Positions 1-64,000 of a DNA stretch of 64,000 nt are shown in pieces. The DNA is from Fuscovulum ytuae. GTDB lineage: Bacteria > Pseudomonadota > Alphaproteobacteria > Rhodobacterales > Rhodobacteraceae. Position 1 is the first letter of the stretch, and each line of letters begins with the position of its first letter. The stretch is taken from the NCBI RefSeq assembly GCF_029953595.1, contig NZ_CP124535.1, positions 558,001 to 622,000 on the forward strand, in the 5' to 3' direction. The notes under the pieces are model-generated. The model did not search any database. It saw nothing but the letters and a program-made list of their open reading frames with translations, and was not told the origin of the DNA. Both the position numbers and the translations under genes were made by a program.

Positions 1-1
1 C

Positions 2-754
2 CCGGCCGAGGGCCATGCCATCCTGACCTTCGAGGATGTGACCGAGGCCGAACAGATGGGCCAGATGCGGCGCGATTTCGTGGCAAATGTCAGCCATGAA
101 TTGCGCACACCATTGACCGCGCTATTGGGGTTCATCGAAACGCTGAAAGGGGCGGCGCGTGACGACCCTGCCGCTCGCGCCCGGTTTCTAGAGATCATGG
201 AGCGTGAGGCGGGACGGATGAACCGCCTGATTTCCGACCTTTTGCATCTGTCGAAGGTGGAGGCAGATGAACGCGTCCGCCCAACCGAACGGGTCGATCT
301 GGCCGCCCTGATCGGGAGTTCGGTGAACAGCCTGCGCCCCTTGGCCGATGGGGCAGGGGTCCGGCTTGAAATCACGGGCGAGGCAGGCCCCCTGATGATG
401 CCGGGGGATGCCGATCAGATCACGCAGGTTCTGGTGAACCTGATCGAGAACGGCGTGAAATACGGGGGCGCGGGGGGCGTGGTGACGCTGCATGTGGCGC
501 GCGAGGCCTTGCCGCGCGGGCCGGGGCTGCGCATCGATGTGATCGACCGTGGCGAGGGAATCGACCCCGTCCATATCCCCCGTCTGACGGAACGATTCTA
601 CCGCGTCGACGGCCACCGTTCGCGAGAAAAGGGCGGCACGGGGCTGGGGCTGGCGATTGTCAAACATATCCTGCACCGCCATCGCGGCCGCATAAGGATT
701 GAGAGTGAGCGTGGAAAAGGCAGCGTTTTCAGTGTGATATTTCCTGAAACCTGA
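2..754 (+). CDS. phoR: PhoR, phosphate regulon sensor histidine kinase (3' part)
   Basis: The frame is open from the window edge, so only the last 250 residues are visible and the N-terminal membrane and PAS parts are missing. The fragment starts in the end of a PAS-like segment, then carries the HisKA box SHELRTPLT with the phosphoacceptor His at fragment residue 32. The HATPase_c boxes follow: N box NLIENGVKYGG, G1 DRGEGID, F box around ERFYRVD, and G2 GTGLGLAIVKH. A GTG at 38 could be mistaken for a start, but the PAS-like coding continues upstream of it. PhoR phosphorylates PhoB when phosphate is scarce. Identity as PhoR, rather than another kinase, rests on the pst genes directly downstream and phoB at the end of the cluster. 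Confidence 0.93.
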   Translation, partial: PAEGHAILTFEDVTEAEQMGQMRRDFVANVSHELRTPLTALLGFIETLKGAARDDPAARARFLEIMEREAGRMNRLISDLLHLSKVEADERVRPTERVDLAALIGSSVNSLRPLADGAGVRLEITGEAGPLMMPGDADQITQVLVNLIENGVKYGGAGGVVTLHVAREALPRGPGLRIDVIDRGEGIDPVHIPRLTERFYRVDGHRSREKGGTGLGLAIVKHILHRHRGRIRIESERGKGSVFSVIFPET

Positions 755-803
755 ACCTTGCACGGCGCAGGCATGGCGCTGGGGAGCGGGATTTGTGACG
801 CCT

Positions 804-832
804 TTGTCATCTAGCTGTTACAAAGCTGTCGC
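804..832 (+). promoter_or_regulatory. Pho box (three 11-bp repeats) upstream of pstS
   Basis: Three copies of a CTGTCAT-like heptamer follow one another at an exact 11-bp period: TTGTCAT, CTGTTAC and CTGTCGC, each separated by four bases (CTAG, AAAG). This is the layout of PhoB-binding Pho boxes. The site lies in the phoR-pstS gap about 60 bases before the pstS start, so phosphorylated PhoB probably activates pstSCAB-phoU-phoB from here. Confidence 0.85.
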
Positions 833-894
833 AAAAGGCGCGCGCGTTCGAGGCACGGCATGTGCTGCCCGGCGCCGCCCCAGACGGAGTTCGC

Positions 895-1956
895 ATGTCC
901 ATCCGCCCGCCTCTTTCTGCTGCCTGCGCCCTTCTGGTGGCGGCGGGCATCGCGGCCCCTGCAATGGCGCGCGACAATATCCAGATCGCGGGAAGTTCCA
1001 CCGTTTTGCCCTATGCCACCATCGTGGCCGAACTTTTTGGTGAGAACTTCGATCATCCAACCCCGGTTGTCGAAGGCGGCGGGTCCGGGGCGGGGCGAAA
1101 GAAGCTCTGCGAAGGGCTGGGCGAGGGGACGATCGACATCGCCAACTCCTCCAGCCGGATCAAGCAATCCGACCTTGATCTTTGCGCCTCAAACGGGGTG
1201 ACGGGTGTGATGGAGGTGCGCTTTGGTTATGACGGCATCGTTTTTGCCGCGCTGCGTGACCAGCCCGATTTCGCCTTTACCCCGGCGGATTGGTATCGCG
1301 CTTTGGGGGCAGAGATCGTGCAGGACGGCGCTTTGGTTCAGAACCGGTTGCGCGATTGGGCCGAAGTAAACCCAACCTTCCCGTCGCAAGAGATTCTGGC
1401 CTTCATCCCCGGCACCAAGCACGGCACGCGCGAGGTGTTTGACCACAACGTGCTTTTGGCAGGCTGCAAGGCCACAGGCGCGCATGACCTTTTTGCCGAT
1501 GCGGCGACGGGGGATGCTGACGCCAAGAAGAAGGCCGCCGACGAGGCCTGCCTTGATCTGCGCACCGATGGCGCGGCCGTCGATATCGACGGCGACTATA
1601 CGGAAACCTTGGCGCGGGTGCAGTCGAACCCGGTAGGGATTGGCGTCTTTGGCCTGTCCTTTTACCAATCGAACACGGATCGGCTGCGGGTCTATACGAT
1701 GGACGGGGTGATGCCCTCGGTCGAAACCATCGCATCGGGCGAATACCCGGTGTCGCGCCCGCTGTTCTTTTATGTGAAGCTGGCGCATCTGGGCGTGATC
1801 CCCGGCCTGCGCGAATACGTCACCTTCTTCCTGTCGGATGAAGTGGCGGGGCCGGATGGCCCGCTTGCCGATTACGGCCTTGTGTCGGACCCCAAGCTTG
1901 CCCAGACGCAGGCCATGATCGCGGCCGAGCGGCCGATGGAACCGCTTTCGCAATAA
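895..1956 (+). CDS. pstS: PstS, phosphate ABC transporter substrate-binding protein
   Basis: This 353-residue periplasmic protein captures inorganic phosphate for the PstCAB importer. The chosen ATG begins MSIRPPLSAAC, followed by a hydrophobic stretch ending in APAMA, a typical Sec signal peptide with cleavage near residue 25. A GGAG sits seven bases upstream. An in-frame ATG 33 bases earlier would add residues before the signal peptide and is less likely. The mature protein starts with IQIAGSSTVLPYA and continues with the GGGSGAGRKKLCEG loop, the phosphate-binding PstS signature, and has the HGTREVF segment further on. It is the first gene after the Pho box and is followed 24 bases later by pstC. 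Confidence 0.97.
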   Translation: MSIRPPLSAACALLVAAGIAAPAMARDNIQIAGSSTVLPYATIVAELFGENFDHPTPVVEGGGSGAGRKKLCEGLGEGTIDIANSSSRIKQSDLDLCASNGVTGVMEVRFGYDGIVFAALRDQPDFAFTPADWYRALGAEIVQDGALVQNRLRDWAEVNPTFPSQEILAFIPGTKHGTREVFDHNVLLAGCKATGAHDLFADAATGDADAKKKAADEACLDLRTDGAAVDIDGDYTETLARVQSNPVGIGVFGLSFYQSNTDRLRVYTMDGVMPSVETIASGEYPVSRPLFFYVKLAHLGVIPGLREYVTFFLSDEVAGPDGPLADYGLVSDPKLAQTQAMIAAERPMEPLSQ

Positions 1957-1980
1957 CCACTCCGCAGGACAGATGCGCAT

Positions 1981-3441
1981 ATGAGCCTCGGCCTTCTTCT
2001 TTTCGTTCTTCTGGCGCTGGCGGCGCTTGGCTTTGTTGCGGGGCGACAGCGGGCGCTGGCCTCGGTGCGGGGCGATGCGCGCGACTTGCATTCGCTGCCT
2101 GCCTATTACGGGCAGGCGGTGGCGCTGGCCGCCGTGGTGCCTGCGGCGCTGGTGATGCTGGTCTGGCTGATCGTGCAGCCGTTGATGGTGGAGCAGAGGA
2201 CGCTTGGCCTGATCCTGCCCGAAGATATCGGCCCTGGATCGTCGCGTGAATTGGTGATGTCGGATATTCGGCGCATTGCCGAAGGCATGGGCGTCCTGAT
2301 CGCGAGCGGTGCCGCGAATGACGGCGAGGTGGCGGCCCTTGCCACGCAGCCCGATGCCCTGAAGGACCGTCTGGCCGGGGTGAATGTCGCTCTGGCGGCC
2401 CCGATTTCGGCCCATGTGGCCGAGGCCGCGCTGATCTACCGCCAATCCATGGCGGCGGGGCAGGGGGCGATGGCCGTGGCCGTGCTGGCCATCGCGGTGG
2501 CGGGGTTTCTGCTATCGCTTTGGAGGATCACGCCTGAATTCCGCGCCCGCAATGTGGTGGAACGGGTGGTGCAGGTCCTGCTGATCACAGCGTCATCTCT
2601 GGCGATCCTGACAACGGCGGGGATCATCTTTTCGCTTGTTTTCGAAAGCTGGCATTTCTTCCAGCTTTACCCGGCGCGGGATTTCTTCCTGTCGCTGACG
2701 TGGTCGCCCAAATTTGGCGGCGGGTCCGATCTTGGGCTTTGGCCGCTGCTTTGGGGAACGCTCTATGTGTCGTTCATCGCGCTTTTGGTGGCGGTGCCGA
2801 TCGGGCTGATGGCGGCGATTTACCTGTCGGAATATGCAAGCCCTGCGCTGCGATCCATCGCAAAACCGGCGATTGAGGTTTTGGCGGGCATCCCCTCCAT
2901 CGTTTACGGCCTTTTCGCGCTGATGACGGTCGGCCCTTTCCTGCGCGATTGGCTTGCACAGCCCACGGGGCTTGGGGACAGTTCCTCTTCCGTCATGACG
3001 GCGGGGGTGGTGATGGGGATCATGCTGATCCCCTATGTGTCGTCCCTGTCGGATGACATCATCAACGCCGTGCCGCAGGCGCTGCGCGATGGGTCCTATG
3101 CGATCGGCGCGACGCAATCGGAAACCATCAAGCAGGTTGTCTTTCCCGCAGCCCTTCCCGGGATCGTGGGGGCGATCCTGATGGCCGCCAGCCGCGCGAT
3201 TGGTGAGACAATGATCGTGGTCCTTGGGGCCGGGGCAGCGGCAAAGCTTGATCTCAACCCGTTCGAGGCGATGACCACCGTCACCGTCAAGATCGTGAGC
3301 CAGTTGACCGGCGACACCGAATTCGCCAGCCCCGAAACGCTGGTGGCCTTTGCCCTTGGGCTGACGCTCTTTGTCTTCACGCTGGGGCTGAATGTCCTCG
3401 CGCTTTATATCGTCCGCAAATACCGGGAGCAGTACGAATGA
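1981..3441 (+). CDS. pstC: PstC, phosphate ABC transporter permease
   Basis: Inner-membrane permease of the phosphate importer, 486 residues. It is longer than the roughly 320-residue enterobacterial PstC because of an N-terminal extension. That extension has a membrane segment at residues 1-20, another near 35-65, a loop that should be extracytoplasmic, and a third near 155-180. The core permease with several helices begins near residue 200. The EAA-type loop (AIGATQSETIKQVVFPAALPGI, where the permease docks on PstB) lies near residues 380-400. Long forms like this are normal in alphaproteobacteria. The stop overlaps the pstA start by four bases, which suggests translational coupling. Confidence 0.96.
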   Translation: MSLGLLLFVLLALAALGFVAGRQRALASVRGDARDLHSLPAYYGQAVALAAVVPAALVMLVWLIVQPLMVEQRTLGLILPEDIGPGSSRELVMSDIRRIAEGMGVLIASGAANDGEVAALATQPDALKDRLAGVNVALAAPISAHVAEAALIYRQSMAAGQGAMAVAVLAIAVAGFLLSLWRITPEFRARNVVERVVQVLLITASSLAILTTAGIIFSLVFESWHFFQLYPARDFFLSLTWSPKFGGGSDLGLWPLLWGTLYVSFIALLVAVPIGLMAAIYLSEYASPALRSIAKPAIEVLAGIPSIVYGLFALMTVGPFLRDWLAQPTGLGDSSSSVMTAGVVMGIMLIPYVSSLSDDIINAVPQALRDGSYAIGATQSETIKQVVFPAALPGIVGAILMAASRAIGETMIVVLGAGAAAKLDLNPFEAMTTVTVKIVSQLTGDTEFASPETLVAFALGLTLFVFTLGLNVLALYIVRKYREQYE

Positions 3442-4781
3442 CCGCGCCAGCCATGGCCGCGCCCGACAAGGGGGCCTCGCTCGTCACGCCGGACGCCCGG
3501 ACGCGCCGCCGGAACGCATCGGAACGGCGCTTTCGCCTGCTGGGCCTTTCTGCGGTCGGCGTGGGGCTTCTGGCGCTGGTGGTGCTCTTGAGTTCGGTCC
3601 TTGGCAATGGCCTGTCGGCCTTTCGCCAGACGTGGATCACCATCCCCGTGACGCTGGATGCCGCCGTGTTGGACAAGCAGGGCAACCGCAATCCGGATGA
3701 GATGGCGAAGGTCACCACGCTGGGCTATGGCAAGCTGCTGGAGAAGGCGCTGGTCGACGCGTTGGCCGAAAAGGGCATCCCCACCGATGCGCTGACCGAA
3801 AAAGAGGTGACGGGCCTTCTGTCGAAAGAAGCCCCCGCCGATTTGCGCACGGAAGTGCTGGCCGATCCGTCGCTGGTGGGCCAGACCATCACCTTCCGCG
3901 CCTTGGCCACGTCGCGGATCGATGGCTATCTCAAGGGCCGCGTGACGCGCGAAAGCGCCGCGCGCGACGCCAATGTGAGCCCCGCACAGCTTGATCTGGC
4001 CGATCGCATGGGCGAAGCCGGTTTGATGGGCATGGGGTTCAATGCGGGCTTCCTGACACGCCCAGACGCATCTGAACTGCGCCCCGAAGCGGCGGGTCTA
4101 GGCGTGGCGATCCTCGGCTCGGCCTATATGATGATCGTGGTCTTGGTCCTGTCGCTGCCCATCGGGGTGGCCGCGTCGATCTATCTGGAAGAGCTGGCCC
4201 CGAAAAACCGCTGGACCGACCTGATCGAGATCAACATCGCCAACCTCGCTGCCGTGCCATCCATCGTCTATGGCATCCTTGCTTTGGCCTTGTTCATCAA
4301 CATCCTCGGCCTGCCGCAATCCGCGCCCTTGGTGGGGGGGCTGGTGCTGACGCTGATGACCCTGCCCACGATCATCATCGCCACGCGCGCCAGCCTGAAG
4401 GCCGTGCCGCCGTCGATCCGCGATGCGGCGCTGGGGGTGGGGGCGTCGAAGATGCAGGCGATCTTTCACCATGTGCTGCCCTTGGCTATGCCGGGCATCC
4501 TGACGGGCACGATCCTTGGCCTTGCGCGGGCTTTGGGGGAATCCGCGCCGCTCCTTCTGATCGGGATGGTCGCCTTCGTGCGCGACTTCCCTGCCGCGCC
4601 GCCGGCGGGTTTCCTTGACCCCGCCGCCGCCCTTCCGGTGCAGGTCTATAGCTGGACCCAGCGCGCCGATCCCGCCTTTGTGGAACGGGCGTCGGGCGCG
4701 ATTATCGTCCTTCTGGCCTTCCTTCTGGCCATGAACGCGCTTGCCATCATCCTGCGCCGCCGGTTCGAGCGGCGCTGGTAA
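3438..4781 (+). CDS. pstA: PstA, phosphate ABC transporter permease
   Basis: Second permease subunit of the Pst importer, 447 residues. After a charged cytoplasmic N-terminus there is one membrane helix near residues 30-55. A large soluble insertion of about 160 residues follows (the DUF3333-type region of long PstA proteins), then a core of five or six helices. The EAA loop reads GVGASKMQAIFHHVLPLAMPG. It starts on the ATG inside the pstC stop (ATGA overlap) and ends 12 bases before pstB. The insertion is expected to face the periplasm; what it does is not established. Confidence 0.95.
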   Translation: MTAPAMAAPDKGASLVTPDARTRRRNASERRFRLLGLSAVGVGLLALVVLLSSVLGNGLSAFRQTWITIPVTLDAAVLDKQGNRNPDEMAKVTTLGYGKLLEKALVDALAEKGIPTDALTEKEVTGLLSKEAPADLRTEVLADPSLVGQTITFRALATSRIDGYLKGRVTRESAARDANVSPAQLDLADRMGEAGLMGMGFNAGFLTRPDASELRPEAAGLGVAILGSAYMMIVVLVLSLPIGVAASIYLEELAPKNRWTDLIEINIANLAAVPSIVYGILALALFINILGLPQSAPLVGGLVLTLMTLPTIIIATRASLKAVPPSIRDAALGVGASKMQAIFHHVLPLAMPGILTGTILGLARALGESAPLLLIGMVAFVRDFPAAPPAGFLDPAAALPVQVYSWTQRADPAFVERASGAIIVLLAFLLAMNALAIILRRRFERRW

Positions 4782-4793
4782 AGGGGACCGACC

Positions 4794-5588
4794 ATGAACG
4801 ACATGCGTCTGACGGAGAGAGCTGTGACAGAAACCGCCAAGATGACGGCCCGCGGCGTGCAGGTCCATTACGGGACGAACCATGCACTGAAGGATGTGGA
4901 TGTCGATATCCTCGACAAGACGGTGACGGCTTTCATCGGCCCCTCGGGTTGCGGCAAATCAACCTTCCTGCGCTGCCTGAACCGGATGAACGACACGGTG
5001 GCATCAGCGCGCGTGACGGGCCGGATCGAGATGGACGGGCAAGACATCTATGACCCCCGCGTCGATCCGGTGCAGCTGCGCGCCAAGGTGGGGATGGTGT
5101 TCCAGAAGCCCAACCCTTTCCCGAAGTCGATCTATGACAATGTGGCCTATGGCCCCAAGATCCATGGTCTTGCGCGCAACAAGGCCGAGCTTGACCAGAT
5201 TGTCGAAACCTCGCTGAAGAAGGCCGCCTTGTGGAACGAGGTGAAAGACAGGCTTTCCGCCCCCGGCACTGGCCTTTCGGGCGGTCAGCAGCAGCGGCTT
5301 TGCATCGCCCGCGCGGTGGCCACCTCGCCAGAGGTCCTGCTGATGGACGAACCCTGCTCGGCCCTTGACCCCATCGCCACCGCACAGGTGGAAGAGTTGA
5401 TCGACGAACTTCGCGCCCAATTCTCGGTCGTGATCGTGACCCATTCCATGCAGCAGGCCGCGCGCGTGTCGCAGCGCACGGCGTTTTTCCATCTGGGTCA
5501 TCTGGTTGAATATGGCGAGACGGGCCATATCTTCACCAACCCGACCGATCCCCGCACCGAAGCCTATATCACCGGCCGTATCGGCTGA
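4794..5588 (+). CDS. pstB: PstB, phosphate ABC transporter ATP-binding protein
   Basis: Cytoplasmic ATPase of the phosphate importer, 264 residues. The Walker A motif GPSGCGKST is at residues 49-57. The PstB-typical RCLNRMND follows it. The signature LSGGQQQR and Walker [14 protein letters not shown] are both intact, and the switch His is present in VTHSMQQA. An AAAGGGG sequence precedes the ATG by nine bases. The N-terminus before the ABC fold is about 20 residues longer than in E. coli and has a second possible start at Met4. It is the fourth gene of the Pst operon and also takes part in PhoR signalling together with PhoU. Confidence 0.97.
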
Positions 5589-5600
5589 CGGAGAAGACCC

Positions 5601-6308
5601 ATGTCACAGTCGCACATCATGTCTGCCTTCGACCGCGATCTTGAAACCATTCAGGCGCTGCTGGCGCGGATGGGCGGGCTGGTCGAGGCCGCGATCCTTG
5701 ACGCCGCCGAGGCGCTGGAAACCCGCGATGAAGAAATCGCCCAACGCGTGCGCGCGGGCGACAAGGCCATCGACGCGCTGGAGGAACAGATCAATTCTGA
5801 ATGCGCCCGCGTCATTGCCATCCGCGCGCCTGCCGCATCTGATCTGCGCACGGTGCTGACGGTGATGAAGATCGCGGCCAATCTGGAACGCTGCGGCGAC
5901 TATGCCAAGAACCTTGCCAAACGGTCGATGGTTCTGGCCCAGATGACCGCGCTGCCGGGATCGACGGGGTCGATCCGGCGCATGGCAAAACAGGTGGCGC
6001 TGCTGCTTAAGGATGGGCTGGATGCCTATATCGCCCGCGATGCCAAGCTGGCCGAAGATGTGCGCCAGCGCGACCATGAGGTCGACCAGATGTACAACGC
6101 GCTGTTTCGCGAACTTCTGACCCATATGATGGAAGACCCGCGCAACATCACCCCCGCGATGCATCTGCATTTCATCGCCAAGAACATCGAACGGGTGGGG
6201 GACCATGCCACCGCCGTGGCCGAACAGGTGATCTATCTGATCACCGGCCAATTGCCCGGCGATGCGCGCCCCAAAGTCGACAGCACGCTGACCGGCCCGG
6301 CCTCCTGA
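5601..6308 (+). CDS. phoU: PhoU, phosphate signalling adaptor
   Basis: PhoU is an all-helical cytoplasmic protein that links the Pst transporter to PhoR and keeps the kinase inactive when phosphate is sufficient. The 235 residues form the expected tandem of two three-helix PhoU repeats. The metal-binding style motifs appear twice, once in the segment with NLERCGDYAKN and once as NIERVGDHAT. A GGAGAAG sits before the ATG. Position between pstB and phoB is the standard one in this order. Confidence 0.96.
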   Translation: MSQSHIMSAFDRDLETIQALLARMGGLVEAAILDAAEALETRDEEIAQRVRAGDKAIDALEEQINSECARVIAIRAPAASDLRTVLTVMKIAANLERCGDYAKNLAKRSMVLAQMTALPGSTGSIRRMAKQVALLLKDGLDAYIARDAKLAEDVRQRDHEVDQMYNALFRELLTHMMEDPRNITPAMHLHFIAKNIERVGDHATAVAEQVIYLITGQLPGDARPKVDSTLTGPAS

Positions 6309-6315
6309 GGCCGGC

Positions 6316-7002
6316 ATGACCACGCGCCCCACCGTTTTGCTGGTCGAGGATGAACCCGCGCAGCGCGAGGTGCTGGCCTATAACCTTGCCGCCGATGGGT
6401 TCGAGGTGGTGCAGGCCGTGACCGGGGCCGAGGCGGAATTGATCGTCGCGGAAACCCCACCGGATGTGATCCTGCTGGACTGGATGCTGCCCGAACTTTC
6501 GGGGATCGAGTTGTGCCGCCGCCTCAAGGCGCGGGCCGAGACGCGGCGGATTCCGGTCATCATGATCTCGGCCCGCAGTGAAGAGGTGGATCGTGTCCGG
6601 GGGCTGGAAACCGGGGCGGATGACTATGTGGTAAAGCCCTATTCGATGGTCGAACTGATGGCGCGGGTGCGGGTGCAGCTCCGGCGCGTGCGGCCCGCCA
6701 CGGTGGGGATCGTGTTGGAACATGGCGACATAAGGCTGGACACGGAAACCCACCGCGTCCATCGCGGCGCAGAAGAGGTGCGGCTTGGCCCCACCGAGTT
6801 CCGTCTGCTGGCCTGTTTCATGGAGCGTCCCGGCCGCGTCTTCACCCGCGAGGCGCTGCTCGACCGGGTCTGGGGCCGCGATATCTATGTCGAAACGCGG
6901 ACAGTGGATGTCCATGTGGGGCGGTTGCGCAAAGTGCTGACAGAAGGCGGGGGGGAAGACCCGATCCGCACGGTGCGCGGATCGGGTTATGCGCTTGGCT
7001 GA
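6316..7002 (+). CDS. phoB: PhoB, phosphate regulon response regulator
   Basis: OmpR-family response regulator of 228 residues. The receiver domain has acidic residues E11 and D12, the phosphorylated D55 in VILLDWMLP, and the conserved K107 in VVKPYS. The C-terminal winged helix runs from about residue 130, with the recognition region RTVDVHVGRLRKVL. It is the likely partner of the PhoR fragment at the window start and the protein expected to bind the Pho box before pstS, so the operon would be autoregulated. It begins seven bases after phoU. Confidence 0.96.
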   Translation: MTTRPTVLLVEDEPAQREVLAYNLAADGFEVVQAVTGAEAELIVAETPPDVILLDWMLPELSGIELCRRLKARAETRRIPVIMISARSEEVDRVRGLETGADDYVVKPYSMVELMARVRVQLRRVRPATVGIVLEHGDIRLDTETHRVHRGAEEVRLGPTEFRLLACFMERPGRVFTREALLDRVWGRDIYVETRTVDVHVGRLRKVLTEGGGEDPIRTVRGSGYALG

Positions 7003-7005
7003 TGG

Positions 7006-7033
7006 GTAGAATGGGCAATATTGCCCATCCTAC
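7006..7033. repeat. Palindromic intergenic repeat, copy 1 (ATGGGCAATATTGCCCAT core)
   Basis: An 18-base perfect palindrome, ATGGGCAATATTGCCCAT, is flanked by GTAG and CTAC so that the stem is 14 pairs with one mismatch. It lies between the convergent ends of phoB and the nucleoside hydrolase and overlaps the hydrolase stop. A close relative is at 52579-52603. It may act as a bidirectional terminator, although no T run is present. Confidence 0.7.
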
Positions 7034-7977
7034 GGAAGCCGCGCGATCCGTTCCGTCAGCAGCGCATAGAACCCTTCCGCATCGACCGATCCAACGAACA
7101 GCGCGTTGGCGGGCCTGTCCGTCACACCCCACCAATCGGCCACAGTCATGCCCAGCGTCAGGTCCGACTGCGTTTCGATTTCCACATTGATGTGGCGGCC
7201 TGCGAACAGTTCGGGGCGCAGCAGATAGGCGATGACGCAAGGGTCATGCAGCGGGGCGCCTTCGCTGCCGTATTTCTGCATGTCGAAACGTTCGAAGAAA
7301 TCCGTCCATTCCGCCACCATGCGACCGGACGTGTTGCCAATCGCGCGAAACGCCTCGATCCGCGCGCGGTTGGTCAGGGCCTTATGCGTCACATCCAGCG
7401 GCATCACCACCAGCGGCACGCCTGAACCGAACACGATCGCCGCCGCCTCGGGGTCGACATAGATGTTGAACTCGGCCGCGGGGGTGATGTTGCCCACCTC
7501 GAAATAGGCCCCCCCCATCAGCACGATCTGTTCCACCCGATCCACGATATCGGGCGCACGCTCAAAGGCCGTGGCGATATTGGTGAGCGGACCAAGCGGG
7601 CAGAGCGTCACCGAATTTGCCGGCTCCCGGCGCAGCGTTTCAATCAGGAAATCCACGCCATGCTGGCTTTGCAAAGGCATCACCGGATCGGCCATTTGCG
7701 GGCCATCAAGGCCCGTTTTGCCATGGACATGTTCGGCCGTCACAAGCTTGCGCCGCATCGGTCGGTCGCAGCCCGAAAAGACGCGCATTTCCGGCTGTCC
7801 CGCCAATTCGCAAATGATACGGGCATTCCGCTGGGTCAGCGGCAAGGGCACATTCCCCGCGACGGCGGTGATCCCCAGCACCTCAATCTCATCTGGGCTG
7901 GCAAGGGCGAGAAGGATCGCAACCGCATCATCCTGTCCGGGATCGGTATCGATGATGATCTTGCGCGCCTGTGCCAT
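7030..7977 (-). CDS. Inosine-uridine preferring nucleoside hydrolase family protein
   Basis: This enzyme family hydrolyses the N-glycosidic bond of ribonucleosides to give base and ribose. The calcium-binding signature DTDPGQDDAVA is at residues 10-20, followed by the expected ITAVAGNVPL. The downstream LMGGAY and EFNIYVDPEAA motifs and a C-terminal segment with HDP (HDPCVIAYLL) complete the active site. I start at the ATG preceded by AAAGGATGG, giving 315 residues. Upstream in-frame codons lack a ribosome site and would add a tail the family does not have. Substrate preference cannot be read from sequence. It is a single gene facing phoB. Confidence 0.9.
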   Translation of the reverse strand: MAQARKIIIDTDPGQDDAVAILLALASPDEIEVLGITAVAGNVPLPLTQRNARIICELAGQPEMRVFSGCDRPMRRKLVTAEHVHGKTGLDGPQMADPVMPLQSQHGVDFLIETLRREPANSVTLCPLGPLTNIATAFERAPDIVDRVEQIVLMGGAYFEVGNITPAAEFNIYVDPEAAAIVFGSGVPLVVMPLDVTHKALTNRARIEAFRAIGNTSGRMVAEWTDFFERFDMQKYGSEGAPLHDPCVIAYLLRPELFAGRHINVEIETQSDLTLGMTVADWWGVTDRPANALFVGSVDAEGFYALLTERIARLP

Positions 7978-8040
7978 GTGCCATCCTTTGTCGCCTGCCA
8001 ACCAATGGACCAAGGACGGCGCGCGCCCTTTAACCGTCAT

Positions 8041-8063
8041 TTCATTCGCGCTTCGCGAATGAA
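8041..8063. promoter_or_regulatory. Perfect inverted repeat upstream of the nucleoside hydrolase gene
   Basis: The 10-base arms TTCATTCGCG and CGCGAATGAA are perfect complements around a three-base spacer. The site lies about 65 bases before the nucleoside hydrolase start, where either an operator or a hairpin in the leader RNA would be plausible. Confidence 0.5.
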
Positions 8064-8125
8064 TTGCGATCTTGGTCGTATATATCTTGCACAGAACCGC
8101 ATGAAACCGTTCTTGTCCAGACGGT

Positions 8126-8156
8126 CAAAAAGAAAAGGGGCGCCTGGGGCGCCCCT
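8126..8156 (-). terminator. Intrinsic terminator of the iron-binding protein gene
   Basis: Read on the minus strand, an eight-pair GGGGCGCC/GGCGCCCC stem with a three-base loop is followed directly by TTTTCTTTTT. It starts about 25 bases after the stop of the upstream gene. Confidence 0.9.
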
Positions 8157-8179
8157 GTCATCAATTCTTCAAGCAAGCC

Positions 8180-9187
8180 TTAGCCGTCGAAATTGACTTC
8201 CTCGATCAGTTTCAGCGCATCGGGGCGCAGCTTTGCCACATCGGTCAAGGGCATAGGATCGGGCGTGAACGTGCCCCAGCTTGCCACCAGTGCCGATTTC
8301 GCCACCTCCGGCTTCACCGGGAATTCGTGGTTGGTTTCGGCATAGATGCGCTGCGCCTCGTCCGACGACAGCCATTCCATGAACTTCAGCGCATTCTCGC
8401 GATTCGGCGCGGCCTTGGTCATCGCGACGCCCGACACGTTCAGATGCGTCCCGGCCCCTTCGAAGATCGGGAACAGAATGCGCACCGCCTCGGCGGCCTC
8501 TTTCTGTTCCGGGTCATTCAGCATCTGGCCGATGTAATAGGTGTTGCCCACCGCGATATCGCATTGGCCCGCCGCAATGGCCTTGACCTGATCGCGATCC
8601 CCACCTTCGGGTTTGCGCGCAAGGTTCGCCTTCACACCTTCCAGCCAAGCACGGGTTTCCTCTACCCCGTGATGCGCCAGCATCGCCGCTGTCAGCGCGA
8701 CGTTGTAATCATTGGTGCCAGAGCGGATGCAGACGCGGCCCTTCCATTTCGGATCGGCGAGGTCTTCATAAGTGGTCACTTCGCCCTCGGCCACGCGATC
8801 CACGCTGGCATAGACGATGCGCGCGCGGCTGGTCAGGCCGAACCAATGATCCTCTGCATCGCGCAGATCGGCAGGAATATTGGCCTCCAGCACATCCGAC
8901 TGCACCGGCTGCGTCACCCCCGCATCCACGATCTGTTGCAAACGCGCGATATCCACCGTCAGCACCAGATCGGCGGGCGAGCGCGCGCCTTCCGCCACCA
9001 GACGCTCGGCCATCCCCTTGTCGACAAAAGCCACATTGACGGTGATCCCCGTCTCGGCGGTGAAGGCATCGACGAGCGGCTGGATCAGTTCCGGCTGGCG
9101 GTGGGAATAGACGTTGATCTCATCGGCCAGCGCAGGCAGCGCGGTGGTGGCACAGGCAAGGGCCAGGAGAGAAAAGCGCATCGACAT
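8180..9187 (-). CDS. Iron(III) ABC transporter substrate-binding protein (FbpA/FutA type)
   Basis: Periplasmic binding protein of 335 residues. A Sec signal peptide (MSMRFSLLALACATTALPALA) precedes the mature start DEINVYSHRQPELIQPL, typical of the FbpA/FutA iron-binding family. The PADLVLTVDIARL and GNTYYIGQM segments are also family features; the two tyrosines in the latter are candidate iron ligands. AAAGGA lies nine bases before the ATG. The permease and ATPase genes are not adjacent in this window, so the partner must be encoded elsewhere. A strong terminator follows and the promoter side carries palindromes suggestive of metal control. Confidence 0.88.
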   Translation of the reverse strand: MSMRFSLLALACATTALPALADEINVYSHRQPELIQPLVDAFTAETGITVNVAFVDKGMAERLVAEGARSPADLVLTVDIARLQQIVDAGVTQPVQSDVLEANIPADLRDAEDHWFGLTSRARIVYASVDRVAEGEVTTYEDLADPKWKGRVCIRSGTNDYNVALTAAMLAHHGVEETRAWLEGVKANLARKPEGGDRDQVKAIAAGQCDIAVGNTYYIGQMLNDPEQKEAAEAVRILFPIFEGAGTHLNVSGVAMTKAAPNRENALKFMEWLSSDEAQRIYAETNHEFPVKPEVAKSALVASWGTFTPDPMPLTDVAKLRPDALKLIEEVNFDG

Positions 9188-9227
9188 TTTCTTGAGTCCT
9201 TTTGTCGGAAACTTATGCGCCCCATAA

Positions 9228-9264
9228 ACCTTACAATTTTACTCAGGTCAATAGCCGAGTAAAA
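9228..9264 (-). promoter_or_regulatory. Palindromes upstream of the iron-binding protein gene, candidate iron-responsive operator
   Basis: Two overlapping dyads lie 40-77 bases before the start codon. One runs from ACCT at 9228 to AGGT at 9248, a 21-base imperfect palindrome. The other is TTTTACTC/GAGTAAAA with a 12-base spacer (9237-9264). A TTGACC at 9245-9250 on the minus strand could serve as a -35 element. Iron control is inferred from the gene product; I cannot assign Fur, RirA, Irr or another regulator. Confidence 0.4.
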
Positions 9265-9341
9265 AAATCGGCAAATATGCCGACGCCGGCCTGACGCAGA
9301 TCGCGGGATTTGCGGAAACTGCGGAGGTTGCGGAAACGGCG

Positions 9342-10193
9342 TCAGATGCCGTTCTCTGTCTTCGCCGCTTTCTCTTCGGCCTTGGCGCGGTTCCAAAGCG
9401 CGTCCATCTCGGCCAGATCGCTGTCCGAGGGTGTGCGGCCTGCCTCGGCGAGCCAATCCTCGATGCGGGCAAAGCGGCGGGTGAATTTGGCATTGGCCGC
9501 GCGCAGGGCGGCCTCTGGGTCCACCTCCAGATGACGGGCCAGATTTGCCATGACGAATAGAAGGTCGCCGAATTCTTCGGCCACCTCTGTCTCGGTCAAC
9601 CGATCCCGCGCCTCGACCAGTTCGGCGGCCTCTTCGGCGATCTTGGCCACGACCTCATCGGTCGAGGGCCAGTCGAACCCCACCCGCGCCGCCCGCTTTT
9701 GCAACTTGACCGCCCGCGTCAGGGCAGGCAGGGCCAGCGCGACCCCATCCAGAACCCGCGCGGCCCCGCGTTCGGCTGCCTTCATCCGTTCCCAATCTGC
9801 GGTTTGCTGCGCGGCGCTCTTGTCGCGGCTTTCGTTGCCAAAGACATGCGGATGCCGCGCCACCATCTTGTCAGAGATCGCCTGCACCACATCGTCAAAG
9901 GCAAAATGCCCCGCCTCTTCGGCCATCTGCGCGTGATAGACGACCTGAAACAGCAAATCGCCCAACTCCCCCCGCAACTCGCCCCAAGCGCGGCGGGTGA
10001 TGGCATCGGCCACCTCATGCGCCTCTTCCAGCGTGTATGGGGCGATGCTGTCGAAATCCTGTGCGATATCCCAGGGGCATCCTGCCTGCGGATCGCGCAA
10101 GGCGCGCATGATCGCCAGAAGCCGCGGCATGCCGCCTTTGGGATCGGTGATCGGGTTCCCGCCTGCGTCGCCTTCCGCCATGCCCCCACCCAT
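9342..10193 (-). CDS. mazG: MazG, nucleoside triphosphate pyrophosphohydrolase
   Basis: MazG hydrolyses nucleoside triphosphates, including aberrant ones, to monophosphate and pyrophosphate. The 283-residue protein contains two MazG modules as in E. coli. The first has GCPWDIAQDF, the metal-binding TLEEAHEVADAI and ELGDLLFQVVYHAQMA. The second has IAEEAAELVEARD and EEFGDLLFVMANLARHL. The glycine-rich first 20 residues are not conserved, so a start four codons later is also possible. The gene is divergent from the M20 amidohydrolase, with 57 bases between starts. Confidence 0.94.
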   Translation of the reverse strand: MGGGMAEGDAGGNPITDPKGGMPRLLAIMRALRDPQAGCPWDIAQDFDSIAPYTLEEAHEVADAITRRAWGELRGELGDLLFQVVYHAQMAEEAGHFAFDDVVQAISDKMVARHPHVFGNESRDKSAAQQTADWERMKAAERGAARVLDGVALALPALTRAVKLQKRAARVGFDWPSTDEVVAKIAEEAAELVEARDRLTETEVAEEFGDLLFVMANLARHLEVDPEAALRAANAKFTRRFARIEDWLAEAGRTPSDSDLAEMDALWNRAKAEEKAAKTENGI

Positions 10194-10250
10194 TGCAGCC
10201 CCCCAAGATTTCGGATTTGATCAAAGGTCACCACGCGCAAGGAAACCGCA

Positions 10251-11426
10251 ATGCCCGTCCTGAACCGTATCGCCGCTTATGCCGAAGAAATGAAGGCCTG
10301 GCGTCGTCATCTGCACGCCCATCCCGAACTTGGCTTTGATTGTCACGACACGGCGGCCTTCATCGTGGACCGCCTTCGCGAGATGGGGGTGGATGAGATC
10401 CATACCGGAATCGCCAAGACCGGGATCGTGGCGATCCTGAAAGGGCAGGGCGCTGAGGCCGGGGATGCCCCGACCATCGGCCTGCGCGCCGATATGGATG
10501 CGCTGCCGATCGAGGAACAGACCGGGGCCGAACATGCGTCGACCATCCCCGGCAAGATGCATGCCTGCGGCCATGATGGCCATGTCACCATGCTTTTGGG
10601 CGCGGCGAAGTATCTGGCCGAGACTCGCCGCTTTTCGGGCCGTGTGGCGCTTTTGTTCCAGCCCGCAGAAGAGGATGGTGGCGGCGGCGAAGTGATGGTG
10701 AAGGAAGGTGTGATGGACCGGTTCGGGATCGGGTCGGTCTATGGCATCCACAATGCGCCCAACGTGGAATTCGGCCATTTCCACACCAATCCCGGCGCCT
10801 TGATGGCGTCGGTCGATACGGCCTTCGTGCATATCACCGGCAAGGGTGGCCATGGCGCGACCCCGCATGAATGCATCGATCCAGTGGTGGCCGTGGTGGG
10901 CATGGTCGGGGCGATCCAGACGATCATCCCGCGCAACGTCTATGCGCTGGACGAGGCGGTGATTTCCGTCACCCAGATCCATGCCGGGACCGCGTCGAAC
11001 ATCATCCCCGAAGAGGCGACGTTCTGCGCCACGATCCGCTGTTTCAATCCCGAAGTGCGCGCACTGCTCAAGCGCCGCATCCATGAGATCATCGAAGGCC
11101 ATGCGCTGGCTTATAACGTGACGGCGCGGATCGAATATGACTGGGGCTATCCGGCAACGATTAATGAGGCCGCCTCTGCCGCTTTCGCTGCCGAAGTGGC
11201 GCGCGAGGTGTCGGGCGAGACGGCTGTGAATGACACCGCCAACCGCGAGATGGGGTCGGAAGATTTCTCTTACATGCTTGAGGCGCGACCGGGGGCCTAT
11301 CTCTTCCTTGGCACCGGGCCGGGCGCGGGGCTGCATCATCCGGCCTATGACTTCAACGACGAGGCGGCCCCGATCGGTGCCAGTTTCTTCGCCCGCCTTG
11401 TGGAGCGCGCCCAACCTGTGGCCTGA
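10251..11426 (+). CDS. M20 family amidohydrolase (hippurate hydrolase/aminoacylase type)
   Basis: A 391-residue zinc or manganese peptidase of family M20D, which removes acyl groups from N-acyl amino acids. Visible active-site pieces are HAHPELGFD near the N-terminus, GLRADMDALPI, the metal-ligand motif MHACGHDGH, the catalytic PAEEDGGGG, and a HATPHECIDP dimer-domain loop. The C-terminal GSEDFSYML holds a further conserved region. AAGGAAA stands eight bases upstream of the ATG. There is no operon partner that would reveal the substrate, so hippurate hydrolase is only a family-level name. Confidence 0.9.
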   Translation: MPVLNRIAAYAEEMKAWRRHLHAHPELGFDCHDTAAFIVDRLREMGVDEIHTGIAKTGIVAILKGQGAEAGDAPTIGLRADMDALPIEEQTGAEHASTIPGKMHACGHDGHVTMLLGAAKYLAETRRFSGRVALLFQPAEEDGGGGEVMVKEGVMDRFGIGSVYGIHNAPNVEFGHFHTNPGALMASVDTAFVHITGKGGHGATPHECIDPVVAVVGMVGAIQTIIPRNVYALDEAVISVTQIHAGTASNIIPEEATFCATIRCFNPEVRALLKRRIHEIIEGHALAYNVTARIEYDWGYPATINEAASAAFAAEVAREVSGETAVNDTANREMGSEDFSYMLEARPGAYLFLGTGPGAGLHHPAYDFNDEAAPIGASFFARLVERAQPVA

Positions 11427-11441
11427 TCCAGCGGAGCGGCA

Positions 11442-11738
11442 TGCGCCGCAAGCCTTTTGGCGTCGTCGTCGCGTGCCGCGCCTCCTCCGGGGTTAGGGGG
11501 CCTTCTGCCCCCTCTTGGCCATTCGGCCAATTCACCCCCGAGAGTATTTTTTGCCAAGATGAAGGGGAAAGGGCAGGCTGTTAAGGTTAACACGCTGCTT
11601 TTTCTGCATTTTCGGTCTTCAAGTGTCCTTAAGGGACGCAATGGCACGCCACAGGCTGGACAAGAGGCGAGGGAACGGCCCCTGACCCCGGATGGAGGCG
11701 CGGCACGCGGCCCCCGACGCCAAAGGGCATGCGGCGCA
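11442..11738. repeat. 297-bp intergenic element with long imperfect inverted ends
   Basis: The left arm (11442-11500) and the right arm (about 11680-11738) are reverse complements over nearly 60 bases with about seven differences and one-base gaps. Shared pieces include GCGTGCCGCGCC and its complement, and TGGCGTCG with CGACGCCA. The 180-base interior holds a GGGGGC/GCCCCC hairpin (11495-11513), copy A of a dispersed repeat, and a GTTAAGGTTAAC motif at 11580. No gene fills the 396-base gap between the M20 gene and the aminotransferase. A MITE-like element or a large RNA stem are both possible. Confidence 0.55.
11535..11566 (+). repeat. Dispersed repeat family GRGTATTT, copy A
   Basis: The segment begins CCCCCGAGAGTATTTTTTG and continues into CCAAGATGAAGGGG. 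It follows a GGGGGC/GCCCCC hairpin by about 20 bases. The same hairpin-then-core arrangement recurs at 19123-19172, 31374-31425 and 47012-47082. Confidence 0.65.
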
Positions 11739-11822
11739 GGCCGCGCCTTCTGATGTGTGGCCTCTGCTCTGGCGCGCAATCTGCCGTTTTGTTATACTAA
11801 CGTGTAATAACTCAACGCATGG

Positions 11823-13238
11823 ATGGTCTTCATGTCCCCGCTTGCCGCGCTTAATTCCCCGTCGCCCGCCGATCTGTGGGAGATGGATCACAGCCACCAC
11901 CTGCATCCTTGGACCAATTTCGGCAGCTTTCAGAAGGAAGGCTCTCTCGTCATCACGCGGGGCGAGGGGTGCTGGCTCTGGGATGCGGATGGCAAGCGCT
12001 ATCTTGATTCGGTGGGCGGGCTGTGGTGCACGAATATCGGGCTTGGGCGGCGCGAGATGGCGCAAGCCATCGCCGATCAGGCCGAGCGTTTGGCCTTTTC
12101 CAATACCTTTGTTGACATGGCGAATGACCCTTCCGCCCGGTTGGCCGCAAAGATTGCGGACCTTGCCCCCGCCGATCTGAACCGCGTCATGTTCACAACG
12201 GGCGGGTCCACGGCGGTGGATACGGCCGTGCGGATGGTGGCCTATGTGCAATCCTGCCTTGGTTTTCCCGAAAAGACCGGGATCGTGGCGCGGGATCATT
12301 CCTATCACGGCTCCACCTACTTGTCGCAAAGCGTGGGCAAACGTCCGGGCGACCGGGTGCCGGAGTTCCGTTATAAGGAGGATGGCATCTGGCATCTGAC
12401 CCCGCCCAATCCCTATCGCCGCCCCGCCGGCATGACCGAGGCGGAATTCTGCGACATGCTGGTGGCGGAGTTTGAAGAACTGATCGCCCGTGTCGGTGCG
12501 GACCGGCTTGGCGCCTTCATCGCGGAACCGATTCAGGCCTCGGGTGGCGTCATCGTCCCGCCCGAGGGCTATCTGCGCCGGATGTGGGAGGTTTGCCAGC
12601 GGCACGGCCTTCTTTTCATCGCCGATGAGGTGGTCACCGCCTTTGGCCGTCTGGGCCACTGGTTCGCCTCTGAGGCCGAATTCAGCGTGGTGCCGGACAT
12701 CATCACCACGGCCAAGGGGTTGACCTCTGGCTATGTGCCCTTGGGCGCGATGATCTTTTCCGATCGGTTGTGGGACATCATGGGCCAAGACCCTGACCGC
12801 TGGTTCACGGCAGGTTTCACCTATTCCGGCCATCCGGTCGCCTGCGCCGCGGGCTTGAAGAATATCGAGATCATGGAGCGCGAGGACCTTTTGGGCAATG
12901 CGTCGCGGATGGGCGCCCTGTTTCAATCCCGCCTCAAGGCCTTGGAGGATTTGCCGCTGGTCGGGCAGGTCCGGGGCAGGGGGCTGATGATCTGCTCTGA
13001 GAATGTGATGAACAAGACCACGAAGGAGCCGCTGCCCGACGGGGTGAACGAAAGCAAGCGCATCTCGAACGCGGCTGAGGCGATGGGTCTGATCGTGCGC
13101 CCGATGGCGCATCTGAATGTGATGTCGCCACCGCTGACCATTTCCGAGGATGAGGTGGAATTTATCGCCGTGACGCTGGAAAAGGCGATCCGTCAGGTGA
13201 CGGATGAACTGGTGCGCGAAGGGTTCCGGCTGGGTTAA
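11823..13238 (+). CDS. Class III (omega) aminotransferase, PLP-dependent
   Basis: A 471-residue fold-type I aminotransferase of the omega-amino acid/diamine group. Motifs in order are DHSHHLHPWTNF near the N-terminus, FTTGGSTAVDTAVRM for phosphate binding, DHSYHGSTY, IAEPIQASGG, the cofactor-contacting FIADEVVTAFGR, and the Schiff-base lysine in TTAKGLTSGYVPLGA. A later in-frame ATG (MSPLAALN) nine bases on is an equally good start. A TATACT-like -10 lies about 30 bases upstream. The next gene is an agmatinase-family enzyme, so a diamine such as putrescine is a reasonable but unproven amino donor. Confidence 0.9.
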   Translation: MVFMSPLAALNSPSPADLWEMDHSHHLHPWTNFGSFQKEGSLVITRGEGCWLWDADGKRYLDSVGGLWCTNIGLGRREMAQAIADQAERLAFSNTFVDMANDPSARLAAKIADLAPADLNRVMFTTGGSTAVDTAVRMVAYVQSCLGFPEKTGIVARDHSYHGSTYLSQSVGKRPGDRVPEFRYKEDGIWHLTPPNPYRRPAGMTEAEFCDMLVAEFEELIARVGADRLGAFIAEPIQASGGVIVPPEGYLRRMWEVCQRHGLLFIADEVVTAFGRLGHWFASEAEFSVVPDIITTAKGLTSGYVPLGAMIFSDRLWDIMGQDPDRWFTAGFTYSGHPVACAAGLKNIEIMEREDLLGNASRMGALFQSRLKALEDLPLVGQVRGRGLMICSENVMNKTTKEPLPDGVNESKRISNAAEAMGLIVRPMAHLNVMSPPLTISEDEVEFIAVTLEKAIRQVTDELVREGFRLG

Positions 13239-13256
13239 GCCACAAGGACAGCCGCC

Positions 13257-13327
13257 CCGGGCCTGACCCGGGGCCTCCCTCCCTTGCGCGACCTCTGATT
13301 GGGCGGAAGACCAAGGGTCAGGTCCGG
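13257..13327. other. Intergenic stem structure after the aminotransferase gene
   Basis: Two segments, CCGGGCCTGACCC and GGGTCAGGTCCGG, pair over 12 of 13 positions across about 45 bases, and the first also forms a local CCCCGGG/CCCGGGG hairpin 17 bases after the aminotransferase stop. It probably ends that transcript, though no T run follows. The 372-base gap from 13239 to 13610 holds this, the 54-bp repeat below, and no gene. Confidence 0.5.
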
Positions 13328-13390
13328 GAAAGGCCCTCCTTGCGCCTGATTCGTTCTGCTTGGTTAATGGGGGGTTACCCCGCAGGCAGT

Positions 13391-13444
13391 GCGCGCTCTG
13401 TGGCCACAGTTTGCGGCACAAAACTCGGCACAAAACAGGGCACA
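13391..13444 (-). repeat. 54-bp dispersed repeat, copy 1 (inverted relative to copy 2)
   Basis: The minus strand of this block matches 45685-45738 at 48 of 54 positions. It contains a 12-base tandem unit around CGGCACAAAAC, followed by GGGCAC, then CAAACTGTGG and an AGCGCGC end. Both copies are intergenic. Confidence 0.8.
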
Positions 13445-13610
13445 AGCAATGTCGGGGTATTTCTTGAGATATCAGGGATTTAACCCGCCGCGCGCCGCTG
13501 ATTTGCACGCCGCTTCTTGACACAATGTTTCGGCATGGCACGATGGCGCCACCCGATCCGCGCGTCTCGGCTTTCAAACGACTGCGCCGTTGTTCAGGGG
13601 CTATCCCAAC

Positions 13611-14579
13611 ATGTCACTTTTGGAAGACGCAAAGTCTGACATCGATACCGCTTTCACCCGCAAGGGCCTGCGCGGCCATTCCTTTGAGAATGCCTTTGCA
13701 GGTGCCGCTTCCTTCCTGCGGCGGACCTATACCAAGGACCTTGCCGGGGTCGATCTGGCCATCACCGGCGTTTGCTTCGATCAGGCGACCAGCCACCGTG
13801 CCGGCACCCGCTTTGGCCCGCGCGCGATCCGCGAGGCATCCAGCCTTATCGCCTATGATCCCCCCTTCGGATGGGGCACCGACCCGTTGGAGGATATGTC
13901 GGTGGTGGATTACGGCGATCTGGCCTTCGACTACGCCCATACGCCCAGCTTTCCGGGTGCCCTGACCGATCATATCGCCACGATCCTTGCGGCCGGGGCG
14001 GGGGCGATCACGCTGGGCGGCGATCACTACATCACCTATCCGATCCTGCGCGCCTATGCGCAGAAATTCGGCCCGCTTGGCGTGATCCATTTCGATGCGC
14101 ATTCCGACCTCTGGCCGGATGACAATCCTGAACGGATCGACCATGGCACCATGCTTTACAAGGCGGTGCGCGAAGGGTTCGTGGACCCCAAACGCTCTCT
14201 TCAGATCGGGATCAGGACAACGACGGAGGACTATCTTGGCGTCAATGTCCTGACCGCACGGGAATTGCATGAAAAGGGCGTGGCCCATGCCGTGGCGCTG
14301 GCGAAAGAGATCGTGGGGGACAAGCCCGCCTATGTGACTTTTGATATCGACGCGCTGGACCCGGCCTATGCGCCGGGGACGGGGACGCCCGTTTGGGGTG
14401 GCCTGCATTCCTGGCAGGTGGCGGCGATTCTGCGTGATCTGGCGGGGATCAACATGGTCGGTGGTGATGTGGTTGAGGTGTCGCCCCCTTATGACACAAC
14501 CGGGGCCACGGCGATTGCCGGGGCGCATGTGGCCTATGATCTGATCTGCCTCTACCATTGGGCGAGGACTCGGCGCTAA
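13611..14579 (+). CDS. speB: Agmatinase/ureohydrolase family protein (SpeB-like)
   Basis: Binuclear-metal ureohydrolase of 322 residues. The manganese ligands are in GGDHYITYP, HFDAHSDLW and the DIDALDPAYAPGTGTP motif. HGTMLYKAV corresponds to the substrate loop typical of agmatinases. Agmatinase yields putrescine and urea, and the preceding aminotransferase could then deaminate the diamine. I chose the ATG preceded by CAGGGGC; a TTG 21 bases earlier is less likely. Guanidinobutyrase or guanidinopropionase activity is possible because the family is broad, so the symbol is a family-level assignment. Confidence 0.82.
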   Translation: MSLLEDAKSDIDTAFTRKGLRGHSFENAFAGAASFLRRTYTKDLAGVDLAITGVCFDQATSHRAGTRFGPRAIREASSLIAYDPPFGWGTDPLEDMSVVDYGDLAFDYAHTPSFPGALTDHIATILAAGAGAITLGGDHYITYPILRAYAQKFGPLGVIHFDAHSDLWPDDNPERIDHGTMLYKAVREGFVDPKRSLQIGIRTTTEDYLGVNVLTARELHEKGVAHAVALAKEIVGDKPAYVTFDIDALDPAYAPGTGTPVWGGLHSWQVAAILRDLAGINMVGGDVVEVSPPYDTTGATAIAGAHVAYDLICLYHWARTRR

Positions 14580-14621
14580 AAGGCGGAAGTTCATAGGAAA
14601 AGGCGATTCGGAGTGGGCAGG

Positions 14622-15101
14622 ATGGGCATGATCGCAGGGCTATTGGCCCTGATCGTTCTGGGCTTTGGCCTTTATGTCCGCTTTGCCCCGTCCGAGGCGG
14701 CGCGTTGGCATCAGCCCTTGCCGACCGATGCGGTCGCCCTGGAGGATTGTCTTATGTCGATCCAGCAGGGGCGCGGGGATGCCCGCGCCGCTTGTCTTGT
14801 GCCGGGTGAGACGACGGAGGTCCTGATGGCGCTGGATACCATCGCGGTGACCTCACCACGCACGAAACGGCTGGCAGGGTCTTGGGCCGATGGGCGGATC
14901 ACGTGGATCACCCGTTCGGCGCTCTGGGGCTTTCCCGATTACACCACCGCGCAGGTCACGGCCGGCCCGGATGGCAAAACGCGGCTGGATATCCATGCGC
15001 GCCTGCGCTTTGGCGAAAGCGATTTGGGCGTGAACGCCGCGCGGCTTGTCAATTGGCTGACCCGCCTGAAGGCAGACCTGCCCGCGGCTGCGAATCCTTG
15101 A
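14622..15101 (+). CDS. DUF1499 family membrane-anchored protein
   Basis: Small protein of about 159 residues with one N-terminal membrane helix (GMIAGLLALIVLGFGLYVRF). A soluble domain follows whose AVTSPRTKRLAGSW and ITRSALWGFPDYTTAQV segments match the DUF1499 family, whose function is unknown. The helix should anchor the domain outside the cytoplasm. GGAG lies eight bases before the chosen ATG, but a GTG nine bases earlier and an ATG six bases later are alternatives. It precedes prfA by about 30 bases and may share its transcript. Confidence 0.75.
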   Translation: MGMIAGLLALIVLGFGLYVRFAPSEAARWHQPLPTDAVALEDCLMSIQQGRGDARAACLVPGETTEVLMALDTIAVTSPRTKRLAGSWADGRITWITRSALWGFPDYTTAQVTAGPDGKTRLDIHARLRFGESDLGVNAARLVNWLTRLKADLPAAANP

Positions 15102-15132
15102 CCCTTGACCGCGAAGCGGCCAAACCCCGCCC

Positions 15133-16188
15133 ATGGTTCCATTCGACAAACTCGCCCAGATCACGCAGCGCTTCGAATATCTCGAAGCGCGCTTGAACGC
15201 GGGTGCAAGCCCGGCAGAGATTGCGAAAATCTCGCGCGAATACAGCGATCTGCGGCCTGTGGCCGACCAGATCGCTGCCTATCGCCGCGCGCTTGATGAT
15301 CTGGCCGAGGCAGAGGCGATGCTGTCCGATCCCGAAATGCGCAGCCTTGCCGAGGATGAACTTCCCCGCCTGCGCGCTCTGATCCCCGAAATGGAACAGG
15401 CGCTGCGGATCGCGCTTTTGCCCAAGGATGCCGCCGATGCCCGGCCCGCCATCCTTGAAATCCGTCCCGGCACCGGGGGCGAAGAGGCCGCCCTTTTCGC
15501 GGGCGATCTGTTGCGGATGTATCAGCGCTATGCCGAACGGCAGGGCTGGCGGTTCGACATCCTTGAACAGCAGCTGTCCGATCTGGGCGGGATCAAGGAA
15601 CTGACCGCCCATATCCAAGGCGAGGGTGTCTTTGCCAAGCTGAAGTTCGAATCCGGCGTCCATCGCGTGCAGCGCGTGCCGGAAACCGAAGCGGGGGGGC
15701 GCATCCATACCTCTGCTGCCACGGTGGCCGTTCTGCCCGAGGCGGAAGAGGTGGATATCGACATCCCCGCCGCCGATATCCGCATCGATACGATGCGGTC
15801 CTCTGGGGCAGGGGGGCAGCATGTGAACACCACCGACTCGGCGGTGCGCATCACCCATATCCCGACGGGCATCGTGGTGACCTCATCGGAAAAGTCCCAG
15901 CATCAGAACCGCGCCATCGCCATGCAGGTGCTGCGCGCACGGCTTTATGAGATGGAGCGGGAACGTCAGGCGCAAGATCGCGCCGCAGACCGCAAGGCGC
16001 AGGTGGGATCAGGCGATCGGTCGGAACGCATCCGCACCTATAATTTCCCTCAAGGCCGGATGACCGACCATCGCATCAACCTGACGCTTTATGCCCTGCC
16101 ACAGATCATGGGCGGCGATCTGGATGCTGTGGTGGATGCGCTGGTTGCCCATGATCAGGCCGAAAAGCTGGCCGAGATGGAAGGATGA
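15133..16188 (+). CDS. prfA: Peptide chain release factor 1 (RF-1)
   Basis: RF-1 recognises UAA and UAG stop codons and triggers peptide release. The 351 residues show the peptidyl-hydrolysis motif GGQ in [18 protein letters not shown]. Before it lie [11 protein letters not shown] and [12 protein letters not shown], and near the end [19 protein letters not shown], all diagnostic of RF-1. The next gene encodes the methylase that modifies the GGQ glutamine, and the two genes overlap by four bases. Confidence 0.97.
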
Positions 16189-17075
16189 TGGGGCCCGTGA
16201 CAGGGCCCGTGACAGGGCCTGTAACAGGGGCCGATGCGCTGCGCGCCGCCATTCCCCGCCTTGTGGCCGCAGGCATTCCCGATGCCCCCCGCGATGCGCG
16301 TGTCCTTTTGGCCCATGCCGCAGGGATTGCCGCCGATCGGCTCACGTTGCATCTGCATGACCCGCTGCCGCCCGACGCCCTTGCCGCCTTCGATGCCGCC
16401 ATCGCCCGCCGCGCCGCCCGCGAACCCATCAGCCATATCACAGGCCTGCGCCTTTTCTGGGGGCGCAGCTTTCGCGTGACGCCCGACACGCTCGACCCCC
16501 GGCCAGAGACGGAAATCCTTGTCGAGGCGGCGTTGTCGGAACCCTTTCTCAAGGTTCTCGACCTTGGCACGGGGACGGGCTGCATCCTTTTGTCCTGCCT
16601 TGCGGGCATGCCCATGGCGCGGGGGATCGGCACGGATATCCATCCCGCCACCCTTGCCGTGGCCAAAGAAAACGCGCGCAACCATGGCCTTCAGGGGCGG
16701 GCCGGATTTCTGCATTCCGATTGGTTCGCAGCGGTGCCCGGCCGGTTCGATCTGATCCTGTCGAACCCCCCCTATATCGCCGAGGATGAAATGGCCGCGC
16801 TTTCGCCCGAAGTGCTGCATGAACCGCGCCGGGCACTGACGCCGGGGGGGGATGGGCTTGATGCCTATCGCGTGATCGCGCGTGGGGCACCGGCGCGCCT
16901 GATGCCGGGGGGGCGGCTGATGGTCGAGATCGGTCCGACCCAAGGCGCTGCTGTGGCATCCCTCTTTGCCGCCCAAGGGCTGCAGGATATCGCTATTCTG
17001 CCAGACCTTGATGGCCGCGACCGGGTGGTGCAGGCTCGCAAAGCCAGCGATGACACGGGCTGCGGCACGGCCTGA
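16185..17075 (+). CDS. prmC: PrmC, release factor glutamine N5-methyltransferase
   Basis: PrmC (HemK) methylates the glutamine of the GGQ motif in release factors. The 296-residue protein has the N-terminal helical substrate domain, the SAM-binding [14 protein letters not shown], and the catalytic NPPY motif in [12 protein letters not shown]. Between start and the conserved region the codons for GPVT are repeated three times through a 12-base tandem repeat (16191-16226), an unusual N-terminus. It starts inside the prfA stop (ATGATG overlap). The sequence ends in DRVVQARK, as in other PrmC proteins. Confidence 0.95.
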
Positions 17076-17320
17076 TCTGCGGGAAATCGGCCACATTCGT
17101 GCCTTTGCTGCCGCAGAATCCAGCCCGGACCACCGTTCGCTGCGAGAATCAGCTTGTCATGCCGGCGATGAAGTGGTTAGTCGGCATAGGTGATGGGGCT
17201 GGGCGTATGCTCCCCCACGCTGGAACTGCCAGACAGCTTGAACGTCTTCCGGTCCCTAAAAGGACCACGCGACTTGAAGACGCTTCGCAGAAAGCCAGGT
17301 CATCTGGACCAAAGGACAAG
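17076..17320 (+). other. Structured leader region before the DUF4167 gene
   Basis: The 245 bases contain no convincing gene. Near 17243-17281 there is a nested stem: outer arms CGTCTTC and GAAGACG enclose GGTCC/GGACC with a CTAAAA loop. A second stem, CCAG/CTGG around GTCAT, lies at 17296-17308, just before the ribosome site. This could be a regulated 5' UTR or a small RNA processed from it; I do not recognise a known riboswitch. Confidence 0.35.
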
Positions 17321-18214
17321 ATGAGATCTTCCAAGTCCCGCTCGCGCAACAAGGCGAACCGCCCGCGCACCCTCGGCAATATCATCAACCGCGTGTTCGA
17401 TAGCTCCGGACCCGAAGGCAAGGTGCGCGGCACGCCGCAGCAGATCATCGAGAAGTATCAGCTTCTCGCCCGGGATGCGCAGCTGTCGAATGACCGTGTC
17501 GCCGCCGAGAACTTCCTTCAGCACGCCGAACATTACACCCGCATGTTGGGCGAGGCGCAGCGCGAAATGGCCGCCGAACAGGAAGAACGGCAGCGTCAGC
17601 AGCAGCAGAATGGAAACAACGGAAACAACGGAAATAACGGCAATCGCGATGGGTTCCGGGATCGGGATCGGGATCGCGAACCGTGGCGCGACCGTCAGGA
17701 TCGCGGCGATTACCGCGACAACCGTGAAGATCGCTCCGAAGACAGCAGCGGTGGGGCTGAGGTGATCGAACTGGGCGAAGGCGACACCCAATTGATCGAA
17801 ACCCCCGAAGCGCGGCCTTTCCAATCGCGCCGCGAGGATCGTGGTGATCGCCAGAACGACCGCCAGAATGAACGGCAGGGCGGCGGTGATCGTCAGAACG
17901 ACCGGCGCAGCGAACAGCAAGGTGGCGAACGGCGGGAATTCCGCCGGGATCGTGACCGGGATCGGGATCGCAATCGGGATCGCGACCGTGATCGGGATCG
18001 CGAGGCACGTTCCGAACAACCCGCAGCGGAACCTGCCAAGCCCGAAGTGGTGACTGTGGCCATCGAGACGCCGGCACCTGCACCCGCCAAAGCGGAAGAG
18101 GCGCCTGTGTCCTCCCCCGCCGCGACCGAGGCCCCCAAGAAACCGCGCGCCCCACGTAAGCCCAAGGCCGAAAAGACGCCCACGGATGGTGGCCCCGCAG
18201 AAGCCGCGGAATAA
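17321..18214 (+). CDS. DUF4167 domain protein, low-complexity RNA-binding-like
   Basis: The 297-residue product has a conserved N-terminal DUF4167 domain (roughly residues 5-85, with NRPRTLGNIINRVFDSSGPEGKVRG). A long disordered tail follows. The tail contains NGNN repeats, about 60 residues rich in Arg and Asp dipeptides arranged as RDRDRD blocks, and a Pro/Ala/Lys-rich end. Such charged tails suggest RNA or membrane-less association, but the family has no established function. The ATG is preceded by AAAGGA four bases away. A longer frame upstream overlaps the leader and lacks domain homology, so I reject it. Confidence 0.85.
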   Translation: MRSSKSRSRNKANRPRTLGNIINRVFDSSGPEGKVRGTPQQIIEKYQLLARDAQLSNDRVAAENFLQHAEHYTRMLGEAQREMAAEQEERQRQQQQNGNNGNNGNNGNRDGFRDRDRDREPWRDRQDRGDYRDNREDRSEDSSGGAEVIELGEGDTQLIETPEARPFQSRREDRGDRQNDRQNERQGGGDRQNDRRSEQQGGERREFRRDRDRDRDRNRDRDRDRDREARSEQPAAEPAKPEVVTVAIETPAPAPAKAEEAPVSSPAATEAPKKPRAPRKPKAEKTPTDGGPAEAAE

Positions 18215-18217
18215 TCG

Positions 18218-18234
18218 GTTAACGGTTCGTTAAC
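18218..18234. terminator. Hairpin between DUF4167 and rsmA
   Basis: GTTAACG and CGTTAAC pair perfectly around GTT. It lies between two convergent gene ends and could stop transcription from either side, although only A-rich sequence (GGAAAA) follows. Confidence 0.45.
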
Positions 18235-18271
18235 GGAAAATGTCGCGCGGCCGGGTCTGCCCCGGCCCCGC

Positions 18272-19111
18272 CTATCCTGCGATGAGGCGGGCCAGCGCGC
18301 AAAAGCCTTCCAGCGAAATCTCTTCCGCCCGCGCCGTGGGCGCGATGCCCGCCGCGACCAGCCGTTCTTCGATATCCGGCCCCAACCCCTTGAGCGAGGA
18401 CCGCAGCATCTTGCGCCGCTGGTTGAAGGCCATTGCCGTGATCCGCTGCAATACGGCCCCATCGGCGGGGTAGCGTGGCTCTGCCAGTCGTGTGATATGC
18501 ACAACCGAAGAATGTACCTTTGGCGCTGGGGTAAAGGCTTCGGGCGGCAGATGCATGACAATCTTCGCCTCGGCCCGCCATTGCACAAACAGCGCCAGCC
18601 GCCCGTAATGATCGCTCCGGGGCTTGGCAACGATCCGCTCTGCCACTTCTTTCTGGAACATAAGCGTGAGGCTTTCCCAAAACGGGGGCCAGCGATCCGG
18701 CGTCAGCCAGCGGATCAGAAGTTCTGTCCCCACATTATAGGGCAGGTTGGCCACGACCCGCACCGGCGGTGTCAAGTGGGCCAGAACATCCACCTCAAGC
18801 GCGTCGCCATTGATGACCTGCAACCGCCCCGGATAGGCCTTTGCCACCTCCTCCAGCGCGGGCAGGCAGCGGGCGTCCTTCTCTACCGCCAGCACCCGCC
18901 GCGCCCCTTCGGCCAGAAGGCCGCGCGTCAACCCGCCTGGGCCGGGGCCCACCTCCAGAACGTCGCAGGCAGACAGGTCCCCCGCCTGCCGCGCGATCTT
19001 GGCCGTCAGGTTCAAATCCAGCAGGAAATTCTGACCCAACTGCTTTTTCGCCACCAGATCATGCGCCCGGATCACCTCGCGCAGCGGCGGCAGCCCGTCG
19101 ATCATTCCCAT
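18272..19111 (-). CDS. rsmA: RsmA (KsgA), 16S rRNA A1518/A1519 dimethyltransferase
   Basis: RsmA dimethylates two adjacent adenines near the 3' end of 16S rRNA during 30S maturation. The 279 residues include the N-terminal [11 protein letters not shown], the SAM site [15 protein letters not shown], and the catalytic [16 protein letters not shown] start at the ATG giving [14 protein letters not shown] because other alphaproteobacterial proteins begin at the same distance from LPPLREVI. Upstream in-frame codons would run through a dispersed repeat and into pdxA, and are rejected. It is the last gene of the lptF-to-rsmA minus-strand series. Confidence 0.95.
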
Positions 19112-19122
19112 CCTTGTCCCTG

Positions 19123-19172
19123 CCCCTTCATCTTGGCCCAAATACTCCGGGGGTCCGGGGGCTGGCCCCCGG
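19123..19172 (-). repeat. Dispersed repeat family GRGTATTT, copy B
   Basis: On the minus strand an eight-pair hairpin (CCGGGGGC/GCCCCCGG) is followed by CCCCCGGAGTATTTGGG and CCAAGATGAAGGGG. The core resembles copy A closely. It fills the pdxA-rsmA gap and ends about 12 bases before the rsmA start. Confidence 0.65.
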
Positions 19173-19181
19173 TCCGGCACA

Positions 19182-20159
19182 TCAAGCCCCGCGCGACGCC
19201 GCCATGTCTTGCGCCATCCGCAGGGCCGCGACAAGGCTGGACGGATTGGCGATGCCCTGTCCGGCAATGTCAAAGGCCGTGCCATGATCGGGCGAGGTGC
19301 GGATGAAGGGCAGGCCCAGCGTCACATTCACCCCACCGTCGAAATCCACCGTCTTGATCGGGATCAGCGCCTGATCGTGATACATGCAAACCGCCACATC
19401 ATAGCGCGCCCGTGCCGCCCTGTGGAACATCGTGTCGGGCGGCATGGGGCCAGAAATTGCCATCCCTTCCGCCGCCAACCGGGCGATCAGGGGGGCGATC
19501 CATGCGCCTTCCTCGGCCCCCATCACCCCGCCTTCACCCGCATGCGGGTTCAATCCTGCCACCGCGATCCGGGGTCGCGCAATGCCGCAGTCGCGGATAA
19601 GCCCGGCTTCGGTGATCCGGATCGTTTCTTCCAGCAGGGCAGGGGTCAGAGTGCGCGGCACCTCGGACAGCGGGATATGGATCGTGGTCGGCACGACCCG
19701 CAATTCCGGGCAGGCGAGCATCATGACCACCCGATCCACCCCTGCCAGATGAGCCAGAAATTCCGTATGCCCCGGAAAGGCGAAACCCGCACCGTCCTTT
19801 AGCACCTTTTTCGAAATGGGAAGGGTGCAAAGCGCCGATGCTTCCCCCGCCTGAACCAGGGCCACCGCGCGTTCCAGAACGGCGATAACGGCGGCCGCGT
19901 TGCGCAGATCGGGCTGTCCAGGTGGGGCAGCGTGGGGGAAGGGATGGGCCAGAACTGGCAGCACATCCATCGCCACCGCCTGCGCCTCTGCAGGGGCCGC
20001 GATCACCGCATAGGGTGTGCCGGGGGGCAGATGCGCAGGGTCCCCGATCCAGAAGAAGGGCACCGCAGCCCCGAGCGCCTGACGGGCCAACCAAGCCAAT
20101 TCCGTGCCGATGCCGGAAGGATCGCCACAGCTTAGCGCGATGGGCAGGGTGACGGTCAC
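19182..20159 (-). CDS. pdxA: PdxA, 4-hydroxythreonine-4-phosphate dehydrogenase
   Basis: PdxA makes the aminoacetone phosphate precursor of pyridoxal phosphate. The 325-residue enzyme shows the N-terminal [34 protein letters not shown], metal and substrate residues in [25 protein letters not shown], and the C-terminal [14 protein letters not shown]. It starts with GTG inside the surA stop (GTGA overlap), so it is translationally coupled to surA. This pairing is common in proteobacteria. Confidence 0.96.
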
Positions 20160-21445
20160 CGTTCCTCGATAATGGCTTCCGAGCGCAGCTCTTCCATATA
20201 GGCCTCGGCCAATGCGGTCAGCTGCGCGTTGCCCAGTCGGTTGCGCAGCGCTTCACGGTCGACAAGAGGGGCATCCTCGGCCGCTTCTCCCTCTTCGGTC
20301 GTGACGGGGATTTCCGCCGCCGCCGCAGGGTCCGCCTCAGGCACGCCTGTCCGCAGGCAAAGCATCAGAAGTTCAGTGTAACCGTTGCGCGGGCGCAGGA
20401 CGGATTCACCGGGATCAAGCTTGGCCAGTTCCAGCCCGATATCCTGCGGCACGGCGCCCATCATCTGGGTCGTTACGCGCAACTGATCGGCAGGCAGCTT
20501 GCGCGCCAAGGGATAAAGATCATCGCATCCATCGCCCTGCGCCTGAATGGCTGCGGCATCCATGCCCGGGGGAATGGCGAATTGGGCATATTCCACTTCG
20601 ACCTGTGCGGGCATTCGGGCCTCGATATCGCTGATCCCGTTCAACTGGAACAGGACAACGGCCTGCGGCACGACGATGGGATCCGACACCTCGCCCGGCG
20701 ACAACGTTAGCACCTCGCCCGCGATGGCCGGAGGCAGGTTGGTCAGTTCCATCCAGTCCAGACGCCCGCCGCGCGCAGCGGAAGGCGCTGCCGAAAACTG
20801 GCGCGCCGCCGAAGCAAAGGCCGCCCCGGCCGACCCCGCCTTGATACTGCGGGCCTGATCCAGAACCGGCGTGACATCTTCTCCCTGCACCGGAATGATA
20901 AGTTCCGACAGAAGAACGCGGACCTGCTGCGTCTTGGCGTTCTCGGCAAGGGCGCGGTCGATCTGTGTTTCCGAGATGCGGATCTGCGCCCCAAATTTCG
21001 CCCGCACCACTTCGCGCCACAGAATGCCATTTGCCACGAAATCGCGGAAGGTTTCCGGGGCGACGCCTTCATCGGCCAATGCGGCGGTGAACTGTTCGGC
21101 GGTCAGGTTCGCGCGCGACGCAAACTCTGTCAGCCCTTCGGTCACCTGTTCTGCCGTCACGGAAATCCCGGCATCCTTGGCGGCCTGCGCGGCAAGACGG
21201 TCGCGCAACAGGGCGGTGATGGCTTCTTTCTCGGGATCGCCCGGCGCGCGCAGGGCGCGCAGGAAGAGCATGCGCTGCTCGACCTCGAAATTCGTGATGG
21301 TCTGGCCGTTGATTACCATGCGGGGGGCGAACAAGCCGCCATCCTGCGCCATGACGGGCGTCGTGATGGCTCCACCCCAGAGAATAAGGCCGATCGCACC
21401 CGTCCGAAGGGTCGCAGCCGTCCTGTTCCGCAAAGCTTTCGTCAT
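20156..21445 (-). CDS. surA: SurA-like periplasmic peptidyl-prolyl isomerase/chaperone
   Basis: SurA escorts outer-membrane proteins across the periplasm. The chosen ATG gives 429 residues beginning MTKALRNRTAATL, with a hydrophobic signal segment ending in TPVMAQDG. A SurA N-terminal domain follows (VINGQTITNFEVEQRM, ITALLRDRLAAQAAKDAGI). A parvulin-like domain covers about residues 160-280, but its core is divergent, so isomerase activity is doubtful. A second domain is weak. AGGAAAAG precedes the ATG. It sits between lptD and pdxA, the usual neighbourhood. Confidence 0.9.
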   Translation of the reverse strand: MTKALRNRTAATLRTGAIGLILWGGAITTPVMAQDGGLFAPRMVINGQTITNFEVEQRMLFLRALRAPGDPEKEAITALLRDRLAAQAAKDAGISVTAEQVTEGLTEFASRANLTAEQFTAALADEGVAPETFRDFVANGILWREVVRAKFGAQIRISETQIDRALAENAKTQQVRVLLSELIIPVQGEDVTPVLDQARSIKAGSAGAAFASAARQFSAAPSAARGGRLDWMELTNLPPAIAGEVLTLSPGEVSDPIVVPQAVVLFQLNGISDIEARMPAQVEVEYAQFAIPPGMDAAAIQAQGDGCDDLYPLARKLPADQLRVTTQMMGAVPQDIGLELAKLDPGESVLRPRNGYTELLMLCLRTGVPEADPAAAAEIPVTTEEGEAAEDAPLVDREALRNRLGNAQLTALAEAYMEELRSEAIIEER

Positions 21446-21477
21446 ATTTTTCTTTTCCTGTTGTCCTGCCCGTCGCA

Positions 21478-23634
21478 TCATCGCCGACACTGCCGCGCGG
21501 CGCCGCTGCTTCCGGCGCCAAAGCCGATCAGGCCGAAGGACACGTCAATCGTCGTGCTGGGCTGAAGATTAGTCGAGGTTGTCAGACGACGCGAGAGCGA
21601 AAGATCGAAGCTCGCACACTCGTTTCTATAGGTTAGACCCATATCGACACGGCTATAGCCATCGTCCACGAAATCATAGCGACCAGAGGCCGTGCCACTC
21701 CATTGCGGGGTGAATTTATAGCTGCCTGACAGCACGATATCCGACACGCGATCGACCCGCGCTTCGACCGGATCAGCAATGGAGTTGATATAGCCAGCGC
21801 TGATCGAATAGCGGCTTTTGCTGAGAGAGGCATGAATCTCGCCGCGCGTCACGTCGAGGGAGGATGAGGTAATCACCCGGCCCGCGACTTGCAGACCGCC
21901 CGGCGAGTCAATCGTCGCCCCTATCATCCAGTCGGATGTGGTCCCGCTTAGCCCAGACGCGGCCCCAAAGGTGGCAACAGGTGTGTCGCGGAAGACCCGT
22001 CCGGCGGTTACGCCATAACTCCAGCCTTCTTCGGCGATCCGTGTCCATGACATGCCAAGGGCAAGCCGCGTGCCCGTTTCAACAGCGTCCGATCCCGGAA
22101 ACCGGTTTAGAGAGAAAAGGTTGCTTGCGTCGAACTCGACAAGGCGGCTGTCTTCATTCGGGATCAATCGGCCCGAACTGTCTGACCAGACGATCTGGGC
22201 GATCGGTTCGATCACCTCTTGCGTTGTGGCCCCCGCCCGAACCCATGGCCAACGCAGTTCAACCGCCGCCGCACCGAAACTGCGGCTGGTTGACCCGCCA
22301 TAGCGCGCATCGTCCTGCACCTGATAGGCGTCGATCCGCGCTTCGCCCAAGGCCGCCACCACTAGCCCGCCTGTCGTGATCCAGTCCCGCCGCCAGTCTG
22401 CCCCGACGGAAAGCCGCCCCAGATCCGCCCCTTCGGCCACATCGTCTGCGTCATCTGGTGAATCGGTCGTGACCGAGGATTGTCGGGTATGGGTATGTCC
22501 TGCGACCCGGAACATGCCTTCACCGCCCAAGGGGCCAAGGCTGAACCGACGCAGATAGGTGGCATCTGTCAGAAGGTAGGGTGTCGCTGAGCCAAGCTCG
22601 CCCGCCCGCAAGGACTGAAAATTGATCAAGCGCCCGGCGAAATAGGTTTCGCGCGTGACCTTGTCGAGTTGCAGCGTATTGGTCAGCCGGTCTGCGCTGC
22701 TGATGTTGTAATCGGCAAGATAGGCATCATCGCTGACGGTTTCGGCGTGGAAGGACAAGCGATAGCCATTCGATAGCATGAAGGTGCCATCTGCCATGGC
22801 ATAGCCGCGCGTCTGACCGGGTTGCAGGTCATCGCGGCTGATCGCGCCTTGAAGTGTGATGGCGCCGTTGTCGTAAGCCTGCCGATAACGCAGGCCAAGA
22901 GTTAAGGCACCGGTCGTCGTCAGAGTCGGCGAAAAGGTCAGATCGCGCGATGGTCCAAGGGTGACGAAATAGGGGAAGGTCAGTCCTGTCCCAAGGTCGG
23001 TTCGAATGACCAGCGTGGGTTGCAAAAAGCCCGTGCTGCGCTCCAAGGATGGATCGGGCATCCGTAGGCGAGGCAAATAGAAGACGGGTAACCCACCCAC
23101 ACGCACCTGCGCATGGTCGAAATAAATCTGCTTTTCTTGGGTGTCATGCAGAACCCGGCGGGCACGGATTTCCCACAAGGGCGCGCTGTCGGCGTCGCAG
23201 ATGCGGCAGCTTGAGGCCACCGTATTGTCCAACTGCATGTAGCGCCCGTCGCTGCGGCGCAGTTCGGCGGCCGATATCTGAAGCTGTTCCTGCAAAACGA
23301 TCCGAGCGCTGTGCATCAGGCCTTCGGTCAAATCCGAGGCCAGATCGGCTTGGGCGGCCACGATCACGGTCGATCCTGTTTCGTCAATCAGTCGGATGGG
23401 GCCGTCGATGCGCAACCGATCCGTCGCCTGATCATAGACGATCCGGCTCGCCGTCATGCGGCGGCCTTGGTGGAACACTTCAACCGACCCATCGGCGATG
23501 AGCGTATTGTCCCCGGCAATCTCTAGGCTGTCTGCAATAAGCGTGGCCGCTTCTTGCGCCAAAACCAGAGAGGTCGGCGTAGGCGCGACGGCGAAAGTCG
23601 CGCAAAGGAAGAAAGCGATCAGATGCTGACGCAT
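21478..23634 (-). CDS. lptD: LptD, LPS-assembly outer-membrane protein
   Basis: LptD, with the LptE lipoprotein, inserts lipopolysaccharide into the outer leaflet. The 718 residues begin with a Sec signal (MRQHLIAFFLCATFAVAPTPTSLVLA). An OstA-like jellyroll follows (SLEIAGDNTLIADGSVEVFHQGRRM). Then comes a long beta-barrel with the PVFYLPRLRMPDPSLERSTGFLQP motif and a C-terminal strand repeat of alternating residues. The cysteine pair SCRIC near residue 140 is a feature of this family. It lies seven bases after lptG in the same transcript order. Confidence 0.95.
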   Translation of the reverse strand: MRQHLIAFFLCATFAVAPTPTSLVLAQEAATLIADSLEIAGDNTLIADGSVEVFHQGRRMTASRIVYDQATDRLRIDGPIRLIDETGSTVIVAAQADLASDLTEGLMHSARIVLQEQLQISAAELRRSDGRYMQLDNTVASSCRICDADSAPLWEIRARRVLHDTQEKQIYFDHAQVRVGGLPVFYLPRLRMPDPSLERSTGFLQPTLVIRTDLGTGLTFPYFVTLGPSRDLTFSPTLTTTGALTLGLRYRQAYDNGAITLQGAISRDDLQPGQTRGYAMADGTFMLSNGYRLSFHAETVSDDAYLADYNISSADRLTNTLQLDKVTRETYFAGRLINFQSLRAGELGSATPYLLTDATYLRRFSLGPLGGEGMFRVAGHTHTRQSSVTTDSPDDADDVAEGADLGRLSVGADWRRDWITTGGLVVAALGEARIDAYQVQDDARYGGSTSRSFGAAAVELRWPWVRAGATTQEVIEPIAQIVWSDSSGRLIPNEDSRLVEFDASNLFSLNRFPGSDAVETGTRLALGMSWTRIAEEGWSYGVTAGRVFRDTPVATFGAASGLSGTTSDWMIGATIDSPGGLQVAGRVITSSSLDVTRGEIHASLSKSRYSISAGYINSIADPVEARVDRVSDIVLSGSYKFTPQWSGTASGRYDFVDDGYSRVDMGLTYRNECASFDLSLSRRLTTSTNLQPSTTIDVSFGLIGFGAGSSGAARQCRR

Positions 23635-23640
23635 GGGTGC

Positions 23641-24738
23641 TCAGCCATCCTCGACATGTAACAAAAGGCCCAACGCCATCATGAAGGCTGCAACGGGAGG
23701 AGTCCATGCCGCGAGTGCGACAGGGATCTCACCATTCGCGCCCAGAACCTGCGCGAAGTTGCGCAAAAAGAAGATCACGAAGCCGCTGAGAATTGCCAAA
23801 AGCACCAAAAGGCCCGTCCGGCCAAAGCGGGCAGGCCGCATGGTGAACCCGGCGGCAATCAAGACCATGGCGGCCAGCAAAAGAGGCTGGGCAAGCTCCA
23901 TCTGGAACCAGACACGATGTGCCAGCGACGAAAAGCCTGCGCGATCAAGGCCTTCGATATAGGCAGGCAGGGCCCAGAAGGCGATTTCGGACGGTGTGCC
24001 GAAGCTGTCGCGGATGCCCTCTGCGGTCAGGTCGCTGTCAATTCGGGTGCCGTCGGGCAAGGCCTCGGCGGCGCTGGCCGGGTTGGCGGCTGACAGGGGC
24101 CAACGCATCGCACCGCCCAAGACCCATGCGCCCGGCTCCAATTGCGCATTGGCCGCCTCGATCCGCATGTCGGGCTGGCCGTCGCGGCCGTAGATCAGGA
24201 AGGTGACATCTGTCAGTTCGGTGCCAAAGGCATTGGCGCGGGCGGCCTGAATGACCGTCTGGCCCGATGCGCTGCCCTGACGCAACCAAAGCCCGGTTGA
24301 TGAAATGGACAGGCGGCTGTCCCCGGTTCCTGTCAGTTGTGCCCGCGCGATTTCATAACGGTTGGTGGTGGCCGCAACGAGGGGATTGAAGACCGTCACC
24401 GCCACCATGCCACAGATCAGCGAAACAAGAAGCGGTGCCACCAGAAAGCGTAGGCCGGACCGTCCAGAGGCGCGGATGATCACCAACTCGCTTGTTCGCG
24501 CGAGGTTCATAAAAAGCGCAACTGACGCAAGGACCGTGATCAACGGCAGAATGCGATAAAGGCTTTCGGGGACGTTCAGCGCAGCAAGCCGCAAGGCCGA
24601 GGCGACGCCTGCATCGGGCCCTGTCAATTGGCGCAGTTGGTCGATCACGTCGATCAAGAGCATGACGCCAAAAAAGATCGCCAACACAACGAGGAAGGTC
24701 GCGAAAAAGCGCCTTGCAATGTAAAGGGCCAGGGTCAT
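23641..24738 (-). CDS. lptG: LptG, LPS export ABC transporter permease
   Basis: One of the two permeases that extract LPS from the inner membrane. The 365-residue protein has the YjgP/YjgQ architecture: three N-terminal helices (the first in FFATFLVVLAIFFGVMLLIDVIDQL), a periplasmic beta-jellyroll with SSTGLWLRQGSASGQ, and three C-terminal helices. The coupling segment LARTSELVIIRASGRSGLRFL is present. Its ATG lies inside the lptF stop (ATGA). A longer upstream frame overlaps lptF and is rejected. Confidence 0.95.
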   Translation of the reverse strand: MTLALYIARRFFATFLVVLAIFFGVMLLIDVIDQLRQLTGPDAGVASALRLAALNVPESLYRILPLITVLASVALFMNLARTSELVIIRASGRSGLRFLVAPLLVSLICGMVAVTVFNPLVAATTNRYEIARAQLTGTGDSRLSISSTGLWLRQGSASGQTVIQAARANAFGTELTDVTFLIYGRDGQPDMRIEAANAQLEPGAWVLGGAMRWPLSAANPASAAEALPDGTRIDSDLTAEGIRDSFGTPSEIAFWALPAYIEGLDRAGFSSLAHRVWFQMELAQPLLLAAMVLIAAGFTMRPARFGRTGLLVLLAILSGFVIFFLRNFAQVLGANGEIPVALAAWTPPVAAFMMALGLLLHVEDG

Positions 24739-25928
24739 GTCGCGCGCCTCCGCCAGGGCGGGATGCTTTGCGAGAGATGCAGCATCGCGAAGGCGATGGC
24801 AAATCCAGCAAGCGGTGCCACATAAATGGCAGGCCAAGCCGACGCATTGCGGGCGGCCATTGATGCCCCGGTCGTGTTCAAAAGCTGTAGGAAGATTAGC
24901 ACCAACACCGCGCCCAAAATCTGCCGTGTTAGTCCAAACCGGCTAAAGGCACCCAATTGCAGGGCCGCGAAGCCCACCATTGCCGCTGCTGCCGAAAGGA
25001 AGGGCTGGGCAAAGCGCGAATGCAGTTCCTGAAGCACGTATTCATAGCTGGTATTATAGGTGGCGGGCCAGGCAACCGGATCCGTCCTAATGATTTCCAG
25101 CGTGGTCGCGGTTTCCACGACGCGCATGGCGCCGCCCTGTTCTTCGATCAAGGACAACAGATCAAAGCTGTAATCGGCATAGCGCGTGACCGAAAGCCTC
25201 CCATCCGCCCGGGCAACCGATTGGATCATGCCGTCGAACATCAGAAGTACCGGCCCCGCATCCCCCGGTGCCAAAAGCGCACGAAGGGCTGTGTAGGTGT
25301 TACTAGACGCCACATCGCGGTCATCAAAAAGGAAGACGTTGCGCAATTGTCCGTCTTCCGAAATCTCACCAATAAACAGCGTGACGCCCGGCGAGGGATG
25401 CATGAATTCCCCCACTTTCAAATAGCGGGCAGTGACATCGTTTGAGACCTGTGCCTCACGCTCGCGCAAAAGGGCGTCGCTTCTGGGGACAAGAATATTC
25501 ATCAGCAAAAGATGCAGCACCGTCACGGTCAGCCCAAAGACGAAGACTGGCCGTGCCAACCGAAAGGCGCTGCTGCCCGTTGCCTGCATGGTGACCAATT
25601 CGCTTTCGCGCATCATACGGTTCGTCACATAAACCGCCGCCGCAAAGGCGGCGATTGGCAGAACAAGGCGGATCACATTGGGCAGAGCGAGCAGCGAAAA
25701 CTCGACAAAGACAAGGGTGGATTGCCCATCGCCGATGAGCCTGTCGAACAGGCTGACGGCGCGGTTGACCCAATATACAGATACCAGAACCAGCGCAAAA
25801 AAGCCGAAGACTGCCAGCAGCTGCGACAGCAGATATCGGTCAAATCTGGACAAGTTCGGAAGGTCCCACACAAAGCGTTGCGTTAGCCTATCGGAATTTG
25901 GCTGCGGGGAAAACTCATATCTGGTCAT
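24735..25928 (-). CDS. lptF: LptF, LPS export ABC transporter permease
   Basis: Partner permease of LptG in the LptB2FG exporter. The 397-residue frame contains the family start SRFDRYLLSQLLAVFGFFALVLV, the MMRESELVTMQATGSSAFRL coupling region, a periplasmic domain, and three final helices. Related proteins usually begin at the SRFDRY segment. Here that would need a TTG or GTG start about 18-27 codons in, so the first ATG may be too early. It is divergent from pepA with a 104-base shared promoter region. lptB is not in the window. Confidence 0.93.
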   Translation of the reverse strand: MTRYEFSPQPNSDRLTQRFVWDLPNLSRFDRYLLSQLLAVFGFFALVLVSVYWVNRAVSLFDRLIGDGQSTLVFVEFSLLALPNVIRLVLPIAAFAAAVYVTNRMMRESELVTMQATGSSAFRLARPVFVFGLTVTVLHLLLMNILVPRSDALLREREAQVSNDVTARYLKVGEFMHPSPGVTLFIGEISEDGQLRNVFLFDDRDVASSNTYTALRALLAPGDAGPVLLMFDGMIQSVARADGRLSVTRYADYSFDLLSLIEEQGGAMRVVETATTLEIIRTDPVAWPATYNTSYEYVLQELHSRFAQPFLSAAAAMVGFAALQLGAFSRFGLTRQILGAVLVLIFLQLLNTTGASMAARNASAWPAIYVAPLAGFAIAFAMLHLSQSIPPWRRRAT

Positions 25929-26032
25929 TCCGGACCCAAGCGGGTAGCGTTTTGCCGATCACGGTCGCCCCTCTGCCTGATTGCGCCCGCGGCGCAGGGT
26001 GTGGTGCCCTCCTCCCACCGCGAGAAAGAGCC

Positions 26033-27505
26033 ATGACCCATCCTGTTCCGATCCACTTTCGTCCTGTCGACTTGGACCAGCTTCCCCATTTACCGGGGCG
26101 CATCGCCGTGCTGGCCGATACGGCGAAAAGCCTGTCTGCCGGTCTGCGGCGGCTGGATCGCCTGACCAAGGGGGCGATCCTGCGTTTTCTGAACAGCGAG
26201 GCGTTTGGGCGCTTGAAGCCGGGGGAGGCGGTCGAACTTGCATGGCCCGCCGGTCTTTTGGCCGAGGCGGTCCAGATCATCCGCCTGCCGCGTCGGGCAG
26301 ATGTGGCGCAGGCGCGCAAGGCGGGCGGGGCGATCGGGCGGGCGCTGTCGCCCTCAGGGACGACCGTGCTTGTCGAAGGCCATGCCATGGCGGCCGAGAT
26401 TGCCTTTGGAACGGCGATGCGGGCCTATGACTTTTCGGCCCATAAGACGGGGGAACGAAAGGAAGCCGGTCCGGTACAGTTCATGGCCGCCAATCCCGAA
26501 GCGCTTGCTGTCGCGGCGGCACCCGGGGCCGCTGTGGCCGAAGGGGTGTTTTTTACCCGCGATCTGGTGAACGAACCCGCAAACATCCTGACGACCTATG
26601 ACTTTGCTGCACGCCTTGCCGCGATGCAGGAATTGGGTCTGGATGTGGAAATCCTTGAAGAAGAGCAGCTTGCCAAGATGGGCATGGGGGCGCTCTTGGG
26701 GGTGGGGCAGGGGTCGGAAAGCCCATCAAAGGTCGTGGTCATGCAATGGCACGGCGGCGAGAAGGGGGCAGCCCCCTTTGCGCTGATCGGCAAAGGCGTG
26801 GTCTTTGACACAGGCGGCATCTCGATCAAACCCGCGGCGGGCATGGAAGACATGACCATGGACATGGGCGGTGCGGGCGTTGTTGCGGGCGTGATGCGGA
26901 CTTTGGCGTTGCGCAAGGCAAAGGCCAATGTCGTTGGTCTGGTTGGGCTGGTCGAGAACATGCCTGACGGGCGGGCGCAGCGTCCCGGCGATGTGGTGCG
27001 CACGATGAAGGGCGATACGGTCGAGGTGATCAATACCGATGCTGAAGGCCGCCTCGTGCTGGCCGATGTGCTGTGGTATGCGCAGGAGCGGTTCAAACCG
27101 GTGGGGATGATCAACCTAGCAACCCTGACAGGCGCGATCATCATCGCCTTGGGGCATGAAAATACTGGCGTGTTTTCCAATAATGACGATCTGTGCAACG
27201 CTTTCCTGAAGGCCGCAAAGGCGGAAGGCGAAGGGGCGTGGCGCATGCCGATGGGCGACGCCTATGATGCGAAACTGAAATCCCGCATTGCTGACATGAT
27301 GAATGTGGGTGGGCGTGACGGCGGGGCGATCACGGCGGCGCAGTTCCTGCAGCGCTTTGTCAAACCTGAAACGCCTTGGTGCCATCTGGATATCGCGGGC
27401 ACCGCCCTTTTGAAATCCGACAGCATGCTGGCGCCGAAAGGGGCCACGGGTTGGGGTGTGATGGCGCTGAACCGCCTGATCCGCGAGAAGTTCGAAGGCA
27501 AGTGA
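26033..27505 (+). CDS. pepA: Leucyl aminopeptidase (M17)
   Basis: Cytosolic M17 metallo-aminopeptidase, 490 residues from the ATG preceded by AAAGAG. Visible are the family motifs FTRDLVNEPANILT, GKGVVFDTGGISIKPAAGMEDM with a catalytic lysine and metal ligands, MPDGRAQRPGDVV, and the signature NTDAEGRLVLADVL. The enzyme removes N-terminal residues from peptides and in some bacteria also binds DNA. The first in-frame codons upstream, overlapping lptF, lack family similarity. Confidence 0.96.
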   Translation: MTHPVPIHFRPVDLDQLPHLPGRIAVLADTAKSLSAGLRRLDRLTKGAILRFLNSEAFGRLKPGEAVELAWPAGLLAEAVQIIRLPRRADVAQARKAGGAIGRALSPSGTTVLVEGHAMAAEIAFGTAMRAYDFSAHKTGERKEAGPVQFMAANPEALAVAAAPGAAVAEGVFFTRDLVNEPANILTTYDFAARLAAMQELGLDVEILEEEQLAKMGMGALLGVGQGSESPSKVVVMQWHGGEKGAAPFALIGKGVVFDTGGISIKPAAGMEDMTMDMGGAGVVAGVMRTLALRKAKANVVGLVGLVENMPDGRAQRPGDVVRTMKGDTVEVINTDAEGRLVLADVLWYAQERFKPVGMINLATLTGAIIIALGHENTGVFSNNDDLCNAFLKAAKAEGEGAWRMPMGDAYDAKLKSRIADMMNVGGRDGGAITAAQFLQRFVKPETPWCHLDIAGTALLKSDSMLAPKGATGWGVMALNRLIREKFEGK

Positions 27506-27512
27506 GGGTGCG

Positions 27513-27971
27513 ATGGGCGTGGTGATGTTCTATCACCTCACGCGCTCTGCGCCGGAGGAGACGCTGTCAAGCTTGCTGCCCCGCGCCTTGGCGCAGGGCT
27601 GGCGGGTGATGGTGCGGGGCACGGACCGCGCAGCGCTTGAACGGCTGGACAAACGGCTTTGGGTCGATGAGGGCCAGCCCTTTCTTCCGCATGGGTTAGA
27701 GGGCGGTCGCCACGATGCCGATCAGCCTGTCCTTTTGGGACTGGGGCCCATCGCCAATGCGGCGCAGGGGTTGTTCTTGATCGATGGGGCCGAAACCACT
27801 GCGGATGAGGCGCGGGGGTTGGAACGGGTCTGGCTTTTGTTCGATGGGGCAGATGGCGCACAATTGTCCGCCGCGCGGGCGAAGTGGAAGGCACTGACCG
27901 ATGCGGGGTTGCCCGCGCAATATTGGTCTGAAGAAAGCGGACGCTGGGAGAAGAAGGCCGAAAAGGGCTGA
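27513..27971 (+). CDS. holC: HolC, DNA polymerase III chi subunit
   Basis: The chi subunit bridges the clamp loader to single-strand-binding protein. The 152 residues show the family pattern: MFYHLTRSAPEETL, RGWRVMVRG-like strand (AQGWRVMVRGTD), LDKRLWVDEGQPFLPHG and a LLFDGADGAQLSAARAKWK end. It starts eight bases after pepA, the common pepA-holC pairing, and its stop is four bases from the end of the convergent protease gene. Confidence 0.93.
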   Translation: MGVVMFYHLTRSAPEETLSSLLPRALAQGWRVMVRGTDRAALERLDKRLWVDEGQPFLPHGLEGGRHDADQPVLLGLGPIANAAQGLFLIDGAETTADEARGLERVWLLFDGADGAQLSAARAKWKALTDAGLPAQYWSEESGRWEKKAEKG

Positions 27972-27975
27972 CCAA

Positions 27976-28551
27976 TTATCGGCGTAGGATCATTCGATCG
28001 CGGGCGATCTCCACCCGGTAGAGCGAGAGATAATCCATCCCCAGAAGGGATTGGTCCATCTCGCCCTGATTGACCCATGCAGGAAAGACCTGTTCCTGAT
28101 AGGGACCAAGGACAACATCCTGCAACTCCACCCGCGCGGTGGCCACCATGCCATTGGCCGTCTGCGCCCGCCCGATATAGACCAGCGTTTCGGGATCAAG
28201 ACCCAGCCTGCGCGCATCAGCAGCTGCCAGAACCATGTTTGTGGCCCCGGTATCCGCCATGAATTGTACGGGCGTCCCGCCAATGGTGAGTGTCAGATAA
28301 TAATGGCCGTCCGGCGCGCGTGGGATTTCGATGATCCCTTCTTGCGAAATCATCTGGCGCGGTGCGATTTCGGTGCGCAGATCGTTCCACAGGCCATAAC
28401 CCGCGATCACGCCGACAAAGATCAATCCCCATGCGGCAAAGCTGCGCAAGGCTTGACCCATCCGCTTGCGGTATTCGACCATGACATAGCCGCCCACCGC
28501 GACAAGCAGCAGCAGAAGGTAGAACAGGCGGGCAGTCGTATCACCATCCAT
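27976..28551 (-). CDS. Membrane-anchored retropepsin-like aspartyl protease (clan AA)
   Basis: The 191-residue protein has two N-terminal membrane helices (residues 7-26 and 38-56). A single aspartyl-protease half-domain follows, facing the periplasm. The catalytic motif is FMADTGATNMVL, with the flap region before it and the hydrophobic LLGMDYLSLYRVEI strand after it. A one-domain enzyme of this kind would have to dimerise to be active. Its substrate is unknown. AAGGAG lies 11 bases upstream of the ATG. Confidence 0.85.
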   Translation of the reverse strand: MDGDTTARLFYLLLLLVAVGGYVMVEYRKRMGQALRSFAAWGLIFVGVIAGYGLWNDLRTEIAPRQMISQEGIIEIPRAPDGHYYLTLTIGGTPVQFMADTGATNMVLAAADARRLGLDPETLVYIGRAQTANGMVATARVELQDVVLGPYQEQVFPAWVNQGEMDQSLLGMDYLSLYRVEIARDRMILRR

Positions 28552-28607
28552 TGGGCGCGGGTCTCCTTTCTTGCGGATATGGGGATGCGCGCGGGCGCCT
28601 GAAAGGG

Positions 28608-29225
28608 TCAGCCGATCAGGCCCGTGCCTCGCACACCGTCGATCACGAATTGAACTGACAGCGCGGCCAGCAGCATGCCCAGAAGGCGTGTGATGACGAT
28701 CGTCCCGGTGCGACCAAGCAACCGTTCCAGCGGGGGCGAGGCCAGCAGAAAGAGAAAGGTCGCAATCAGCACAACGATCATCAAACCAAGAACGGCAAAG
28801 GTTCCTGGCCAGCCCGAGGATTCGCCGACCAAAAGGATCATGGTCGCAATGGCCCCCGGACCCGCGATCAGCGGCGTGGCCAAAGGAAAGACCGAAGGGT
28901 CATGGTCATGGTCGGCCTTTTGCCCTTCGCGCCGTTGCGTCCGACGTTCAAACAGCATGTCGAGTGCGGTCAGGAACAAGAGGATGCCGCCTGCGATACG
29001 GAAGGCGGGCATCGAGATGCCGATGAAGCCAAGGATTGATTCCCCTGCCAGCCCGAAAAGCAAAAGGAGAAAACCCGCGATCAGGCAGGCGCGCAGTGCC
29101 AGACGACGGCGGCGTTCGGCATCCATCCCTTGGGTCAAGGCGATGAACAAGGGCACAAGGCCGGGCGGATCAATCACCACGAAAAGCGTGGCGAAGGCCG
29201 TAATCAGGAAAGCGGTTTCGGGCAA
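28608..29225 (-). CDS. MarC family inner-membrane protein
   Basis: Hydrophobic protein of 205 residues with about six helices. Conserved family features include LFVVIDPPGLVPLFIALT near the N-terminus, FRIAGGILLFLTALDMLF, and PLIAGPGAIATMILL. The function of MarC proteins is not established; the old link to multiple antibiotic resistance was withdrawn for E. coli MarC. The start appears to be TTG with AAAGG eight bases before it, since no ATG precedes the first conserved helix. Confidence 0.87.
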   Translation of the reverse strand: MPETAFLITAFATLFVVIDPPGLVPLFIALTQGMDAERRRRLALRACLIAGFLLLLFGLAGESILGFIGISMPAFRIAGGILLFLTALDMLFERRTQRREGQKADHDHDPSVFPLATPLIAGPGAIATMILLVGESSGWPGTFAVLGLMIVVLIATFLFLLASPPLERLLGRTGTIVITRLLGMLLAALSVQFVIDGVRGTGLIG

Positions 29226-29300
29226 AATCCGGCCTTTGGCTGTTTGCCAAAGCTTAGTCCGTTGGGCGCGGCCTGCGCAACCTTGTCGGGTCGCGCCGCC

Positions 29301-29966
29301 TTAGCCCGCGTTCCGCAAGAGTTTCTGCAATTCTTCGGTCAGGTCGGTGACGCTGCTTGCCCGCGTCGTCGTTTCATTGGCGATCCGTCCCACTTCACCC
29401 GCAACTACGGCAAAGCCTGCGCCGGCTTGACCGGCGCGCGCTGCCTCGATCCGGGCGTTGATGGCAAGGATGCGAAGTTCGCGAAGAACACTGAGGATCG
29501 GTTTGGTTTCTGAAACGAGATTGCGGCAGAATTCGGTGATCTGGCGGTTGCGCTGACCACGCTGCGCCTCTTCTTGTTTGCGGGTTTCGTGATCTAGGAC
29601 GATCCCTTCGAGGAAGAGAAGCGCACCCGTCTTGTCAAAGACGCCGCCACCGACCTCATGCACCCAGCGGGTGCTACCGTCCGGGCGGACCAGACGGTAA
29701 TCGACCGACCAGTTTTCCTGCCGTTCCAAAGCCGTATCGACAGCGGCGAAGACGGAATCGCGGTCGTCGGGGTGGGTGAGGCCTGCATAAGAGCGTTGTG
29801 GCACCTCGATGAAATCGGCGGTGGGGTAGCCGGTCAGTTCGGCCACCGCCCCTTCCATTAGGAGCATGGAATAATCCCGATCATTTCGGCAGCGATAGAC
29901 AAAGCCATTGGTGCGCAGCAGGATGCTGCCAATGATTTCGCGCCCTTCAACGAATGCGCCGTCCAT
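29301..29966 (-). CDS. Soluble PAS plus MCP-hairpin sensor protein
   Basis: This 221-residue protein has no membrane helix and no HAMP domain. Residues about 15-130 form a PAS fold (PAS_3 type, with [18 protein letters not shown]). The C-terminal 90 residues form a coiled coil containing [26 protein letters not shown], which matches the kinase-contacting tip of methyl-accepting chemotaxis proteins. The helical arms are far shorter than in true receptors. It could signal to a CheA/CheW array or act as an oligomerising sensor. No che gene is nearby. Confidence 0.78.
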
Positions 29967-30095
29967 GCCGTCTCCCTGAACCTATCAAAACCATGCCGGT
30001 CAGGCCCCGTCGCGCCCCGGCAAACATCCTATACGGGCAAAGTTGATAAGCCTTTACCAGAGGGCGAGTGGGACGAAGATCGCTTTGCCCCAATC

Positions 30096-31343
30096 CTATA
30101 CGGTGGCAAGGCGGCGCGCGGAGAGCCAGCTTGCCAAGGCCATCAGTCCCGCAGTGGTCAGGCAAAGCGGCAGGCCCCCGATCTGATAGCTCAGCCCCGA
30201 CAACAACGTCCCAATCAGCCGCCCAGCCGCATTGGCCATGTAGTAAAAGCCCACATCCCGCGTGATCCGTTCTGCCGTCCCATAGGCGAGGATGAGATAG
30301 GAATGGACAGAGGAATTGATCGCGAAAACAAATCCGAAGAGCAAAAGTCCACCGATCAGCAGCGCTGTGAGCCATGGGGCAGGAGCCGCGGCCGCCCAAG
30401 CCGCTGCTGCAAGAATAAAGGGGATCGGCACCAGCAGACCCGCCCAAAAGATCGCCTTGCGGGTTGTTTCCGCCTCGGACTGATTGCGGCTTCCCAGCAA
30501 ACGCGGCGCAGCGGCCTGGACGGCACCATAAGCGATGATCCAGAGGGCAAGGAAACCGCCGATCAGGAAAAAGGCCTCTCGCCGTCCTTCGCCCGTGCCG
30601 TCGGAGAGAACGGCCTGAAAATAGACCGGGATACCCACGACGAACCACACATCGCGCGCGCCGAAAAGGAAAAGGCGGGCAAGGCTAAGCCGGTTCACCC
30701 GCGCGTCTCGTGAACGCCAGCCGGACCAGCCATCTTCGCCCTTCATCCGGCCGGGAAGGCCTTTTGGTAGGAACAGGAGGACCGCGATCAGGATGGCTGT
30801 CAGAACGCCTGCCATCCCCCAAACCGCCGCTTGAAATCCTGCAAAGGCCAGAAGAGCCGCGCCAAGGAAGAAGCCTAGGCCCTTGACCGCATTCTTTGAT
30901 CCCGTCAGCGCGGCGACCCAGCGGAACAGGCCTCCGTCCTCCTTTGGGGCAAGAAGTTTGACGGCGGACTTCGAGGACATCTTCGCCAGATCTTTGGCCA
31001 CGCCAGAAACGCCCTGAACGGCCATGACGAAGGCGACAGAGGCTGGAATGGACCATCCAGGATCGAGTTGGGCCAGCGCAACCAGCGCACCGATCTGCAA
31101 GGCAAGGCCGCTATAAAGCGTGGCCGCCAGGCCAAAGCGCGCGGCCAGCCACCCGGCGGCGAGGTTGGTGACCATCCCTGCCACCTCATAAAGCAGAAAG
31201 AGCCAAGCAAGTTGCAACGGCGTGAAACCGAGGCTGTTGAAATGGAGAAGCACCAGCATCCGCAAGGCCCCGTCCGACAGCATGAAGGCCCAATAGGCTG
31301 CGGTTACGGCGGCATAGGCGCGGATCGGATTCGGAACGGTCAT
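30096..31343 (-). CDS. arsJ: ArsJ, organoarsenical (1-arseno-3-phosphoglycerate) efflux MFS transporter
   Basis: A 415-residue major facilitator protein with about 12 helices. From the chosen ATG it begins MTVPNPIRAYAAVTAAYWAFMLSDGALRM, the ArsJ N-terminus. The ArsJ identity is supported by GVSGVAKDLAKMSSKSAVKLL and by the GAPDH and arsR-arsC fusion genes directly upstream. In the characterised pathway GAPDH makes 1-arseno-3-phosphoglycerate from arsenate and ArsJ expels it, after which it decays to arsenate outside. A longer frame upstream runs through a dispersed repeat and is not coding. Confidence 0.93.
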   Translation of the reverse strand: MTVPNPIRAYAAVTAAYWAFMLSDGALRMLVLLHFNSLGFTPLQLAWLFLLYEVAGMVTNLAAGWLAARFGLAATLYSGLALQIGALVALAQLDPGWSIPASVAFVMAVQGVSGVAKDLAKMSSKSAVKLLAPKEDGGLFRWVAALTGSKNAVKGLGFFLGAALLAFAGFQAAVWGMAGVLTAILIAVLLFLPKGLPGRMKGEDGWSGWRSRDARVNRLSLARLFLFGARDVWFVVGIPVYFQAVLSDGTGEGRREAFFLIGGFLALWIIAYGAVQAAAPRLLGSRNQSEAETTRKAIFWAGLLVPIPFILAAAAWAAAAPAPWLTALLIGGLLLFGFVFAINSSVHSYLILAYGTAERITRDVGFYYMANAAGRLIGTLLSGLSYQIGGLPLCLTTAGLMALASWLSARRLATV

Positions 31344-31373
31344 CGTTGCGGCCTTTGGCTGCGGCTGGACCGG

Positions 31374-31425
31374 GGGCGCTTCGGCGCCCGGACCCCCCGA
31401 GGATATTTGAAGACAGAGAATGATC
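31374..31425 (+). repeat. Dispersed repeat family GAGGATATTT, copy C
   Basis: A GGGCGC/GCGCCC stem closed by a TTCG tetraloop is followed by CCCCCCGAGGATATTTGAAG and an ACAGAGAATGATC tail. It lies between arsJ and the GAPDH gene and overlaps the GAPDH stop, on the strand opposite to both genes. The tail is nearly identical to copy D at 47012. Confidence 0.65.
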
Positions 31426-32431
31426 AGAGCTGTGCGGCCACCATGCGGGCGATATCCGCCAAGCGGCAGGCATAGCCCCATTCATTGTCATACCAGGCAT
31501 AGACCTTCACCTGCGTACCGTTGATCACCATTGTGGAAGGCGCGTCGACGATCGCGGAGCGTGGGTCGTTGGTGAAGTCGCAAGACACGAGGGGGCGCGT
31601 CTCATAGCCGAGAATGCCTTTGAGTGGCCCCTCGGCAGCTGTGGCGAAGAGGGTGTTCACCTCTTCCACCGTGGTTTCGCGCGCGACCTCGAACACGCAA
31701 TCTGTGAGGGAGGCATTCAGAAGGGGCACGCGGACGGCATGGCCGTTCAGGCGCCCTTTCAGTTCTGGATAAATCAGGGTGATGGCTGTTGCCGATCCGG
31801 TCGTCGTCGGGATCAGGTTCATCAGGGCCGAGCGTGCGCGGCGCATGTCCTTGGCCGGGCGGTCGACGATGGTTTGGGTGTTCGTGACGTCATGGATCGT
31901 GGTGATGGACCCATGACGGATACCGATATTTTCATGGATCACCTTGACCACCGGGGCGAGGCAGTTCGTGGTGCAAGAGGCCGCCGTCACAAGGTTTTGC
32001 GAGCCGTCGTAAAGGTGATGGTTCACCCCATAGACAAGATTGAGCGCGCCGCCATCCTTGACCGGGGCCGAGACCACGACCGTCTTTACCCCTGCCGCAT
32101 AGTAGGGGGCCACCTTGGCCGCAGTCTTGAAAACGCCGGTGCAATCAATGACCAAGTCGATACCCATCTGCGCGAGGGGAAGCGCCTCGATGGTCTTTTC
32201 GTGGGTCAGGCGTATCGCTTGACCATTCAACACAAGCGCGTCTTCGCCTGCGGTGACCGGCGTTCGCCAGCGACCATGGACGCTGTCGAATTCCAAAAGG
32301 AGCGCGTGCTGTGCGGCGTCGGCCATCGGGTCGTTCAACAGCACGACGTCACCTGTCAGACCTTCATCGATCAAGTTGCGCAAGACGAGTTTTCCGATGC
32401 GGCCAAGGCCGTTCAGGGCAATGCGGGGCAT
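31424..32431 (-). CDS. gap: ArsJ-associated glyceraldehyde-3-phosphate dehydrogenase
   Basis: A 335-residue GAPDH-fold enzyme. The NAD site starts LNGLGRIGKLVLRNL, the catalytic cysteine is in ASCTTNCLAPV, and the family end KVYAWYDNEWGYACRLADI is intact. Location between the arsR-arsC fusion and arsJ marks it as the arsenic-operon paralogue. It would use arsenate instead of phosphate with glyceraldehyde-3-phosphate to make 1-arseno-3-phosphoglycerate for ArsJ. The housekeeping copy is presumably elsewhere. It begins seven bases after the fusion gene. Confidence 0.93.
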   Translation of the reverse strand: MPRIALNGLGRIGKLVLRNLIDEGLTGDVVLLNDPMADAAQHALLLEFDSVHGRWRTPVTAGEDALVLNGQAIRLTHEKTIEALPLAQMGIDLVIDCTGVFKTAAKVAPYYAAGVKTVVVSAPVKDGGALNLVYGVNHHLYDGSQNLVTAASCTTNCLAPVVKVIHENIGIRHGSITTIHDVTNTQTIVDRPAKDMRRARSALMNLIPTTTGSATAITLIYPELKGRLNGHAVRVPLLNASLTDCVFEVARETTVEEVNTLFATAAEGPLKGILGYETRPLVSCDFTNDPRSAIVDAPSTMVINGTQVKVYAWYDNEWGYACRLADIARMVAAQL

Positions 32432-32437
32432 GATGGA

Positions 32438-33277
32438 TCAGGCTTTCGCTTCGGCGTCGCTGCCGATGGCATCGACTCTGGATTGGAGGGACAGGCGGCT
32501 GAGGCTTTCGACGGGCAGTTCAACGAAGGCCACGATCCGCCGGCGCAGGGCGGCATAGGTCTGGGCAAAGACCAGTGCCCGGGCGGCGTCGGTTCCCGTA
32601 GCCTTGACGGGGTCGGGAAGGCCCCAATGGCCGGTGATCGGCTGGCCATGCCAAGGGGGGCATTCTTCAGCTGCGGCTGTGTCGCAGACGGTGAAAACGA
32701 AGTCCATCTGCGGCGACCCGGTTTGTTGGAATTCCGAGATGTGCTTGGATCGCAGCCCATCGACAGAATGGCCATTGCGGCGCAGTACCTCGATCGCAAC
32801 GGGATTCAAGGTGGTGTTGGGGCGCGTCCCTGCGGAATAGGCGTTGAACCGACCCCGGCCCAGATCGCGCAGCAAGGCCTCGGCAAAGACTGAGCGGGCC
32901 GAATTGCCAGAACAGATGAAGAGGACGGCGAAGGGCGCCTGACGCATAGTGGGCTCCTGGAATGTTGGGAGGAGGGGAGAGAGCAGGTCCGGTCGACCCC
33001 GTCCGACATCAAGCGCGATATAGCCGATCAGCTGTTCGGCAAAATCGAGATCGACGGAGTAGATCAGGGATCGTCCATCGCGCACCACGCGGATCAGCTG
33101 GCAGGCCAAAAGGTCGGCCAAGTGGTGGGACAGCGTGTTCTGCTTGATTTGCAGGGCCTCTGCGATTTCGGTCGGGCGCACGCCTTTCGGGGCAAAGCGC
33201 ATCAGAAGGCGGAACACTGCCAATCGGCCAGTGTGGCCGAGTGCGGCAAAGGCGATGGCGGCTTGGACATTTTCCAT
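32438..33277 (-). CDS. ArsR-ArsC fusion: arsenic-responsive repressor joined to arsenate reductase
   Basis: Two domains share one 279-residue chain. Residues 1-100 form an ArsR-family winged helix (EIAEALQIKQNTLSHHLADL as recognition region). From about residue 113 a low-molecular-weight phosphatase-type arsenate reductase follows, with the CX5R loop FICSGNSARS (C122, R128) and the acid DPVKATG. The usual ArsR cysteine pair is not obvious; Cys59 in the winged helix and the reductase cysteines are candidates for arsenite contact. It is the first gene of the ars operon and its start codon lies on a palindromic operator. Confidence 0.93.
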   Translation of the reverse strand: MENVQAAIAFAALGHTGRLAVFRLLMRFAPKGVRPTEIAEALQIKQNTLSHHLADLLACQLIRVVRDGRSLIYSVDLDFAEQLIGYIALDVGRGRPDLLSPLLPTFQEPTMRQAPFAVLFICSGNSARSVFAEALLRDLGRGRFNAYSAGTRPNTTLNPVAIEVLRRNGHSVDGLRSKHISEFQQTGSPQMDFVFTVCDTAAAEECPPWHGQPITGHWGLPDPVKATGTDAARALVFAQTYAALRRRIVAFVELPVESLSRLSLQSRVDAIGSDAEAKA

Positions 33278-33299
33278 ATTTCCAGATTATTGGAAATAT
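33276..33299 (-). promoter_or_regulatory. Operator of the ars operon overlapping the arsR-arsC start
   Basis: ATATTTCCA and TGGAAATAT form a perfect nine-base inverted repeat with six bases between them. The site covers the ATG and the ribosome site of the first gene, so the fusion repressor bound here should block its own operon. Confidence 0.8.
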
Positions 33300-33499
33300 C
33301 CTGGCGCCTCAAATGAAGGTTTCATGACAATTATGGTGCGCGGCAACCTTTCCCCGGCCTGGCCCGTCTTGTTGTCGTGCACTGCTGTTGGGTTTTAAGG
33401 GTGAGCTTGTGCAAGAAGTTCGTATGCACGCGCCTTCGGAGGGCTACTTACTGGCCTAAGCGTTCCGGCACGCTGCCAGAGGCGGTGACCAGATGGCCA

Positions 33500-33524
33500 A
33501 AAGCACCCAAGCCTTGGGTGCTTT
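33500..33524 (-). terminator. Presumed original tRNA-Asn terminator, displaced by the island
   Basis: AAAGCACCCAA and TTGGGTGCTTT form an 11-pair perfect stem with a three-base loop; on the minus strand it ends in GCTTTTGG. It lies 27 bases left of the left attachment site. If the island were removed, it would stand just after the tRNA-Asn 3' end, in the correct orientation for that gene. Confidence 0.7.
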
Positions 33525-33550
33525 GTTTAAAATCAAGGGCTTAGGGGATC

Positions 33551-33567
33551 TTGGCTCCGGCGGTAGG
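33551..33567. repeat. Left attachment site (attL) of the tRNA-Asn island
   Basis: TTGGCTCCGGCGGTAGG, identical to the 17 bases at the other end of the island, which are the last bases of the tRNA-Asn gene and the base following it. Confidence 0.88.
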
Positions 33568-33748
33568 CGACTAGGGGTCGAAGTATCCTGCAGCCTGTTC
33601 GGATTTACCTTTGATTATCAAGCGTTTGCTGGGGTGCGTGGTAAGCAGTCTAGTTGCGGTGTGTGTCTGGTGGGTTGCGATTGTGTGCCTAGCATGAAGG
33701 AAACGGCGAGACATGCCAAATGCCATTCGCACGGGGCAAGGACGATGG

Positions 33749-34480
33749 TTATGCTACGGGGCGGCTCTCAAGCCATAGCTCATCGTAGGCAGCGGCTTTC
33801 AGCTTTGCGAGTTCCACGTCTGCACGAGTAACCGACGCGGGCGACTTCTTCGCTATGTCTTTCAGGGACTGCGACACGAGCCAAGCATCGTTCCCGTCAA
33901 CAATGATCAACCGATCATGAAGACGCCCTGATGGCGCAAGCCTTGTCTCGACGTCTGGTGTTGTTCGGTCCTTAGTTCCATTCCACTTATTGGATGCGGC
34001 GACCAAGGCAGGCAGAAGCGGTGGCTGTCGTGCGGTTAAAAGGCGGATGGACTGACTTGCCACCATGTGCGGCACGAGGTCCAAGAACACACTCGCATCC
34101 ATGTAGGGGTCGACGATGAAGAGGGATTTGCACTCACGCTGAACAATCTGAACGAGTGCGGCGTAGCCGTTCCAAGTGTCGCCTGCACGAATGAACGCCC
34201 CCTGAAGCTCGGCGGGAACAAGTAGTTCAAGGTGGCTGAGTGCGTCAAACAACGGCTGCATGAGCGAGTTGCGGTCGTGTCGGATGGTGCCGAGGTTCTC
34301 CCTAGCTACACGAAACGACACGACTTGGTTGACCTGCCCGAAAGCAGACAGCAATGCGTCCGCCCTGCCAAGCCACCTAGCTTCGGTTTCGCCGAGCCGT
34401 TCGCCAGAAGGGAGGGCTGGTGCGTCACGCACCAAGCCTTGGAGCATCAGCAGTAGTTGTTCAGGTGGAAGGCTGCTCAT
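33749..34480 (-). CDS. PLD-like domain protein, island cargo, unknown function
   Basis: The 243-residue product has an N-terminal helical region. A C-terminal phospholipase D-like half-domain follows, with FIVDPYMDASVFLDLVP, IRLLTAR, and the active-site-like HDRLIIVDGNDAWLVSQSLKD. The normal HxK motif reads H-D-R, so catalysis is uncertain; the SLKD segment is typical of PLD-like proteins found on mobile elements. The chosen ATG has CCGGAA upstream; an adjacent ATG one codon earlier is equally possible. It is divergent from the ParB-like gene. A role in defence or plasmid/phage interference is only a suggestion. Confidence 0.65.
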   Translation of the reverse strand: MSSLPPEQLLLMLQGLVRDAPALPSGERLGETEARWLGRADALLSAFGQVNQVVSFRVARENLGTIRHDRNSLMQPLFDALSHLELLVPAELQGAFIRAGDTWNGYAALVQIVQRECKSLFIVDPYMDASVFLDLVPHMVASQSIRLLTARQPPLLPALVAASNKWNGTKDRTTPDVETRLAPSGRLHDRLIIVDGNDAWLVSQSLKDIAKKSPASVTRADVELAKLKAAAYDELWLESRPVA

Positions 34481-34666
34481 CATTTCCGGACACTGGCTTG
34501 GATGGTGGACGCAAGTCAATTAGCTGGGTGGGTAGTGGTGTTGGGGGCCACCATTAGAAGAGCGGGATGAACGCTGAAGCCCCTAGCGTGAGCTGCGGCT
34601 TGCCTATGCAAGCCTTGGTGGGTGCAGGTGCATACCCTGCTGACATCCAAAAACATCGGTAACCAT

Positions 34667-35437
34667 ATGACAAACAAAAAGAATGACGGGCTTCCACGCC
34701 CAGCGCCGCGTATGGTGCGAATTGACCGTGTTCTGACGGACGAAGACACGTTTCAGCCCCGAGGCGGAGGGCTGAACGAAGCGCATGTAGCCGCTCTGCA
34801 GGATGTATTGCGGCAGGGTGGCCAGCTAGACCCTCTGTGCCTATGGGAAGACCCTGCCACGGGCGCTCTGACCGTCGCTGATGGGCATCATCGGCTTGAG
34901 GCATACCTTCGGCACGGTAAGGCCAAGAACATCCCTGCAAGCATCTACCGCTGCGACAGGAGAACCGCGCTCCTAATCCCCATACAGGACAACGCCAAGG
35001 CTCGGCTTCCGCTGCAATACAATGACCGTGCCAACTGGGCATGGAAGCTGACTGTCGAAGGGGCGCAGTCCAAGGCCACGGTGGTTGCATCCTGTGGGGT
35101 CAGCGACGGCACAGTCGCACACATGCGGCGGGTATGGAGGGAGCTGCAGGCAAAGGGTGAGGATGCCCCCAAGACATGGTGGGAGGCGCAGAAGCTGAAC
35201 AAGAGTGAAGAGGATCGGGAATGGTCTGATCAAGAGCGTGACGAGTGGCGGCAAGGGCTGGTGCAGAAGGCGCATCGCAGCTTCGGGGCAGAGCTGGCGG
35301 ACCTCATGAAGCGATCACCAGAGGCAGCGGCGGAGCTGCTGGACCTTTGTGGTGGGCGGCAACTGGAAAGCGTGATGGACCACCTCGGTTACGTTCTGGC
35401 GGATGAGGAAAGTGAGGAAGGCGACTGTCCCTTCTGA
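34667..35437 (+). CDS. ParB/sulfiredoxin-like N-terminal domain protein
   Basis: A 256-residue cytoplasmic protein. Residues about 15-80 form a ParB/Srx fold with LNEAHVAALQDVLRQGGQ and the motif TVADGHHRLEAYLRHG, which corresponds to the nucleotide-binding loop of ParB-like proteins. A middle helical part (SKATVVASCGVSDGTVAHM) resembles a helix-turn-helix. The acidic end DEESEEGDCPF is unlike its neighbours. There is no ParA gene, so a simple partition role is unlikely. The ribosome site before the ATG is weak. A GGCTTGC/GCAAGCC hairpin lies 50 bases upstream. Confidence 0.7.
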   Translation: MTNKKNDGLPRPAPRMVRIDRVLTDEDTFQPRGGGLNEAHVAALQDVLRQGGQLDPLCLWEDPATGALTVADGHHRLEAYLRHGKAKNIPASIYRCDRRTALLIPIQDNAKARLPLQYNDRANWAWKLTVEGAQSKATVVASCGVSDGTVAHMRRVWRELQAKGEDAPKTWWEAQKLNKSEEDREWSDQERDEWRQGLVQKAHRSFGAELADLMKRSPEAAAELLDLCGGRQLESVMDHLGYVLADEESEEGDCPF

Positions 35438-35549
35438 CTGCGGTTCACCCGAGGATGTTTTTGGGGCAAATTTGCGAGTGGCTTGCCAATAGTTGCGGTT
35501 CGCGATTTCTCCCCCGTGGCAGTCAAGCATTCGCGGAGACGAACCTAGG

Positions 35550-35918
35550 CTACCAGCGGCACGATCCATAGTTCTGAGAAGGTGAAAGGACGCTGCCAGC
35601 GATAATCGTGTGGCGACTATGAACAGCTGCCCCGCCGTCTGTGACGGTTGTTGTTTGGATGGCTCCAGATGCGAGTCTTTCTACGAATGTCGTTGCGCTT
35701 TCACCGCGAAGAACGGCGACTGCAGCCACACCATTGTTCCCACGAAGGAAAGCCTCGCCACTAACGGTGTCAACGACGAAGGTCATTTCGAAGTCTTGCT
35801 TTGCTATGCCTTCGTCAGTCGCCCTCATCGGGAAACTGCATGTGAACTCAAGGGTTTCAGCCGAAACGGAAGTCGAAGTAACGGTTAGAAGCAAGCAGGC
35901 CGACCAAGCAATTCGCAT
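35550..35918 (-). CDS. Small exported protein of unknown function
   Basis: From the ATG preceded by GAGGTG the product is 122 residues. A signal peptide (MRIAWSACLLLTVTSTSVSA) is followed by ETLEFTCSF and a beta-rich body ending in SCRW, with two cysteines that could form a disulfide. I recognise no family. A longer reading frame upstream would place the signal peptide internally and is rejected. The gene is convergent with the ParB-like gene and divergent from the serine recombinase. Confidence 0.6.
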   Translation of the reverse strand: MRIAWSACLLLTVTSTSVSAETLEFTCSFPMRATDEGIAKQDFEMTFVVDTVSGEAFLRGNNGVAAVAVLRGESATTFVERLASGAIQTTTVTDGGAAVHSRHTIIAGSVLSPSQNYGSCRW

Positions 35919-36008
35919 GTTTTGCACCTCAACTCTTGGGGGCGTCCATCGCCTCTTTGTGGACCTTTGCGATCCACGCTTCAACCCGCCGAAATCCTTG
36001 GTGGCGGA

Positions 36009-36065
36009 GTGACACATTAGAGTATACCCTAGCGCATCACCGCGATGTGACACTTTTTGTGTCCC
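36009..36065. promoter_or_regulatory. Candidate recombination/operator region upstream of the serine recombinase
   Basis: GTGACAC occurs at 36009 and again at 36047, and an inverted GTGTCCC at 36059. Between them TAGAGTATACCCTA is a near-palindrome centred on GTATAC. The clustering of short direct and inverted repeats before a resolvase-type gene resembles a res site or an autoregulatory operator. Confidence 0.4.
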
Positions 36066-36132
36066 ATTAGGGTTGACTTCGATATTTCAGGACAGTATCC
36101 GATCAGGGTCTAGAGCCAAAAAGGACACCTCG

Positions 36133-36690
36133 ATGAGATACGGTTACGCCCGCGTCAGCACCGACGATCAAGACCTTACCCTTCAGCGGGAGAAACTGCT
36201 TGCTGCAGGCTGTAACGTGGTCAGAGAAGAGAAGCGCAGCGGCACGAAGCTGACAGGGCGCGACGAACTGAAGACCCTGCTTGAGTTCATGCGTGAGGGT
36301 GACACACTGGTCGTAACTCGATTGGATCGGCTGGCACGCTCCCTTGAGGATTTGTCGTCCATAGCTCGACAGCTTCAGGCGAAGGGCGTTTCCCTTATGG
36401 CGACTGAGCAACCTGTGGACACCAGCAACGCGGCTGGAAAAGCGTTCTTCCAGATGCTGGGGGTGTTCGCTGAGTTCGAGACCAACCTCCGCAGGGAGCG
36501 GCAGATGGAGGGTATAGCCAAGGCCAAAGCCAATGGCGTCTACAAGGGGCGCAAGGCTTCTATCGACCCAGCAGAAGTGCAGCGCCTGCATGATGTCGAG
36601 GGGCTGGGAGCCACTGAGATCGCCCGCAAGCTGGGCATCGCTCGGACCTCTGTCTATCGGGTCTTGGAGGGCAAGGCAGCGACGACCTAA
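36133..36690 (+). CDS. Serine recombinase (resolvase/invertase family)
   Basis: The 185-residue protein has the catalytic domain first: MRYGYARVSTDDQDLTLQ with the nucleophilic serine in RVSTDDQ, then REGDTLVVTRLDRLARSL and the FAEFETNLRRERQMEGIA segment. A long E-helix follows, then a C-terminal helix-turn-helix (GLGATEIARKLGIARTSVYRVL). This is the size and layout of Tn3-type resolvases and Hin/Gin invertases. AAAGGA lies eight bases before the ATG. It may resolve island dimers or be left over from a transposon; no transposase is present. Confidence 0.93.
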   Translation: MRYGYARVSTDDQDLTLQREKLLAAGCNVVREEKRSGTKLTGRDELKTLLEFMREGDTLVVTRLDRLARSLEDLSSIARQLQAKGVSLMATEQPVDTSNAAGKAFFQMLGVFAEFETNLRRERQMEGIAKAKANGVYKGRKASIDPAEVQRLHDVEGLGATEIARKLGIARTSVYRVLEGKAATT

Positions 36691-36733
36691 GTTCAACTTA
36701 GTCCTATCTTCTTCGTTCAGGCGCTGGCCATAC

Positions 36734-36758
36734 CCTTCAAAGTTTGAAGGCTTTTTTC
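36734..36758 (+). terminator. Intrinsic terminator of the serine recombinase gene
   Basis: CCTTCAAA and TTTGAAGG pair around a single G and are followed by CTTTTTTC. It lies 43 bases after the recombinase stop. Confidence 0.9.
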
Positions 36759-36846
36759 GTCGGGCAGAAGGGGGCGCACAGAGGCCCCCAGAAGGGGGCT
36801 TCCGCTTGTTGGGAGGGGCAAAGGGTCGGGCTACAGGAAGGGCGCT

Positions 36847-38292
36847 CTAGAGGGCTTCTGCTGCGTTCTCCGTTGGCTCTGCGTCCGTCCCTGCCTTCTT
36901 CGGGTCGGTCAGACCGAAGGCTTTCAGCATCGCTCTCGTAGTGACCCGGAGCTTCGCGGGTGTTCCACCGTAGACACGATCACCGACGCCCCCAAGTTCA
37001 TGTCCAAGGATCAGGTTCTGGTCCATGGAAGACACCTCCGCCACCATCAAGCGGTCCTTCATGTTGTGCCGCAGGGAATGGACAACGTGCTTGGGGTTGT
37101 TGGTCACGGCACGAAGGTGGCTCATCAACGCGGCAGAGGCTGCGTCTGACCCTCTGGGGCGGCAGTAGGACGGGAACACGAGGTTACCCTTTCGCGTGGT
37201 CTTAAGAGCTTCCTTGGCCGCGTCTAGGGCATCTCCTACCAACGGCACGTAGCGACGGGAAGCGGCAGTCTTCAACCTCCGCTGCTCGTGCCATGTGACG
37301 CGGATGCTGGGAAACTCACCCGCCACGTCAACATCTTCGACCCTGAGGCCAGTGACTTCCGCAAGGCGGCAGCCTGTTCCTTCCAGTAAGCGCCACACCA
37401 AGGCTAGCTCCGCAGTGCAGCGGGTGGTGATCCTAGCCCGCGCACTCTGCAGAACGTCTTCCGGCAGTGGGTCGCGCTCTTCCCACGTGTCTCGCCTGCC
37501 CTTGGCCCCTTGTATCTTAAGCCCGCTGAAGGGGTTCTTGAATGTCGCGGGCAGCGGCATTTCCTGTGCAGCGTGGTTGATCACTGCATTGAGCGAGTTG
37601 AGGTCGCGGGCAACTGAACTGGGGCTGATCGGCTTTCCATTACCCTTCAGCCGCTGAAGCATGAAGTCTCTCACGGTGCGGGCATCGTCACGCGTCAGCT
37701 TCACCAAGACAGGGTCTTTGCCCAGCGCCTCGACCACCAATCCCGCCACCCGCTCTACCTGCTGCTTGAAGCGGTCGCGCAGTTCAGGGGCTTCTGTCTG
37801 GTCGCGCTCAGCAAGGTAAAAGCTCATCGCGTCTCGCAGGGTTGCCTTGGGTGGCTTGGCCTCGCCCGCACTTTGGAGGATGCCGATTGTGAAGGCATCC
37901 AGCTTGGTGGGGTGGAGCGGGTAGCCAGTCTCGTCATCGCGGGGATAGCGGTCGACTATCTCCTGAGCCAGATGGTCTCTTCCGTCCCAATCCGTGCTGA
38001 GCATCCCCATCTCCACTGCCCGCTGATAGGCGAGTTTGTAAAGCTGAAGCTCCGAGAGTTCCCCGCGTTCTGCGGCGGCAGCTTTGTCGGCTGACTGCCT
38101 CGCAACCGCTATCTCACGCTCCACCTTGGCGTGAAAGCCGGGATAAGCAGCCAAGGCTTCCCGCTCGGTGTCCCCGAGCTTTCCCTTGAACTCGCGCTTC
38201 AGGATTACAGAGGAGAGGTCTTTCGGCACTCGGCGGCGATACTGCCAGCCGCCTGCTTTGGTCTTCTCAACGTAGCGCAAAACTAGCCTCAT
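36847..38292 (-). CDS. int: Tyrosine-type site-specific integrase
   Basis: A 481-residue phage/island integrase. The N-terminal region (MRLVLRYVEKTKAGGWQYRRRVPKDL) is of the type found in alphaproteobacterial tRNA-targeting integrases. A SAM-like core-binding domain follows. The catalytic domain has the first Arg in LLEGTGCRLAEVTGL, a Lys-containing strand in RRLKTAASRRYVPL, the HSLRHNMKDRL box, the LGHELGG histidine, and the tyrosine in DRVYGGTP. GAGG lies before the ATG. It is transcribed away from tRNA-Asn, with 86 bases between them, as expected for an integrase inserted at attR. Confidence 0.95.
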   Translation of the reverse strand: MRLVLRYVEKTKAGGWQYRRRVPKDLSSVILKREFKGKLGDTEREALAAYPGFHAKVEREIAVARQSADKAAAAERGELSELQLYKLAYQRAVEMGMLSTDWDGRDHLAQEIVDRYPRDDETGYPLHPTKLDAFTIGILQSAGEAKPPKATLRDAMSFYLAERDQTEAPELRDRFKQQVERVAGLVVEALGKDPVLVKLTRDDARTVRDFMLQRLKGNGKPISPSSVARDLNSLNAVINHAAQEMPLPATFKNPFSGLKIQGAKGRRDTWEERDPLPEDVLQSARARITTRCTAELALVWRLLEGTGCRLAEVTGLRVEDVDVAGEFPSIRVTWHEQRRLKTAASRRYVPLVGDALDAAKEALKTTRKGNLVFPSYCRPRGSDAASAALMSHLRAVTNNPKHVVHSLRHNMKDRLMVAEVSSMDQNLILGHELGGVGDRVYGGTPAKLRVTTRAMLKAFGLTDPKKAGTDAEPTENAAEAL

Positions 38293-38377
38293 GTGTGCCT
38301 CGTGTGTGCCAAGACGCGCACCGAGATCGACCTCACGTAGCTGTTTTTCTTGATTTTTCTAGGTTTCCCGAAGGAAA

Positions 38378-38394
38378 TTGGCTCCGGCGGTAGG
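38378..38394. repeat. Right attachment site (attR) within tRNA-Asn
   Basis: The same 17-base TTGGCTCCGGCGGTAGG as attL; here it is the 3' end of the intact tRNA-Asn gene, so the tRNA is regenerated by the insertion. Confidence 0.88.
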
Positions 38395-38453
38395 GATCGA
38401 ACCTACGACCAATTGATTAACAGTCAACTGCTCTACCGCTGAGCTACGCCGGA
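38379..38453 (-). tRNA. tRNA-Asn (anticodon GTT)
   Basis: The 75-base gene folds into a standard cloverleaf. The acceptor arms are TCCGGCG and CGCCGGA with discriminator G and an encoded CCA. The D arm contains AGCTCAGCGGTAGAGC, the anticodon loop reads CTGTTAA (anticodon at 38419-38421), and the T arm has GGTTCGATCC. It is the integration target of the adjacent island. Confidence 0.96.
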
Positions 38454-38523
38454 ACACGGGGGCCGTATAGCAAGGGTGCATCTGGGGGACAAGGGGGGAA
38501 TGGTGGAAAAGTTTTGCATCCTG

Positions 38524-39438
38524 TCAGGCAAGGTGGAAGAGGTTGTTCGCAGTCAGGGGATGGTCGGTGTGAACGTGACTTTTGCCATGCAGATCAATCA
38601 GGTGCGCTAGGACGTTTCGCGTTGCGGCGGGCTTTAGATTGGGGGCGAGATCGGGGTAGAGGCTGTGCGCGATTTGCGCGGCCGTTTGGGGGGCCTGTGC
38701 CAGCGCGTCCAGGATTTGTGCCTCGCGCGCGCGACGATGTGTGATCAACTCTTGCACGCGCCGTTGCGGATGGGGGATCGGATCTCCATGGCCGGGCAGG
38801 AACTGTTGCCAATCGGGGCGATCGAGGCGGGCGAGGCTGTTCATGTAATCGCCCATGTCGCCATCCGGGGGGGCGACGATGCTCGTGCTCCATCCCATGA
38901 CATGGTCGCCAGATAGAAGAACCTCACCCAAGCAGAAGCAAAGATGCGTGCCAAGATGGCCAGGCGTGTGAAGGGATGTCACCTCCCAATCCGGGCCGGA
39001 AATCCTTTCGCCATCTGCGAGGTTGCGATCGGGCGCGAAAGATGTGTCGAGACCGTCTCCCCCGCCAGTCGGCCTTTGCGCGGCAAGGGCCGCCATGCGC
39101 GGGTTACGCCCCTCGTCAGCACGTCCGAAGGCAAGAACGGGTGCCCCCGTTTGGGCCGAGAGCCGGGACGCGAGGGCGGAATGGTCGCGATGGGGGTGGG
39201 TGATGAGGATCTGCTCCACAATTTCGCCGGGGTCGAGGGCGGCAAGGATCGCAGCAATATGACCGTCATCGTCAGGCCCGGGGTCCACAACAGCAACCCG
39301 GCCGGATCCGATGATATAGGTATTCGTCCCGCGAAAGGTGAGCGGTGATGGATTAGGGGCAAGCAAGCAGCGCAGGCGCGGGACGCGCGGTTGGGGCGAT
39401 CCTTGTGGCGCAGGCGATAGCGTCAGTTGGGGCGGCAA
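38524..39438 (-). CDS. MBL-fold metallo-hydrolase (LACTB2/glyoxalase-like)
   Basis: The 304-residue protein has the metallo-beta-lactamase fold: GTNTYIIGSG, metal motif THPHRDHSA, further ligands in HTPGHLGTH and GDHVMGW, and a terminal PGHGDPI. A C-terminal winged-helix-like segment with LYPDLAPNLKPAATRNVLAHL follows. I start at a TTG that has GAGGAGG eight bases upstream. An ATG at 39492 would instead overlap the start codon of the divergent kinase and has no visible ribosome site. Substrate unknown; ribonuclease or thioester hydrolysis are family possibilities. Confidence 0.82.
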   Translation of the reverse strand: MPPQLTLSPAPQGSPQPRVPRLRCLLAPNPSPLTFRGTNTYIIGSGRVAVVDPGPDDDGHIAAILAALDPGEIVEQILITHPHRDHSALASRLSAQTGAPVLAFGRADEGRNPRMAALAAQRPTGGGDGLDTSFAPDRNLADGERISGPDWEVTSLHTPGHLGTHLCFCLGEVLLSGDHVMGWSTSIVAPPDGDMGDYMNSLARLDRPDWQQFLPGHGDPIPHPQRRVQELITHRRAREAQILDALAQAPQTAAQIAHSLYPDLAPNLKPAATRNVLAHLIDLHGKSHVHTDHPLTANNLFHLA

Positions 39439-39490
39439 GGGACAGGCCTCCTCTTCCCTCGGGGCGGGGGGCAGGCTAGGCTTTGGGCCC

Positions 39491-40807
39491 ATGAGCCGCA
39501 AGTCATTCCTTCCCCGTGGCCTTTATGGGCGCGCTGCGTTGATCCTGATCGTGCCGATCGTCACGATCCAATTGGTCGTTTCCGTCACCTTCATTCAAAG
39601 ACATTTCGAAAGGGTTACCGAACAGCTCACCGGTGGGGTGGTTGCCGAGTTGCGGCTGCTTTTGGTGCTGGCCGAGAAAGCAGACAGCGTCGAGGCGGCG
39701 CGTCGGCAGTTGGAACAGGCCGCGGGGCCTTTGAAGTTGCAGGTGGCCCTGCCGGCCTTGGATTTGCCGGTGGCAGAGGATCGGACGGAGTGGCTTGATC
39801 TGTCTGGTCGGGTGGTGATCCGCACGTTGCGGGATGTCTTTCCAAGGTTGGCCCCGGTCGATCTGGTGGAAGGGGATGGGATGGTGCGTCTGTTTCACCC
39901 CACCCGATGGGGGCAGATGGAGGTGACGGTGAACCGCGCGCGGATGTCGGCGACCAATCCGCATCAGCTTTTGGTTCTGATGATCGTGACATCAATCCTT
40001 ATGACGATCATCGCTTATCTTTTTCTTTCCAATCAGTTGCGCCCCATTGCGCGGCTGTCCTTGGCGGCAGAGGCCTTTGGGAAAGGGCAAGTGATCCCCT
40101 ATGTCCCGCGGGGCGCGACCGAGGTGCGGGCGGCAGGTCATGCCTTTCTGGACATGCGGGCGCGGATCGAACGGCAGATCGAACAGCGCACGCTTATGCT
40201 TTCGGGGGTGAGCCATGACCTGCGCACGCCCTTGACGCGGATGCGTTTGGGGCTGTCTCTTCTGCCGGAGGATGAAGAAACCAAGGCGCTTTTGTCCGAT
40301 GTGGCCGAGATGGAGCGTTTGGTGGACGAGTTTTTATCCTTTGCCCGAGGGGATGCGACAGAAGCGGTGGAACCGATCGACCCCGAGGCTTTGGCGCGCA
40401 GGGTGGTGGAAAATGCCGCACGTCTGGGCAAGCGGGTGGATTTGCGGCTGGAAGGGCGGATGGAGCGGGTGCAATTGCGCCCGCAGGCCATGGCGCGGGC
40501 GTTGGAGAACCTTGTTACCAATGCGCTGCGCTATGGCAGCCGGGCCGAGGTGAGCGTCGCGATGGGCGATCGCTGGTTGCGCTTTACGGTGGAGGATGAC
40601 GGGCCGGGCATTCCGGCGGCACGGCGGGGCGAGGCGGTGCAGCCATTCAGTCGGCTGGATGCGGCGCGCGATCCGAACCGGGGCGGCGGCGTTGGCCTTG
40701 GTCTTTCCATCGCCTCGGATATTGCGCGCAGCCATGGCGGCGAATTGCGGTTGGGCGAAAGCGCCACACTGGGCGGGTTGAAGGCAGAACTGCTGGTCGC
40801 GCGCTAA
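39491..40807 (+). CDS. Sensor histidine kinase, EnvZ-like
   Basis: Inner-membrane kinase of 438 residues. Two membrane helices (near residues 15-35 and 155-180) flank a periplasmic domain. A HAMP domain with RPIARLSLAAEAFGKGQ follows. The H box is SGVSHDLRTPLTRMRLGLSLLPE, and the ATPase part has ENLVTNALRYG, the DDGPGIP box and GGGVGLGLSIA. The pattern fits the osmosensor EnvZ group. No response regulator gene is adjacent, so its partner lies elsewhere. Confidence 0.9.
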   Translation: MSRKSFLPRGLYGRAALILIVPIVTIQLVVSVTFIQRHFERVTEQLTGGVVAELRLLLVLAEKADSVEAARRQLEQAAGPLKLQVALPALDLPVAEDRTEWLDLSGRVVIRTLRDVFPRLAPVDLVEGDGMVRLFHPTRWGQMEVTVNRARMSATNPHQLLVLMIVTSILMTIIAYLFLSNQLRPIARLSLAAEAFGKGQVIPYVPRGATEVRAAGHAFLDMRARIERQIEQRTLMLSGVSHDLRTPLTRMRLGLSLLPEDEETKALLSDVAEMERLVDEFLSFARGDATEAVEPIDPEALARRVVENAARLGKRVDLRLEGRMERVQLRPQAMARALENLVTNALRYGSRAEVSVAMGDRWLRFTVEDDGPGIPAARRGEAVQPFSRLDAARDPNRGGGVGLGLSIASDIARSHGGELRLGESATLGGLKAELLVAR

Positions 40808-40844
40808 TGGCGGCTGTGGTTTCTGGGAGTTTAGCCTGCGAGAG

Positions 40845-40876
40845 CATGAAGATAGGCAGCGATCTTCATGTCTTTA
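40845..40876. terminator. Hairpin terminator between the kinase and CAP-domain genes
   Basis: CATGAAGAT and ATCTTCATG pair perfectly around eight bases and are followed on the plus strand by TCTTTA. It serves the kinase gene and touches the last bases of the convergent CAP gene. Confidence 0.7.
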
Positions 40877-41335
40877 TCGGCCAAGTTTCAACACCCAGTG
40901 CAGATCGCCATCGGCACCAATCGCAACGCCCAACCCCGCATCCGTGGCGCGGCGCATCAGGATGTTGCGGCGATGGCCGGGGCTGTTCATCCAGCCTTTG
41001 GTGACCGATTGCGGGGTGGGATAGCCCTGCGCCACGTTTTCGGCAATCTCGCGGTAGTCATATCCGGCGCGGGTGGCGCGGTCGGCCAGATCGCTGCCGT
41101 CGCTGCCATCATGGCCCATCCGATTGCGGGTTGCGCTGTCACAGGCGTGGGATTGCGCAGCCATTTGCAGGCGCGGCTCTTGGCGCAGAGGGCCGAGTCC
41201 CTTGGCCTGCCGTTCGGCATTGATCGCGGTCAGGCCTGTCTGGATCAGGGTTTGAGCATCCTGTGGCAGGCGGCAGGCGGCGGCTGGGTTCGCGATTGTG
41301 AAGGCAAGGGCTAGGAGAAAAAGAAACCTGAACAT
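40874..41335 (-). CDS. CAP (SCP/PR1) domain exported protein
   Basis: A 153-residue protein with a Sec signal peptide (MFRFLFLLALAFTIANPAAA). A CAP superfamily domain follows, with LTAINAERQAKGLGPL, MAAQSHACDSATRNRMGHDGSDGSD and YREIAENVAQGY. The sequence TKGWMNSPGHRRNIL is the core CAP motif. The histidines of the CAP cavity are present (H in SHACD and in SPGHRRN). Bacterial CAP proteins have no settled function. It is a single-gene unit. Confidence 0.9.
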   Translation of the reverse strand: MFRFLFLLALAFTIANPAAACRLPQDAQTLIQTGLTAINAERQAKGLGPLRQEPRLQMAAQSHACDSATRNRMGHDGSDGSDLADRATRAGYDYREIAENVAQGYPTPQSVTKGWMNSPGHRRNILMRRATDAGLGVAIGADGDLHWVLKLGR

Positions 41336-41416
41336 GGCAGCACCTTAACGTGATCAAACTGCATCAAGGATAGGTCGGAATAGACAGGGCGGCGAGCCCT
41401 TTCACCGCGGTACCTT

Positions 41417-42076
41417 TCAGAGCGGCAAGCGCACGCCGAGGGGGGAAAGGACGGGGCCGGCAGCGGCGCGCGCATCTTCGGCATCATGGGTGACAAGAAG
41501 GGTGGGAATGCCTGCCGCACGCGCGCGATCGAAGGTGAAGTTGCGGATCTGCGCGCGAAGTTCGGCATCAAGCCGTGAGAAAGGTTCATCCAACAGAAGG
41601 GCCTTTGGCTCGGCAAGCAGGGTGCGAAGTAGGGCCACGCGGGCCTTCTGGCCGCCCGAGAGGGTGCCGGGATCGCGGTCAGCAAGCCCTTCCAGACCTG
41701 CAGAGGCAAGGGCCGCCTCAATCCGCTTGCGCCTTTCGCGGCGTCCAGAGACATTCGCGGGCAGCCCGAAGGCAAGGTTGCCGCCCACGGAAAAATGGGG
41801 AAAGAGGACGGGATCTTGAAACATCAACCCGACCCCGCGAAGGCGGGTCGGAGCGTCAGAGATATCCTTTCCATTCAAGATGATGCGGCCCGTTCTATCG
41901 AAGGCAGGTGAAAGGGTTCCGGTTACTGCGGCAAGGGCTGTGGATTTTCCGGCACCCGATGGACCCATGATCGTGACAACCTCGCCGGCGCCGATGCTAA
42001 GCGAGAGGCGGACGAGCGTCCGGCCATTGATCGCGATGGAGAGGTCATCAAGAAGCAGACCCTGATCGCCCGTCAT
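41417..42076 (-). CDS. ynjD: YnjD-type ABC transporter ATP-binding protein
   Basis: A 219-residue ATPase with Walker A GPSGAGKST, a Q-loop in MFQDPVLFPHFSV, the signature LSGGQKARV, Walker B LLLDEPFSRLD and the switch histidine in VTHDAEDA. It starts on an ATG inside the stop of the permease gene (ATGA). The three genes ynjB, ynjC and ynjD are transcribed together on the minus strand. This importer type is often annotated as thiamine-like, but the substrate is not established. Confidence 0.9.
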   Translation of the reverse strand: MTGDQGLLLDDLSIAINGRTLVRLSLSIGAGEVVTIMGPSGAGKSTALAAVTGTLSPAFDRTGRIILNGKDISDAPTRLRGVGLMFQDPVLFPHFSVGGNLAFGLPANVSGRRERRKRIEAALASAGLEGLADRDPGTLSGGQKARVALLRTLLAEPKALLLDEPFSRLDAELRAQIRNFTFDRARAAGIPTLLVTHDAEDARAAAGPVLSPLGVRLPL

Positions 42077-43761
42077 TCCAAACCTCGCATCAAAAGGCGG
42101 TCGCGCCATAGGGCCATGGGCAGGGTAAGGGCGGCAAAGAAGGCCAGCGCGGGCAATAGCAGTTGCAATACGGCATAGGCCCCGATCAGGCGGCGGTTGC
42201 CCCCGGATGACAGGGCAACGGCCTCGGTCGTTAGGGTTTCGATGCGACCGCCGCCGATCATCAAGGTTGGAAGGTATTGGCCGATCGATACGGCCATGCC
42301 AACGGCTGCCGCCGTTGCCAATGGCCCGGACAGCATTGGCAGGCGAAGGCGCCAGAAGATGCGCGCATCGCTTGCGCCTAGGGTGGCACCTGCGGTGGCG
42401 ATCCGCGCGTCCCAAGCCCGGAAGGGGCCAGACAGCGAGAGAAAGACATAAGGCAGCACGAAAACCAAGTGGATTGCAGCTACTGCCCCAAGGGAGCCGT
42501 CAAGCCCCAAGGGCAGGGCCAGCATTTGCAGGCCGGGAAGAAAGGCGATCTGCGGCACCAGAAGGGGCAGGTAAAGCAAGATCGTCGCGCGCGAGGTGGG
42601 GGCAAGATGCAGCGTCGCCTCGGCCTGTAGGCAGCCGAGGCAGAGGGCAAGTGCGACCAGCGTCGCCGTTACCGCAATCAAGAGTGTGGCCGCAGACGTT
42701 TCGGCAAGGGCGGGTGCTGCACTGGCCCAGGTGCGGAAGGTGAAGCTTTCGGGCAGGGCGTCGGGAAACTGCCAAAGGCCTGCGAAGGACCAAAGCGCAA
42801 GCCCCGCCAGACCAAACATCAACATCGCGGTGACCACTGCGGCGGCACCTCGTGCCAAAAGGGCTGCGGGCGCATCAAGATGCGGCAGGCGTGGGGCCGA
42901 CTGGGCGGTATGGACGAGCAGGCGTTTGAGTAGAATTTCCATGACACGCCATATTGTTATGGCAAGAAGCGCAAGTGTCAGTTGAAGCAGGGCCCCGGCT
43001 GCGGCCGTGTCGCGCATGGCAAGGCTCGCCTCGCCCATCCATAGGGTGATCTGCGTGGCAAGCGTGGGCGGCAAGGTCGGCCCAAGGATCATGGCCATGT
43101 CGACAGTCGTCACGCCATAGGCCAGAACGGCATAGGTCGGCAGCCGTAATTGGCGGTAGAGATCGGGCAGAAGGGTGAAAATAAAGGCGCTGATCCGCCC
43201 ATAACCCAGCGTCGCAGCGGTGGTCAGGCGGCGGTCTGCGTCGATATGGGGCAGCGCCGTCAGGGACATCAGAAGAAGGAACGGCAATTCCTTCGCCACA
43301 AGGCCTAGGGTCAGGGCAAGGCCCCAAGGATCGTTCAAGATGAGCAGATCAGGCGGGGTCTGCCAGCCTGTTAGTTCCGGTGAAAGGAGGCGCGCGATCC
43401 AGCCTGACGGCGCGATCAGGAAGGCAAGGCCCAGCGCTGCCGCCGCATGGGGCACGGAAAGCAGCGGGGCCAAGCCGCGCCGGATACGGGAGAAGGTTGG
43501 GGTGCCGGCAAAGGCGGCAAGGATGAGAATGGTCAGGATCAAGGCAAGGCCTGTCGAGGCAAGCCCGGTTCCCACTGACAGGGCTACCGCTTTGGAAAGG
43601 CCTTGCCATTCCAACAACTTGGATACCCCTGCTGCGCCGTTGGAAAAGGCCGGTATGACGGTTCCCGCAAGCCCCGCCATGATCGGCAGGACCATCAGGC
43701 CCAGCGTCAGAGGCGGCACGAGGCGCAAGATACCGCCTCTTTGCCGCGGGCTTTCCGTCAC
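42073..43761 (-). CDS. ynjC: YnjC-type ABC transporter permease (fused double permease)
   Basis: This 562-residue permease contains two consecutive ABC permease modules, so one chain replaces a homodimer. Each has an EAA loop: TTAATLGYGRISAFIFTLLPDL in the first and GATLGASDARIFWRLRLPML in the second. About twelve hydrophobic segments are visible. It begins with GTG inside the stop of ynjB (GTGA overlap) and ends overlapping ynjD by four bases, so all three genes are coupled. The first in-frame codons upstream overlap ynjB and lack similarity. Confidence 0.9.
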   Translation of the reverse strand: MTESPRQRGGILRLVPPLTLGLMVLPIMAGLAGTVIPAFSNGAAGVSKLLEWQGLSKAVALSVGTGLASTGLALILTILILAAFAGTPTFSRIRRGLAPLLSVPHAAAALGLAFLIAPSGWIARLLSPELTGWQTPPDLLILNDPWGLALTLGLVAKELPFLLLMSLTALPHIDADRRLTTAATLGYGRISAFIFTLLPDLYRQLRLPTYAVLAYGVTTVDMAMILGPTLPPTLATQITLWMGEASLAMRDTAAAGALLQLTLALLAITIWRVMEILLKRLLVHTAQSAPRLPHLDAPAALLARGAAAVVTAMLMFGLAGLALWSFAGLWQFPDALPESFTFRTWASAAPALAETSAATLLIAVTATLVALALCLGCLQAEATLHLAPTSRATILLYLPLLVPQIAFLPGLQMLALPLGLDGSLGAVAAIHLVFVLPYVFLSLSGPFRAWDARIATAGATLGASDARIFWRLRLPMLSGPLATAAAVGMAVSIGQYLPTLMIGGGRIETLTTEAVALSSGGNRRLIGAYAVLQLLLPALAFFAALTLPMALWRDRLLMRGLE

Positions 43762-44969
43762 TGGGCAACCCCGTAGCGACTGGACCAATCCTGTGCGATC
43801 CGGGTCATCCAACTGGCATGGGGTTCCAGTAGGACGGGGCCAAGATCGGCTGGCGAAAGGGTCGCAACGCCAAGTTCAAGCGCATCAAACCGCGCCCGAT
43901 CTTCGGGGGTAAGTGATTGAAGATCAAGGACAGTCTGGAAGCCAAGAACGGCAGGGTCTTGCGCGCGGGCCTGAACTTCGGGGTCGAGGATGAGGTTCGC
44001 GATGACGATCGCGCCTGCACGATGGGCGGCGTTGAAAGGGATTGCCACGAAAGAGGCATTGCCGATCGTGCCGCCGTCCAGAACGAAGGTGCGGATGGTG
44101 TCGGGCAGGTTGCCCGCCGCGATTTCGGCGCTGGCGCGGCCCGGGTTGAAGGCAAAGGAAATGTCGATCTCGCCATCCGCCAGAAGCTGACCCAAGGCCG
44201 GTTCGTTTTGCGGAAAGGCCTTGGCCGCGCGCCAGAGGGCGGGATGAAGACGGTCGAGATAGGCCCAGAGAGGGGCGACCAGTGCCTCATACGAGGCGTC
44301 ATCGATTGGGGATTGCAGGACCGAAGGGTCCGGCATGACGCCATAAAGAACCTGTTTGAGAAAGGTCGTGCCTAGATAATCAGGTGGCTGAGGATAGGTG
44401 AACCGTCCAGGGTTCGACATTGCCCATTGCAGAATAGAATCAATGCTTTGCGGCGGTTCTTTCAGGCGTTCCGTATCATATTCAAAGACCAGTTGCGCCA
44501 TGGCCCACGGGCTTTCGAAGCCATCGGTCGGCAGGGTGAAGTCTGTGACCGTTGCCGGTTTGCCCAGGACATCGACCAAGGGCCAGTTGGGCAGCGTATC
44601 GGTAAAGGGACCGTAAAGAAGGCCCTGCGATTTCATTGCGGCGAAGTTTTCGCCATTGATCCAGATAAGGTCGACCGCGCCGCCTTCGGTTTGCCCGGCC
44701 TGCTGTTCGGCCAGAACGCGGGCGACGGCATCGGAGGTGGCGGCGAGTTTGACATGTTCGAGGGTGACCCCATACCGTTCCTCTGCCTTTTCCCCGATCC
44801 AGGTTATGAAATCGTTGATCTTGGGATCGCCGCCCCATGCATGCCAATAGACAGTTTGACCTTTGGCTTCAGAAAGGATGCTATCCCATTCTGCAGCAAG
44901 TGCTTTTGTCGAAAAACCCGCGAAGGCGGGCAGGGTGGCGAGAAGGCGAAGGGCGGTCCGGCGATGCAT
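43758..44969 (-). CDS. ynjB: YnjB-type ABC transporter substrate-binding protein
   Basis: A 403-residue extracytoplasmic binding protein. The chosen ATG gives MHRRTALRLLATLPAFAGF, which has a twin arginine but a Sec-like or Tat-like signal. Diagnostic YnjB segments follow: GQTVYWHAWGGDPKINDFI, VDLIWINGENFAAMKSQ, LLYGPFTDTLPN and PTDGFESPWAMAQLVF. These match E. coli YnjB closely in wording and order. GGGAGAG sits four bases before the ATG. No ligand is known for this family with certainty. Confidence 0.9.
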   Translation of the reverse strand: MHRRTALRLLATLPAFAGFSTKALAAEWDSILSEAKGQTVYWHAWGGDPKINDFITWIGEKAEERYGVTLEHVKLAATSDAVARVLAEQQAGQTEGGAVDLIWINGENFAAMKSQGLLYGPFTDTLPNWPLVDVLGKPATVTDFTLPTDGFESPWAMAQLVFEYDTERLKEPPQSIDSILQWAMSNPGRFTYPQPPDYLGTTFLKQVLYGVMPDPSVLQSPIDDASYEALVAPLWAYLDRLHPALWRAAKAFPQNEPALGQLLADGEIDISFAFNPGRASAEIAAGNLPDTIRTFVLDGGTIGNASFVAIPFNAAHRAGAIVIANLILDPEVQARAQDPAVLGFQTVLDLQSLTPEDRARFDALELGVATLSPADLGPVLLEPHASWMTRIAQDWSSRYGVAQ

Positions 44970-45074
44970 GGTCTCTCCCGTTGCGGCGCTTGTTTTGCAC
45001 CTGTCCACTGGGATAGCTAGCGCTTGGGGCGGCTGGCAACAGTCTTCTGGTCAGGCATACGGAAAGGTGAATGG

Positions 45075-45683
45075 ATGCTGGACGGCTGGATGCGCGGGGT
45101 GATTGATCCGGGGCTGAACCATGTCGGGAAAATCCTTGCGCAACGAGGGGTTACGGCGGATGGCGTGACGCTGGCGGGGCTGTCGCTTGGGCTTTTGGCG
45201 GCGCTGGTGCTGGCCTTGGGTGGGCCGGGATGGGCGGCAGCGTTGCCGCTGATGGCCAGCCGGGTGGCGGATGGGCTGGACGGTGCAGTGGCGCGGGCGC
45301 GTGGGAAGACGGATTTCGGCGGATACTTGGATATCGTCTGCGATTTTGTTTTTTATGCAGCGATTCCAATGGCTTTTGTGCTGCGTGATCCATCTTCCAA
45401 CGGCGTGGCGGGGGCCTTTCTGCTGGCTACGTTCTATATCAATGGCAGCACCTTCCTTGGCTATGCCGTCTTGGCCGAAAAGCGCGGGATGGAGACGCGG
45501 TCGCGGGGGGAGAAGTCGCTTTATTTCACCGCGGGTCTATTGGAAGGCACGGAAACCATTGCCTTTTTCCTGATCCTTTGCCTTGTCCCATGGGCCTTTG
45601 CCCCCTTGGCATGGGCCTTTGGCACCCTTTGCCTTGTGACCGCGTTAAGCCGTGTGCTTTTGGCGCGGCGCAGCTTTCACTGA
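45075..45683 (+). CDS. CDP-alcohol phosphatidyltransferase family membrane protein
   Basis: A 202-residue membrane enzyme with about six helices. It carries the CDP-alcohol transferase signature D-x2-D-G-x2-A-R-x8-G-x3-D-x3-D, seen here as DGLDGAVARARGKTDFGGYLDIVCD in outline (positions about 75-100). The alcohol substrate (glycerol phosphate, inositol, choline or serine) cannot be told from the motif. AAAGGTG lies before the ATG; an earlier in-frame start would add a non-conserved tail. Confidence 0.88.
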   Translation: MLDGWMRGVIDPGLNHVGKILAQRGVTADGVTLAGLSLGLLAALVLALGGPGWAAALPLMASRVADGLDGAVARARGKTDFGGYLDIVCDFVFYAAIPMAFVLRDPSSNGVAGAFLLATFYINGSTFLGYAVLAEKRGMETRSRGEKSLYFTAGLLEGTETIAFFLILCLVPWAFAPLAWAFGTLCLVTALSRVLLARRSFH

Positions 45684-45684
45684 C

Positions 45685-45738
45685 TGTGCCCTGTTTTGTG
45701 CCGGATTTTGTGCAGCAAACTGTGGGCACGCAGCGCGC
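45685..45738 (+). repeat. 54-bp dispersed repeat, copy 2
   Basis: Matches the minus strand of 13391-13444 at 48 of 54 positions. It starts one base after the phosphatidyltransferase stop and consists of TTTTGTGC units followed by GCAAACTGTGG and an AGCGCGC end. Confidence 0.8.
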
Positions 45739-45750
45739 GGTTGGGTGAGG

Positions 45751-45770
45751 GCGCGTTAAGGTTAACGCGC
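45751..45770. terminator. Hairpin between convergent genes
   Basis: GCGCGTTAA and TTAACGCGC form a nine-pair stem with a GG spacer, ten bases before the stop of the photolyase-like gene. Shape and position suggest transcription termination, without a T run. Confidence 0.5.
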
Positions 45771-45780
45771 GGCCACGGGC

Positions 45781-46962
45781 CTAGCCCATCACCGCCTCGC
45801 GGAAGCGAAAGAAGCCATGCGTCGCATGCGGCCATGCCTGCGCGTCATGGTCACGGATCAGCCGCGCCAGATGGATGCCGCGATCGTCGAGCAGCGGGGC
45901 CAGCCGTTGCAGGGCGGCAGCGGTGGGGCCGATGGGGGCATAGGGCGTGACCAATTGCCTTGTGCCTTGCGCGGCGAGGTGGTCGGCCAGCGCAACGAGC
46001 GACTCGTCGGTAAAGCGAGGGGCATCGGGCAGGCCGTGGAGACGGGCGGTGTCGGTGACGGCGTCATCGACGAAGGCGTGAACCAGCGGGTTGACGGCAA
46101 GGCCGGACCGGCGGGCGGTGGTGAGCAGGAAAAGAAGCGGCGTGCCCTCAGGCAGATGGGGAAAGCCGTCGCCTGCCAGATCCTCTTCATGCAGCAGGAG
46201 TGCGGTTGGCAAGCCGGGCGATGGAACCTCCCCCTCAGGCGCGGGGCGTGGCGCAGGGTGGGGCGACATGCGCAAAGGGGCGCAGTCGCGGGCGAGGCCG
46301 GTGGGGCGGAAACGTCCACCCGTATTCTTGGCGATATTGTCAGGCGTCGCGGCATAGGTCTTGCCGGGTGTGTGCAGCCCCCCGACCCAGCGCCATGACA
46401 GGGTGTTTGAGGCAGGGTCGCCATCAATCAGGTGGCGAAGAAAGAAATCCGCCCCCAATTCCCAAGGCAGGCGCAGGGTGAATATCCAGATGGAAGCGAA
46501 CCACATCCGCGCGTGATTGTGCAGATAGCCCGTGGCGGCGAGTTCCTGCGCCCAATGGTCGAACCCGTCGATGCCCGTCTCGCCCTTGCAGGCGGCCTCC
46601 CATTGCTGGCGCAGGCCTGCTTCGACTTGCAGCCGGTTCATCGCCTCGGCCAGACCTTGCCTGTAGGCCGACCAGATGCCGGGCCTAAGCTCCAGCCAGC
46701 CTTTCCAATAGGTGCGCCACCACAACTCGGCCAGAAACTTTTCCGCTCCGTTGGGATGGGCGCGCAGCGTGGCGTCGATGGCCTCGGCCTCGGTCAGCAG
46801 GCGGTGCCGGATATAGGGGGCAAGGCCAGAGACATGGGGATGTCCTGGCAAATCCTCGTTCCGGCGGGCGGCATAGGTCATCCCGGCGCGGGGCAGGAAG
46901 GCGGCTAGGCGCGCGGTGGCTGCGGCGCGGGTGGCGGGCAGGGGGATGGGGAGCGGTGTCAT
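45781..46962 (-). CDS. Photolyase/cryptochrome-like FAD protein with inverted domain order
   Basis: The 393-residue protein starts directly with the helical FAD-binding domain of the photolyase family (residues about 1-215). This includes [58 protein letters not shown] and [16 protein letters not shown]. The usual N-terminal antenna domain is absent. Instead residues about 240-393 form an alpha/beta segment ([43 protein letters not shown]) that looks like an antenna-type fold placed at the C-terminus. DNA repair or light sensing are both possible. It is convergent with the phosphatidyltransferase gene. Confidence 0.82.
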
Positions 46963-47011
46963 GGGCGCGAAGCTAGGTGCCCGGCTCGGCCCTGCAAGGG
47001 ATGCGACATAT

Positions 47012-47082
47012 GGTCATTTTCTGCCTTCACATATCCTCGGGGGGGAAGTGCAATGTGACGAGGGGGGGCAGACAGCCCCCCC
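47012..47082 (-). repeat. Dispersed repeat family GAGGATATTT, copy D
   Basis: On the minus strand a GGGGGGGC/GCCCCCCC hairpin (47062-47082) is followed about 17 bases later by CCCCCCGAGGATATGTGAAG and a GCAGAAAATGACC tail, very close to copy C. It lies in the photolyase-clpP gap and points to the photolyase gene start 50 bases away. Confidence 0.65.
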
Positions 47083-47215
47083 CCGCAACGGTGGCCACGG
47101 GCGCACGACCTGTGGGCCTTTCGACCACCTGCCCTTGCAGCCCCCCGGTGAGGCAACTAAGACTCCATCAAGATACTGTCGTTATGACCCATGTACGAGA
47201 AAGAGGCAGCCTGCC

Positions 47216-47848
47216 ATGCGCGATCCGGTCGAGCACTACATGAACACCCTTGTCCCGATGGTTGTTGAACAGACCAGCCGGGGCGAACGGGCCTATGACA
47301 TCTTCTCGCGCATGTTGAAGGAGCGGATCATTTTCCTCTCTGGCCCCGTGCATGACGGGATGTCGAGCCTGATCTGCGCGCAGCTTCTGTTCCTTGAGGC
47401 GGAGAACCCGTCGAAGGAGATTAGCATGTATATCAACAGCCCCGGCGGCGTCGTGACATCCGGTTTGTCGATCTATGACACTATGCAATACATCAAGCCG
47501 AAGGTTTCCACCCTTGTGATCGGGCAGGCAGCGTCGATGGGGTCGCTTCTTCTGACGGCGGGGGAAAAGGGGATGCGCTTCAGCCTGCCCAATTCCCGTG
47601 TCATGGTGCATCAGCCGTCGGGTGGCTATCAGGGGCAGGCGACGGATATCATGATCCATGCGCGCGAGACCGAAAAGCTGAAGCGGCGGCTGAACGAGAT
47701 CTATGTGAAGCATACCGGCAATGATTACGACACGGTCGAGGCTGCGCTGGAGCGGGACAATTTCATGTCCGCCGAAGATGCAAAGGCCTGGGGCCTGATT
47801 GACGAGATCGTGGAAAGCCGCGGCAAGGCCGACGATCCGGCGAAGTGA
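47216..47848 (+). CDS. clpP: ClpP, ATP-dependent Clp protease proteolytic subunit
   Basis: Serine peptidase of 210 residues that forms the double-heptamer proteolytic chamber. The catalytic serine is S107 in [11 protein letters not shown] and the histidine H132 in [10 protein letters not shown]; the aspartate lies in the following helix region ([11 protein letters not shown]). GAGG sits about nine bases before the ATG. Longer in-frame codons upstream run through repeat D and are rejected. A terminator follows, and clpX with its own ribosome site begins about 120 bases downstream. Confidence 0.96.
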
Positions 47849-47856
47849 GGACGCAT

Positions 47857-47888
47857 CCCCGGCTGGCCCGTTCGGCCGGGGGTTTTTT
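47857..47888 (+). terminator. Terminator after clpP
   Basis: CCCCGGC pairs with GGCCGGGG around a short loop, followed directly by TTTTTT. It lies nine bases after the clpP stop, so clpX probably also has its own promoter. Confidence 0.85.
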
Positions 47889-47969
47889 GGCATTGTGGGG
47901 GCGCGGGCCTTGGCCTAGACTTTCACGCAAGTCCGGTCGCAGGGCCGGGACGTGGCAGAGGACGACCTG

Positions 47970-49238
47970 ATGGCGAACAACTCCGGCAGCGACAGCAAGA
48001 ACACGCTTTACTGTTCCTTCTGTGGCAAAAGCCAGCACGAGGTGCGCAAGCTGATTGCGGGGCCGACGGTTTTCATCTGCGACGAATGCGTCGAGCTGTG
48101 CATGGACATCATCCGCGAGGAGACGAAGACCTCGGGTCTGAAATCCTCGGAAGGGGTGCCGACGCCGCGCGAGATCTGCAAGGTGCTGGACGATTATGTG
48201 ATCGGCCAGATCCATGCCAAGCGCGTGCTGTCGGTGGCGGTGCATAACCATTACAAGCGGCTGAACAATTCGTCGAAGACGGATATTGAGCTGTCGAAGT
48301 CGAACATCCTGCTCATTGGCCCCACGGGCTGCGGCAAGACGCTGCTGGCGCAGACCTTGGCGCGGATTTTGGATGTGCCCTTTACCATGGCAGATGCCAC
48401 GACGCTGACCGAAGCGGGCTATGTCGGCGAGGATGTGGAGAACATCATCCTGAAGCTGTTGCAGGCCAGCGAATATAACGTGGAGCGCGCGCAGCGCGGG
48501 ATCGTCTATATCGACGAGGTCGACAAGATCACCCGCAAGTCGGACAATCCGTCGATCACCCGCGACGTTTCGGGCGAGGGCGTGCAGCAGGCGCTTTTGA
48601 AGATCATGGAAGGCACGGTTGCAAGCGTGCCGCCGCAGGGCGGGCGCAAACATCCGCAGCAGGAATTCCTGCAGGTGGATACGACCAATATCCTGTTCAT
48701 CTGCGGCGGTGCCTTTGCGGGGCTGGAAAAGATCATCGCGCAGCGCAACAAAGGCAGCGCCATCGGCTTTGGCGCGGATGTGAAGGACCCGGATGCGCGC
48801 GGCGCGGGCGAATTGTTCCGCGAGTTGGAGCCGGAGGATCTGCTGAAATTCGGTCTGATCCCGGAATTCGTGGGCCGTCTTCCTGTGATCGCGACGCTGA
48901 ACGATCTGGATGAGGCTGCGCTGGTCACCATCCTGACGGAACCGAAGAACGCGCTGGTCAAGCAATACCAACGCCTGTTCGAGATCGAAGGGGTGAAGCT
49001 GACCTTCACGCCGGATGCCCTGTCGGCCATCGCCAAGCGGGCGATCAAGCGCAAGACGGGCGCGCGGGGTCTGCGGTCGATCATGGAGGATATCCTTCTG
49101 GACACCATGTTCGAATTGCCGGGTATGGATGGTGTGGCCGAGGTCGTGGTGAACGAAGAGGCGGTGAATGCCGCCGAAGCAAAGCCGATGCTTGTCTATA
49201 CCGACGCGAAGAAGAAGGAACCCGCCACGGCGGGGTGA
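47970..49238 (+). CDS. clpX: ClpX, ATPase and substrate-recognition subunit of Clp protease
   Basis: AAA+ unfoldase of 422 residues. The N-terminal zinc domain has the pair CSFCGKS and, 20 residues on, CDECVELC. The ATPase core shows Walker [13 protein letters not shown], Walker [11 protein letters not shown], and the sensor regions; the GYVGEDVEN pore loop is intact. AGAGGACG precedes the ATG. A GTG six codons earlier is possible. A strong terminator follows. Confidence 0.97.
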
Positions 49239-49268
49239 CCGGAGGCGCGTCACCGATGGTTTCGGGCA

Positions 49269-49308
49269 AGCGCCCGCCGACCGATGGGTTGGCGGGCGCT
49301 TTCCTTTC
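49269..49308 (+). terminator. Terminator after clpX
   Basis: AGCGCCCGCC and GGCGGGCGCT form a perfect 10-pair stem with a 12-base loop, followed by TTCCTTTCC. It begins 30 bases after the clpX stop. Confidence 0.85.
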
Positions 49309-49331
49309 CGGGGTCGCGGGCAGGCGCGCGG

Positions 49332-50051
49332 TCAGCGCGGGAGATCGGTGAAGGGGCAGACGTCCTGTTCAAAGGGCACGTGGCGGCGGCGGAAGGTCGT
49401 CCCTTCGATGGCCTCGGGCGCGCGGATGCGGTCCATCCGGAACTGCCGGAAGTCCCCGCGCGCCGGGTCCCAGGCCACCAGATACCAGAGCGGGGGCAGG
49501 ATCAGCATCGCCTGCGGCTCCACCTCGCGCTGAGAGGGCCGTCCCTTGGCATCGCGGTAGCCAAAGCGCAGGAGGTGGCGCTGCAGGAAGGCCGTCTCGA
49601 AGGCCGAAAGCAGGGCAGGGTCCATCCGCCCCATATCGGACAGGTCCTGCTGGGGCGAAAGCTGCCCGAAATGCAGGCAATCGAGAAAGGCGCGCAGATC
49701 GCGGACCTTGTCGGGGGGCAGTGCCCTTTCGATCTTGGCCAGTCCTGCATCGGCGAGATCGGAAAAGGGCAATTGCCCGGCCGCGCGCATGGCGGCGACG
49801 CTGATCAGAAGGGCAAAGACTTCGGACACGGAGAGGCGCGGCAGGGTCTGCACCGACCTTGGGTCAAGCTGCAGGCCACCCCCGCGCCCGACATCAGCAT
49901 GGATCACATAGCCTTCATCGCGCAGGGTGCTGAGATCGCGCAGAACGGTGCGGCGCGATGCCCCCACTTCCTGCGCGAGGGCGGCCACGGTGGTGGTGCC
50001 GCTGCGGCGCAGGCAACGCACGAGGGCTTCCTGTCGGCTTCGGATGTTCAT
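49332..50051 (-). CDS. WYL-domain transcriptional regulator (YafY/DeoR-like)
   Basis: Predicted repressor or ligand-responsive regulator of 239 residues. The N-terminal HTH contains VAALAQEVGASRRTVLRDLSTLRDEG. The C-terminal WYL-type part has FGYRDAKGRPSQREVEPQAMLI and LWYLVAWDPARGDFRQFRMDRI. WYL domains often sense nucleotides or nucleic acid ends, but the ligand here is unknown. It is divergent from the RidA-family gene, and an inverted repeat lies between the two starts, which suggests autoregulation and control of the neighbour. Confidence 0.9.
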   Translation of the reverse strand: MNIRSRQEALVRCLRRSGTTTVAALAQEVGASRRTVLRDLSTLRDEGYVIHADVGRGGGLQLDPRSVQTLPRLSVSEVFALLISVAAMRAAGQLPFSDLADAGLAKIERALPPDKVRDLRAFLDCLHFGQLSPQQDLSDMGRMDPALLSAFETAFLQRHLLRFGYRDAKGRPSQREVEPQAMLILPPLWYLVAWDPARGDFRQFRMDRIRAPEAIEGTTFRRRHVPFEQDVCPFTDLPR

Positions 50052-50072
50052 GTGCCCAGTCTAGCATGAATG

Positions 50073-50089
50073 GTGCCAAATTCTGGCAC
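50073..50089. promoter_or_regulatory. Candidate operator between the WYL regulator and the RidA gene
   Basis: GTGCCA and TGGCAC are perfect complements separated by AATTC. The site is 22 bases upstream of the regulator start and about 50 bases before the RidA start, well placed to control both. Confidence 0.65.
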
Positions 50090-50137
50090 TGATTTATGCG
50101 AGACGATTCATGCGAAACAGCAAAGGAGAAGATCGCG

Positions 50138-50533
50138 ATGAAACGTGTTGCCGTGAACCCGTGGGGATGGTCGGTAAAGCTGGGATACAATCAGGCGGAG
50201 GTGTTCGAGGGCGCGAGCCGGCAGGTGATCTGCGCCGGACAGACGGCGGTGGATGCCGAGGGCCGTCCGCAGCATGCAGGCGATATGCGCGCCCAGATTG
50301 ATCTTGCGTTGGACAATCTGGAGGCGGTGCTGGCGGGGGCGGGGATGACGCTGGCCGATGTGACGCGGCTGGGCGTCTTTGCCACGGATGTGGACGCTGC
50401 GCTGAAGAACTTTGACCTGATGGGCAAGCGGTTCGGGCCGCATCAGGTGGCGCCCCCGATGACGCTCTTGGGTGTGACGCGGCTGGCCGTGCCGGGGCTG
50501 ATGTTCGAGATCGAAGCGACGGCGGCGGCCTGA
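50138..50533 (+). CDS. RidA (YjgF/YER057c/UK114) family protein
   Basis: A 131-residue member of the Rid family, which hydrolyse reactive enamine or imine intermediates. Family features include [22 protein letters not shown], the [20 protein letters not shown] stretch, and [17 protein letters not shown], but the arginine of classical RidA (in the pattern for RidA proper) is not obvious, so it is likely a Rid subfamily with another role. AAAGGAGAAG sits well before the ATG. The divergent WYL regulator is the likely controller. Confidence 0.85.
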
Positions 50534-50675
50534 GGCGTGCTGGCGGGGCGGGGCCGGATCGGCCCTTGCCCCGCCTTCACGGCATGGTCACTTTCCGCCG
50601 GGCGCGGCGGCTTGGCGCTGGACCTTTGGGCCGGGTTCGGCCATATGGAACGCAAAGGGTTCCCGGAGGGTTACG

Positions 50676-51050
50676 ATGGATTTCCTCAAGCGGCTTGTCA
50701 CATGGTGGAACGGCCAGACGCTGGGCACGCAGCTTTACACCTCGCGCAAGGGGGTGAAGGTGGGCGAGGATGATCAGGGCAACGTCTATTATGAGACGCG
50801 CGACGGCAAGCGGCGCTGGGTGATCTATAATGGCGAGGCTGAGGCAAGCCGGGTGTCCCCCGATTGGCATGGCTGGCTGCATCACACTTGGGATGAGCCG
50901 CCGACCAAGGCGCCCTTGAAGCACAAGGCATGGGAAAAGCCGCATCAGGAGAACCTGACCGGCACGGCGGCGGCCTATGCGCCGCCCGGTTCGATCCGCC
51001 GCCCCGAACCGGTGGCACGGCGCGATTACGAGGCATGGCAGCCCGAGTGA
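50676..51050 (+). CDS. NDUFA12-type NADH:ubiquinone oxidoreductase accessory subunit
   Basis: A 124-residue homologue of mitochondrial complex I subunit NDUFA12, found in alphaproteobacteria. Typical segments are [21 protein letters not shown] and [25 protein letters not shown], followed by [29 protein letters not shown] lies before the ATG. It is the first gene of a short plus-strand run with mlaD and a DUF2155 gene, a usual alphaproteobacterial neighbourhood. Confidence 0.93.
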
Positions 51051-51077
51051 TGGGCCTTTCAGGAACGGGGCGGGGCG

Positions 51078-51569
51078 ATGGCTGAGAATCGGGCCGAGGT
51101 TCTGGCCGGGGCGGCGGTTCTGGCCGCTGCGATCGGCTTTCTGATCTATGCAGGGCGCGAGACGGGCGTTTCTGGCCCATCGGGCAGCTATGAGTTGACG
51201 GCCTCTTTCCGATCGGTCGAAGGGGTGCGGGTAGGCACCGATGTGCGGCTGGCTGGCGTGAAGGTCGGTACAGTGACGGCGCTGGAACTGAACCCGCAGA
51301 CCTTTTTCGCCGATGCGGTGCTGAGCGTGCAGGAGAATGTCGCTTTGCCCGATGACTCGGCCGCGCTGATTTCGTCCGAAGGCCTGCTGGGCGGGAATTT
51401 CGTGGAACTGGTGCCGGGCGGGTCGCTGGACAACCTGACGCCGGGTGCCGAGATCGAGGATACGCAGGGGGCGGTTTCGGTCATCTCGCTTATGATGAAG
51501 TTCGCAGGTGGTGGGTCGGGAAGTGGCGACTCGGCTGCGGATGGGGCGGGGGCTGAGGCGGTCGAATGA
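51078..51569 (+). CDS. mlaD: MlaD-type MCE-domain protein
   Basis: A 163-residue inner-membrane-anchored lipid-transfer protein. An N-terminal helix (AEVLAGAAVLAAAIGFLIYAG) is followed by the single MCE domain with YELTASFRSVEGVRVGTDVRLAGVKVGTV and SEGLLGGNFVELVPGG. Proteins of this kind form hexameric rings that move phospholipids between membranes as part of the Mla system. The transporter genes mlaEF are not in this window. The stop overlaps the DUF2155 gene by four bases. Confidence 0.9.
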   Translation: MAENRAEVLAGAAVLAAAIGFLIYAGRETGVSGPSGSYELTASFRSVEGVRVGTDVRLAGVKVGTVTALELNPQTFFADAVLSVQENVALPDDSAALISSEGLLGGNFVELVPGGSLDNLTPGAEIEDTQGAVSVISLMMKFAGGGSGSGDSAADGAGAEAVE

Positions 51570-51973
51570 TCCGGCCCGGCCTGATCGTGCTGGCGCTGAT
51601 GGCGGGGCAGCCAGCCCTGGCCCAAGACTTTGCCGAAAGCCAGGCGGGCATTCTGCGCTGGCTGGACAAGCTTACGGGTGAGACGGCGGATATCGAGCTT
51701 TTGCGCGGGCAAGAGGCCGTGTCGGGGCGGCTGACGATCCGGCTGGATGCCTGTCGCTATCCGGCGGACAACCCCACCTCGGACGCACAGGCGCATCTGA
51801 CGATTCTGGATGCGGGGGTAGCGCAGCCGGTTTTCGAAGGCTGGATGGTGGCGTCTTCGCCTGCGCTCTCGGCGCTGGATCATCCGCGCTATGATGTCTG
51901 GGTGTTGCGCTGTGTGACGCCGGAACCCGCCCCTCAGGCCGAGGAGACGACGTCGGAGGGCGCGGGCGAATAG
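51566..51973 (+). CDS. DUF2155 family exported protein
   Basis: A 135-residue periplasmic protein with a signal peptide (MIRPGLIVLALMAGQPALA). The DUF2155 domain follows, with ILRWLDKLTGETADIELLRGQ and IRLDACRYPADNPTSDAQAHL, and FEGWMVASSPALSALDHPRYDVWVLRC. The two cysteines are conserved. It overlaps mlaD by four bases, so a link to envelope lipid transport is likely by context, but the family's function is unknown. Its 3' end overlaps the convergent aat gene by 40 bases. Confidence 0.88.
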   Translation: MIRPGLIVLALMAGQPALAQDFAESQAGILRWLDKLTGETADIELLRGQEAVSGRLTIRLDACRYPADNPTSDAQAHLTILDAGVAQPVFEGWMVASSPALSALDHPRYDVWVLRCVTPEPAPQAEETTSEGAGE

Positions 51974-52566
51974 CCCGGCGGGTGGAAGCGCGCGGTCGAT
52001 TGAAGCGCGGCGGCAAGGCGGCGGTGATAGTCGGCGCGGGTGATTTCGATGCCGCCAAGGCTGCGCAGATGCGGCGTCAGAAATTGCGTATCGAACAGGG
52101 TGAAGCCGCCTGCTCGCAGGCGATGCACGGCATAGGCCAGCGCGAGTTTTGACGCGTCTGTGCGGCGCGAGAACATGCTTTCTCCGAAAAAGGCGGTGCC
52201 AAGCGTCACGCCATAGACGCCGCCTATGAGGGTGTCATCCTCCCATACTTCTATCGAATGGGCGTGGCCGCGATGGTGGAGCGCCATGTAGAGCGAGAAG
52301 ATCGTGTCGTTGATCCAAGTCTCATCCCGGTCGGCGCAGGAGTCGACCGTGGCGGCGAAGGCGGTGTCGGCGGTCACGCGCCACGGCGCGGTGAGGATGC
52401 GTCGGCGGAGCGAGCGGGAGATATGGAAGCCATCAAGTGGCAGGACGCCCCGGCGGCGCGGATCGACCCAATGGATTTCCGGATCGTCACGCCGTTCGGC
52501 CATCGGAAAGATACCCGCCGCATAGGCGCGCAGCAGGATATCGGGCGTGATGGCGTTTGTGGTCAT
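51934..52566 (-). CDS. aat: Aat, leucyl/phenylalanyl-tRNA-protein transferase
   Basis: Adds Leu or Phe to proteins with N-terminal Arg or Lys, making them substrates of the ClpAP N-end-rule pathway. The 210-residue protein has LLRAYAAGIFPMAERRDDPEIHWVDPRRRGVLP at its start. The middle part is WINDTIFSLYMALHHRGHAHSIEVWEDDTLIGGVYGVTLGTAFFGESMFSR, and FDTQFLTPHLRSLGG follows later. All are standard Aat motifs. Its 3' end overlaps the DUF2155 gene on the other strand. Confidence 0.95.
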   Translation of the reverse strand: MTTNAITPDILLRAYAAGIFPMAERRDDPEIHWVDPRRRGVLPLDGFHISRSLRRRILTAPWRVTADTAFAATVDSCADRDETWINDTIFSLYMALHHRGHAHSIEVWEDDTLIGGVYGVTLGTAFFGESMFSRRTDASKLALAYAVHRLRAGGFTLFDTQFLTPHLRSLGGIEITRADYHRRLAAALQSTARFHPPGYSPAPSDVVSSA

Positions 52567-52578
52567 GGGATGGGCGCG

Positions 52579-52603
52579 GGATGGGCAATAGTGCCCATCC
52601 TAC
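52579..52603. repeat. Palindromic intergenic repeat, copy 2 (ATGGGCAATAGTGCCCAT core)
   Basis: GGATGGGCA and TGCCCATCC pair perfectly around ATAG and are followed by TAC, as in copy 1 at 7006. It lies between accC and aat and probably ends the acc transcript. Confidence 0.7.
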
Positions 52604-52606
52604 TTG

Positions 52607-53956
52607 TCATTCCGCGAATTGCGCGGCCAGCCATTTTTCCAGCCAGTGAATATTGTATTCCCCGTTCTGGATATCGGGTTCGGCAAGCAGCATGTGGAAA
52701 AGCGGCACCGAGGTATCGATCCCGTCGATGATCAATTCCCCCAGCGCGCGTTTCAGACGTGCCAGCGCCTCGGGCCGGTCGCGGCCATGCACGATCAGCT
52801 TGCCGATCAGGCTGTCGTAATAGGGCGGGATGGAATAGCCGCCATAAAGCGCCGAATCCATCCGCACGCCAAGCCCGCCGGGCGCGTGGAACACGCGCAC
52901 CTTGCCGGGGCAGGGGGCGAAGTTCGGCAGTTTCTCGGCGTTGATCCGCACCTCGATCGCGTGGCCGTTGATTTCGAGGTCTTCCTGCCCGAAGGACATC
53001 GGAAGGCCCGCCGCGACGCGGATTTGTTCGCGCACGAGATCGACGCCAAAGATTGCCTCGGTCACCGGATGTTCCACCTGAAGGCGGGTGTTCATTTCGA
53101 TGAAGTAGAAGCGGCCATCTTCATAGAGAAATTCGATGGTGCCCGCGCCGATGTAGTTGATCTTGGCGACGGCATTGGCGCAGATCGCGCCAATCTCGGC
53201 GCGCATGGCGGGGGTGATGGCGGGGCCCGGCGCCTCTTCGAACACTTTCTGGTGGCGGCGCTGGAGCGAGCAGTCGCGTTCGCCCAGATGCACCGCCTTA
53301 CCCTTACCATCGCCGAAGACTTGAATTTCGATGTGGCGGGGCTTTTGGAGGTATTTTTCGATATAGACTTCGTCATTGCCGAAGGCGGCCTTGGCCTCGG
53401 ATCTTGCGGTGCGGAAGGCGACCTCAAGCTCGGCCGCGTTCTTGGCGACCTTCATGCCGCGCCCGCCGCCGCCGGCGGTGGCCTTGATGATGACGGGATA
53501 GCCGATCTGTTCGGCCACGGTCTGGGCGGTTTCGAAATCCGGCACGCCGCCGTCAGAGCCGGGGACGACGGGGATGCCCAGCTCCTTGGCGGTTTCCTTG
53601 GCGGTGATCTTGTCGCCCATGATGCGGATATGTTCCGCGGACGGGCCGATGAAGGTGATGCCGTGATCTTCCAGCGCCTGCGCGAAGGCCGCGTTTTCCG
53701 AGAGGAACCCGTAGCCGGGATGGACAGCCTGCGCCCCCGTAATCTCACAGGCCGAGATGATGGCGGCCTTGTTCAGGTAGGATTGCCCAGAGGAGGCGGG
53801 GCCGATGCAGACGCTTTCATCGGCCATGCGGACATGCATCGCATCGGCATCGGCGGTGGAATGGACCGCGACCGATTTGATCCCCATTTCGCGGGCGGCC
53901 CGGATCACGCGCAGCGCAATCTCGCCCCGGTTGGCGATCAGGATCTTTTCGAACAT
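52607..53956 (-). CDS. accC: AccC, biotin carboxylase subunit of acetyl-CoA carboxylase
   Basis: ATP-grasp enzyme of 449 residues that carboxylates biotin on AccB. Motifs include [38 protein letters not shown], the glycine-rich ATP loop [13 protein letters not shown], and [17 protein letters not shown]. The [21 protein letters not shown] region follows and the rest of the biotin carboxylase fold is complete. It is preceded by accB with a ten-base gap; accBC form an operon. Confidence 0.97.
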
Positions 53957-53966
53957 CGGGTTTCCC

Positions 53967-54464
53967 TTATTCGATGATCAGGAGAGGCGCGCCGTATTCG
54001 ACCGGCGTGCCGTCTTCGACGAGGATGCGCTTCACCACCCCGGCCTTGGGGGCGGGGATATGGTTCATGGTTTTCATCGCCTCGATGATCAGGACAGTCT
54101 GGCCCTCGGCCACTGTTGCGCCGACCGTGACGAAGGGCGTAGCGCCGGGTTCGGCGGCCAGATAGCAGGTGCCCACCATTGGCGAGGTGACGGCGCCCGG
54201 ATGTTGGGCCGGGTCTTCTGGTGCTGCGGCAGCGGCCGGGGCGGCAGCGGGTGCGGCGGCGGCTGGGGCTGCGGCATAGGCGACCGGGGCAGGGGCCGCG
54301 GCGGCGACGGTCACGACATTGGCCTGCTTGACCACGCGCACTTCGAGGCTGTCATCTTCGCCATATTCGCGTTTCACCGAAAGCTCGGTCAGTTCGTTCT
54401 TGTTCAGAAGTTCCGCGAGCGCCTGAATGAAGGCGACATCGGCTTCGGAAGTGTGCTTGCTCAT
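53967..54464 (-). CDS. accB: AccB, biotin carboxyl carrier protein
   Basis: Biotin carrier of acetyl-CoA carboxylase, 165 residues. A conserved N-terminal helix ([23 protein letters not shown]) is followed by an Ala/Pro-rich linker of about 40 residues. The C-terminal biotinyl domain carries the biotinylation site as [11 protein letters not shown], where the lysine is the attachment point; the residue after it is Thr instead of the more usual Met. AGAGGAC lies before the ATG. A Met 12 codons earlier would add a non-conserved stretch. Confidence 0.95.
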
Positions 54465-54680
54465 GCCGGTCCTCTGTTGGCGACGTTGCGCCGGGGTCAT
54501 GCGTTTGATGCCGCGCCGTCTTGGCCAGAGGGGCCGCGCGGTCGGGTCCGGTGCTTATACGCCAGCCGGACGGGGGTGAAAAGCGGCGATCTTCGGGGGC
54601 AGGGCACGGGCGGTTGCCTGCTTTTTCAGCATTCAAAGCGGATTGGGGGTGGGGCTGTGCAAAAATCGCCGGGATCAGTT

Positions 54681-54700
54681 ATTTTACCGTTTGATAAAAT
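54681..54700. promoter_or_regulatory. Degenerate RutR-like palindrome upstream of preT
   Basis: ATTTTACCGTTTGATAAAAT is a palindrome with one mismatched pair and the spacing six-four-six of RutR sites (TTTACC, four bases, GATAAA). It lies 56 bases before the preT start. By analogy with the sites at 62722 and 62756, it may bind the regulator at 58488 or a related protein. Confidence 0.45.
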
Positions 54701-54756
54701 TATGGGCCTGTGGCAGCTTTTTGTTCAACGAGAAAAGCCAGCAGGGAGAAGGTGCC

Positions 54757-56100
54757 TTGTCCAACAGCCAGCTTACGCCCGGGGTCGTGCCGGGTCGTCT
54801 GCCCGCCGATGCCTATGCCAAGAACTTCGGCGACCATGAGCCGCCGCTGGATATGCACGAGGCGCGGGTGGCGGCGGATCGCTGCTATTTCTGCCATGAT
54901 GCGCCCTGCATCACGGCCTGCCCCACATCCATTGATATCCCGCTGTTCATCCGCCAGATCGCCACAGGCACGCCGGAGGCTGCGGCCAAGACGATCCTTG
55001 GCCAAAACATCCTTGGTGGCATGTGCGCCCGTGTCTGCCCGACCGAGACGCTGTGCGAAGAGGCCTGCGTGCGTGAGGCGGCGGAGGGCACGCCCGTCGA
55101 GATCGGACGGCTGCAGCGCTATGCCACGGATCGGTTGATGGCGGCGGGGGTGCATCCTTTCACGCGCGCCGCACCCACCGGGCGCAGCGTCGCGGTGGTC
55201 GGGGCGGGGCCTGCGGGTCTGGCGGCGGCGCATCGTCTGGCGATGCATGGGCATGACGTGGTGATCTATGATGCGCGGCCCAAGGCGGGTGGCCTGAACG
55301 AATATGGGATCGCGCAATACAAGGCCGTTGGCGATTTCGCGCAGGATGAGGTGGCGTGGCTGATGCAGATCGGCGGGATCACGGTGAAGACCGGGGTCGC
55401 GCTGGGGCAGGGGGTCACGCTGGCCGAGGTGCAGGCGGCGCATGACGCGGTCTTTCTTGGCATTGGGCTCGGCGGCGTGAATGCCCTGCGTGCGGCGGGC
55501 GAGGATCTGCCGGGGGTGCGGCCGGCCGTCGATTTCATCGCAGAGCTGCGGCAGGCGAAGGACAAGTCGGCCCTGCCCATCGGGCGCGATGTGGTGGTGA
55601 TCGGCGGCGGCATGACGGCGGTAGATGCGGCGGTGCAATCGCGGCTTCTGGGGGCCATGAACGTGACCATCGTCTATCGGCGCGGGCAGGAAAAGATGAG
55701 CGCCTCTGGCTATGAGCAGGAGCATGCGACCAGCGCGGGCGTACGGATCGTCTGCAATGCATCCCCCGTGGCGGTGCATCAGGCGGGCGGTGCGCTGGAG
55801 GTGGAGTTTGCCTATACGGTTGATGGCCCGGATGGGTTGAAACCGACGGGTGAAACGTTCCGCCTGCGCGCCGATCAGGTGTTCAAGGCGATTGGGCAGA
55901 CGCTCTCCGGCGCGCCTGAGGGGCTGTCGCTGGAGGGTGGCAAGATTGCCGTAACCGGCGCGGGGCGGACATCGGTTCCCGGCATATGGGCCGGCGGCGA
56001 TTGCGCGGCGGGGGGCGAGGATCTGACCGTAACCGCCGTGGCGGAAGGCCGTGATGCGGCGGAAGACATTCACGCAACGCTGATGGCGGCGCGGACATGA
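54757..56100 (+). CDS. preT: PreT, NAD-dependent dihydropyrimidine dehydrogenase flavin subunit
   Basis: Together with PreA this 447-residue subunit reduces uracil and thymine, the first step of reductive pyrimidine breakdown. The N-terminal Fe-S cluster region has CYFCHDAPCITACPTSIDIP and MCARVCPTETLCEEACV. The FAD fold begins VAVVGAGPAGLAAAHRL, the NAD fold VVVIGGGMTAVDAAVQS, and the end GIWAGGDCAAGGEDLTVTAVAEGRDAA. I start at a TTG (MSNSQLTPGVVPGRL) because it has GGGAGAAGG upstream and aligns with related proteins. The usual partner preA follows after an inserted dedA. Confidence 0.93.
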   Translation: MSNSQLTPGVVPGRLPADAYAKNFGDHEPPLDMHEARVAADRCYFCHDAPCITACPTSIDIPLFIRQIATGTPEAAAKTILGQNILGGMCARVCPTETLCEEACVREAAEGTPVEIGRLQRYATDRLMAAGVHPFTRAAPTGRSVAVVGAGPAGLAAAHRLAMHGHDVVIYDARPKAGGLNEYGIAQYKAVGDFAQDEVAWLMQIGGITVKTGVALGQGVTLAEVQAAHDAVFLGIGLGGVNALRAAGEDLPGVRPAVDFIAELRQAKDKSALPIGRDVVVIGGGMTAVDAAVQSRLLGAMNVTIVYRRGQEKMSASGYEQEHATSAGVRIVCNASPVAVHQAGGALEVEFAYTVDGPDGLKPTGETFRLRADQVFKAIGQTLSGAPEGLSLEGGKIAVTGAGRTSVPGIWAGGDCAAGGEDLTVTAVAEGRDAAEDIHATLMAART

Positions 56101-56169
56101 ATTTCGCGACGCCCCCTTTACCGGGGCGCGGAAATGCCCCATCTGCCGCATCGGAAACGGTGAGGCAGT

Positions 56170-56706
56170 ATGGACAGCTGGACGCAGGCGGCGATCGCTT
56201 TCATAGAGCGCAATCAGGAGTGGTCCTTCTGGCTGGCCCTTGTCTTTGCGACGGCGGAGACCACGGCCTTTCTTTCGCTTGCCGTGCCGTCGACCGCAAT
56301 TCTGGTGGGCGTGGGCGCCACGGTTGCCACTGGGGCCATTGCCTTCTTTCCGATTTGGGCCGGGGCGGCCTTGGGGGCGATGATCGGGTCGACCTTCAGC
56401 TATTGGCTGGGCCTGCGCTTTGGCGGGCGCATCTTGCAGATGTGGCCATTGAAGGATCAGCCCGAACTGGTGGAAAAGGCCGGCGAGGCGTTTCGCAAAT
56501 GGGGCGCAGGCGCTGTGTTTCTTGGCCATTTCATCGGGCCGCTGCGGCCCGTGATCTTTCTGTTTGCCGGGATGATGCGGATGGGGTTCCCCATCTTTCT
56601 GGCCGTGAACGTCTTGGGCGCATTGGCTTGGGCCTATGTCATCCCGAAATTCGGCGAAATCGGCGGGATCATCTTCGGCTGGATTTGGAACCTTCTGGGG
56701 TTCTGA
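56170..56706 (+). CDS. DedA family membrane protein
   Basis: A 178-residue protein with four to five hydrophobic segments. The DedA-family core is recognised in AGAALGAMIGSTFSYWLGLRFGG and FLGHFIGPLRPVIFLFAGMMRM, including the conserved F/H-x-G-x-x-R-x-x region. DedA proteins take part in membrane lipid (undecaprenyl phosphate) flipping or envelope stability. GAGGCAG lies before the ATG. Its place between preT and preA, two subunits of one enzyme, is unexpected and may reflect insertion. Confidence 0.88.
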   Translation: MDSWTQAAIAFIERNQEWSFWLALVFATAETTAFLSLAVPSTAILVGVGATVATGAIAFFPIWAGAALGAMIGSTFSYWLGLRFGGRILQMWPLKDQPELVEKAGEAFRKWGAGAVFLGHFIGPLRPVIFLFAGMMRMGFPIFLAVNVLGALAWAYVIPKFGEIGGIIFGWIWNLLGF

Positions 56707-56781
56707 CCCCTTCCTTCACGCATAGCAAAACGCCGGGGCGGGCCTTTGGCCACGCTTCCGCACGCCAACATGGAGGCTTTC

Positions 56782-58080
56782 ATGGCTGATCTCACCTCAA
56801 CCTTTATCGGGATCAAATCGCCCAACCCGTTCTGGCTGGCCTCGGCCCCGCCAACGGATAAGGAAAATAACGTCCGCCGCGCCTTTGAGGCGGGCTGGGG
56901 CGGGGTGGTTTGGAAGACGCTGGGCAGTGAAGGCCCGCCCATCGTGAACGTGAATGGCCCGCGCTATGGCGCGGTCTGGGGGGCAGATCGGCGGCTGTTG
57001 GGGTTGAACAATATCGAGCTGATCACCGACCGGCCGCTGGAAGTGAACCTGGCCGAGATCCGGCGGGTGAAGAAGGATTATCCCGACCGGGCGATGATCA
57101 TTTCTCTTATGGTGCCTTGCGACGAAGAAAGCTGGAAGGACATCTTGCATCGGATCGAAGATACCGGGGCGGATGGGGTGGAACTGAACTTTGGCTGCCC
57201 GCATGGGATGGCCGAGCGCGGCATGGGGTCGGCCGTCGGGCAGGTGCCGGAATATATCGAAATGGTCACGGCTTGGGTGAAGCACTATTCCAAGATGCCC
57301 TGCATCGTGAAGCTGACGCCCAATGTCACCTCGATCCTGCCGCCTGCAATTGCGGCAAAGCGGGGCGGGGCAGATGCGGTGTCCCTGATCAACACCGTGA
57401 AGTCGATCACCAATGTGGACCTCGACACGTTCTCGCCCTTCCCGATGATTGATGGGAAAGGGTCGCATGGCGGCTATTGCGGTCCGGCGGTGAAACCCAT
57501 CGCGCTCAATATGGTTGGCGAGATCGCGCGGCATCCTGAAACCCACGGTCTGCCGATTTCCGGCATCGGCGGTGTGACCACATGGCGCGACGCGGCCGAG
57601 TTCCTTGCGATGGGGGCGGGCAATGTGCAGGTCTGCACGGCGGCGATGACCTATGGCTTCAAGATCGTGCAGGAGATGATCTCTGGCCTGTCGCAATATC
57701 TGGATGAAAAAGGGATGTCGCTGGACCAGTTGGTGGGCCGTGCCGTGCCGAATTTCGTGGAATGGCAGGATCTGAACCTGAATTACGTCACAAAGGCGCA
57801 TATCGATCAGGATGCTTGCATCAAATGCGGGCGCTGCTATGCCGCCTGCGAAGACACGAGCCACCAAGCCATCGCCATGTCGCCGGAGCGGGTCTTTACC
57901 GTGAAGGATGAGGAATGCGTGGCTTGCAACCTTTGCGTCAACGTCTGCCCGGTGGACAATTGCATCACTATGGTGGAGATGCCGAAAGGCGCGACCGACC
58001 CGCGTACGGGCAAGGTGGTGGGCGACTACGCCAATTGGACGACACACCCGAACAATCCGTCGGCGCAGGCGGCGGAGTGA
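56782..58080 (+). CDS. preA: PreA, NAD-dependent dihydropyrimidine dehydrogenase catalytic subunit
   Basis: A 432-residue dihydroorotate-dehydrogenase-like flavoprotein. It starts with MADLTSTFIGIKSPNPFWLASAPP; GGAGG is six bases before the ATG. The TIM barrel has GVELNFGCPHGMAERGMG and the active-site cysteine region, then SLINTVKSITNVDLDTFSPFP and GISGIGGVTTWRDAAEF. Two 4Fe-4S clusters follow at the C-terminus (CIKCGRCYAACEDTS and CVACNLCVNVCPVD). It partners PreT. The substrate is uracil or thymine; the product goes on to dihydropyrimidinase, which is not in this window. Confidence 0.94.
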   Translation: MADLTSTFIGIKSPNPFWLASAPPTDKENNVRRAFEAGWGGVVWKTLGSEGPPIVNVNGPRYGAVWGADRRLLGLNNIELITDRPLEVNLAEIRRVKKDYPDRAMIISLMVPCDEESWKDILHRIEDTGADGVELNFGCPHGMAERGMGSAVGQVPEYIEMVTAWVKHYSKMPCIVKLTPNVTSILPPAIAAKRGGADAVSLINTVKSITNVDLDTFSPFPMIDGKGSHGGYCGPAVKPIALNMVGEIARHPETHGLPISGIGGVTTWRDAAEFLAMGAGNVQVCTAAMTYGFKIVQEMISGLSQYLDEKGMSLDQLVGRAVPNFVEWQDLNLNYVTKAHIDQDACIKCGRCYAACEDTSHQAIAMSPERVFTVKDEECVACNLCVNVCPVDNCITMVEMPKGATDPRTGKVVGDYANWTTHPNNPSAQAAE

Positions 58081-58095
58081 ACAGGAACCGCGCCG

Positions 58096-58199
58096 CCTGA
58101 AAATTTTTCTGGAAAAATTTTCAGGCCGATGGACCGAAAATCTTCCACTTGAAGATTTTCGGTTGGGCAGCCGGAAAGTTTTCTCGAAAACTTTCCGGC
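58096..58199. repeat. Three consecutive perfect hairpins after preA
   Basis: Three stems stand head to tail in 104 bases: CCTGAAAATTTTTC with its complement and a two-base loop (58096-58125); ACCGAAAATCTTC with its complement and a five-base loop (58133-58163); and GCCGGAAAGTTTTC with its complement and a two-base loop (58170-58199). The arms are related to one another in sequence (GAAAA then TTTTC-like). They lie between preA and a convergent small gene. They may terminate both transcripts or be a small repeat family. Confidence 0.8.
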
Positions 58200-58212
58200 C
58201 TTTTGGCGGGAC

Positions 58213-58443
58213 TCAGCAGATCACATTGATGCGGCCGGCATTGCAGATGATGATGTATTGGTTATCGCATTCGATAAGGTGATAACCCCGGCGTCGCACT
58301 TCCAGTTCAAAGGCGGCGCGGCCAATATCGCGGTCTACATCGCGTATCGCACGGCGGATAACGCCGCCCTTTGTGACCGCCTTTGCGGCGAAGAGGTTTT
58401 CTGCCCATGGGGTTCGGCGTGGGGATGTCATGTCATGTGCCAT
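58213..58443 (-). CDS. Small conserved-looking protein (76 residues), function unknown
   Basis: The chosen ATG has GGAGAAG eight bases before it. The 76-residue product starts MAHDMTSPRRTPWAENLF, then carries VIRRAIRDVDRDIGRAAFELEVRRRGYHLIE and a hydrophobic IIICNAGRINVIC end. I recall proteins of similar size in Rhodobacteraceae often annotated as phosphoribosylanthranilate isomerase, but that name is not supported by length or motifs. It is a separate minus-strand gene just upstream of the three hairpins. Confidence 0.6.
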   Translation of the reverse strand: MAHDMTSPRRTPWAENLFAAKAVTKGGVIRRAIRDVDRDIGRAAFELEVRRRGYHLIECDNQYIIICNAGRINVIC

Positions 58444-58487
58444 CCAGGCATCTTCTCCGCTCCGGGTAAAGGCGCGGTTAACGCCCC

Positions 58488-59093
58488 TCACACCGCCAGA
58501 AGTTTGCGGAAGAGCGCTTCCAGATAATCCCCGGCCTCGGAAAAGGGATCGTGATCGGGGCCGAGTACGGCGCGGACCTGCATGTCGAAATCGGCATAGT
58601 GCTGAGTGAGCGCCCATACCGAAAAGATCAGGTGATGCGGGGGCAGGCGGGCGATCCGACCCTGATCCATCCAGCGGATCATCACGGCGGCCTTTTCGTC
58701 GACCAGGCGCTTCAAATCGCCTTCGATCGCCTCGCGCATGCGCGGGGCGCCTTGCAGGATTTCATTGGCGAAGAGGCGGCTTTCGCGCGGATAGTCGCGG
58801 CTAAGTTCGATCTTGCGCCGAACATAGGCGAGGATTTCCGCCACCGGATCGCCTGCTTCGTCCATCTCGCGCAAGGGATCAAGCCAGGTGTCCAGAAGCC
58901 GTTCCAAGAGGGCCTGATGCATCGCCTCTTTCGAGGGGAAGTAGTAAAGCAGGTTCGGCTTCGACAAGCCGGCCACTTCGGCGATTTGGTCGAGTGTCGC
59001 GCCACGGAACCCATATGTCGAAAACACCTCAAGCGCGGCTTCGAGGATGGTTTCGGAATTCTTTTGTTGGATGCGTGTTCGCGGGCGGGTCAT
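58488..59093 (-). CDS. RutR-like TetR family regulator, copy 1
   Basis: A 201-residue TetR protein. The HTH is in ATLDQIAEVAGLSKPNLLYYFPSKEAMHQALL. The C-terminal ligand domain contains ESRLFANEILQGAPRMRE, LPPHHLIFSVWALTQHYADFDMQV and an FRKLLAV end, matching the RutR group that senses uracil or thymine. It faces away from preA, close to the pyrimidine genes, so it is a good candidate to control preT-dedA-preA. The longer frame upstream reaches through a small ORF region and is not used. Confidence 0.85.
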   Translation of the reverse strand: MTRPRTRIQQKNSETILEAALEVFSTYGFRGATLDQIAEVAGLSKPNLLYYFPSKEAMHQALLERLLDTWLDPLREMDEAGDPVAEILAYVRRKIELSRDYPRESRLFANEILQGAPRMREAIEGDLKRLVDEKAAVMIRWMDQGRIARLPPHHLIFSVWALTQHYADFDMQVRAVLGPDHDPFSEAGDYLEALFRKLLAV

Positions 59094-59184
59094 CACGGTT
59101 TTGGGGTCTTGCGGTCTGGTCGTTCCGACCTTGGCGCAATTTTCTTCCGGATGCAAAGCGGTGGCGTGCCCGCGGGCATGGATC

Positions 59185-59205
59185 GGCGGGGGCAGAGCCC
59201 CCGCC
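59185..59205 (-). terminator. Hairpin between the 29-residue ORF and the RutR-like gene
   Basis: GGCGGGGGC and GCCCCCGCC form a nine-pair stem with a three-base loop, 13 bases after the small ORF stop, on either strand. No T run follows. Confidence 0.6.
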
Positions 59206-59218
59206 GCAGGCGATGCCG

Positions 59219-59308
59219 TTACTCGACGGCGAGGATCATCAGATACGGCACGGCGACGAGCATGCCGACCACGATAGCAAGCGAACGGGTCAATCCCTTG
59301 AAGTTCAT
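59219..59308 (-). CDS. 29-residue single-helix membrane peptide (small ORF)
   Basis: The frame encodes 29 residues from an ATG preceded by AGAGGGAACAG (a good ribosome site). After a short basic start (MNFKGLTRS) there is one hydrophobic stretch (about LAIVVGMLVAVPYLMILAV) and a final glutamate, followed by a hairpin. Its size and shape fit a bacterial small membrane protein. No family is recognised. It sits alone between the RutR-like regulator and the heme-degrading-domain gene. Confidence 0.55.
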   Translation of the reverse strand: MNFKGLTRSLAIVVGMLVAVPYLMILAVE

Positions 59309-59401
59309 CTGTTCCCTCTTTTGTTGGTTGTTGCCTTCTTTGATTTAGGGAGCGGAGGCCGAGAAGGAAGCGGGCGATCACGGGAACGTGAGCTTGGGGC
59401 G

Positions 59402-59857
59402 TTAGCCTTGCGGAAGCAGTGTCTCCAAGGCCCGGACGACGAGGCGGTGATCTTCCACTTGTGGCAGGCCCGATACTGTGGCGCAGGCAACGACGCCCGC
59501 GCCTGCAACGCAAATCGGCACCGCCCCACCGTGGATGGCGAATTCCGACTCTGAAAGGCCATGCGTGGCAAGGCTGTCGCCTTTGGCGGCCATATTGCGC
59601 CCCACATGCAGGGAGGCGAGGTGGAAGTGCAGCGCCGTGTTCGATTTACGCCGCGCCCAGCGGTCATTGACCGGGGCCGATCCTGGCATGGCAATGTGGA
59701 ACAAGGTCCGGTCGGCTGTGCGAATATCGATGACCACGGGGGCGCGGTCGAGCTTGGCCATGTTCATCAGCGTCAAGCCAAGGCGCAGCGAGGTTTCCTC
59801 GGTGAATTCCGGCAGGATCAGGCGGGCGGCTTCGGCTTCGAGTTCGGTTATGTCCAT
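59402..59857 (-). CDS. UPF0303 / heme-degrading (HbpS-like) domain protein
   Basis: A 151-residue cytoplasmic protein of the GlcG/HbpS fold. Recognisable are PVVIDIRTADRTLFHIAMPGSAPVNDRWARRKSNTALHF and SEFAIHGGAVPICVAGAGVVACATVSGLPQVEDHRLVV. The UPF0303 members include proteins that bind heme or small aromatic compounds; the activity of this group is not established. GGAAAGA precedes the ATG. It begins 23 bases after the FkbM gene and may be on the same transcript. Confidence 0.85.
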   Translation of the reverse strand: MDITELEAEAARLILPEFTEETSLRLGLTLMNMAKLDRAPVVIDIRTADRTLFHIAMPGSAPVNDRWARRKSNTALHFHLASLHVGRNMAAKGDSLATHGLSESEFAIHGGAVPICVAGAGVVACATVSGLPQVEDHRLVVRALETLLPQG

Positions 59858-59880
59858 CGGTCTTTCCAGAGTTTAAGGCG

Positions 59881-60876
59881 TCAGCGGGCGGCTTTTCCGC
59901 TTTTGCTGCCCTTGGCGGGGGCAGGCTTGGCTGGTGTCGCAGTCGCAGCCGCTGTGGCTGTCGCTTCGGCGCGGCGCAGTTGTTCGTCATCGGACAGAAA
60001 GCGTTCCGGCATCAGGTCGACATACGCCGCTGGCAGATCTTCGGCACAAGCTCCGCGTCGGACGAGTTCGTCCAGCGTCCAAAGGACGAGGCTGTGACTG
60101 CCAAAGACCGAGCCGGCAAGAAGAGCAAGATGCATCAGCTGCCCGTCGGACCAATCGGCGGCGTGGCCGGGGTGGCGGATATAGACGCCATCGCCGTCGA
60201 TCAGTTGGTCGCCCGCCCGACGCCGGCTTAGCCTTCCTGCCTGCGAACTGGGCATAACGATGGATTTGTTGAACATGAAGCGGTGTAGCATGAAGCCCTG
60301 ATCGCGCAGGGCGCAATCCACACCGCCAACCATCGGTTCCCCATCGTATAGTTGCAGGTAGCGCAGTTCGACGATCACCACCATGGTTTCGGCGAGGGTC
60401 TTTCGGGCATGGTCGAAGACGAGTTTTTCGCCGCCCTGGATATCGATCTTCAAAAGGTCGCAAGGGCCAAGATCGGGTATTCCGTCAAGCGAGACCGTGT
60501 CCATTGCTTCGATCCGGTCGACGCGGCACCAACGGGGGCGGGCAATCGCCTCGTAGGTCGGAAGATAGGGGGGGTAGATGGACGTGAATCCATCGACGTT
60601 GAAGAGATGCAGGTTCTGGGTTTTCCCATCGCCGACCGCGAAGGGGAAATAGGTTTCATTCGGGCCCTTTTGCTTTTGCAAGGCGGCAAAGGCGTGTTGC
60701 TGGGGTTCAAAGCCCGTAATCGTGCAGCCGCCTGCCTGCAGCAAAGATGTGTAAGGGGCAGGGTGAATCGGATTCGCCCCGACATCGATCACGGCCGTGC
60801 GCCTTGGAAAAGGCAGCCGGTCTAGCAGCAGCCGAGCGGCAGGTGGCAGATCGGATCTATCGGTGGGATCGGACAT
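59881..60876 (-). CDS. FkbM family methyltransferase, copy 1
   Basis: A 331-residue SAM-dependent methyltransferase. The SAM motif is AVIDVGANPIHPAPYTSLL, and LGPCDLLKIDIQGGEKLVFDHARKTLA carries the second FkbM motif. It then continues with DGEPMVGGVDCALRDQGFM. After the enzyme domain comes an Ala/Pro/Lys-rich tail of about 30 residues ending SKSGKAAR. FkbM enzymes methylate sugars or natural products. It is probably co-transcribed with the second FkbM gene and UPF0303. The substrate is unknown. Confidence 0.87.
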   Translation of the reverse strand: MSDPTDRSDLPPAARLLLDRLPFPRRTAVIDVGANPIHPAPYTSLLQAGGCTITGFEPQQHAFAALQKQKGPNETYFPFAVGDGKTQNLHLFNVDGFTSIYPPYLPTYEAIARPRWCRVDRIEAMDTVSLDGIPDLGPCDLLKIDIQGGEKLVFDHARKTLAETMVVIVELRYLQLYDGEPMVGGVDCALRDQGFMLHRFMFNKSIVMPSSQAGRLSRRRAGDQLIDGDGVYIRHPGHAADWSDGQLMHLALLAGSVFGSHSLVLWTLDELVRRGACAEDLPAAYVDLMPERFLSDDEQLRRAEATATAAATATPAKPAPAKGSKSGKAAR

Positions 60877-61064
60877 CGCGCGGCACATCCATACACTTGA
60901 ACACTGCCCCCAAGTTTAGGGGAAAGGGGGGCGGTTGAATAGCAGAAGTTGTGTCTGCTTTGCTTTTGCCGGGGAGTGATCGAGGACGCCGCAATGCCGT
61001 CATGCCACGCGCAAAGCCAGCCCGACAAGGTTGCCAGCGCGGAGTGCTTTGCGGGGGGGGGCGG

Positions 61065-61952
61065 TCAGGATTTGCGTTTACCCGAAGCGGAGGGCGCCTT
61101 GCGGGCTGCGGGCGGGGGCGAAGGTTCTGGCGGCGAAGGTTGCGGTGGCTTTTCCACAGGGGCAGCCACTGCCTCTGCGGGTTGTGCGTCGCGGCGGCGG
61201 TGGGGCATGATCAGATAGTTTTCATTGCCGCGCCCACGGCGGAACCGGGCGCGCGTGACATAGGCGTTGTCGTCGACCCATTGGCGAAAGGCCGTTCGGT
61301 TGGCATCGTCGACTTCCACGAAAAAGACGGGGCGACTGCGTTCGACCAGCGCGGAAAGACCGCCGAGGACGGACATTTCCATCCCCTCGACATCGATCTT
61401 GACGAAATCAGGGGTCACATCTGCCAGCAGATCATCCCCCCGGCGCAGGCTGATGCTGCCGCCTTCGGTGTTGCCGTCTTCGACCTGTTGGATCTTGCCG
61501 CCGCCCAAGTTGCGACGGCGAGCCTTGATCATGAGGCCATCCTCATCCCGCTCGGCCAGACCAAAGCCAAGCCGTGTTGTGTCGCAGCGATCCAGCAGAC
61601 CGTTCAGTCCCAGATTGGTGAGCAGGATGTCGATTGCCAGCGGGTTGGGTTCGCACAGGACCACGCGCGCGGCGTGCAGGAATTTCAGCGCGTAAATCGC
61701 GTGATTTCCGACATTCGCGCCAATATCAAGAAACACTGCCCCCGGCGGGCACCATTGGCGGATGATCTCAAGCTCTTCGGCCTCATAGAACTGGCCCGTG
61801 GCTTGTACCTTTTGGATGGTGTCGCGTGGGTCGGCGATGAAGAATTGCACCGCTTGGCCGTGGATGATGCTGCGCACCACTTGGCCTGGGGCCGTGATCG
61901 TCAGCCTTTCGTTTGCCACCGGCTCTAGCCTGTGCCGTCCGCCTTGTGCCAC
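61065..61952 (-). CDS. FkbM family methyltransferase, copy 2
   Basis: A 295-residue FkbM enzyme starting with GTG; GGAGG lies seven bases upstream. SAM motif AVFLDIGANVGNHAIYALKFL, acidic EPNPLAIDILLTNL, and VKIDVEGMEMSVLGGLSALVERSRPVFFVEV are present. The last 40 residues are Pro/Ala/Lys-rich and end ASGKRKS. It is not a recent duplicate of the first FkbM gene, since the cores differ, but both share the same kind of tail. A glycan target is likely by family, not proven. Confidence 0.87.
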   Translation of the reverse strand: MAQGGRHRLEPVANERLTITAPGQVVRSIIHGQAVQFFIADPRDTIQKVQATGQFYEAEELEIIRQWCPPGAVFLDIGANVGNHAIYALKFLHAARVVLCEPNPLAIDILLTNLGLNGLLDRCDTTRLGFGLAERDEDGLMIKARRRNLGGGKIQQVEDGNTEGGSISLRRGDDLLADVTPDFVKIDVEGMEMSVLGGLSALVERSRPVFFVEVDDANRTAFRQWVDDNAYVTRARFRRGRGNENYLIMPHRRRDAQPAEAVAAPVEKPPQPSPPEPSPPPAARKAPSASGKRKS

Positions 61953-62055
61953 GATGAGGCCTCCGATTTACCCGCACCAACGATAGCTATCTAGGAAGCA
62001 AGGGGCCGTAAGGTCAATGCCGCCCAGATAAGGCAGGACGGGTGAGGAATTGCCG

Positions 62056-62703
62056 TCACAGCGCGCCGATGCCGCGCAGGATGATCTGCTTCACGCTTTC
62101 GGTGGCCTCGTGCCATTGTTTGTCGGTGAGAGGCTTTCCGCCGTTCAACGTTTCGATCTGATGACCGAAATCGGCGTAATGCTGAGTGGTGGCCCAGAGC
62201 ATGTAAAGCAGGTGGCGCGGGTCGATGGGGGCCATCTTGCCTTCGTCGATCCAGCGCTGGATGAGGCCCATGCGGCCTTCGGTCCAATCGCGCAAGGTGG
62301 TTTCGAGATAATCCTGAATGACAGGCGCGCCATGCATCACTTCGGCCGCCCAGACCTTCGATCCGTGGGGGTGGCGGCGCGAGATATCCATCTTCGCCTC
62401 GATATAGGCGCCGATGCCTTCGATGGGACCTTCGGCGGCGTCGAAAGAGGCGGCGGCGTCGAGCCAAATCTCAAAGATATTTTGCACGACGCGGCGATAG
62501 AGCGCCTCTTTCGTGGGGAAGTAGTAATGCAGGTTCGCCTTGGGCAAACCCGCCATGTCGGCGATCAGTTGCATGGTCGCCCCGCCGAAGCCGGCCTCGG
62601 CGAATACCTTTTCGGCGGCCTCGAGGATGAGGCGTTCATTCTGTTGCCTGATATCCGTGCGGCGACCGGAGCGGATGCGCGAAATGCGGGCAGTGTCGGG
62701 CAT
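62056..62703 (-). CDS. RutR-like TetR family regulator, copy 2
   Basis: A 215-residue TetR regulator with HTH ATMQLIADMAGLPKANLHYYFPTKEALY and a RutR-type C-terminal domain (WAAEVMHGAPVIQDYL, DPRHLLYMLWATTQHYADFGHQI). It is divergent from the N-carbamoyl-amidohydrolase gene, and two RutR-like boxes lie between their starts. It is therefore the likely local repressor of the pyrimidine-degradation gene and of itself. It resembles the copy at 58488 in the ligand domain. Confidence 0.88.
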   Translation of the reverse strand: MPDTARISRIRSGRRTDIRQQNERLILEAAEKVFAEAGFGGATMQLIADMAGLPKANLHYYFPTKEALYRRVVQNIFEIWLDAAASFDAAEGPIEGIGAYIEAKMDISRRHPHGSKVWAAEVMHGAPVIQDYLETTLRDWTEGRMGLIQRWIDEGKMAPIDPRHLLYMLWATTQHYADFGHQIETLNGGKPLTDKQWHEATESVKQIILRGIGAL

Positions 62704-62721
62704 TCGTCCCCGTGATTTTCG

Positions 62722-62771
62722 TTGACCGTATGGTCAGGTTGTGATGGCCTTCGTATTGACCATACGGTCAG
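62722..62771. promoter_or_regulatory. Pair of RutR-type operators
   Basis: Two 16-base sites, TTGACCGTATGGTCAG at 62722 and TTGACCATACGGTCAG at 62756, fit the known RutR pattern TTGACC-N4-GGTCAA in 11 of 12 specified positions each. Their centres are 34 bases apart, about three helical turns. They lie between the divergent regulator and amidohydrolase starts. Confidence 0.85.
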
Positions 62772-62838
62772 GAAGCGAGTCGATCAACGACGTGGGTCAG
62801 CAGGCCGTCAGAGCCTTCGGCGCACAGGGAGAATACCG

Positions 62839-64000
62839 ATGCCGGCACCGGGAGAGAACCTGCGGATCAATTCCGCGCGGCTGTGGGACAGTCTGGAAGA
62901 GATGGCCAAGATCGGCCCCGGTGTGGCGGGCGGCTGCAACCGCCAGACCCTGACGGATGCCGACAGTGAAGGGCGGCATCTGTTCCAGCGTTGGTGTGAG
63001 GCGGCAGGGATGACCATGGGTGTGGATACCATGGGCAATATGTTTGCGACACGGGCGGGGACGGATGCGGATGCGCTGCCCGTCTATATGGGATCGCATT
63101 TGGACACCCAACCGACGGGCGGGAAATATGACGGGGTGCTGGGGGTCTTGGGCGCGCTGGAGGTGGTGCGCACGATGAACGACATGGGCGTGCGGACTAA
63201 GCGGCCCATCGTGGTGACGAACTGGACGAATGAGGAAGGCGCGCGTTTTGCGCCGGCGATGCTGGCCAGTGGGGTTTTTGCGGGCATCCATACCGAGGAT
63301 TATGCCAAGGGACGCCGCGATATGGACGGCAAGGTTTTTGGCGAAGAATTGGCGCGCATCGGTTGGGTCGGTGACGAAAAGGTCGGTGCGCGCAAGATGC
63401 ATGCGATGCTGGAGTTGCATATCGAACAAGGTCCAATCTTGGAGGCCGAGGGGAAGACCATCGGCGTGGTGACCCATGGGCAAGGCCTCTGGTGGCTGGA
63501 GATTACCCTGACCGGGAAGGACGCCCATACCGGGTCGACGCCCATGCATATGCGGGTGAATGCTGGCCTTGGCATGGCGCGGATCACGGAACGGGTGCAT
63601 CAGATCGCGATGAGCCATCAACCCAACGCCGTGGGCGCGGTGGGGCAGGTGAAGGTCTTTCCGAATTCCCGCAACGTCATTCCGGGGAAGGTGGTCTTTA
63701 CGGTCGATATCCGGTCGCCTGAGCAGGGCAAGCTGGATGCGATGAAGGCCGAGGTGATGCGCGCGGCCCATGCTGTTGCGAAGGAGTTGGGTCTGGGCTG
63801 CGAGATCGAGGATGTGGGGCATTTCGATCCCGTGACCTTTGACCCCGGTCTGGTGTCCGTCGTGCGGGGCGCGGCGGAGCGGTTGGGCTACTCGCACATG
63901 GATATCGTGTCAGGGGCGGGCCATGATGCCTGCTGGATCAACCGCGTGGCCCCGACGGTGATGATCATGTGCCCCTGTGTGGACGGGCTGAGCCATAATG
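62839..64000 (+). CDS. Zn-dependent M20 amidohydrolase, N-carbamoyl-beta-alanine/allantoate type (3' end missing)
   Basis: The frame stays open to the window edge; 387 residues are seen and about 30 are missing. AGGGAGAA precedes the ATG by eight bases. Zinc-binding and active-site pieces are YMGSHLDTQPTGGKYDGVLGVLG, TNWTNEEGARFAPAMLASG, ELHIEQGPILEAEGK, TGKDAHTGSTPM and GAGHDACWINRVAPTVMIMCPCVDGLSHN. The family includes beta-ureidopropionase, which completes reductive uracil breakdown. Its RutR-type operators and the preTA genes nearby favour that role, though allantoate or carbamoyl-amino-acid hydrolysis is not excluded. Confidence 0.9.
   Translation, partial: MPAPGENLRINSARLWDSLEEMAKIGPGVAGGCNRQTLTDADSEGRHLFQRWCEAAGMTMGVDTMGNMFATRAGTDADALPVYMGSHLDTQPTGGKYDGVLGVLGALEVVRTMNDMGVRTKRPIVVTNWTNEEGARFAPAMLASGVFAGIHTEDYAKGRRDMDGKVFGEELARIGWVGDEKVGARKMHAMLELHIEQGPILEAEGKTIGVVTHGQGLWWLEITLTGKDAHTGSTPMHMRVNAGLGMARITERVHQIAMSHQPNAVGAVGQVKVFPNSRNVIPGKVVFTVDIRSPEQGKLDAMKAEVMRAAHAVAKELGLGCEIEDVGHFDPVTFDPGLVSVVRGAAERLGYSHMDIVSGAGHDACWINRVAPTVMIMCPCVDGLSHN

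Follow-up and report, generated by a model that had tools for sequence, protein, structure and literature searches.

A 4.8-kb island is very probably (about 0.9) inserted at the 3' end of tRNA-Asn in Fuscovulum ytuae via integrase-mediated recombination, as judged from the layout of the window, that is, the whole stretch of 64,000 nucleotides that was analysed. The island is a well-preserved example of a widespread kind of element, and the principle is not new, as elements in which a tRNA is followed by an integrase, such as KplE1, are already known. Integration at tRNA-Asn, as proposed in the preliminary description, is borne out by matching repeats, an intact tRNA, an empty site in the relative G010, and a core common to other islands. 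The features concerned are as follows.

33500–33524, − strand: hairpin that likely served as the tRNA-Asn terminator before its displacement to beyond the left end of the island
33551–33567, − strand: attR, 17 bp that repeat the tRNA-Asn 3' end exactly, in a displaced copy
33616–33628, + strand: IHF-like site TATCAAGCGTTTG at the left end of the island, the sole match in the island
33660–33689, − strand: P arm-type repeats at the left end, TGTGTGTCT (33660–33668) and GTGTGCC (33683–33689), letters as on the + strand
33749–34519, − strand: cargo protein resembling phage-defence candidate PDC-S05 and the VPA1262 N-terminal domain (profile matches)
34664–35437, + strand: ParB-like protein (phrog_1033, E 1.1e-12)
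35550–35918, − strand: small ORF with a signal-peptide-like start by eye, no family match
36060–36094, + strand: candidate res subsite 5' of the serine recombinase gene, the pattern being found 5' of the genes of five other relatives too
36133–36690, + strand: serine recombinase of the resolvase/invertase type, 185 aa (Resolvase, E 1.5e-41; phrog_125, E 9.9e-63)
36847–38292, − strand: tyrosine integrase, 481 aa, open frame (Phage_integrase, E 8.5e-11; phrog_1, E 1e-34)
38293–38322, − strand: P' arm-type repeats GTGTGCC (38293–38299 and 38304–38310, letters as on the + strand) and a diverged copy (38316–38322)
38378–38394, − strand: attL core, 3' end of the intact tRNA-Asn (ARAGORN tRNA call and exact repeat)
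38379–38453, − strand: tRNA-Asn(GTT) (ARAGORN; the aligned gene of G010 is identical)
38464–38492, − strand: candidate tRNA-Asn promoter, TTGTCC, 17 bp, TATACG (by eye; both hexamers are kept in G010)

The 17-bp direct repeat, which had been equated with the tRNA-Asn 3' end, consists of the last 16 bases of the tRNA and one more, and it is exact at both borders (33551–33567 and 38378–38394), with no third exact copy in the 4.185-Mb genome. When up to three mismatches are allowed, only these two matches occur in the window, where the chance mean is 0.32 and two are reached in 4 of 100 shuffles. The 16-bp Asn core also bounds four other islands with related integrases (L117, L120, L121, and L169). 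Comparison with relatives that lack the island, which had been suggested as a check, reveals an empty site in G010, in which the tRNA is identical and the next 23 bases are closely similar, followed by a hairpin. The rule of refutation proposed beforehand was inverted, as a relative with the same gene order and no island confirms the insertion. Gene order to the left of the site is only partly kept: the site and arsR are approximately 3.7 kb further apart in G010, and in G008 the arsenic genes are absent at the corresponding place. Among same-genus relatives, 18 were searched and 16 gave a match, one of them with only 7 bp; in the 15 testable ones, no integrase related to the panel used is present within 1–1.5 kb past tRNA-Asn.

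The integrase adjoins the tRNA, as noted previously, starting 86 bp past tRNA-Asn and reading in the same direction. Its residues R309, K341, R408, H431, and Y441, which we take to be catalytic, are invariant in an alignment of five sequences (A1). The serine recombinase carries a Resolvase domain plus HTH (PF00239 and PF02796 in Pfam), and the res-type pattern, chosen after inspection, fits 6 of 20 upstream stretches. The cargo protein matches PADLOC PDC-S05 (E 4.3e-11) and the NCBIfam VPA1262 N-terminal model (E 1.2e-8, under the cut-off of that model), and the small ORF matches nothing in Pfam, PHROGs, PADLOC, or NCBIfam. In the same five ORFs, no excisionase is recognised with these four collections, no structural, packaging, or capsid-remodelling gene with Pfam and PHROGs, and neither a relaxase nor a transposase with Pfam. 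Searches of viral contigs with the integrase alone confirmed no relative, and those with the integrase alignment yielded one, L192. Phage records contain distant integrases only (30 records, all below 60% identity, one covering at least 80% of the query), as do 12 plasmid records (all below 60% identity, none covering 80%).

As read from the sequence, the attP of the island is lambda-like. Three arm repeats, one of them diverged, lie between tRNA-Asn and the integrase, the first of which (38293–38299) abuts the integrase start codon, and two more stand at the far end of the island. TATCAAGCGTTTG resembles the IHF consensus; the pattern has three matches in the whole window on both strands, one of which is in the island.

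The hairpin at 33500–33524 has 11 pairs and is separated by 27 bases from the copy of the tRNA end, as described before. It has a 3-base loop and folds at −15.4 kcal/mol on the tRNA strand; folding is equally good in 6 of 200 shuffles. The hairpin had also been read as an independent trace of the insertion, and the one in G010 agrees, standing in the matching place after tRNA-Asn. Because it lies at the spot where the displaced hairpin of the window would fall and has different stem letters, it is as expected of a kept terminator. In terms of position, the hairpin found directly past tRNA-Asn at the empty site corresponds to the one now outside the left end of the island, which was probably the tRNA-Asn terminator. 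Read along the tRNA strand, the stem has TTT as its last letters and gives way to TGGCC, a poor T-run, and the opposite strand has a better one (GTTT); a simple terminator scan lists the hairpin on neither strand. The candidate tRNA-Asn promoter is likewise missed by a consensus scan. The question of how tRNA-Asn is terminated at present, raised along with the insertion, loses some of its force as a puzzle through a survey of 30 of the 43 tRNAs of the genome. Nine are followed by a hairpin that beats shuffles, namely the tRNA-Asn of the window and 8 of the 29 others, so that the lack of an obvious hairpin after a tRNA is nothing out of the ordinary in this genome and the displaced terminator need not matter.

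Related integrases place the island in a family. A same-strand tRNA lies just upstream of the integrase in 70 of 79 loci (window included), with a gap of 81–110 bp in 50 of those 70. Islands could be bounded in 26 cases, being the 30 with a repeat of at least 14 bp minus L146, L165, L184, and L186. The far repeat was set at the first occurrence of the longest exact match; in single cases, a repeat of 14–15 bp may be chance. No locus extends further than 8 kb beyond the match, which left islands of greater length without a defined far border. The 26 islands span 4.7–9.4 kb, and 24 of them also carry a serine recombinase. The arm motif of an island is found again at its own far end in 21 of the 26, with a mean of 1.19 per 170 bp there versus 0.05 in interiors. 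Hairpins are stronger beyond the far repeat than between the tRNA and the integrase (mean, −12.6 vs −9.1 kcal/mol; Wilcoxon p 0.001; 26 islands), which suggests that displacement of the terminator recurs. Hairpins equalled by no more than 1 of 30 shuffles are found on the displaced side of 11 of the 26 and on the island side of 3, although the islands are not independent, as L127, L131, L132, and L142 share nearly the same displaced sequence and account for 4 of the 11.

During integration, the last 16–17 bp of the tRNA-Asn gene very probably recombined with the attP of the island, and tRNA-Asn was restored by the copy of that segment that the island brought. In the reading that we favour, transcripts of tRNA-Asn would now run on through the attachment arm of 86 bp into the integrase gene and be trimmed to the tRNA by processing. 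This read-through could keep the integrase expressed at a low level, open to damping by bound integrase; repression of this kind, at promoters that overlap attL, has been measured for KplE1 intS and others (PMC2951348). Transcripts that leave the island from its cargo gene may be stopped at the displaced hairpin, short of the arsenic operon, which has the same orientation, and the serine recombinase may resolve dimers or tandem copies at a res site 5' of its own gene. That read-through from tRNA-Asn is the main source of integrase is a tentative proposal, to which we give slightly less than even odds.

Several other readings bear on this scheme. It is improbable that the hairpin at 33500–33524 never served the tRNA and is an unrelated intergenic inverted repeat or an element of the arsR side. 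The T-run, short on the tRNA strand and better on the other, is what such an origin would have in its favour, but no recognised gene on the + strand ends at the hairpin, the G010 hairpin of different letters stands at an equal distance past an identical tRNA, and a hairpin much like it, AAAGCC...GGCTTT, stands after tRNA-Met L216 of the genome analysed here. Alternatively, the island might bring a replacement terminator, either the small hairpin directly past CCA (in the window, ATTTCCTTCGGGAAA) or a hairpin of arm repeats before the integrase, which we consider unlikely. The first 30 nt past the tRNA are indeed enriched in small hairpins of differing sequence across the family (mean z −1.26, p<0.05 in 27% of 51 spacers), with further stretches at mean z between −0.67 and +0.19, but the first hairpin of the window reaches only −3.9 kcal/mol (z −0.32) and has no T-run. 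Immediately ahead of the integrase start, the arm repeats of the window fold at −11.6 kcal/mol, a value equalled by 2 or 1 of 30 shuffles in two runs, yet this hairpin lacks a T-run as well. Strong hairpins also precede other integrase-like genes at the same tRNA-Asn (G002, G013, and G007), but these three are the cases noticed beforehand. Hairpins that both reach −8 kcal/mol or better and precede a T-run occur in 3 of 51 non-redundant family spacers (from 67, being the 70 minus L165, L190, and L191) and in 3 of 17 spacers of other families, which are precisely G002, G013, and G007, the remaining 14 having none. With no clear difference between the two sets (p 0.07), the notion that this family differs from other elements in general by not bringing a terminator was rejected. 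Nor was the T-rich tract that follows the small hairpin in some members accepted as proof of a terminator, as it may belong to an IHF-type site beside the core.

The integrase might instead be expressed from a promoter of its own within the attachment arm, under repression by the bound protein as for KplE1 intS, with read-through negligible, and we give this, too, slightly less than even odds. According to PMC2951348, negative autoregulation has been measured in E. coli for intS, intC, intL, and intF. KplE1-type integrases have a promoter inside attL, and family spacers may too. The arm repeat abutting the integrase start codon fits this arrangement, as does a TTGAAG/TTGAGG followed by a TATATC-like block, seen by eye in some tRNA-Leu and tRNA-Thr members. 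The window spacer lacks this block, and a simple scan of 33300–38700, a weak test for these bacteria, gives no promoter-like site. A further reading, that the island is an immobile remnant, is rather doubtful: only one of the 26 bounded islands is smaller, and it has no recognised excisionase among the five tested ORFs, but its repeats are perfect, the frames of both recombinases are open, and both attachment arms are there.

Taken more broadly, these islands might represent an unnamed alphaproteobacterial 'two-recombinase' family of 5–9 kb, a suggestion that we regard as speculative and rather unlikely to hold in full. The tyrosine integrase would place them at tRNA 3' ends, insertion would displace the terminator, and read-through into the integrase would thereby be on only while the island is integrated. 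The serine recombinase with res would collapse tandem copies; since each insertion regenerates the tRNA site, such copies would accumulate without it. Among the papers listed by searches of the open-licence PMC literature, none has a title or abstract opening on tRNA terminators displaced by islands or on this island family, and no name for the family was found. Because an empty-site relative exists, the island is an unusually clean setting in which to ask what becomes of the transcription of a probably single-copy tRNA gene once an element occupies its 3' flank. It also outlines a family of islands of very small size in which a tyrosine integrase and a serine recombinase occur together, a pairing whose purpose is testable with few genes.

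The attP of phage lambda is composed of a P arm, a core, and a P' arm. The island likewise has arm-type repeats on both sides, an IHF-like site, and tandem P' repeats, whereas its core lies within the tRNA end and one repeat abuts the integrase start. Like integrative and mobilizable elements, the island is small, tRNA-integrated, and variable in cargo, but its five ORFs include no relaxase match. The small serine recombinase with repeated inverted motifs upstream is reminiscent of Tn3-family resolvase/res, in this case without a transposase match in the five ORFs. A further close parallel in arrangement is found in KplE1 (CPS-53), a prophage at argW, and the 'STI' class, in which the tRNA precedes the integrase in the same orientation; according to PMC2951348, intS, intC, and intL are tRNA-first on the same strand, and intF is divergent. 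Unlike KplE1, the island has an 86-bp spacer along with genes for a serine recombinase and a ParB-like protein, and shows neither phage structural gene matches nor a recognised TorI-like excisionase in its five ORFs. In common with KplE1 and the STI class, it has the integrase directly past the tRNA 3' end on the same strand, a 16-bp core, and integrase arm sites between the tRNA and the integrase (PMC2951348).

The 4.8-kb island at tRNA-Asn is an element of a known kind, and the preliminary description was correct in its facts and main reading; what is added here is its empty site, the anatomy of its attP, a family with a second recombinase and an apparently recurring displacement of the terminator. 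The 17-bp direct repeat is perfect at both borders, being composed of the final 16 bases of tRNA-Asn and one flanking base. No third match with up to three mismatches was found in the window, and two such matches were also reached in 4 of 100 shuffles. No further exact copy exists in the 4.185-Mb genome, so this tRNA-Asn gene is probably the only one (30 of 43 tRNAs were typed). The island is somewhat lower in G+C than the window (58.4% vs 62.1%).

Features of the island and its borders (window positions; strand where assigned)
33500-33524, displaced hairpin
33551-33567, left repeat copy (attR)
33616-33628, IHF-like site TATCAAGCGTTTG
33749-34519, 256-aa cargo protein matching the PADLOC candidate PDC-S05
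34664-35437, ParB-like protein
35550-35918, small ORF without matches
36133-36690, serine recombinase
36847-38292, minus, integrase, starting 86 bp beyond tRNA-Asn
38378-38394, right repeat copy (attL core)
38379-38453, minus, tRNA-Asn(GTT)

Comparison with relatives lacking the island, proposed in the preliminary description, bears out the insertion. In G010, a same-genus genome (75-81% DNA identity here), the counterpart of 33529-33567 is directly joined to tRNA-Asn. When the two window flanks were joined by script and aligned with G010, the tRNA was identical, two promoter-like hexamers (TTGTCC and TATACG, noted by eye) lay in a conserved stretch upstream of it in both, and about 23 bases 3' of it were closely alike, with two substitutions and a one-base gap. 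A hairpin follows at the corresponding place, GCACCCAAG/CTTGGGTGC in the window and GCACCC/GGGTGC in G010; in this one comparison the stem letters differ and the pairing is preserved, as would be expected for a functional stem. The tRNA-Asn flank was matched in 16 of 18 same-genus genomes searched. The integrase panel, which misses other integrase families, detected no relative within 1-1.5 kb after tRNA-Asn in any of the 15 with enough sequence. Apparent other-family integrases occur there in three of the 15, with DUF6538-type N-termini matched below Pfam's cut-off in G002 and G013 and recognition by eye only in G007, and the site looks like an insertion hotspot in the genus.

Gene order beside the site is only partly conserved. 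An arsenic operon (30096-33277: fused ArsR/arsenate-reductase-like protein, ArsJ-associated GAPDH and ArsJ) adjoins it in the window and is shared with G010, where about 3.7 kb absent from the window (L063 2913-6508; histidine-kinase-like and SH3-like genes, by eye) separates site and arsR. The operon is absent at the corresponding place in G008, with about 700 bp between tRNA-Asn and the flanking matched gene. In G013 the island at this tRNA-Asn encodes proteins (L224, 2259-7787 from the tRNA end) resembling BREX components by eye. In G235 an island at tRNA-Asn encodes a 583-aa protein (L087 1712-3463) that matches DarT weakly (E 1.8e-4); its companion gene matched nothing.

A scan with the integrase alignment gave 77 loci, which by record title come nearly all from Rhodobacteraceae-type and Rhizobiales-type organisms; L188 bears the label of an Alteromonadaceae MAG. 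After addition of the window and a viral contig (n = 79), a same-strand tRNA lies just upstream of the integrase in 70 loci (Leu 36, Asn 14, Thr 10, Gly 5, Phe 4, Ser 1). The gap is 81-110 bp in 50 of these and 149-690 bp in the other 20, at least some of which are matches lacking the N-terminus. The first seven relatives listed, L115-L121 (56-63% identity, E 1e-157 or better), are all at tRNA-Asn; L122 (55%) lacks a neighbouring tRNA, and L130, whose best segment shows 57% identity, is at tRNA-Gly. The core CCTACCGCCGGAGCCA is common to the window and the Asn islands with a far repeat found (L117, L120, L121 and L169), which independently supports the att assignment. The G206 integrase (L070; 51% identity) is interrupted by two in-frame stops, and the locus examined contains no tRNA, which suggests a decayed island.

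Among the 26 islands with both borders found, 24 carry an ORF that single-linkage clustering groups with the window's serine recombinase (20 by direct tblastn with the window's protein), and all 24 have the RxS(T/S) motif around the catalytic serine. A ParB-like protein is encoded in nine by cluster and eight by direct tblastn. One G031 island, at tRNA-Leu, has relatives of integrase (split over two overlapping frames), serine recombinase, ParB-like and cargo proteins. Repeated motifs resembling res subsites lie upstream of the serine recombinase genes; a pattern written after viewing them fits 6 of 20 genes (≥44% identity), where mononucleotide shuffles give an expectation of 0.08, and none of the 16 more distant genes. 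Residues 105-230 of the cargo protein match PDC-S05 (E 4.3e-11), with a below-cut-off match to the VPA1262 N-terminal domain; an anti-phage role is possible.

Across the family, tandem repeats lie between tRNA and integrase, the last near or abutting the integrase start. The window has three GGCACAC units, one of them diverged, and other members have GGTACAC, GGGACAC or CTGCTAC. In 21 of 26 islands the version particular to that island is found again no more than 170 bp from the far repeat, with a mean of 1.19 per 170-bp tail vs 0.05 per 170-bp interior stretch. The left-end IHF-like site is one of three matches in the window to the IHF consensus. Repeats on both sides and this site together form the layout of a lambda-like attP.

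The displaced hairpin has the 11 pairs described earlier and folds to -15.4 kcal/mol on the tRNA strand (equalled by 6 of 200 shuffles); its T-run on that strand is short, and a simple terminator scan did not list it. In the 26 islands we compared the best hairpin within 80 bases past the far repeat with the best within 80 bases past the tRNA. Means were -12.6 on the displaced host side vs -9.1 kcal/mol on the island side, and at most 1 of 30 shuffles matched in 11 vs 3 islands (Wilcoxon p 0.001, optimistic because four of the 11, L127, L131, L132 and L142, are nearly identical in their displaced sequence). Arm repeats often make up the island-side hairpins; the window's (-11.6 kcal/mol, directly before the integrase start) has no T-run and was equalled by 2 of 30 shuffles in one run and 1 of 30 in another. 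Of 51 non-redundant family spacers, only 3 contain a hairpin that reaches -8 kcal/mol and has a T-run behind it. Terminator displacement thus appears to recur in the family. Best hairpins after 30 tRNAs of the genome, tRNA-Asn included, average -12.8 kcal/mol and beat shuffles in nine (8 of 29 others); the remaining 21 have none that does, so hairpin loss need not be a crisis. A tRNA-Met has AAAGCCACCG...CGGTGGCTTT, closely resembling the displaced hairpin.

For transcription after insertion, we prefer read-through from tRNA-Asn into the integrase, because scans of the spacer, both weak, found neither a promoter nor a terminator with a T-run. PMC2951348 gives the tRNA-first, same-strand order for 736 of 1273 tRNA-integrase pairs, with tested members of this class repressed by their own integrase. 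It also shows a promoter in the attachment arm for intS of KplE1, and such a promoter may instead drive the integrase here. A third possibility is a replacement hairpin ending tRNA-Asn: in the family, the first 30 nt behind the CCA end are enriched in small hairpins of widely different sequence (mean z -1.26, 27% of 51 spacers at p<0.05; mean z -0.67 to +0.19 further on), and the other-family cases at this tRNA (G002, G013, G007) have strong hairpins. However, the window's small hairpin is weak (-3.9 kcal/mol, z -0.32), and a wider comparison of other-family with family spacers gave no clear difference (p 0.07).
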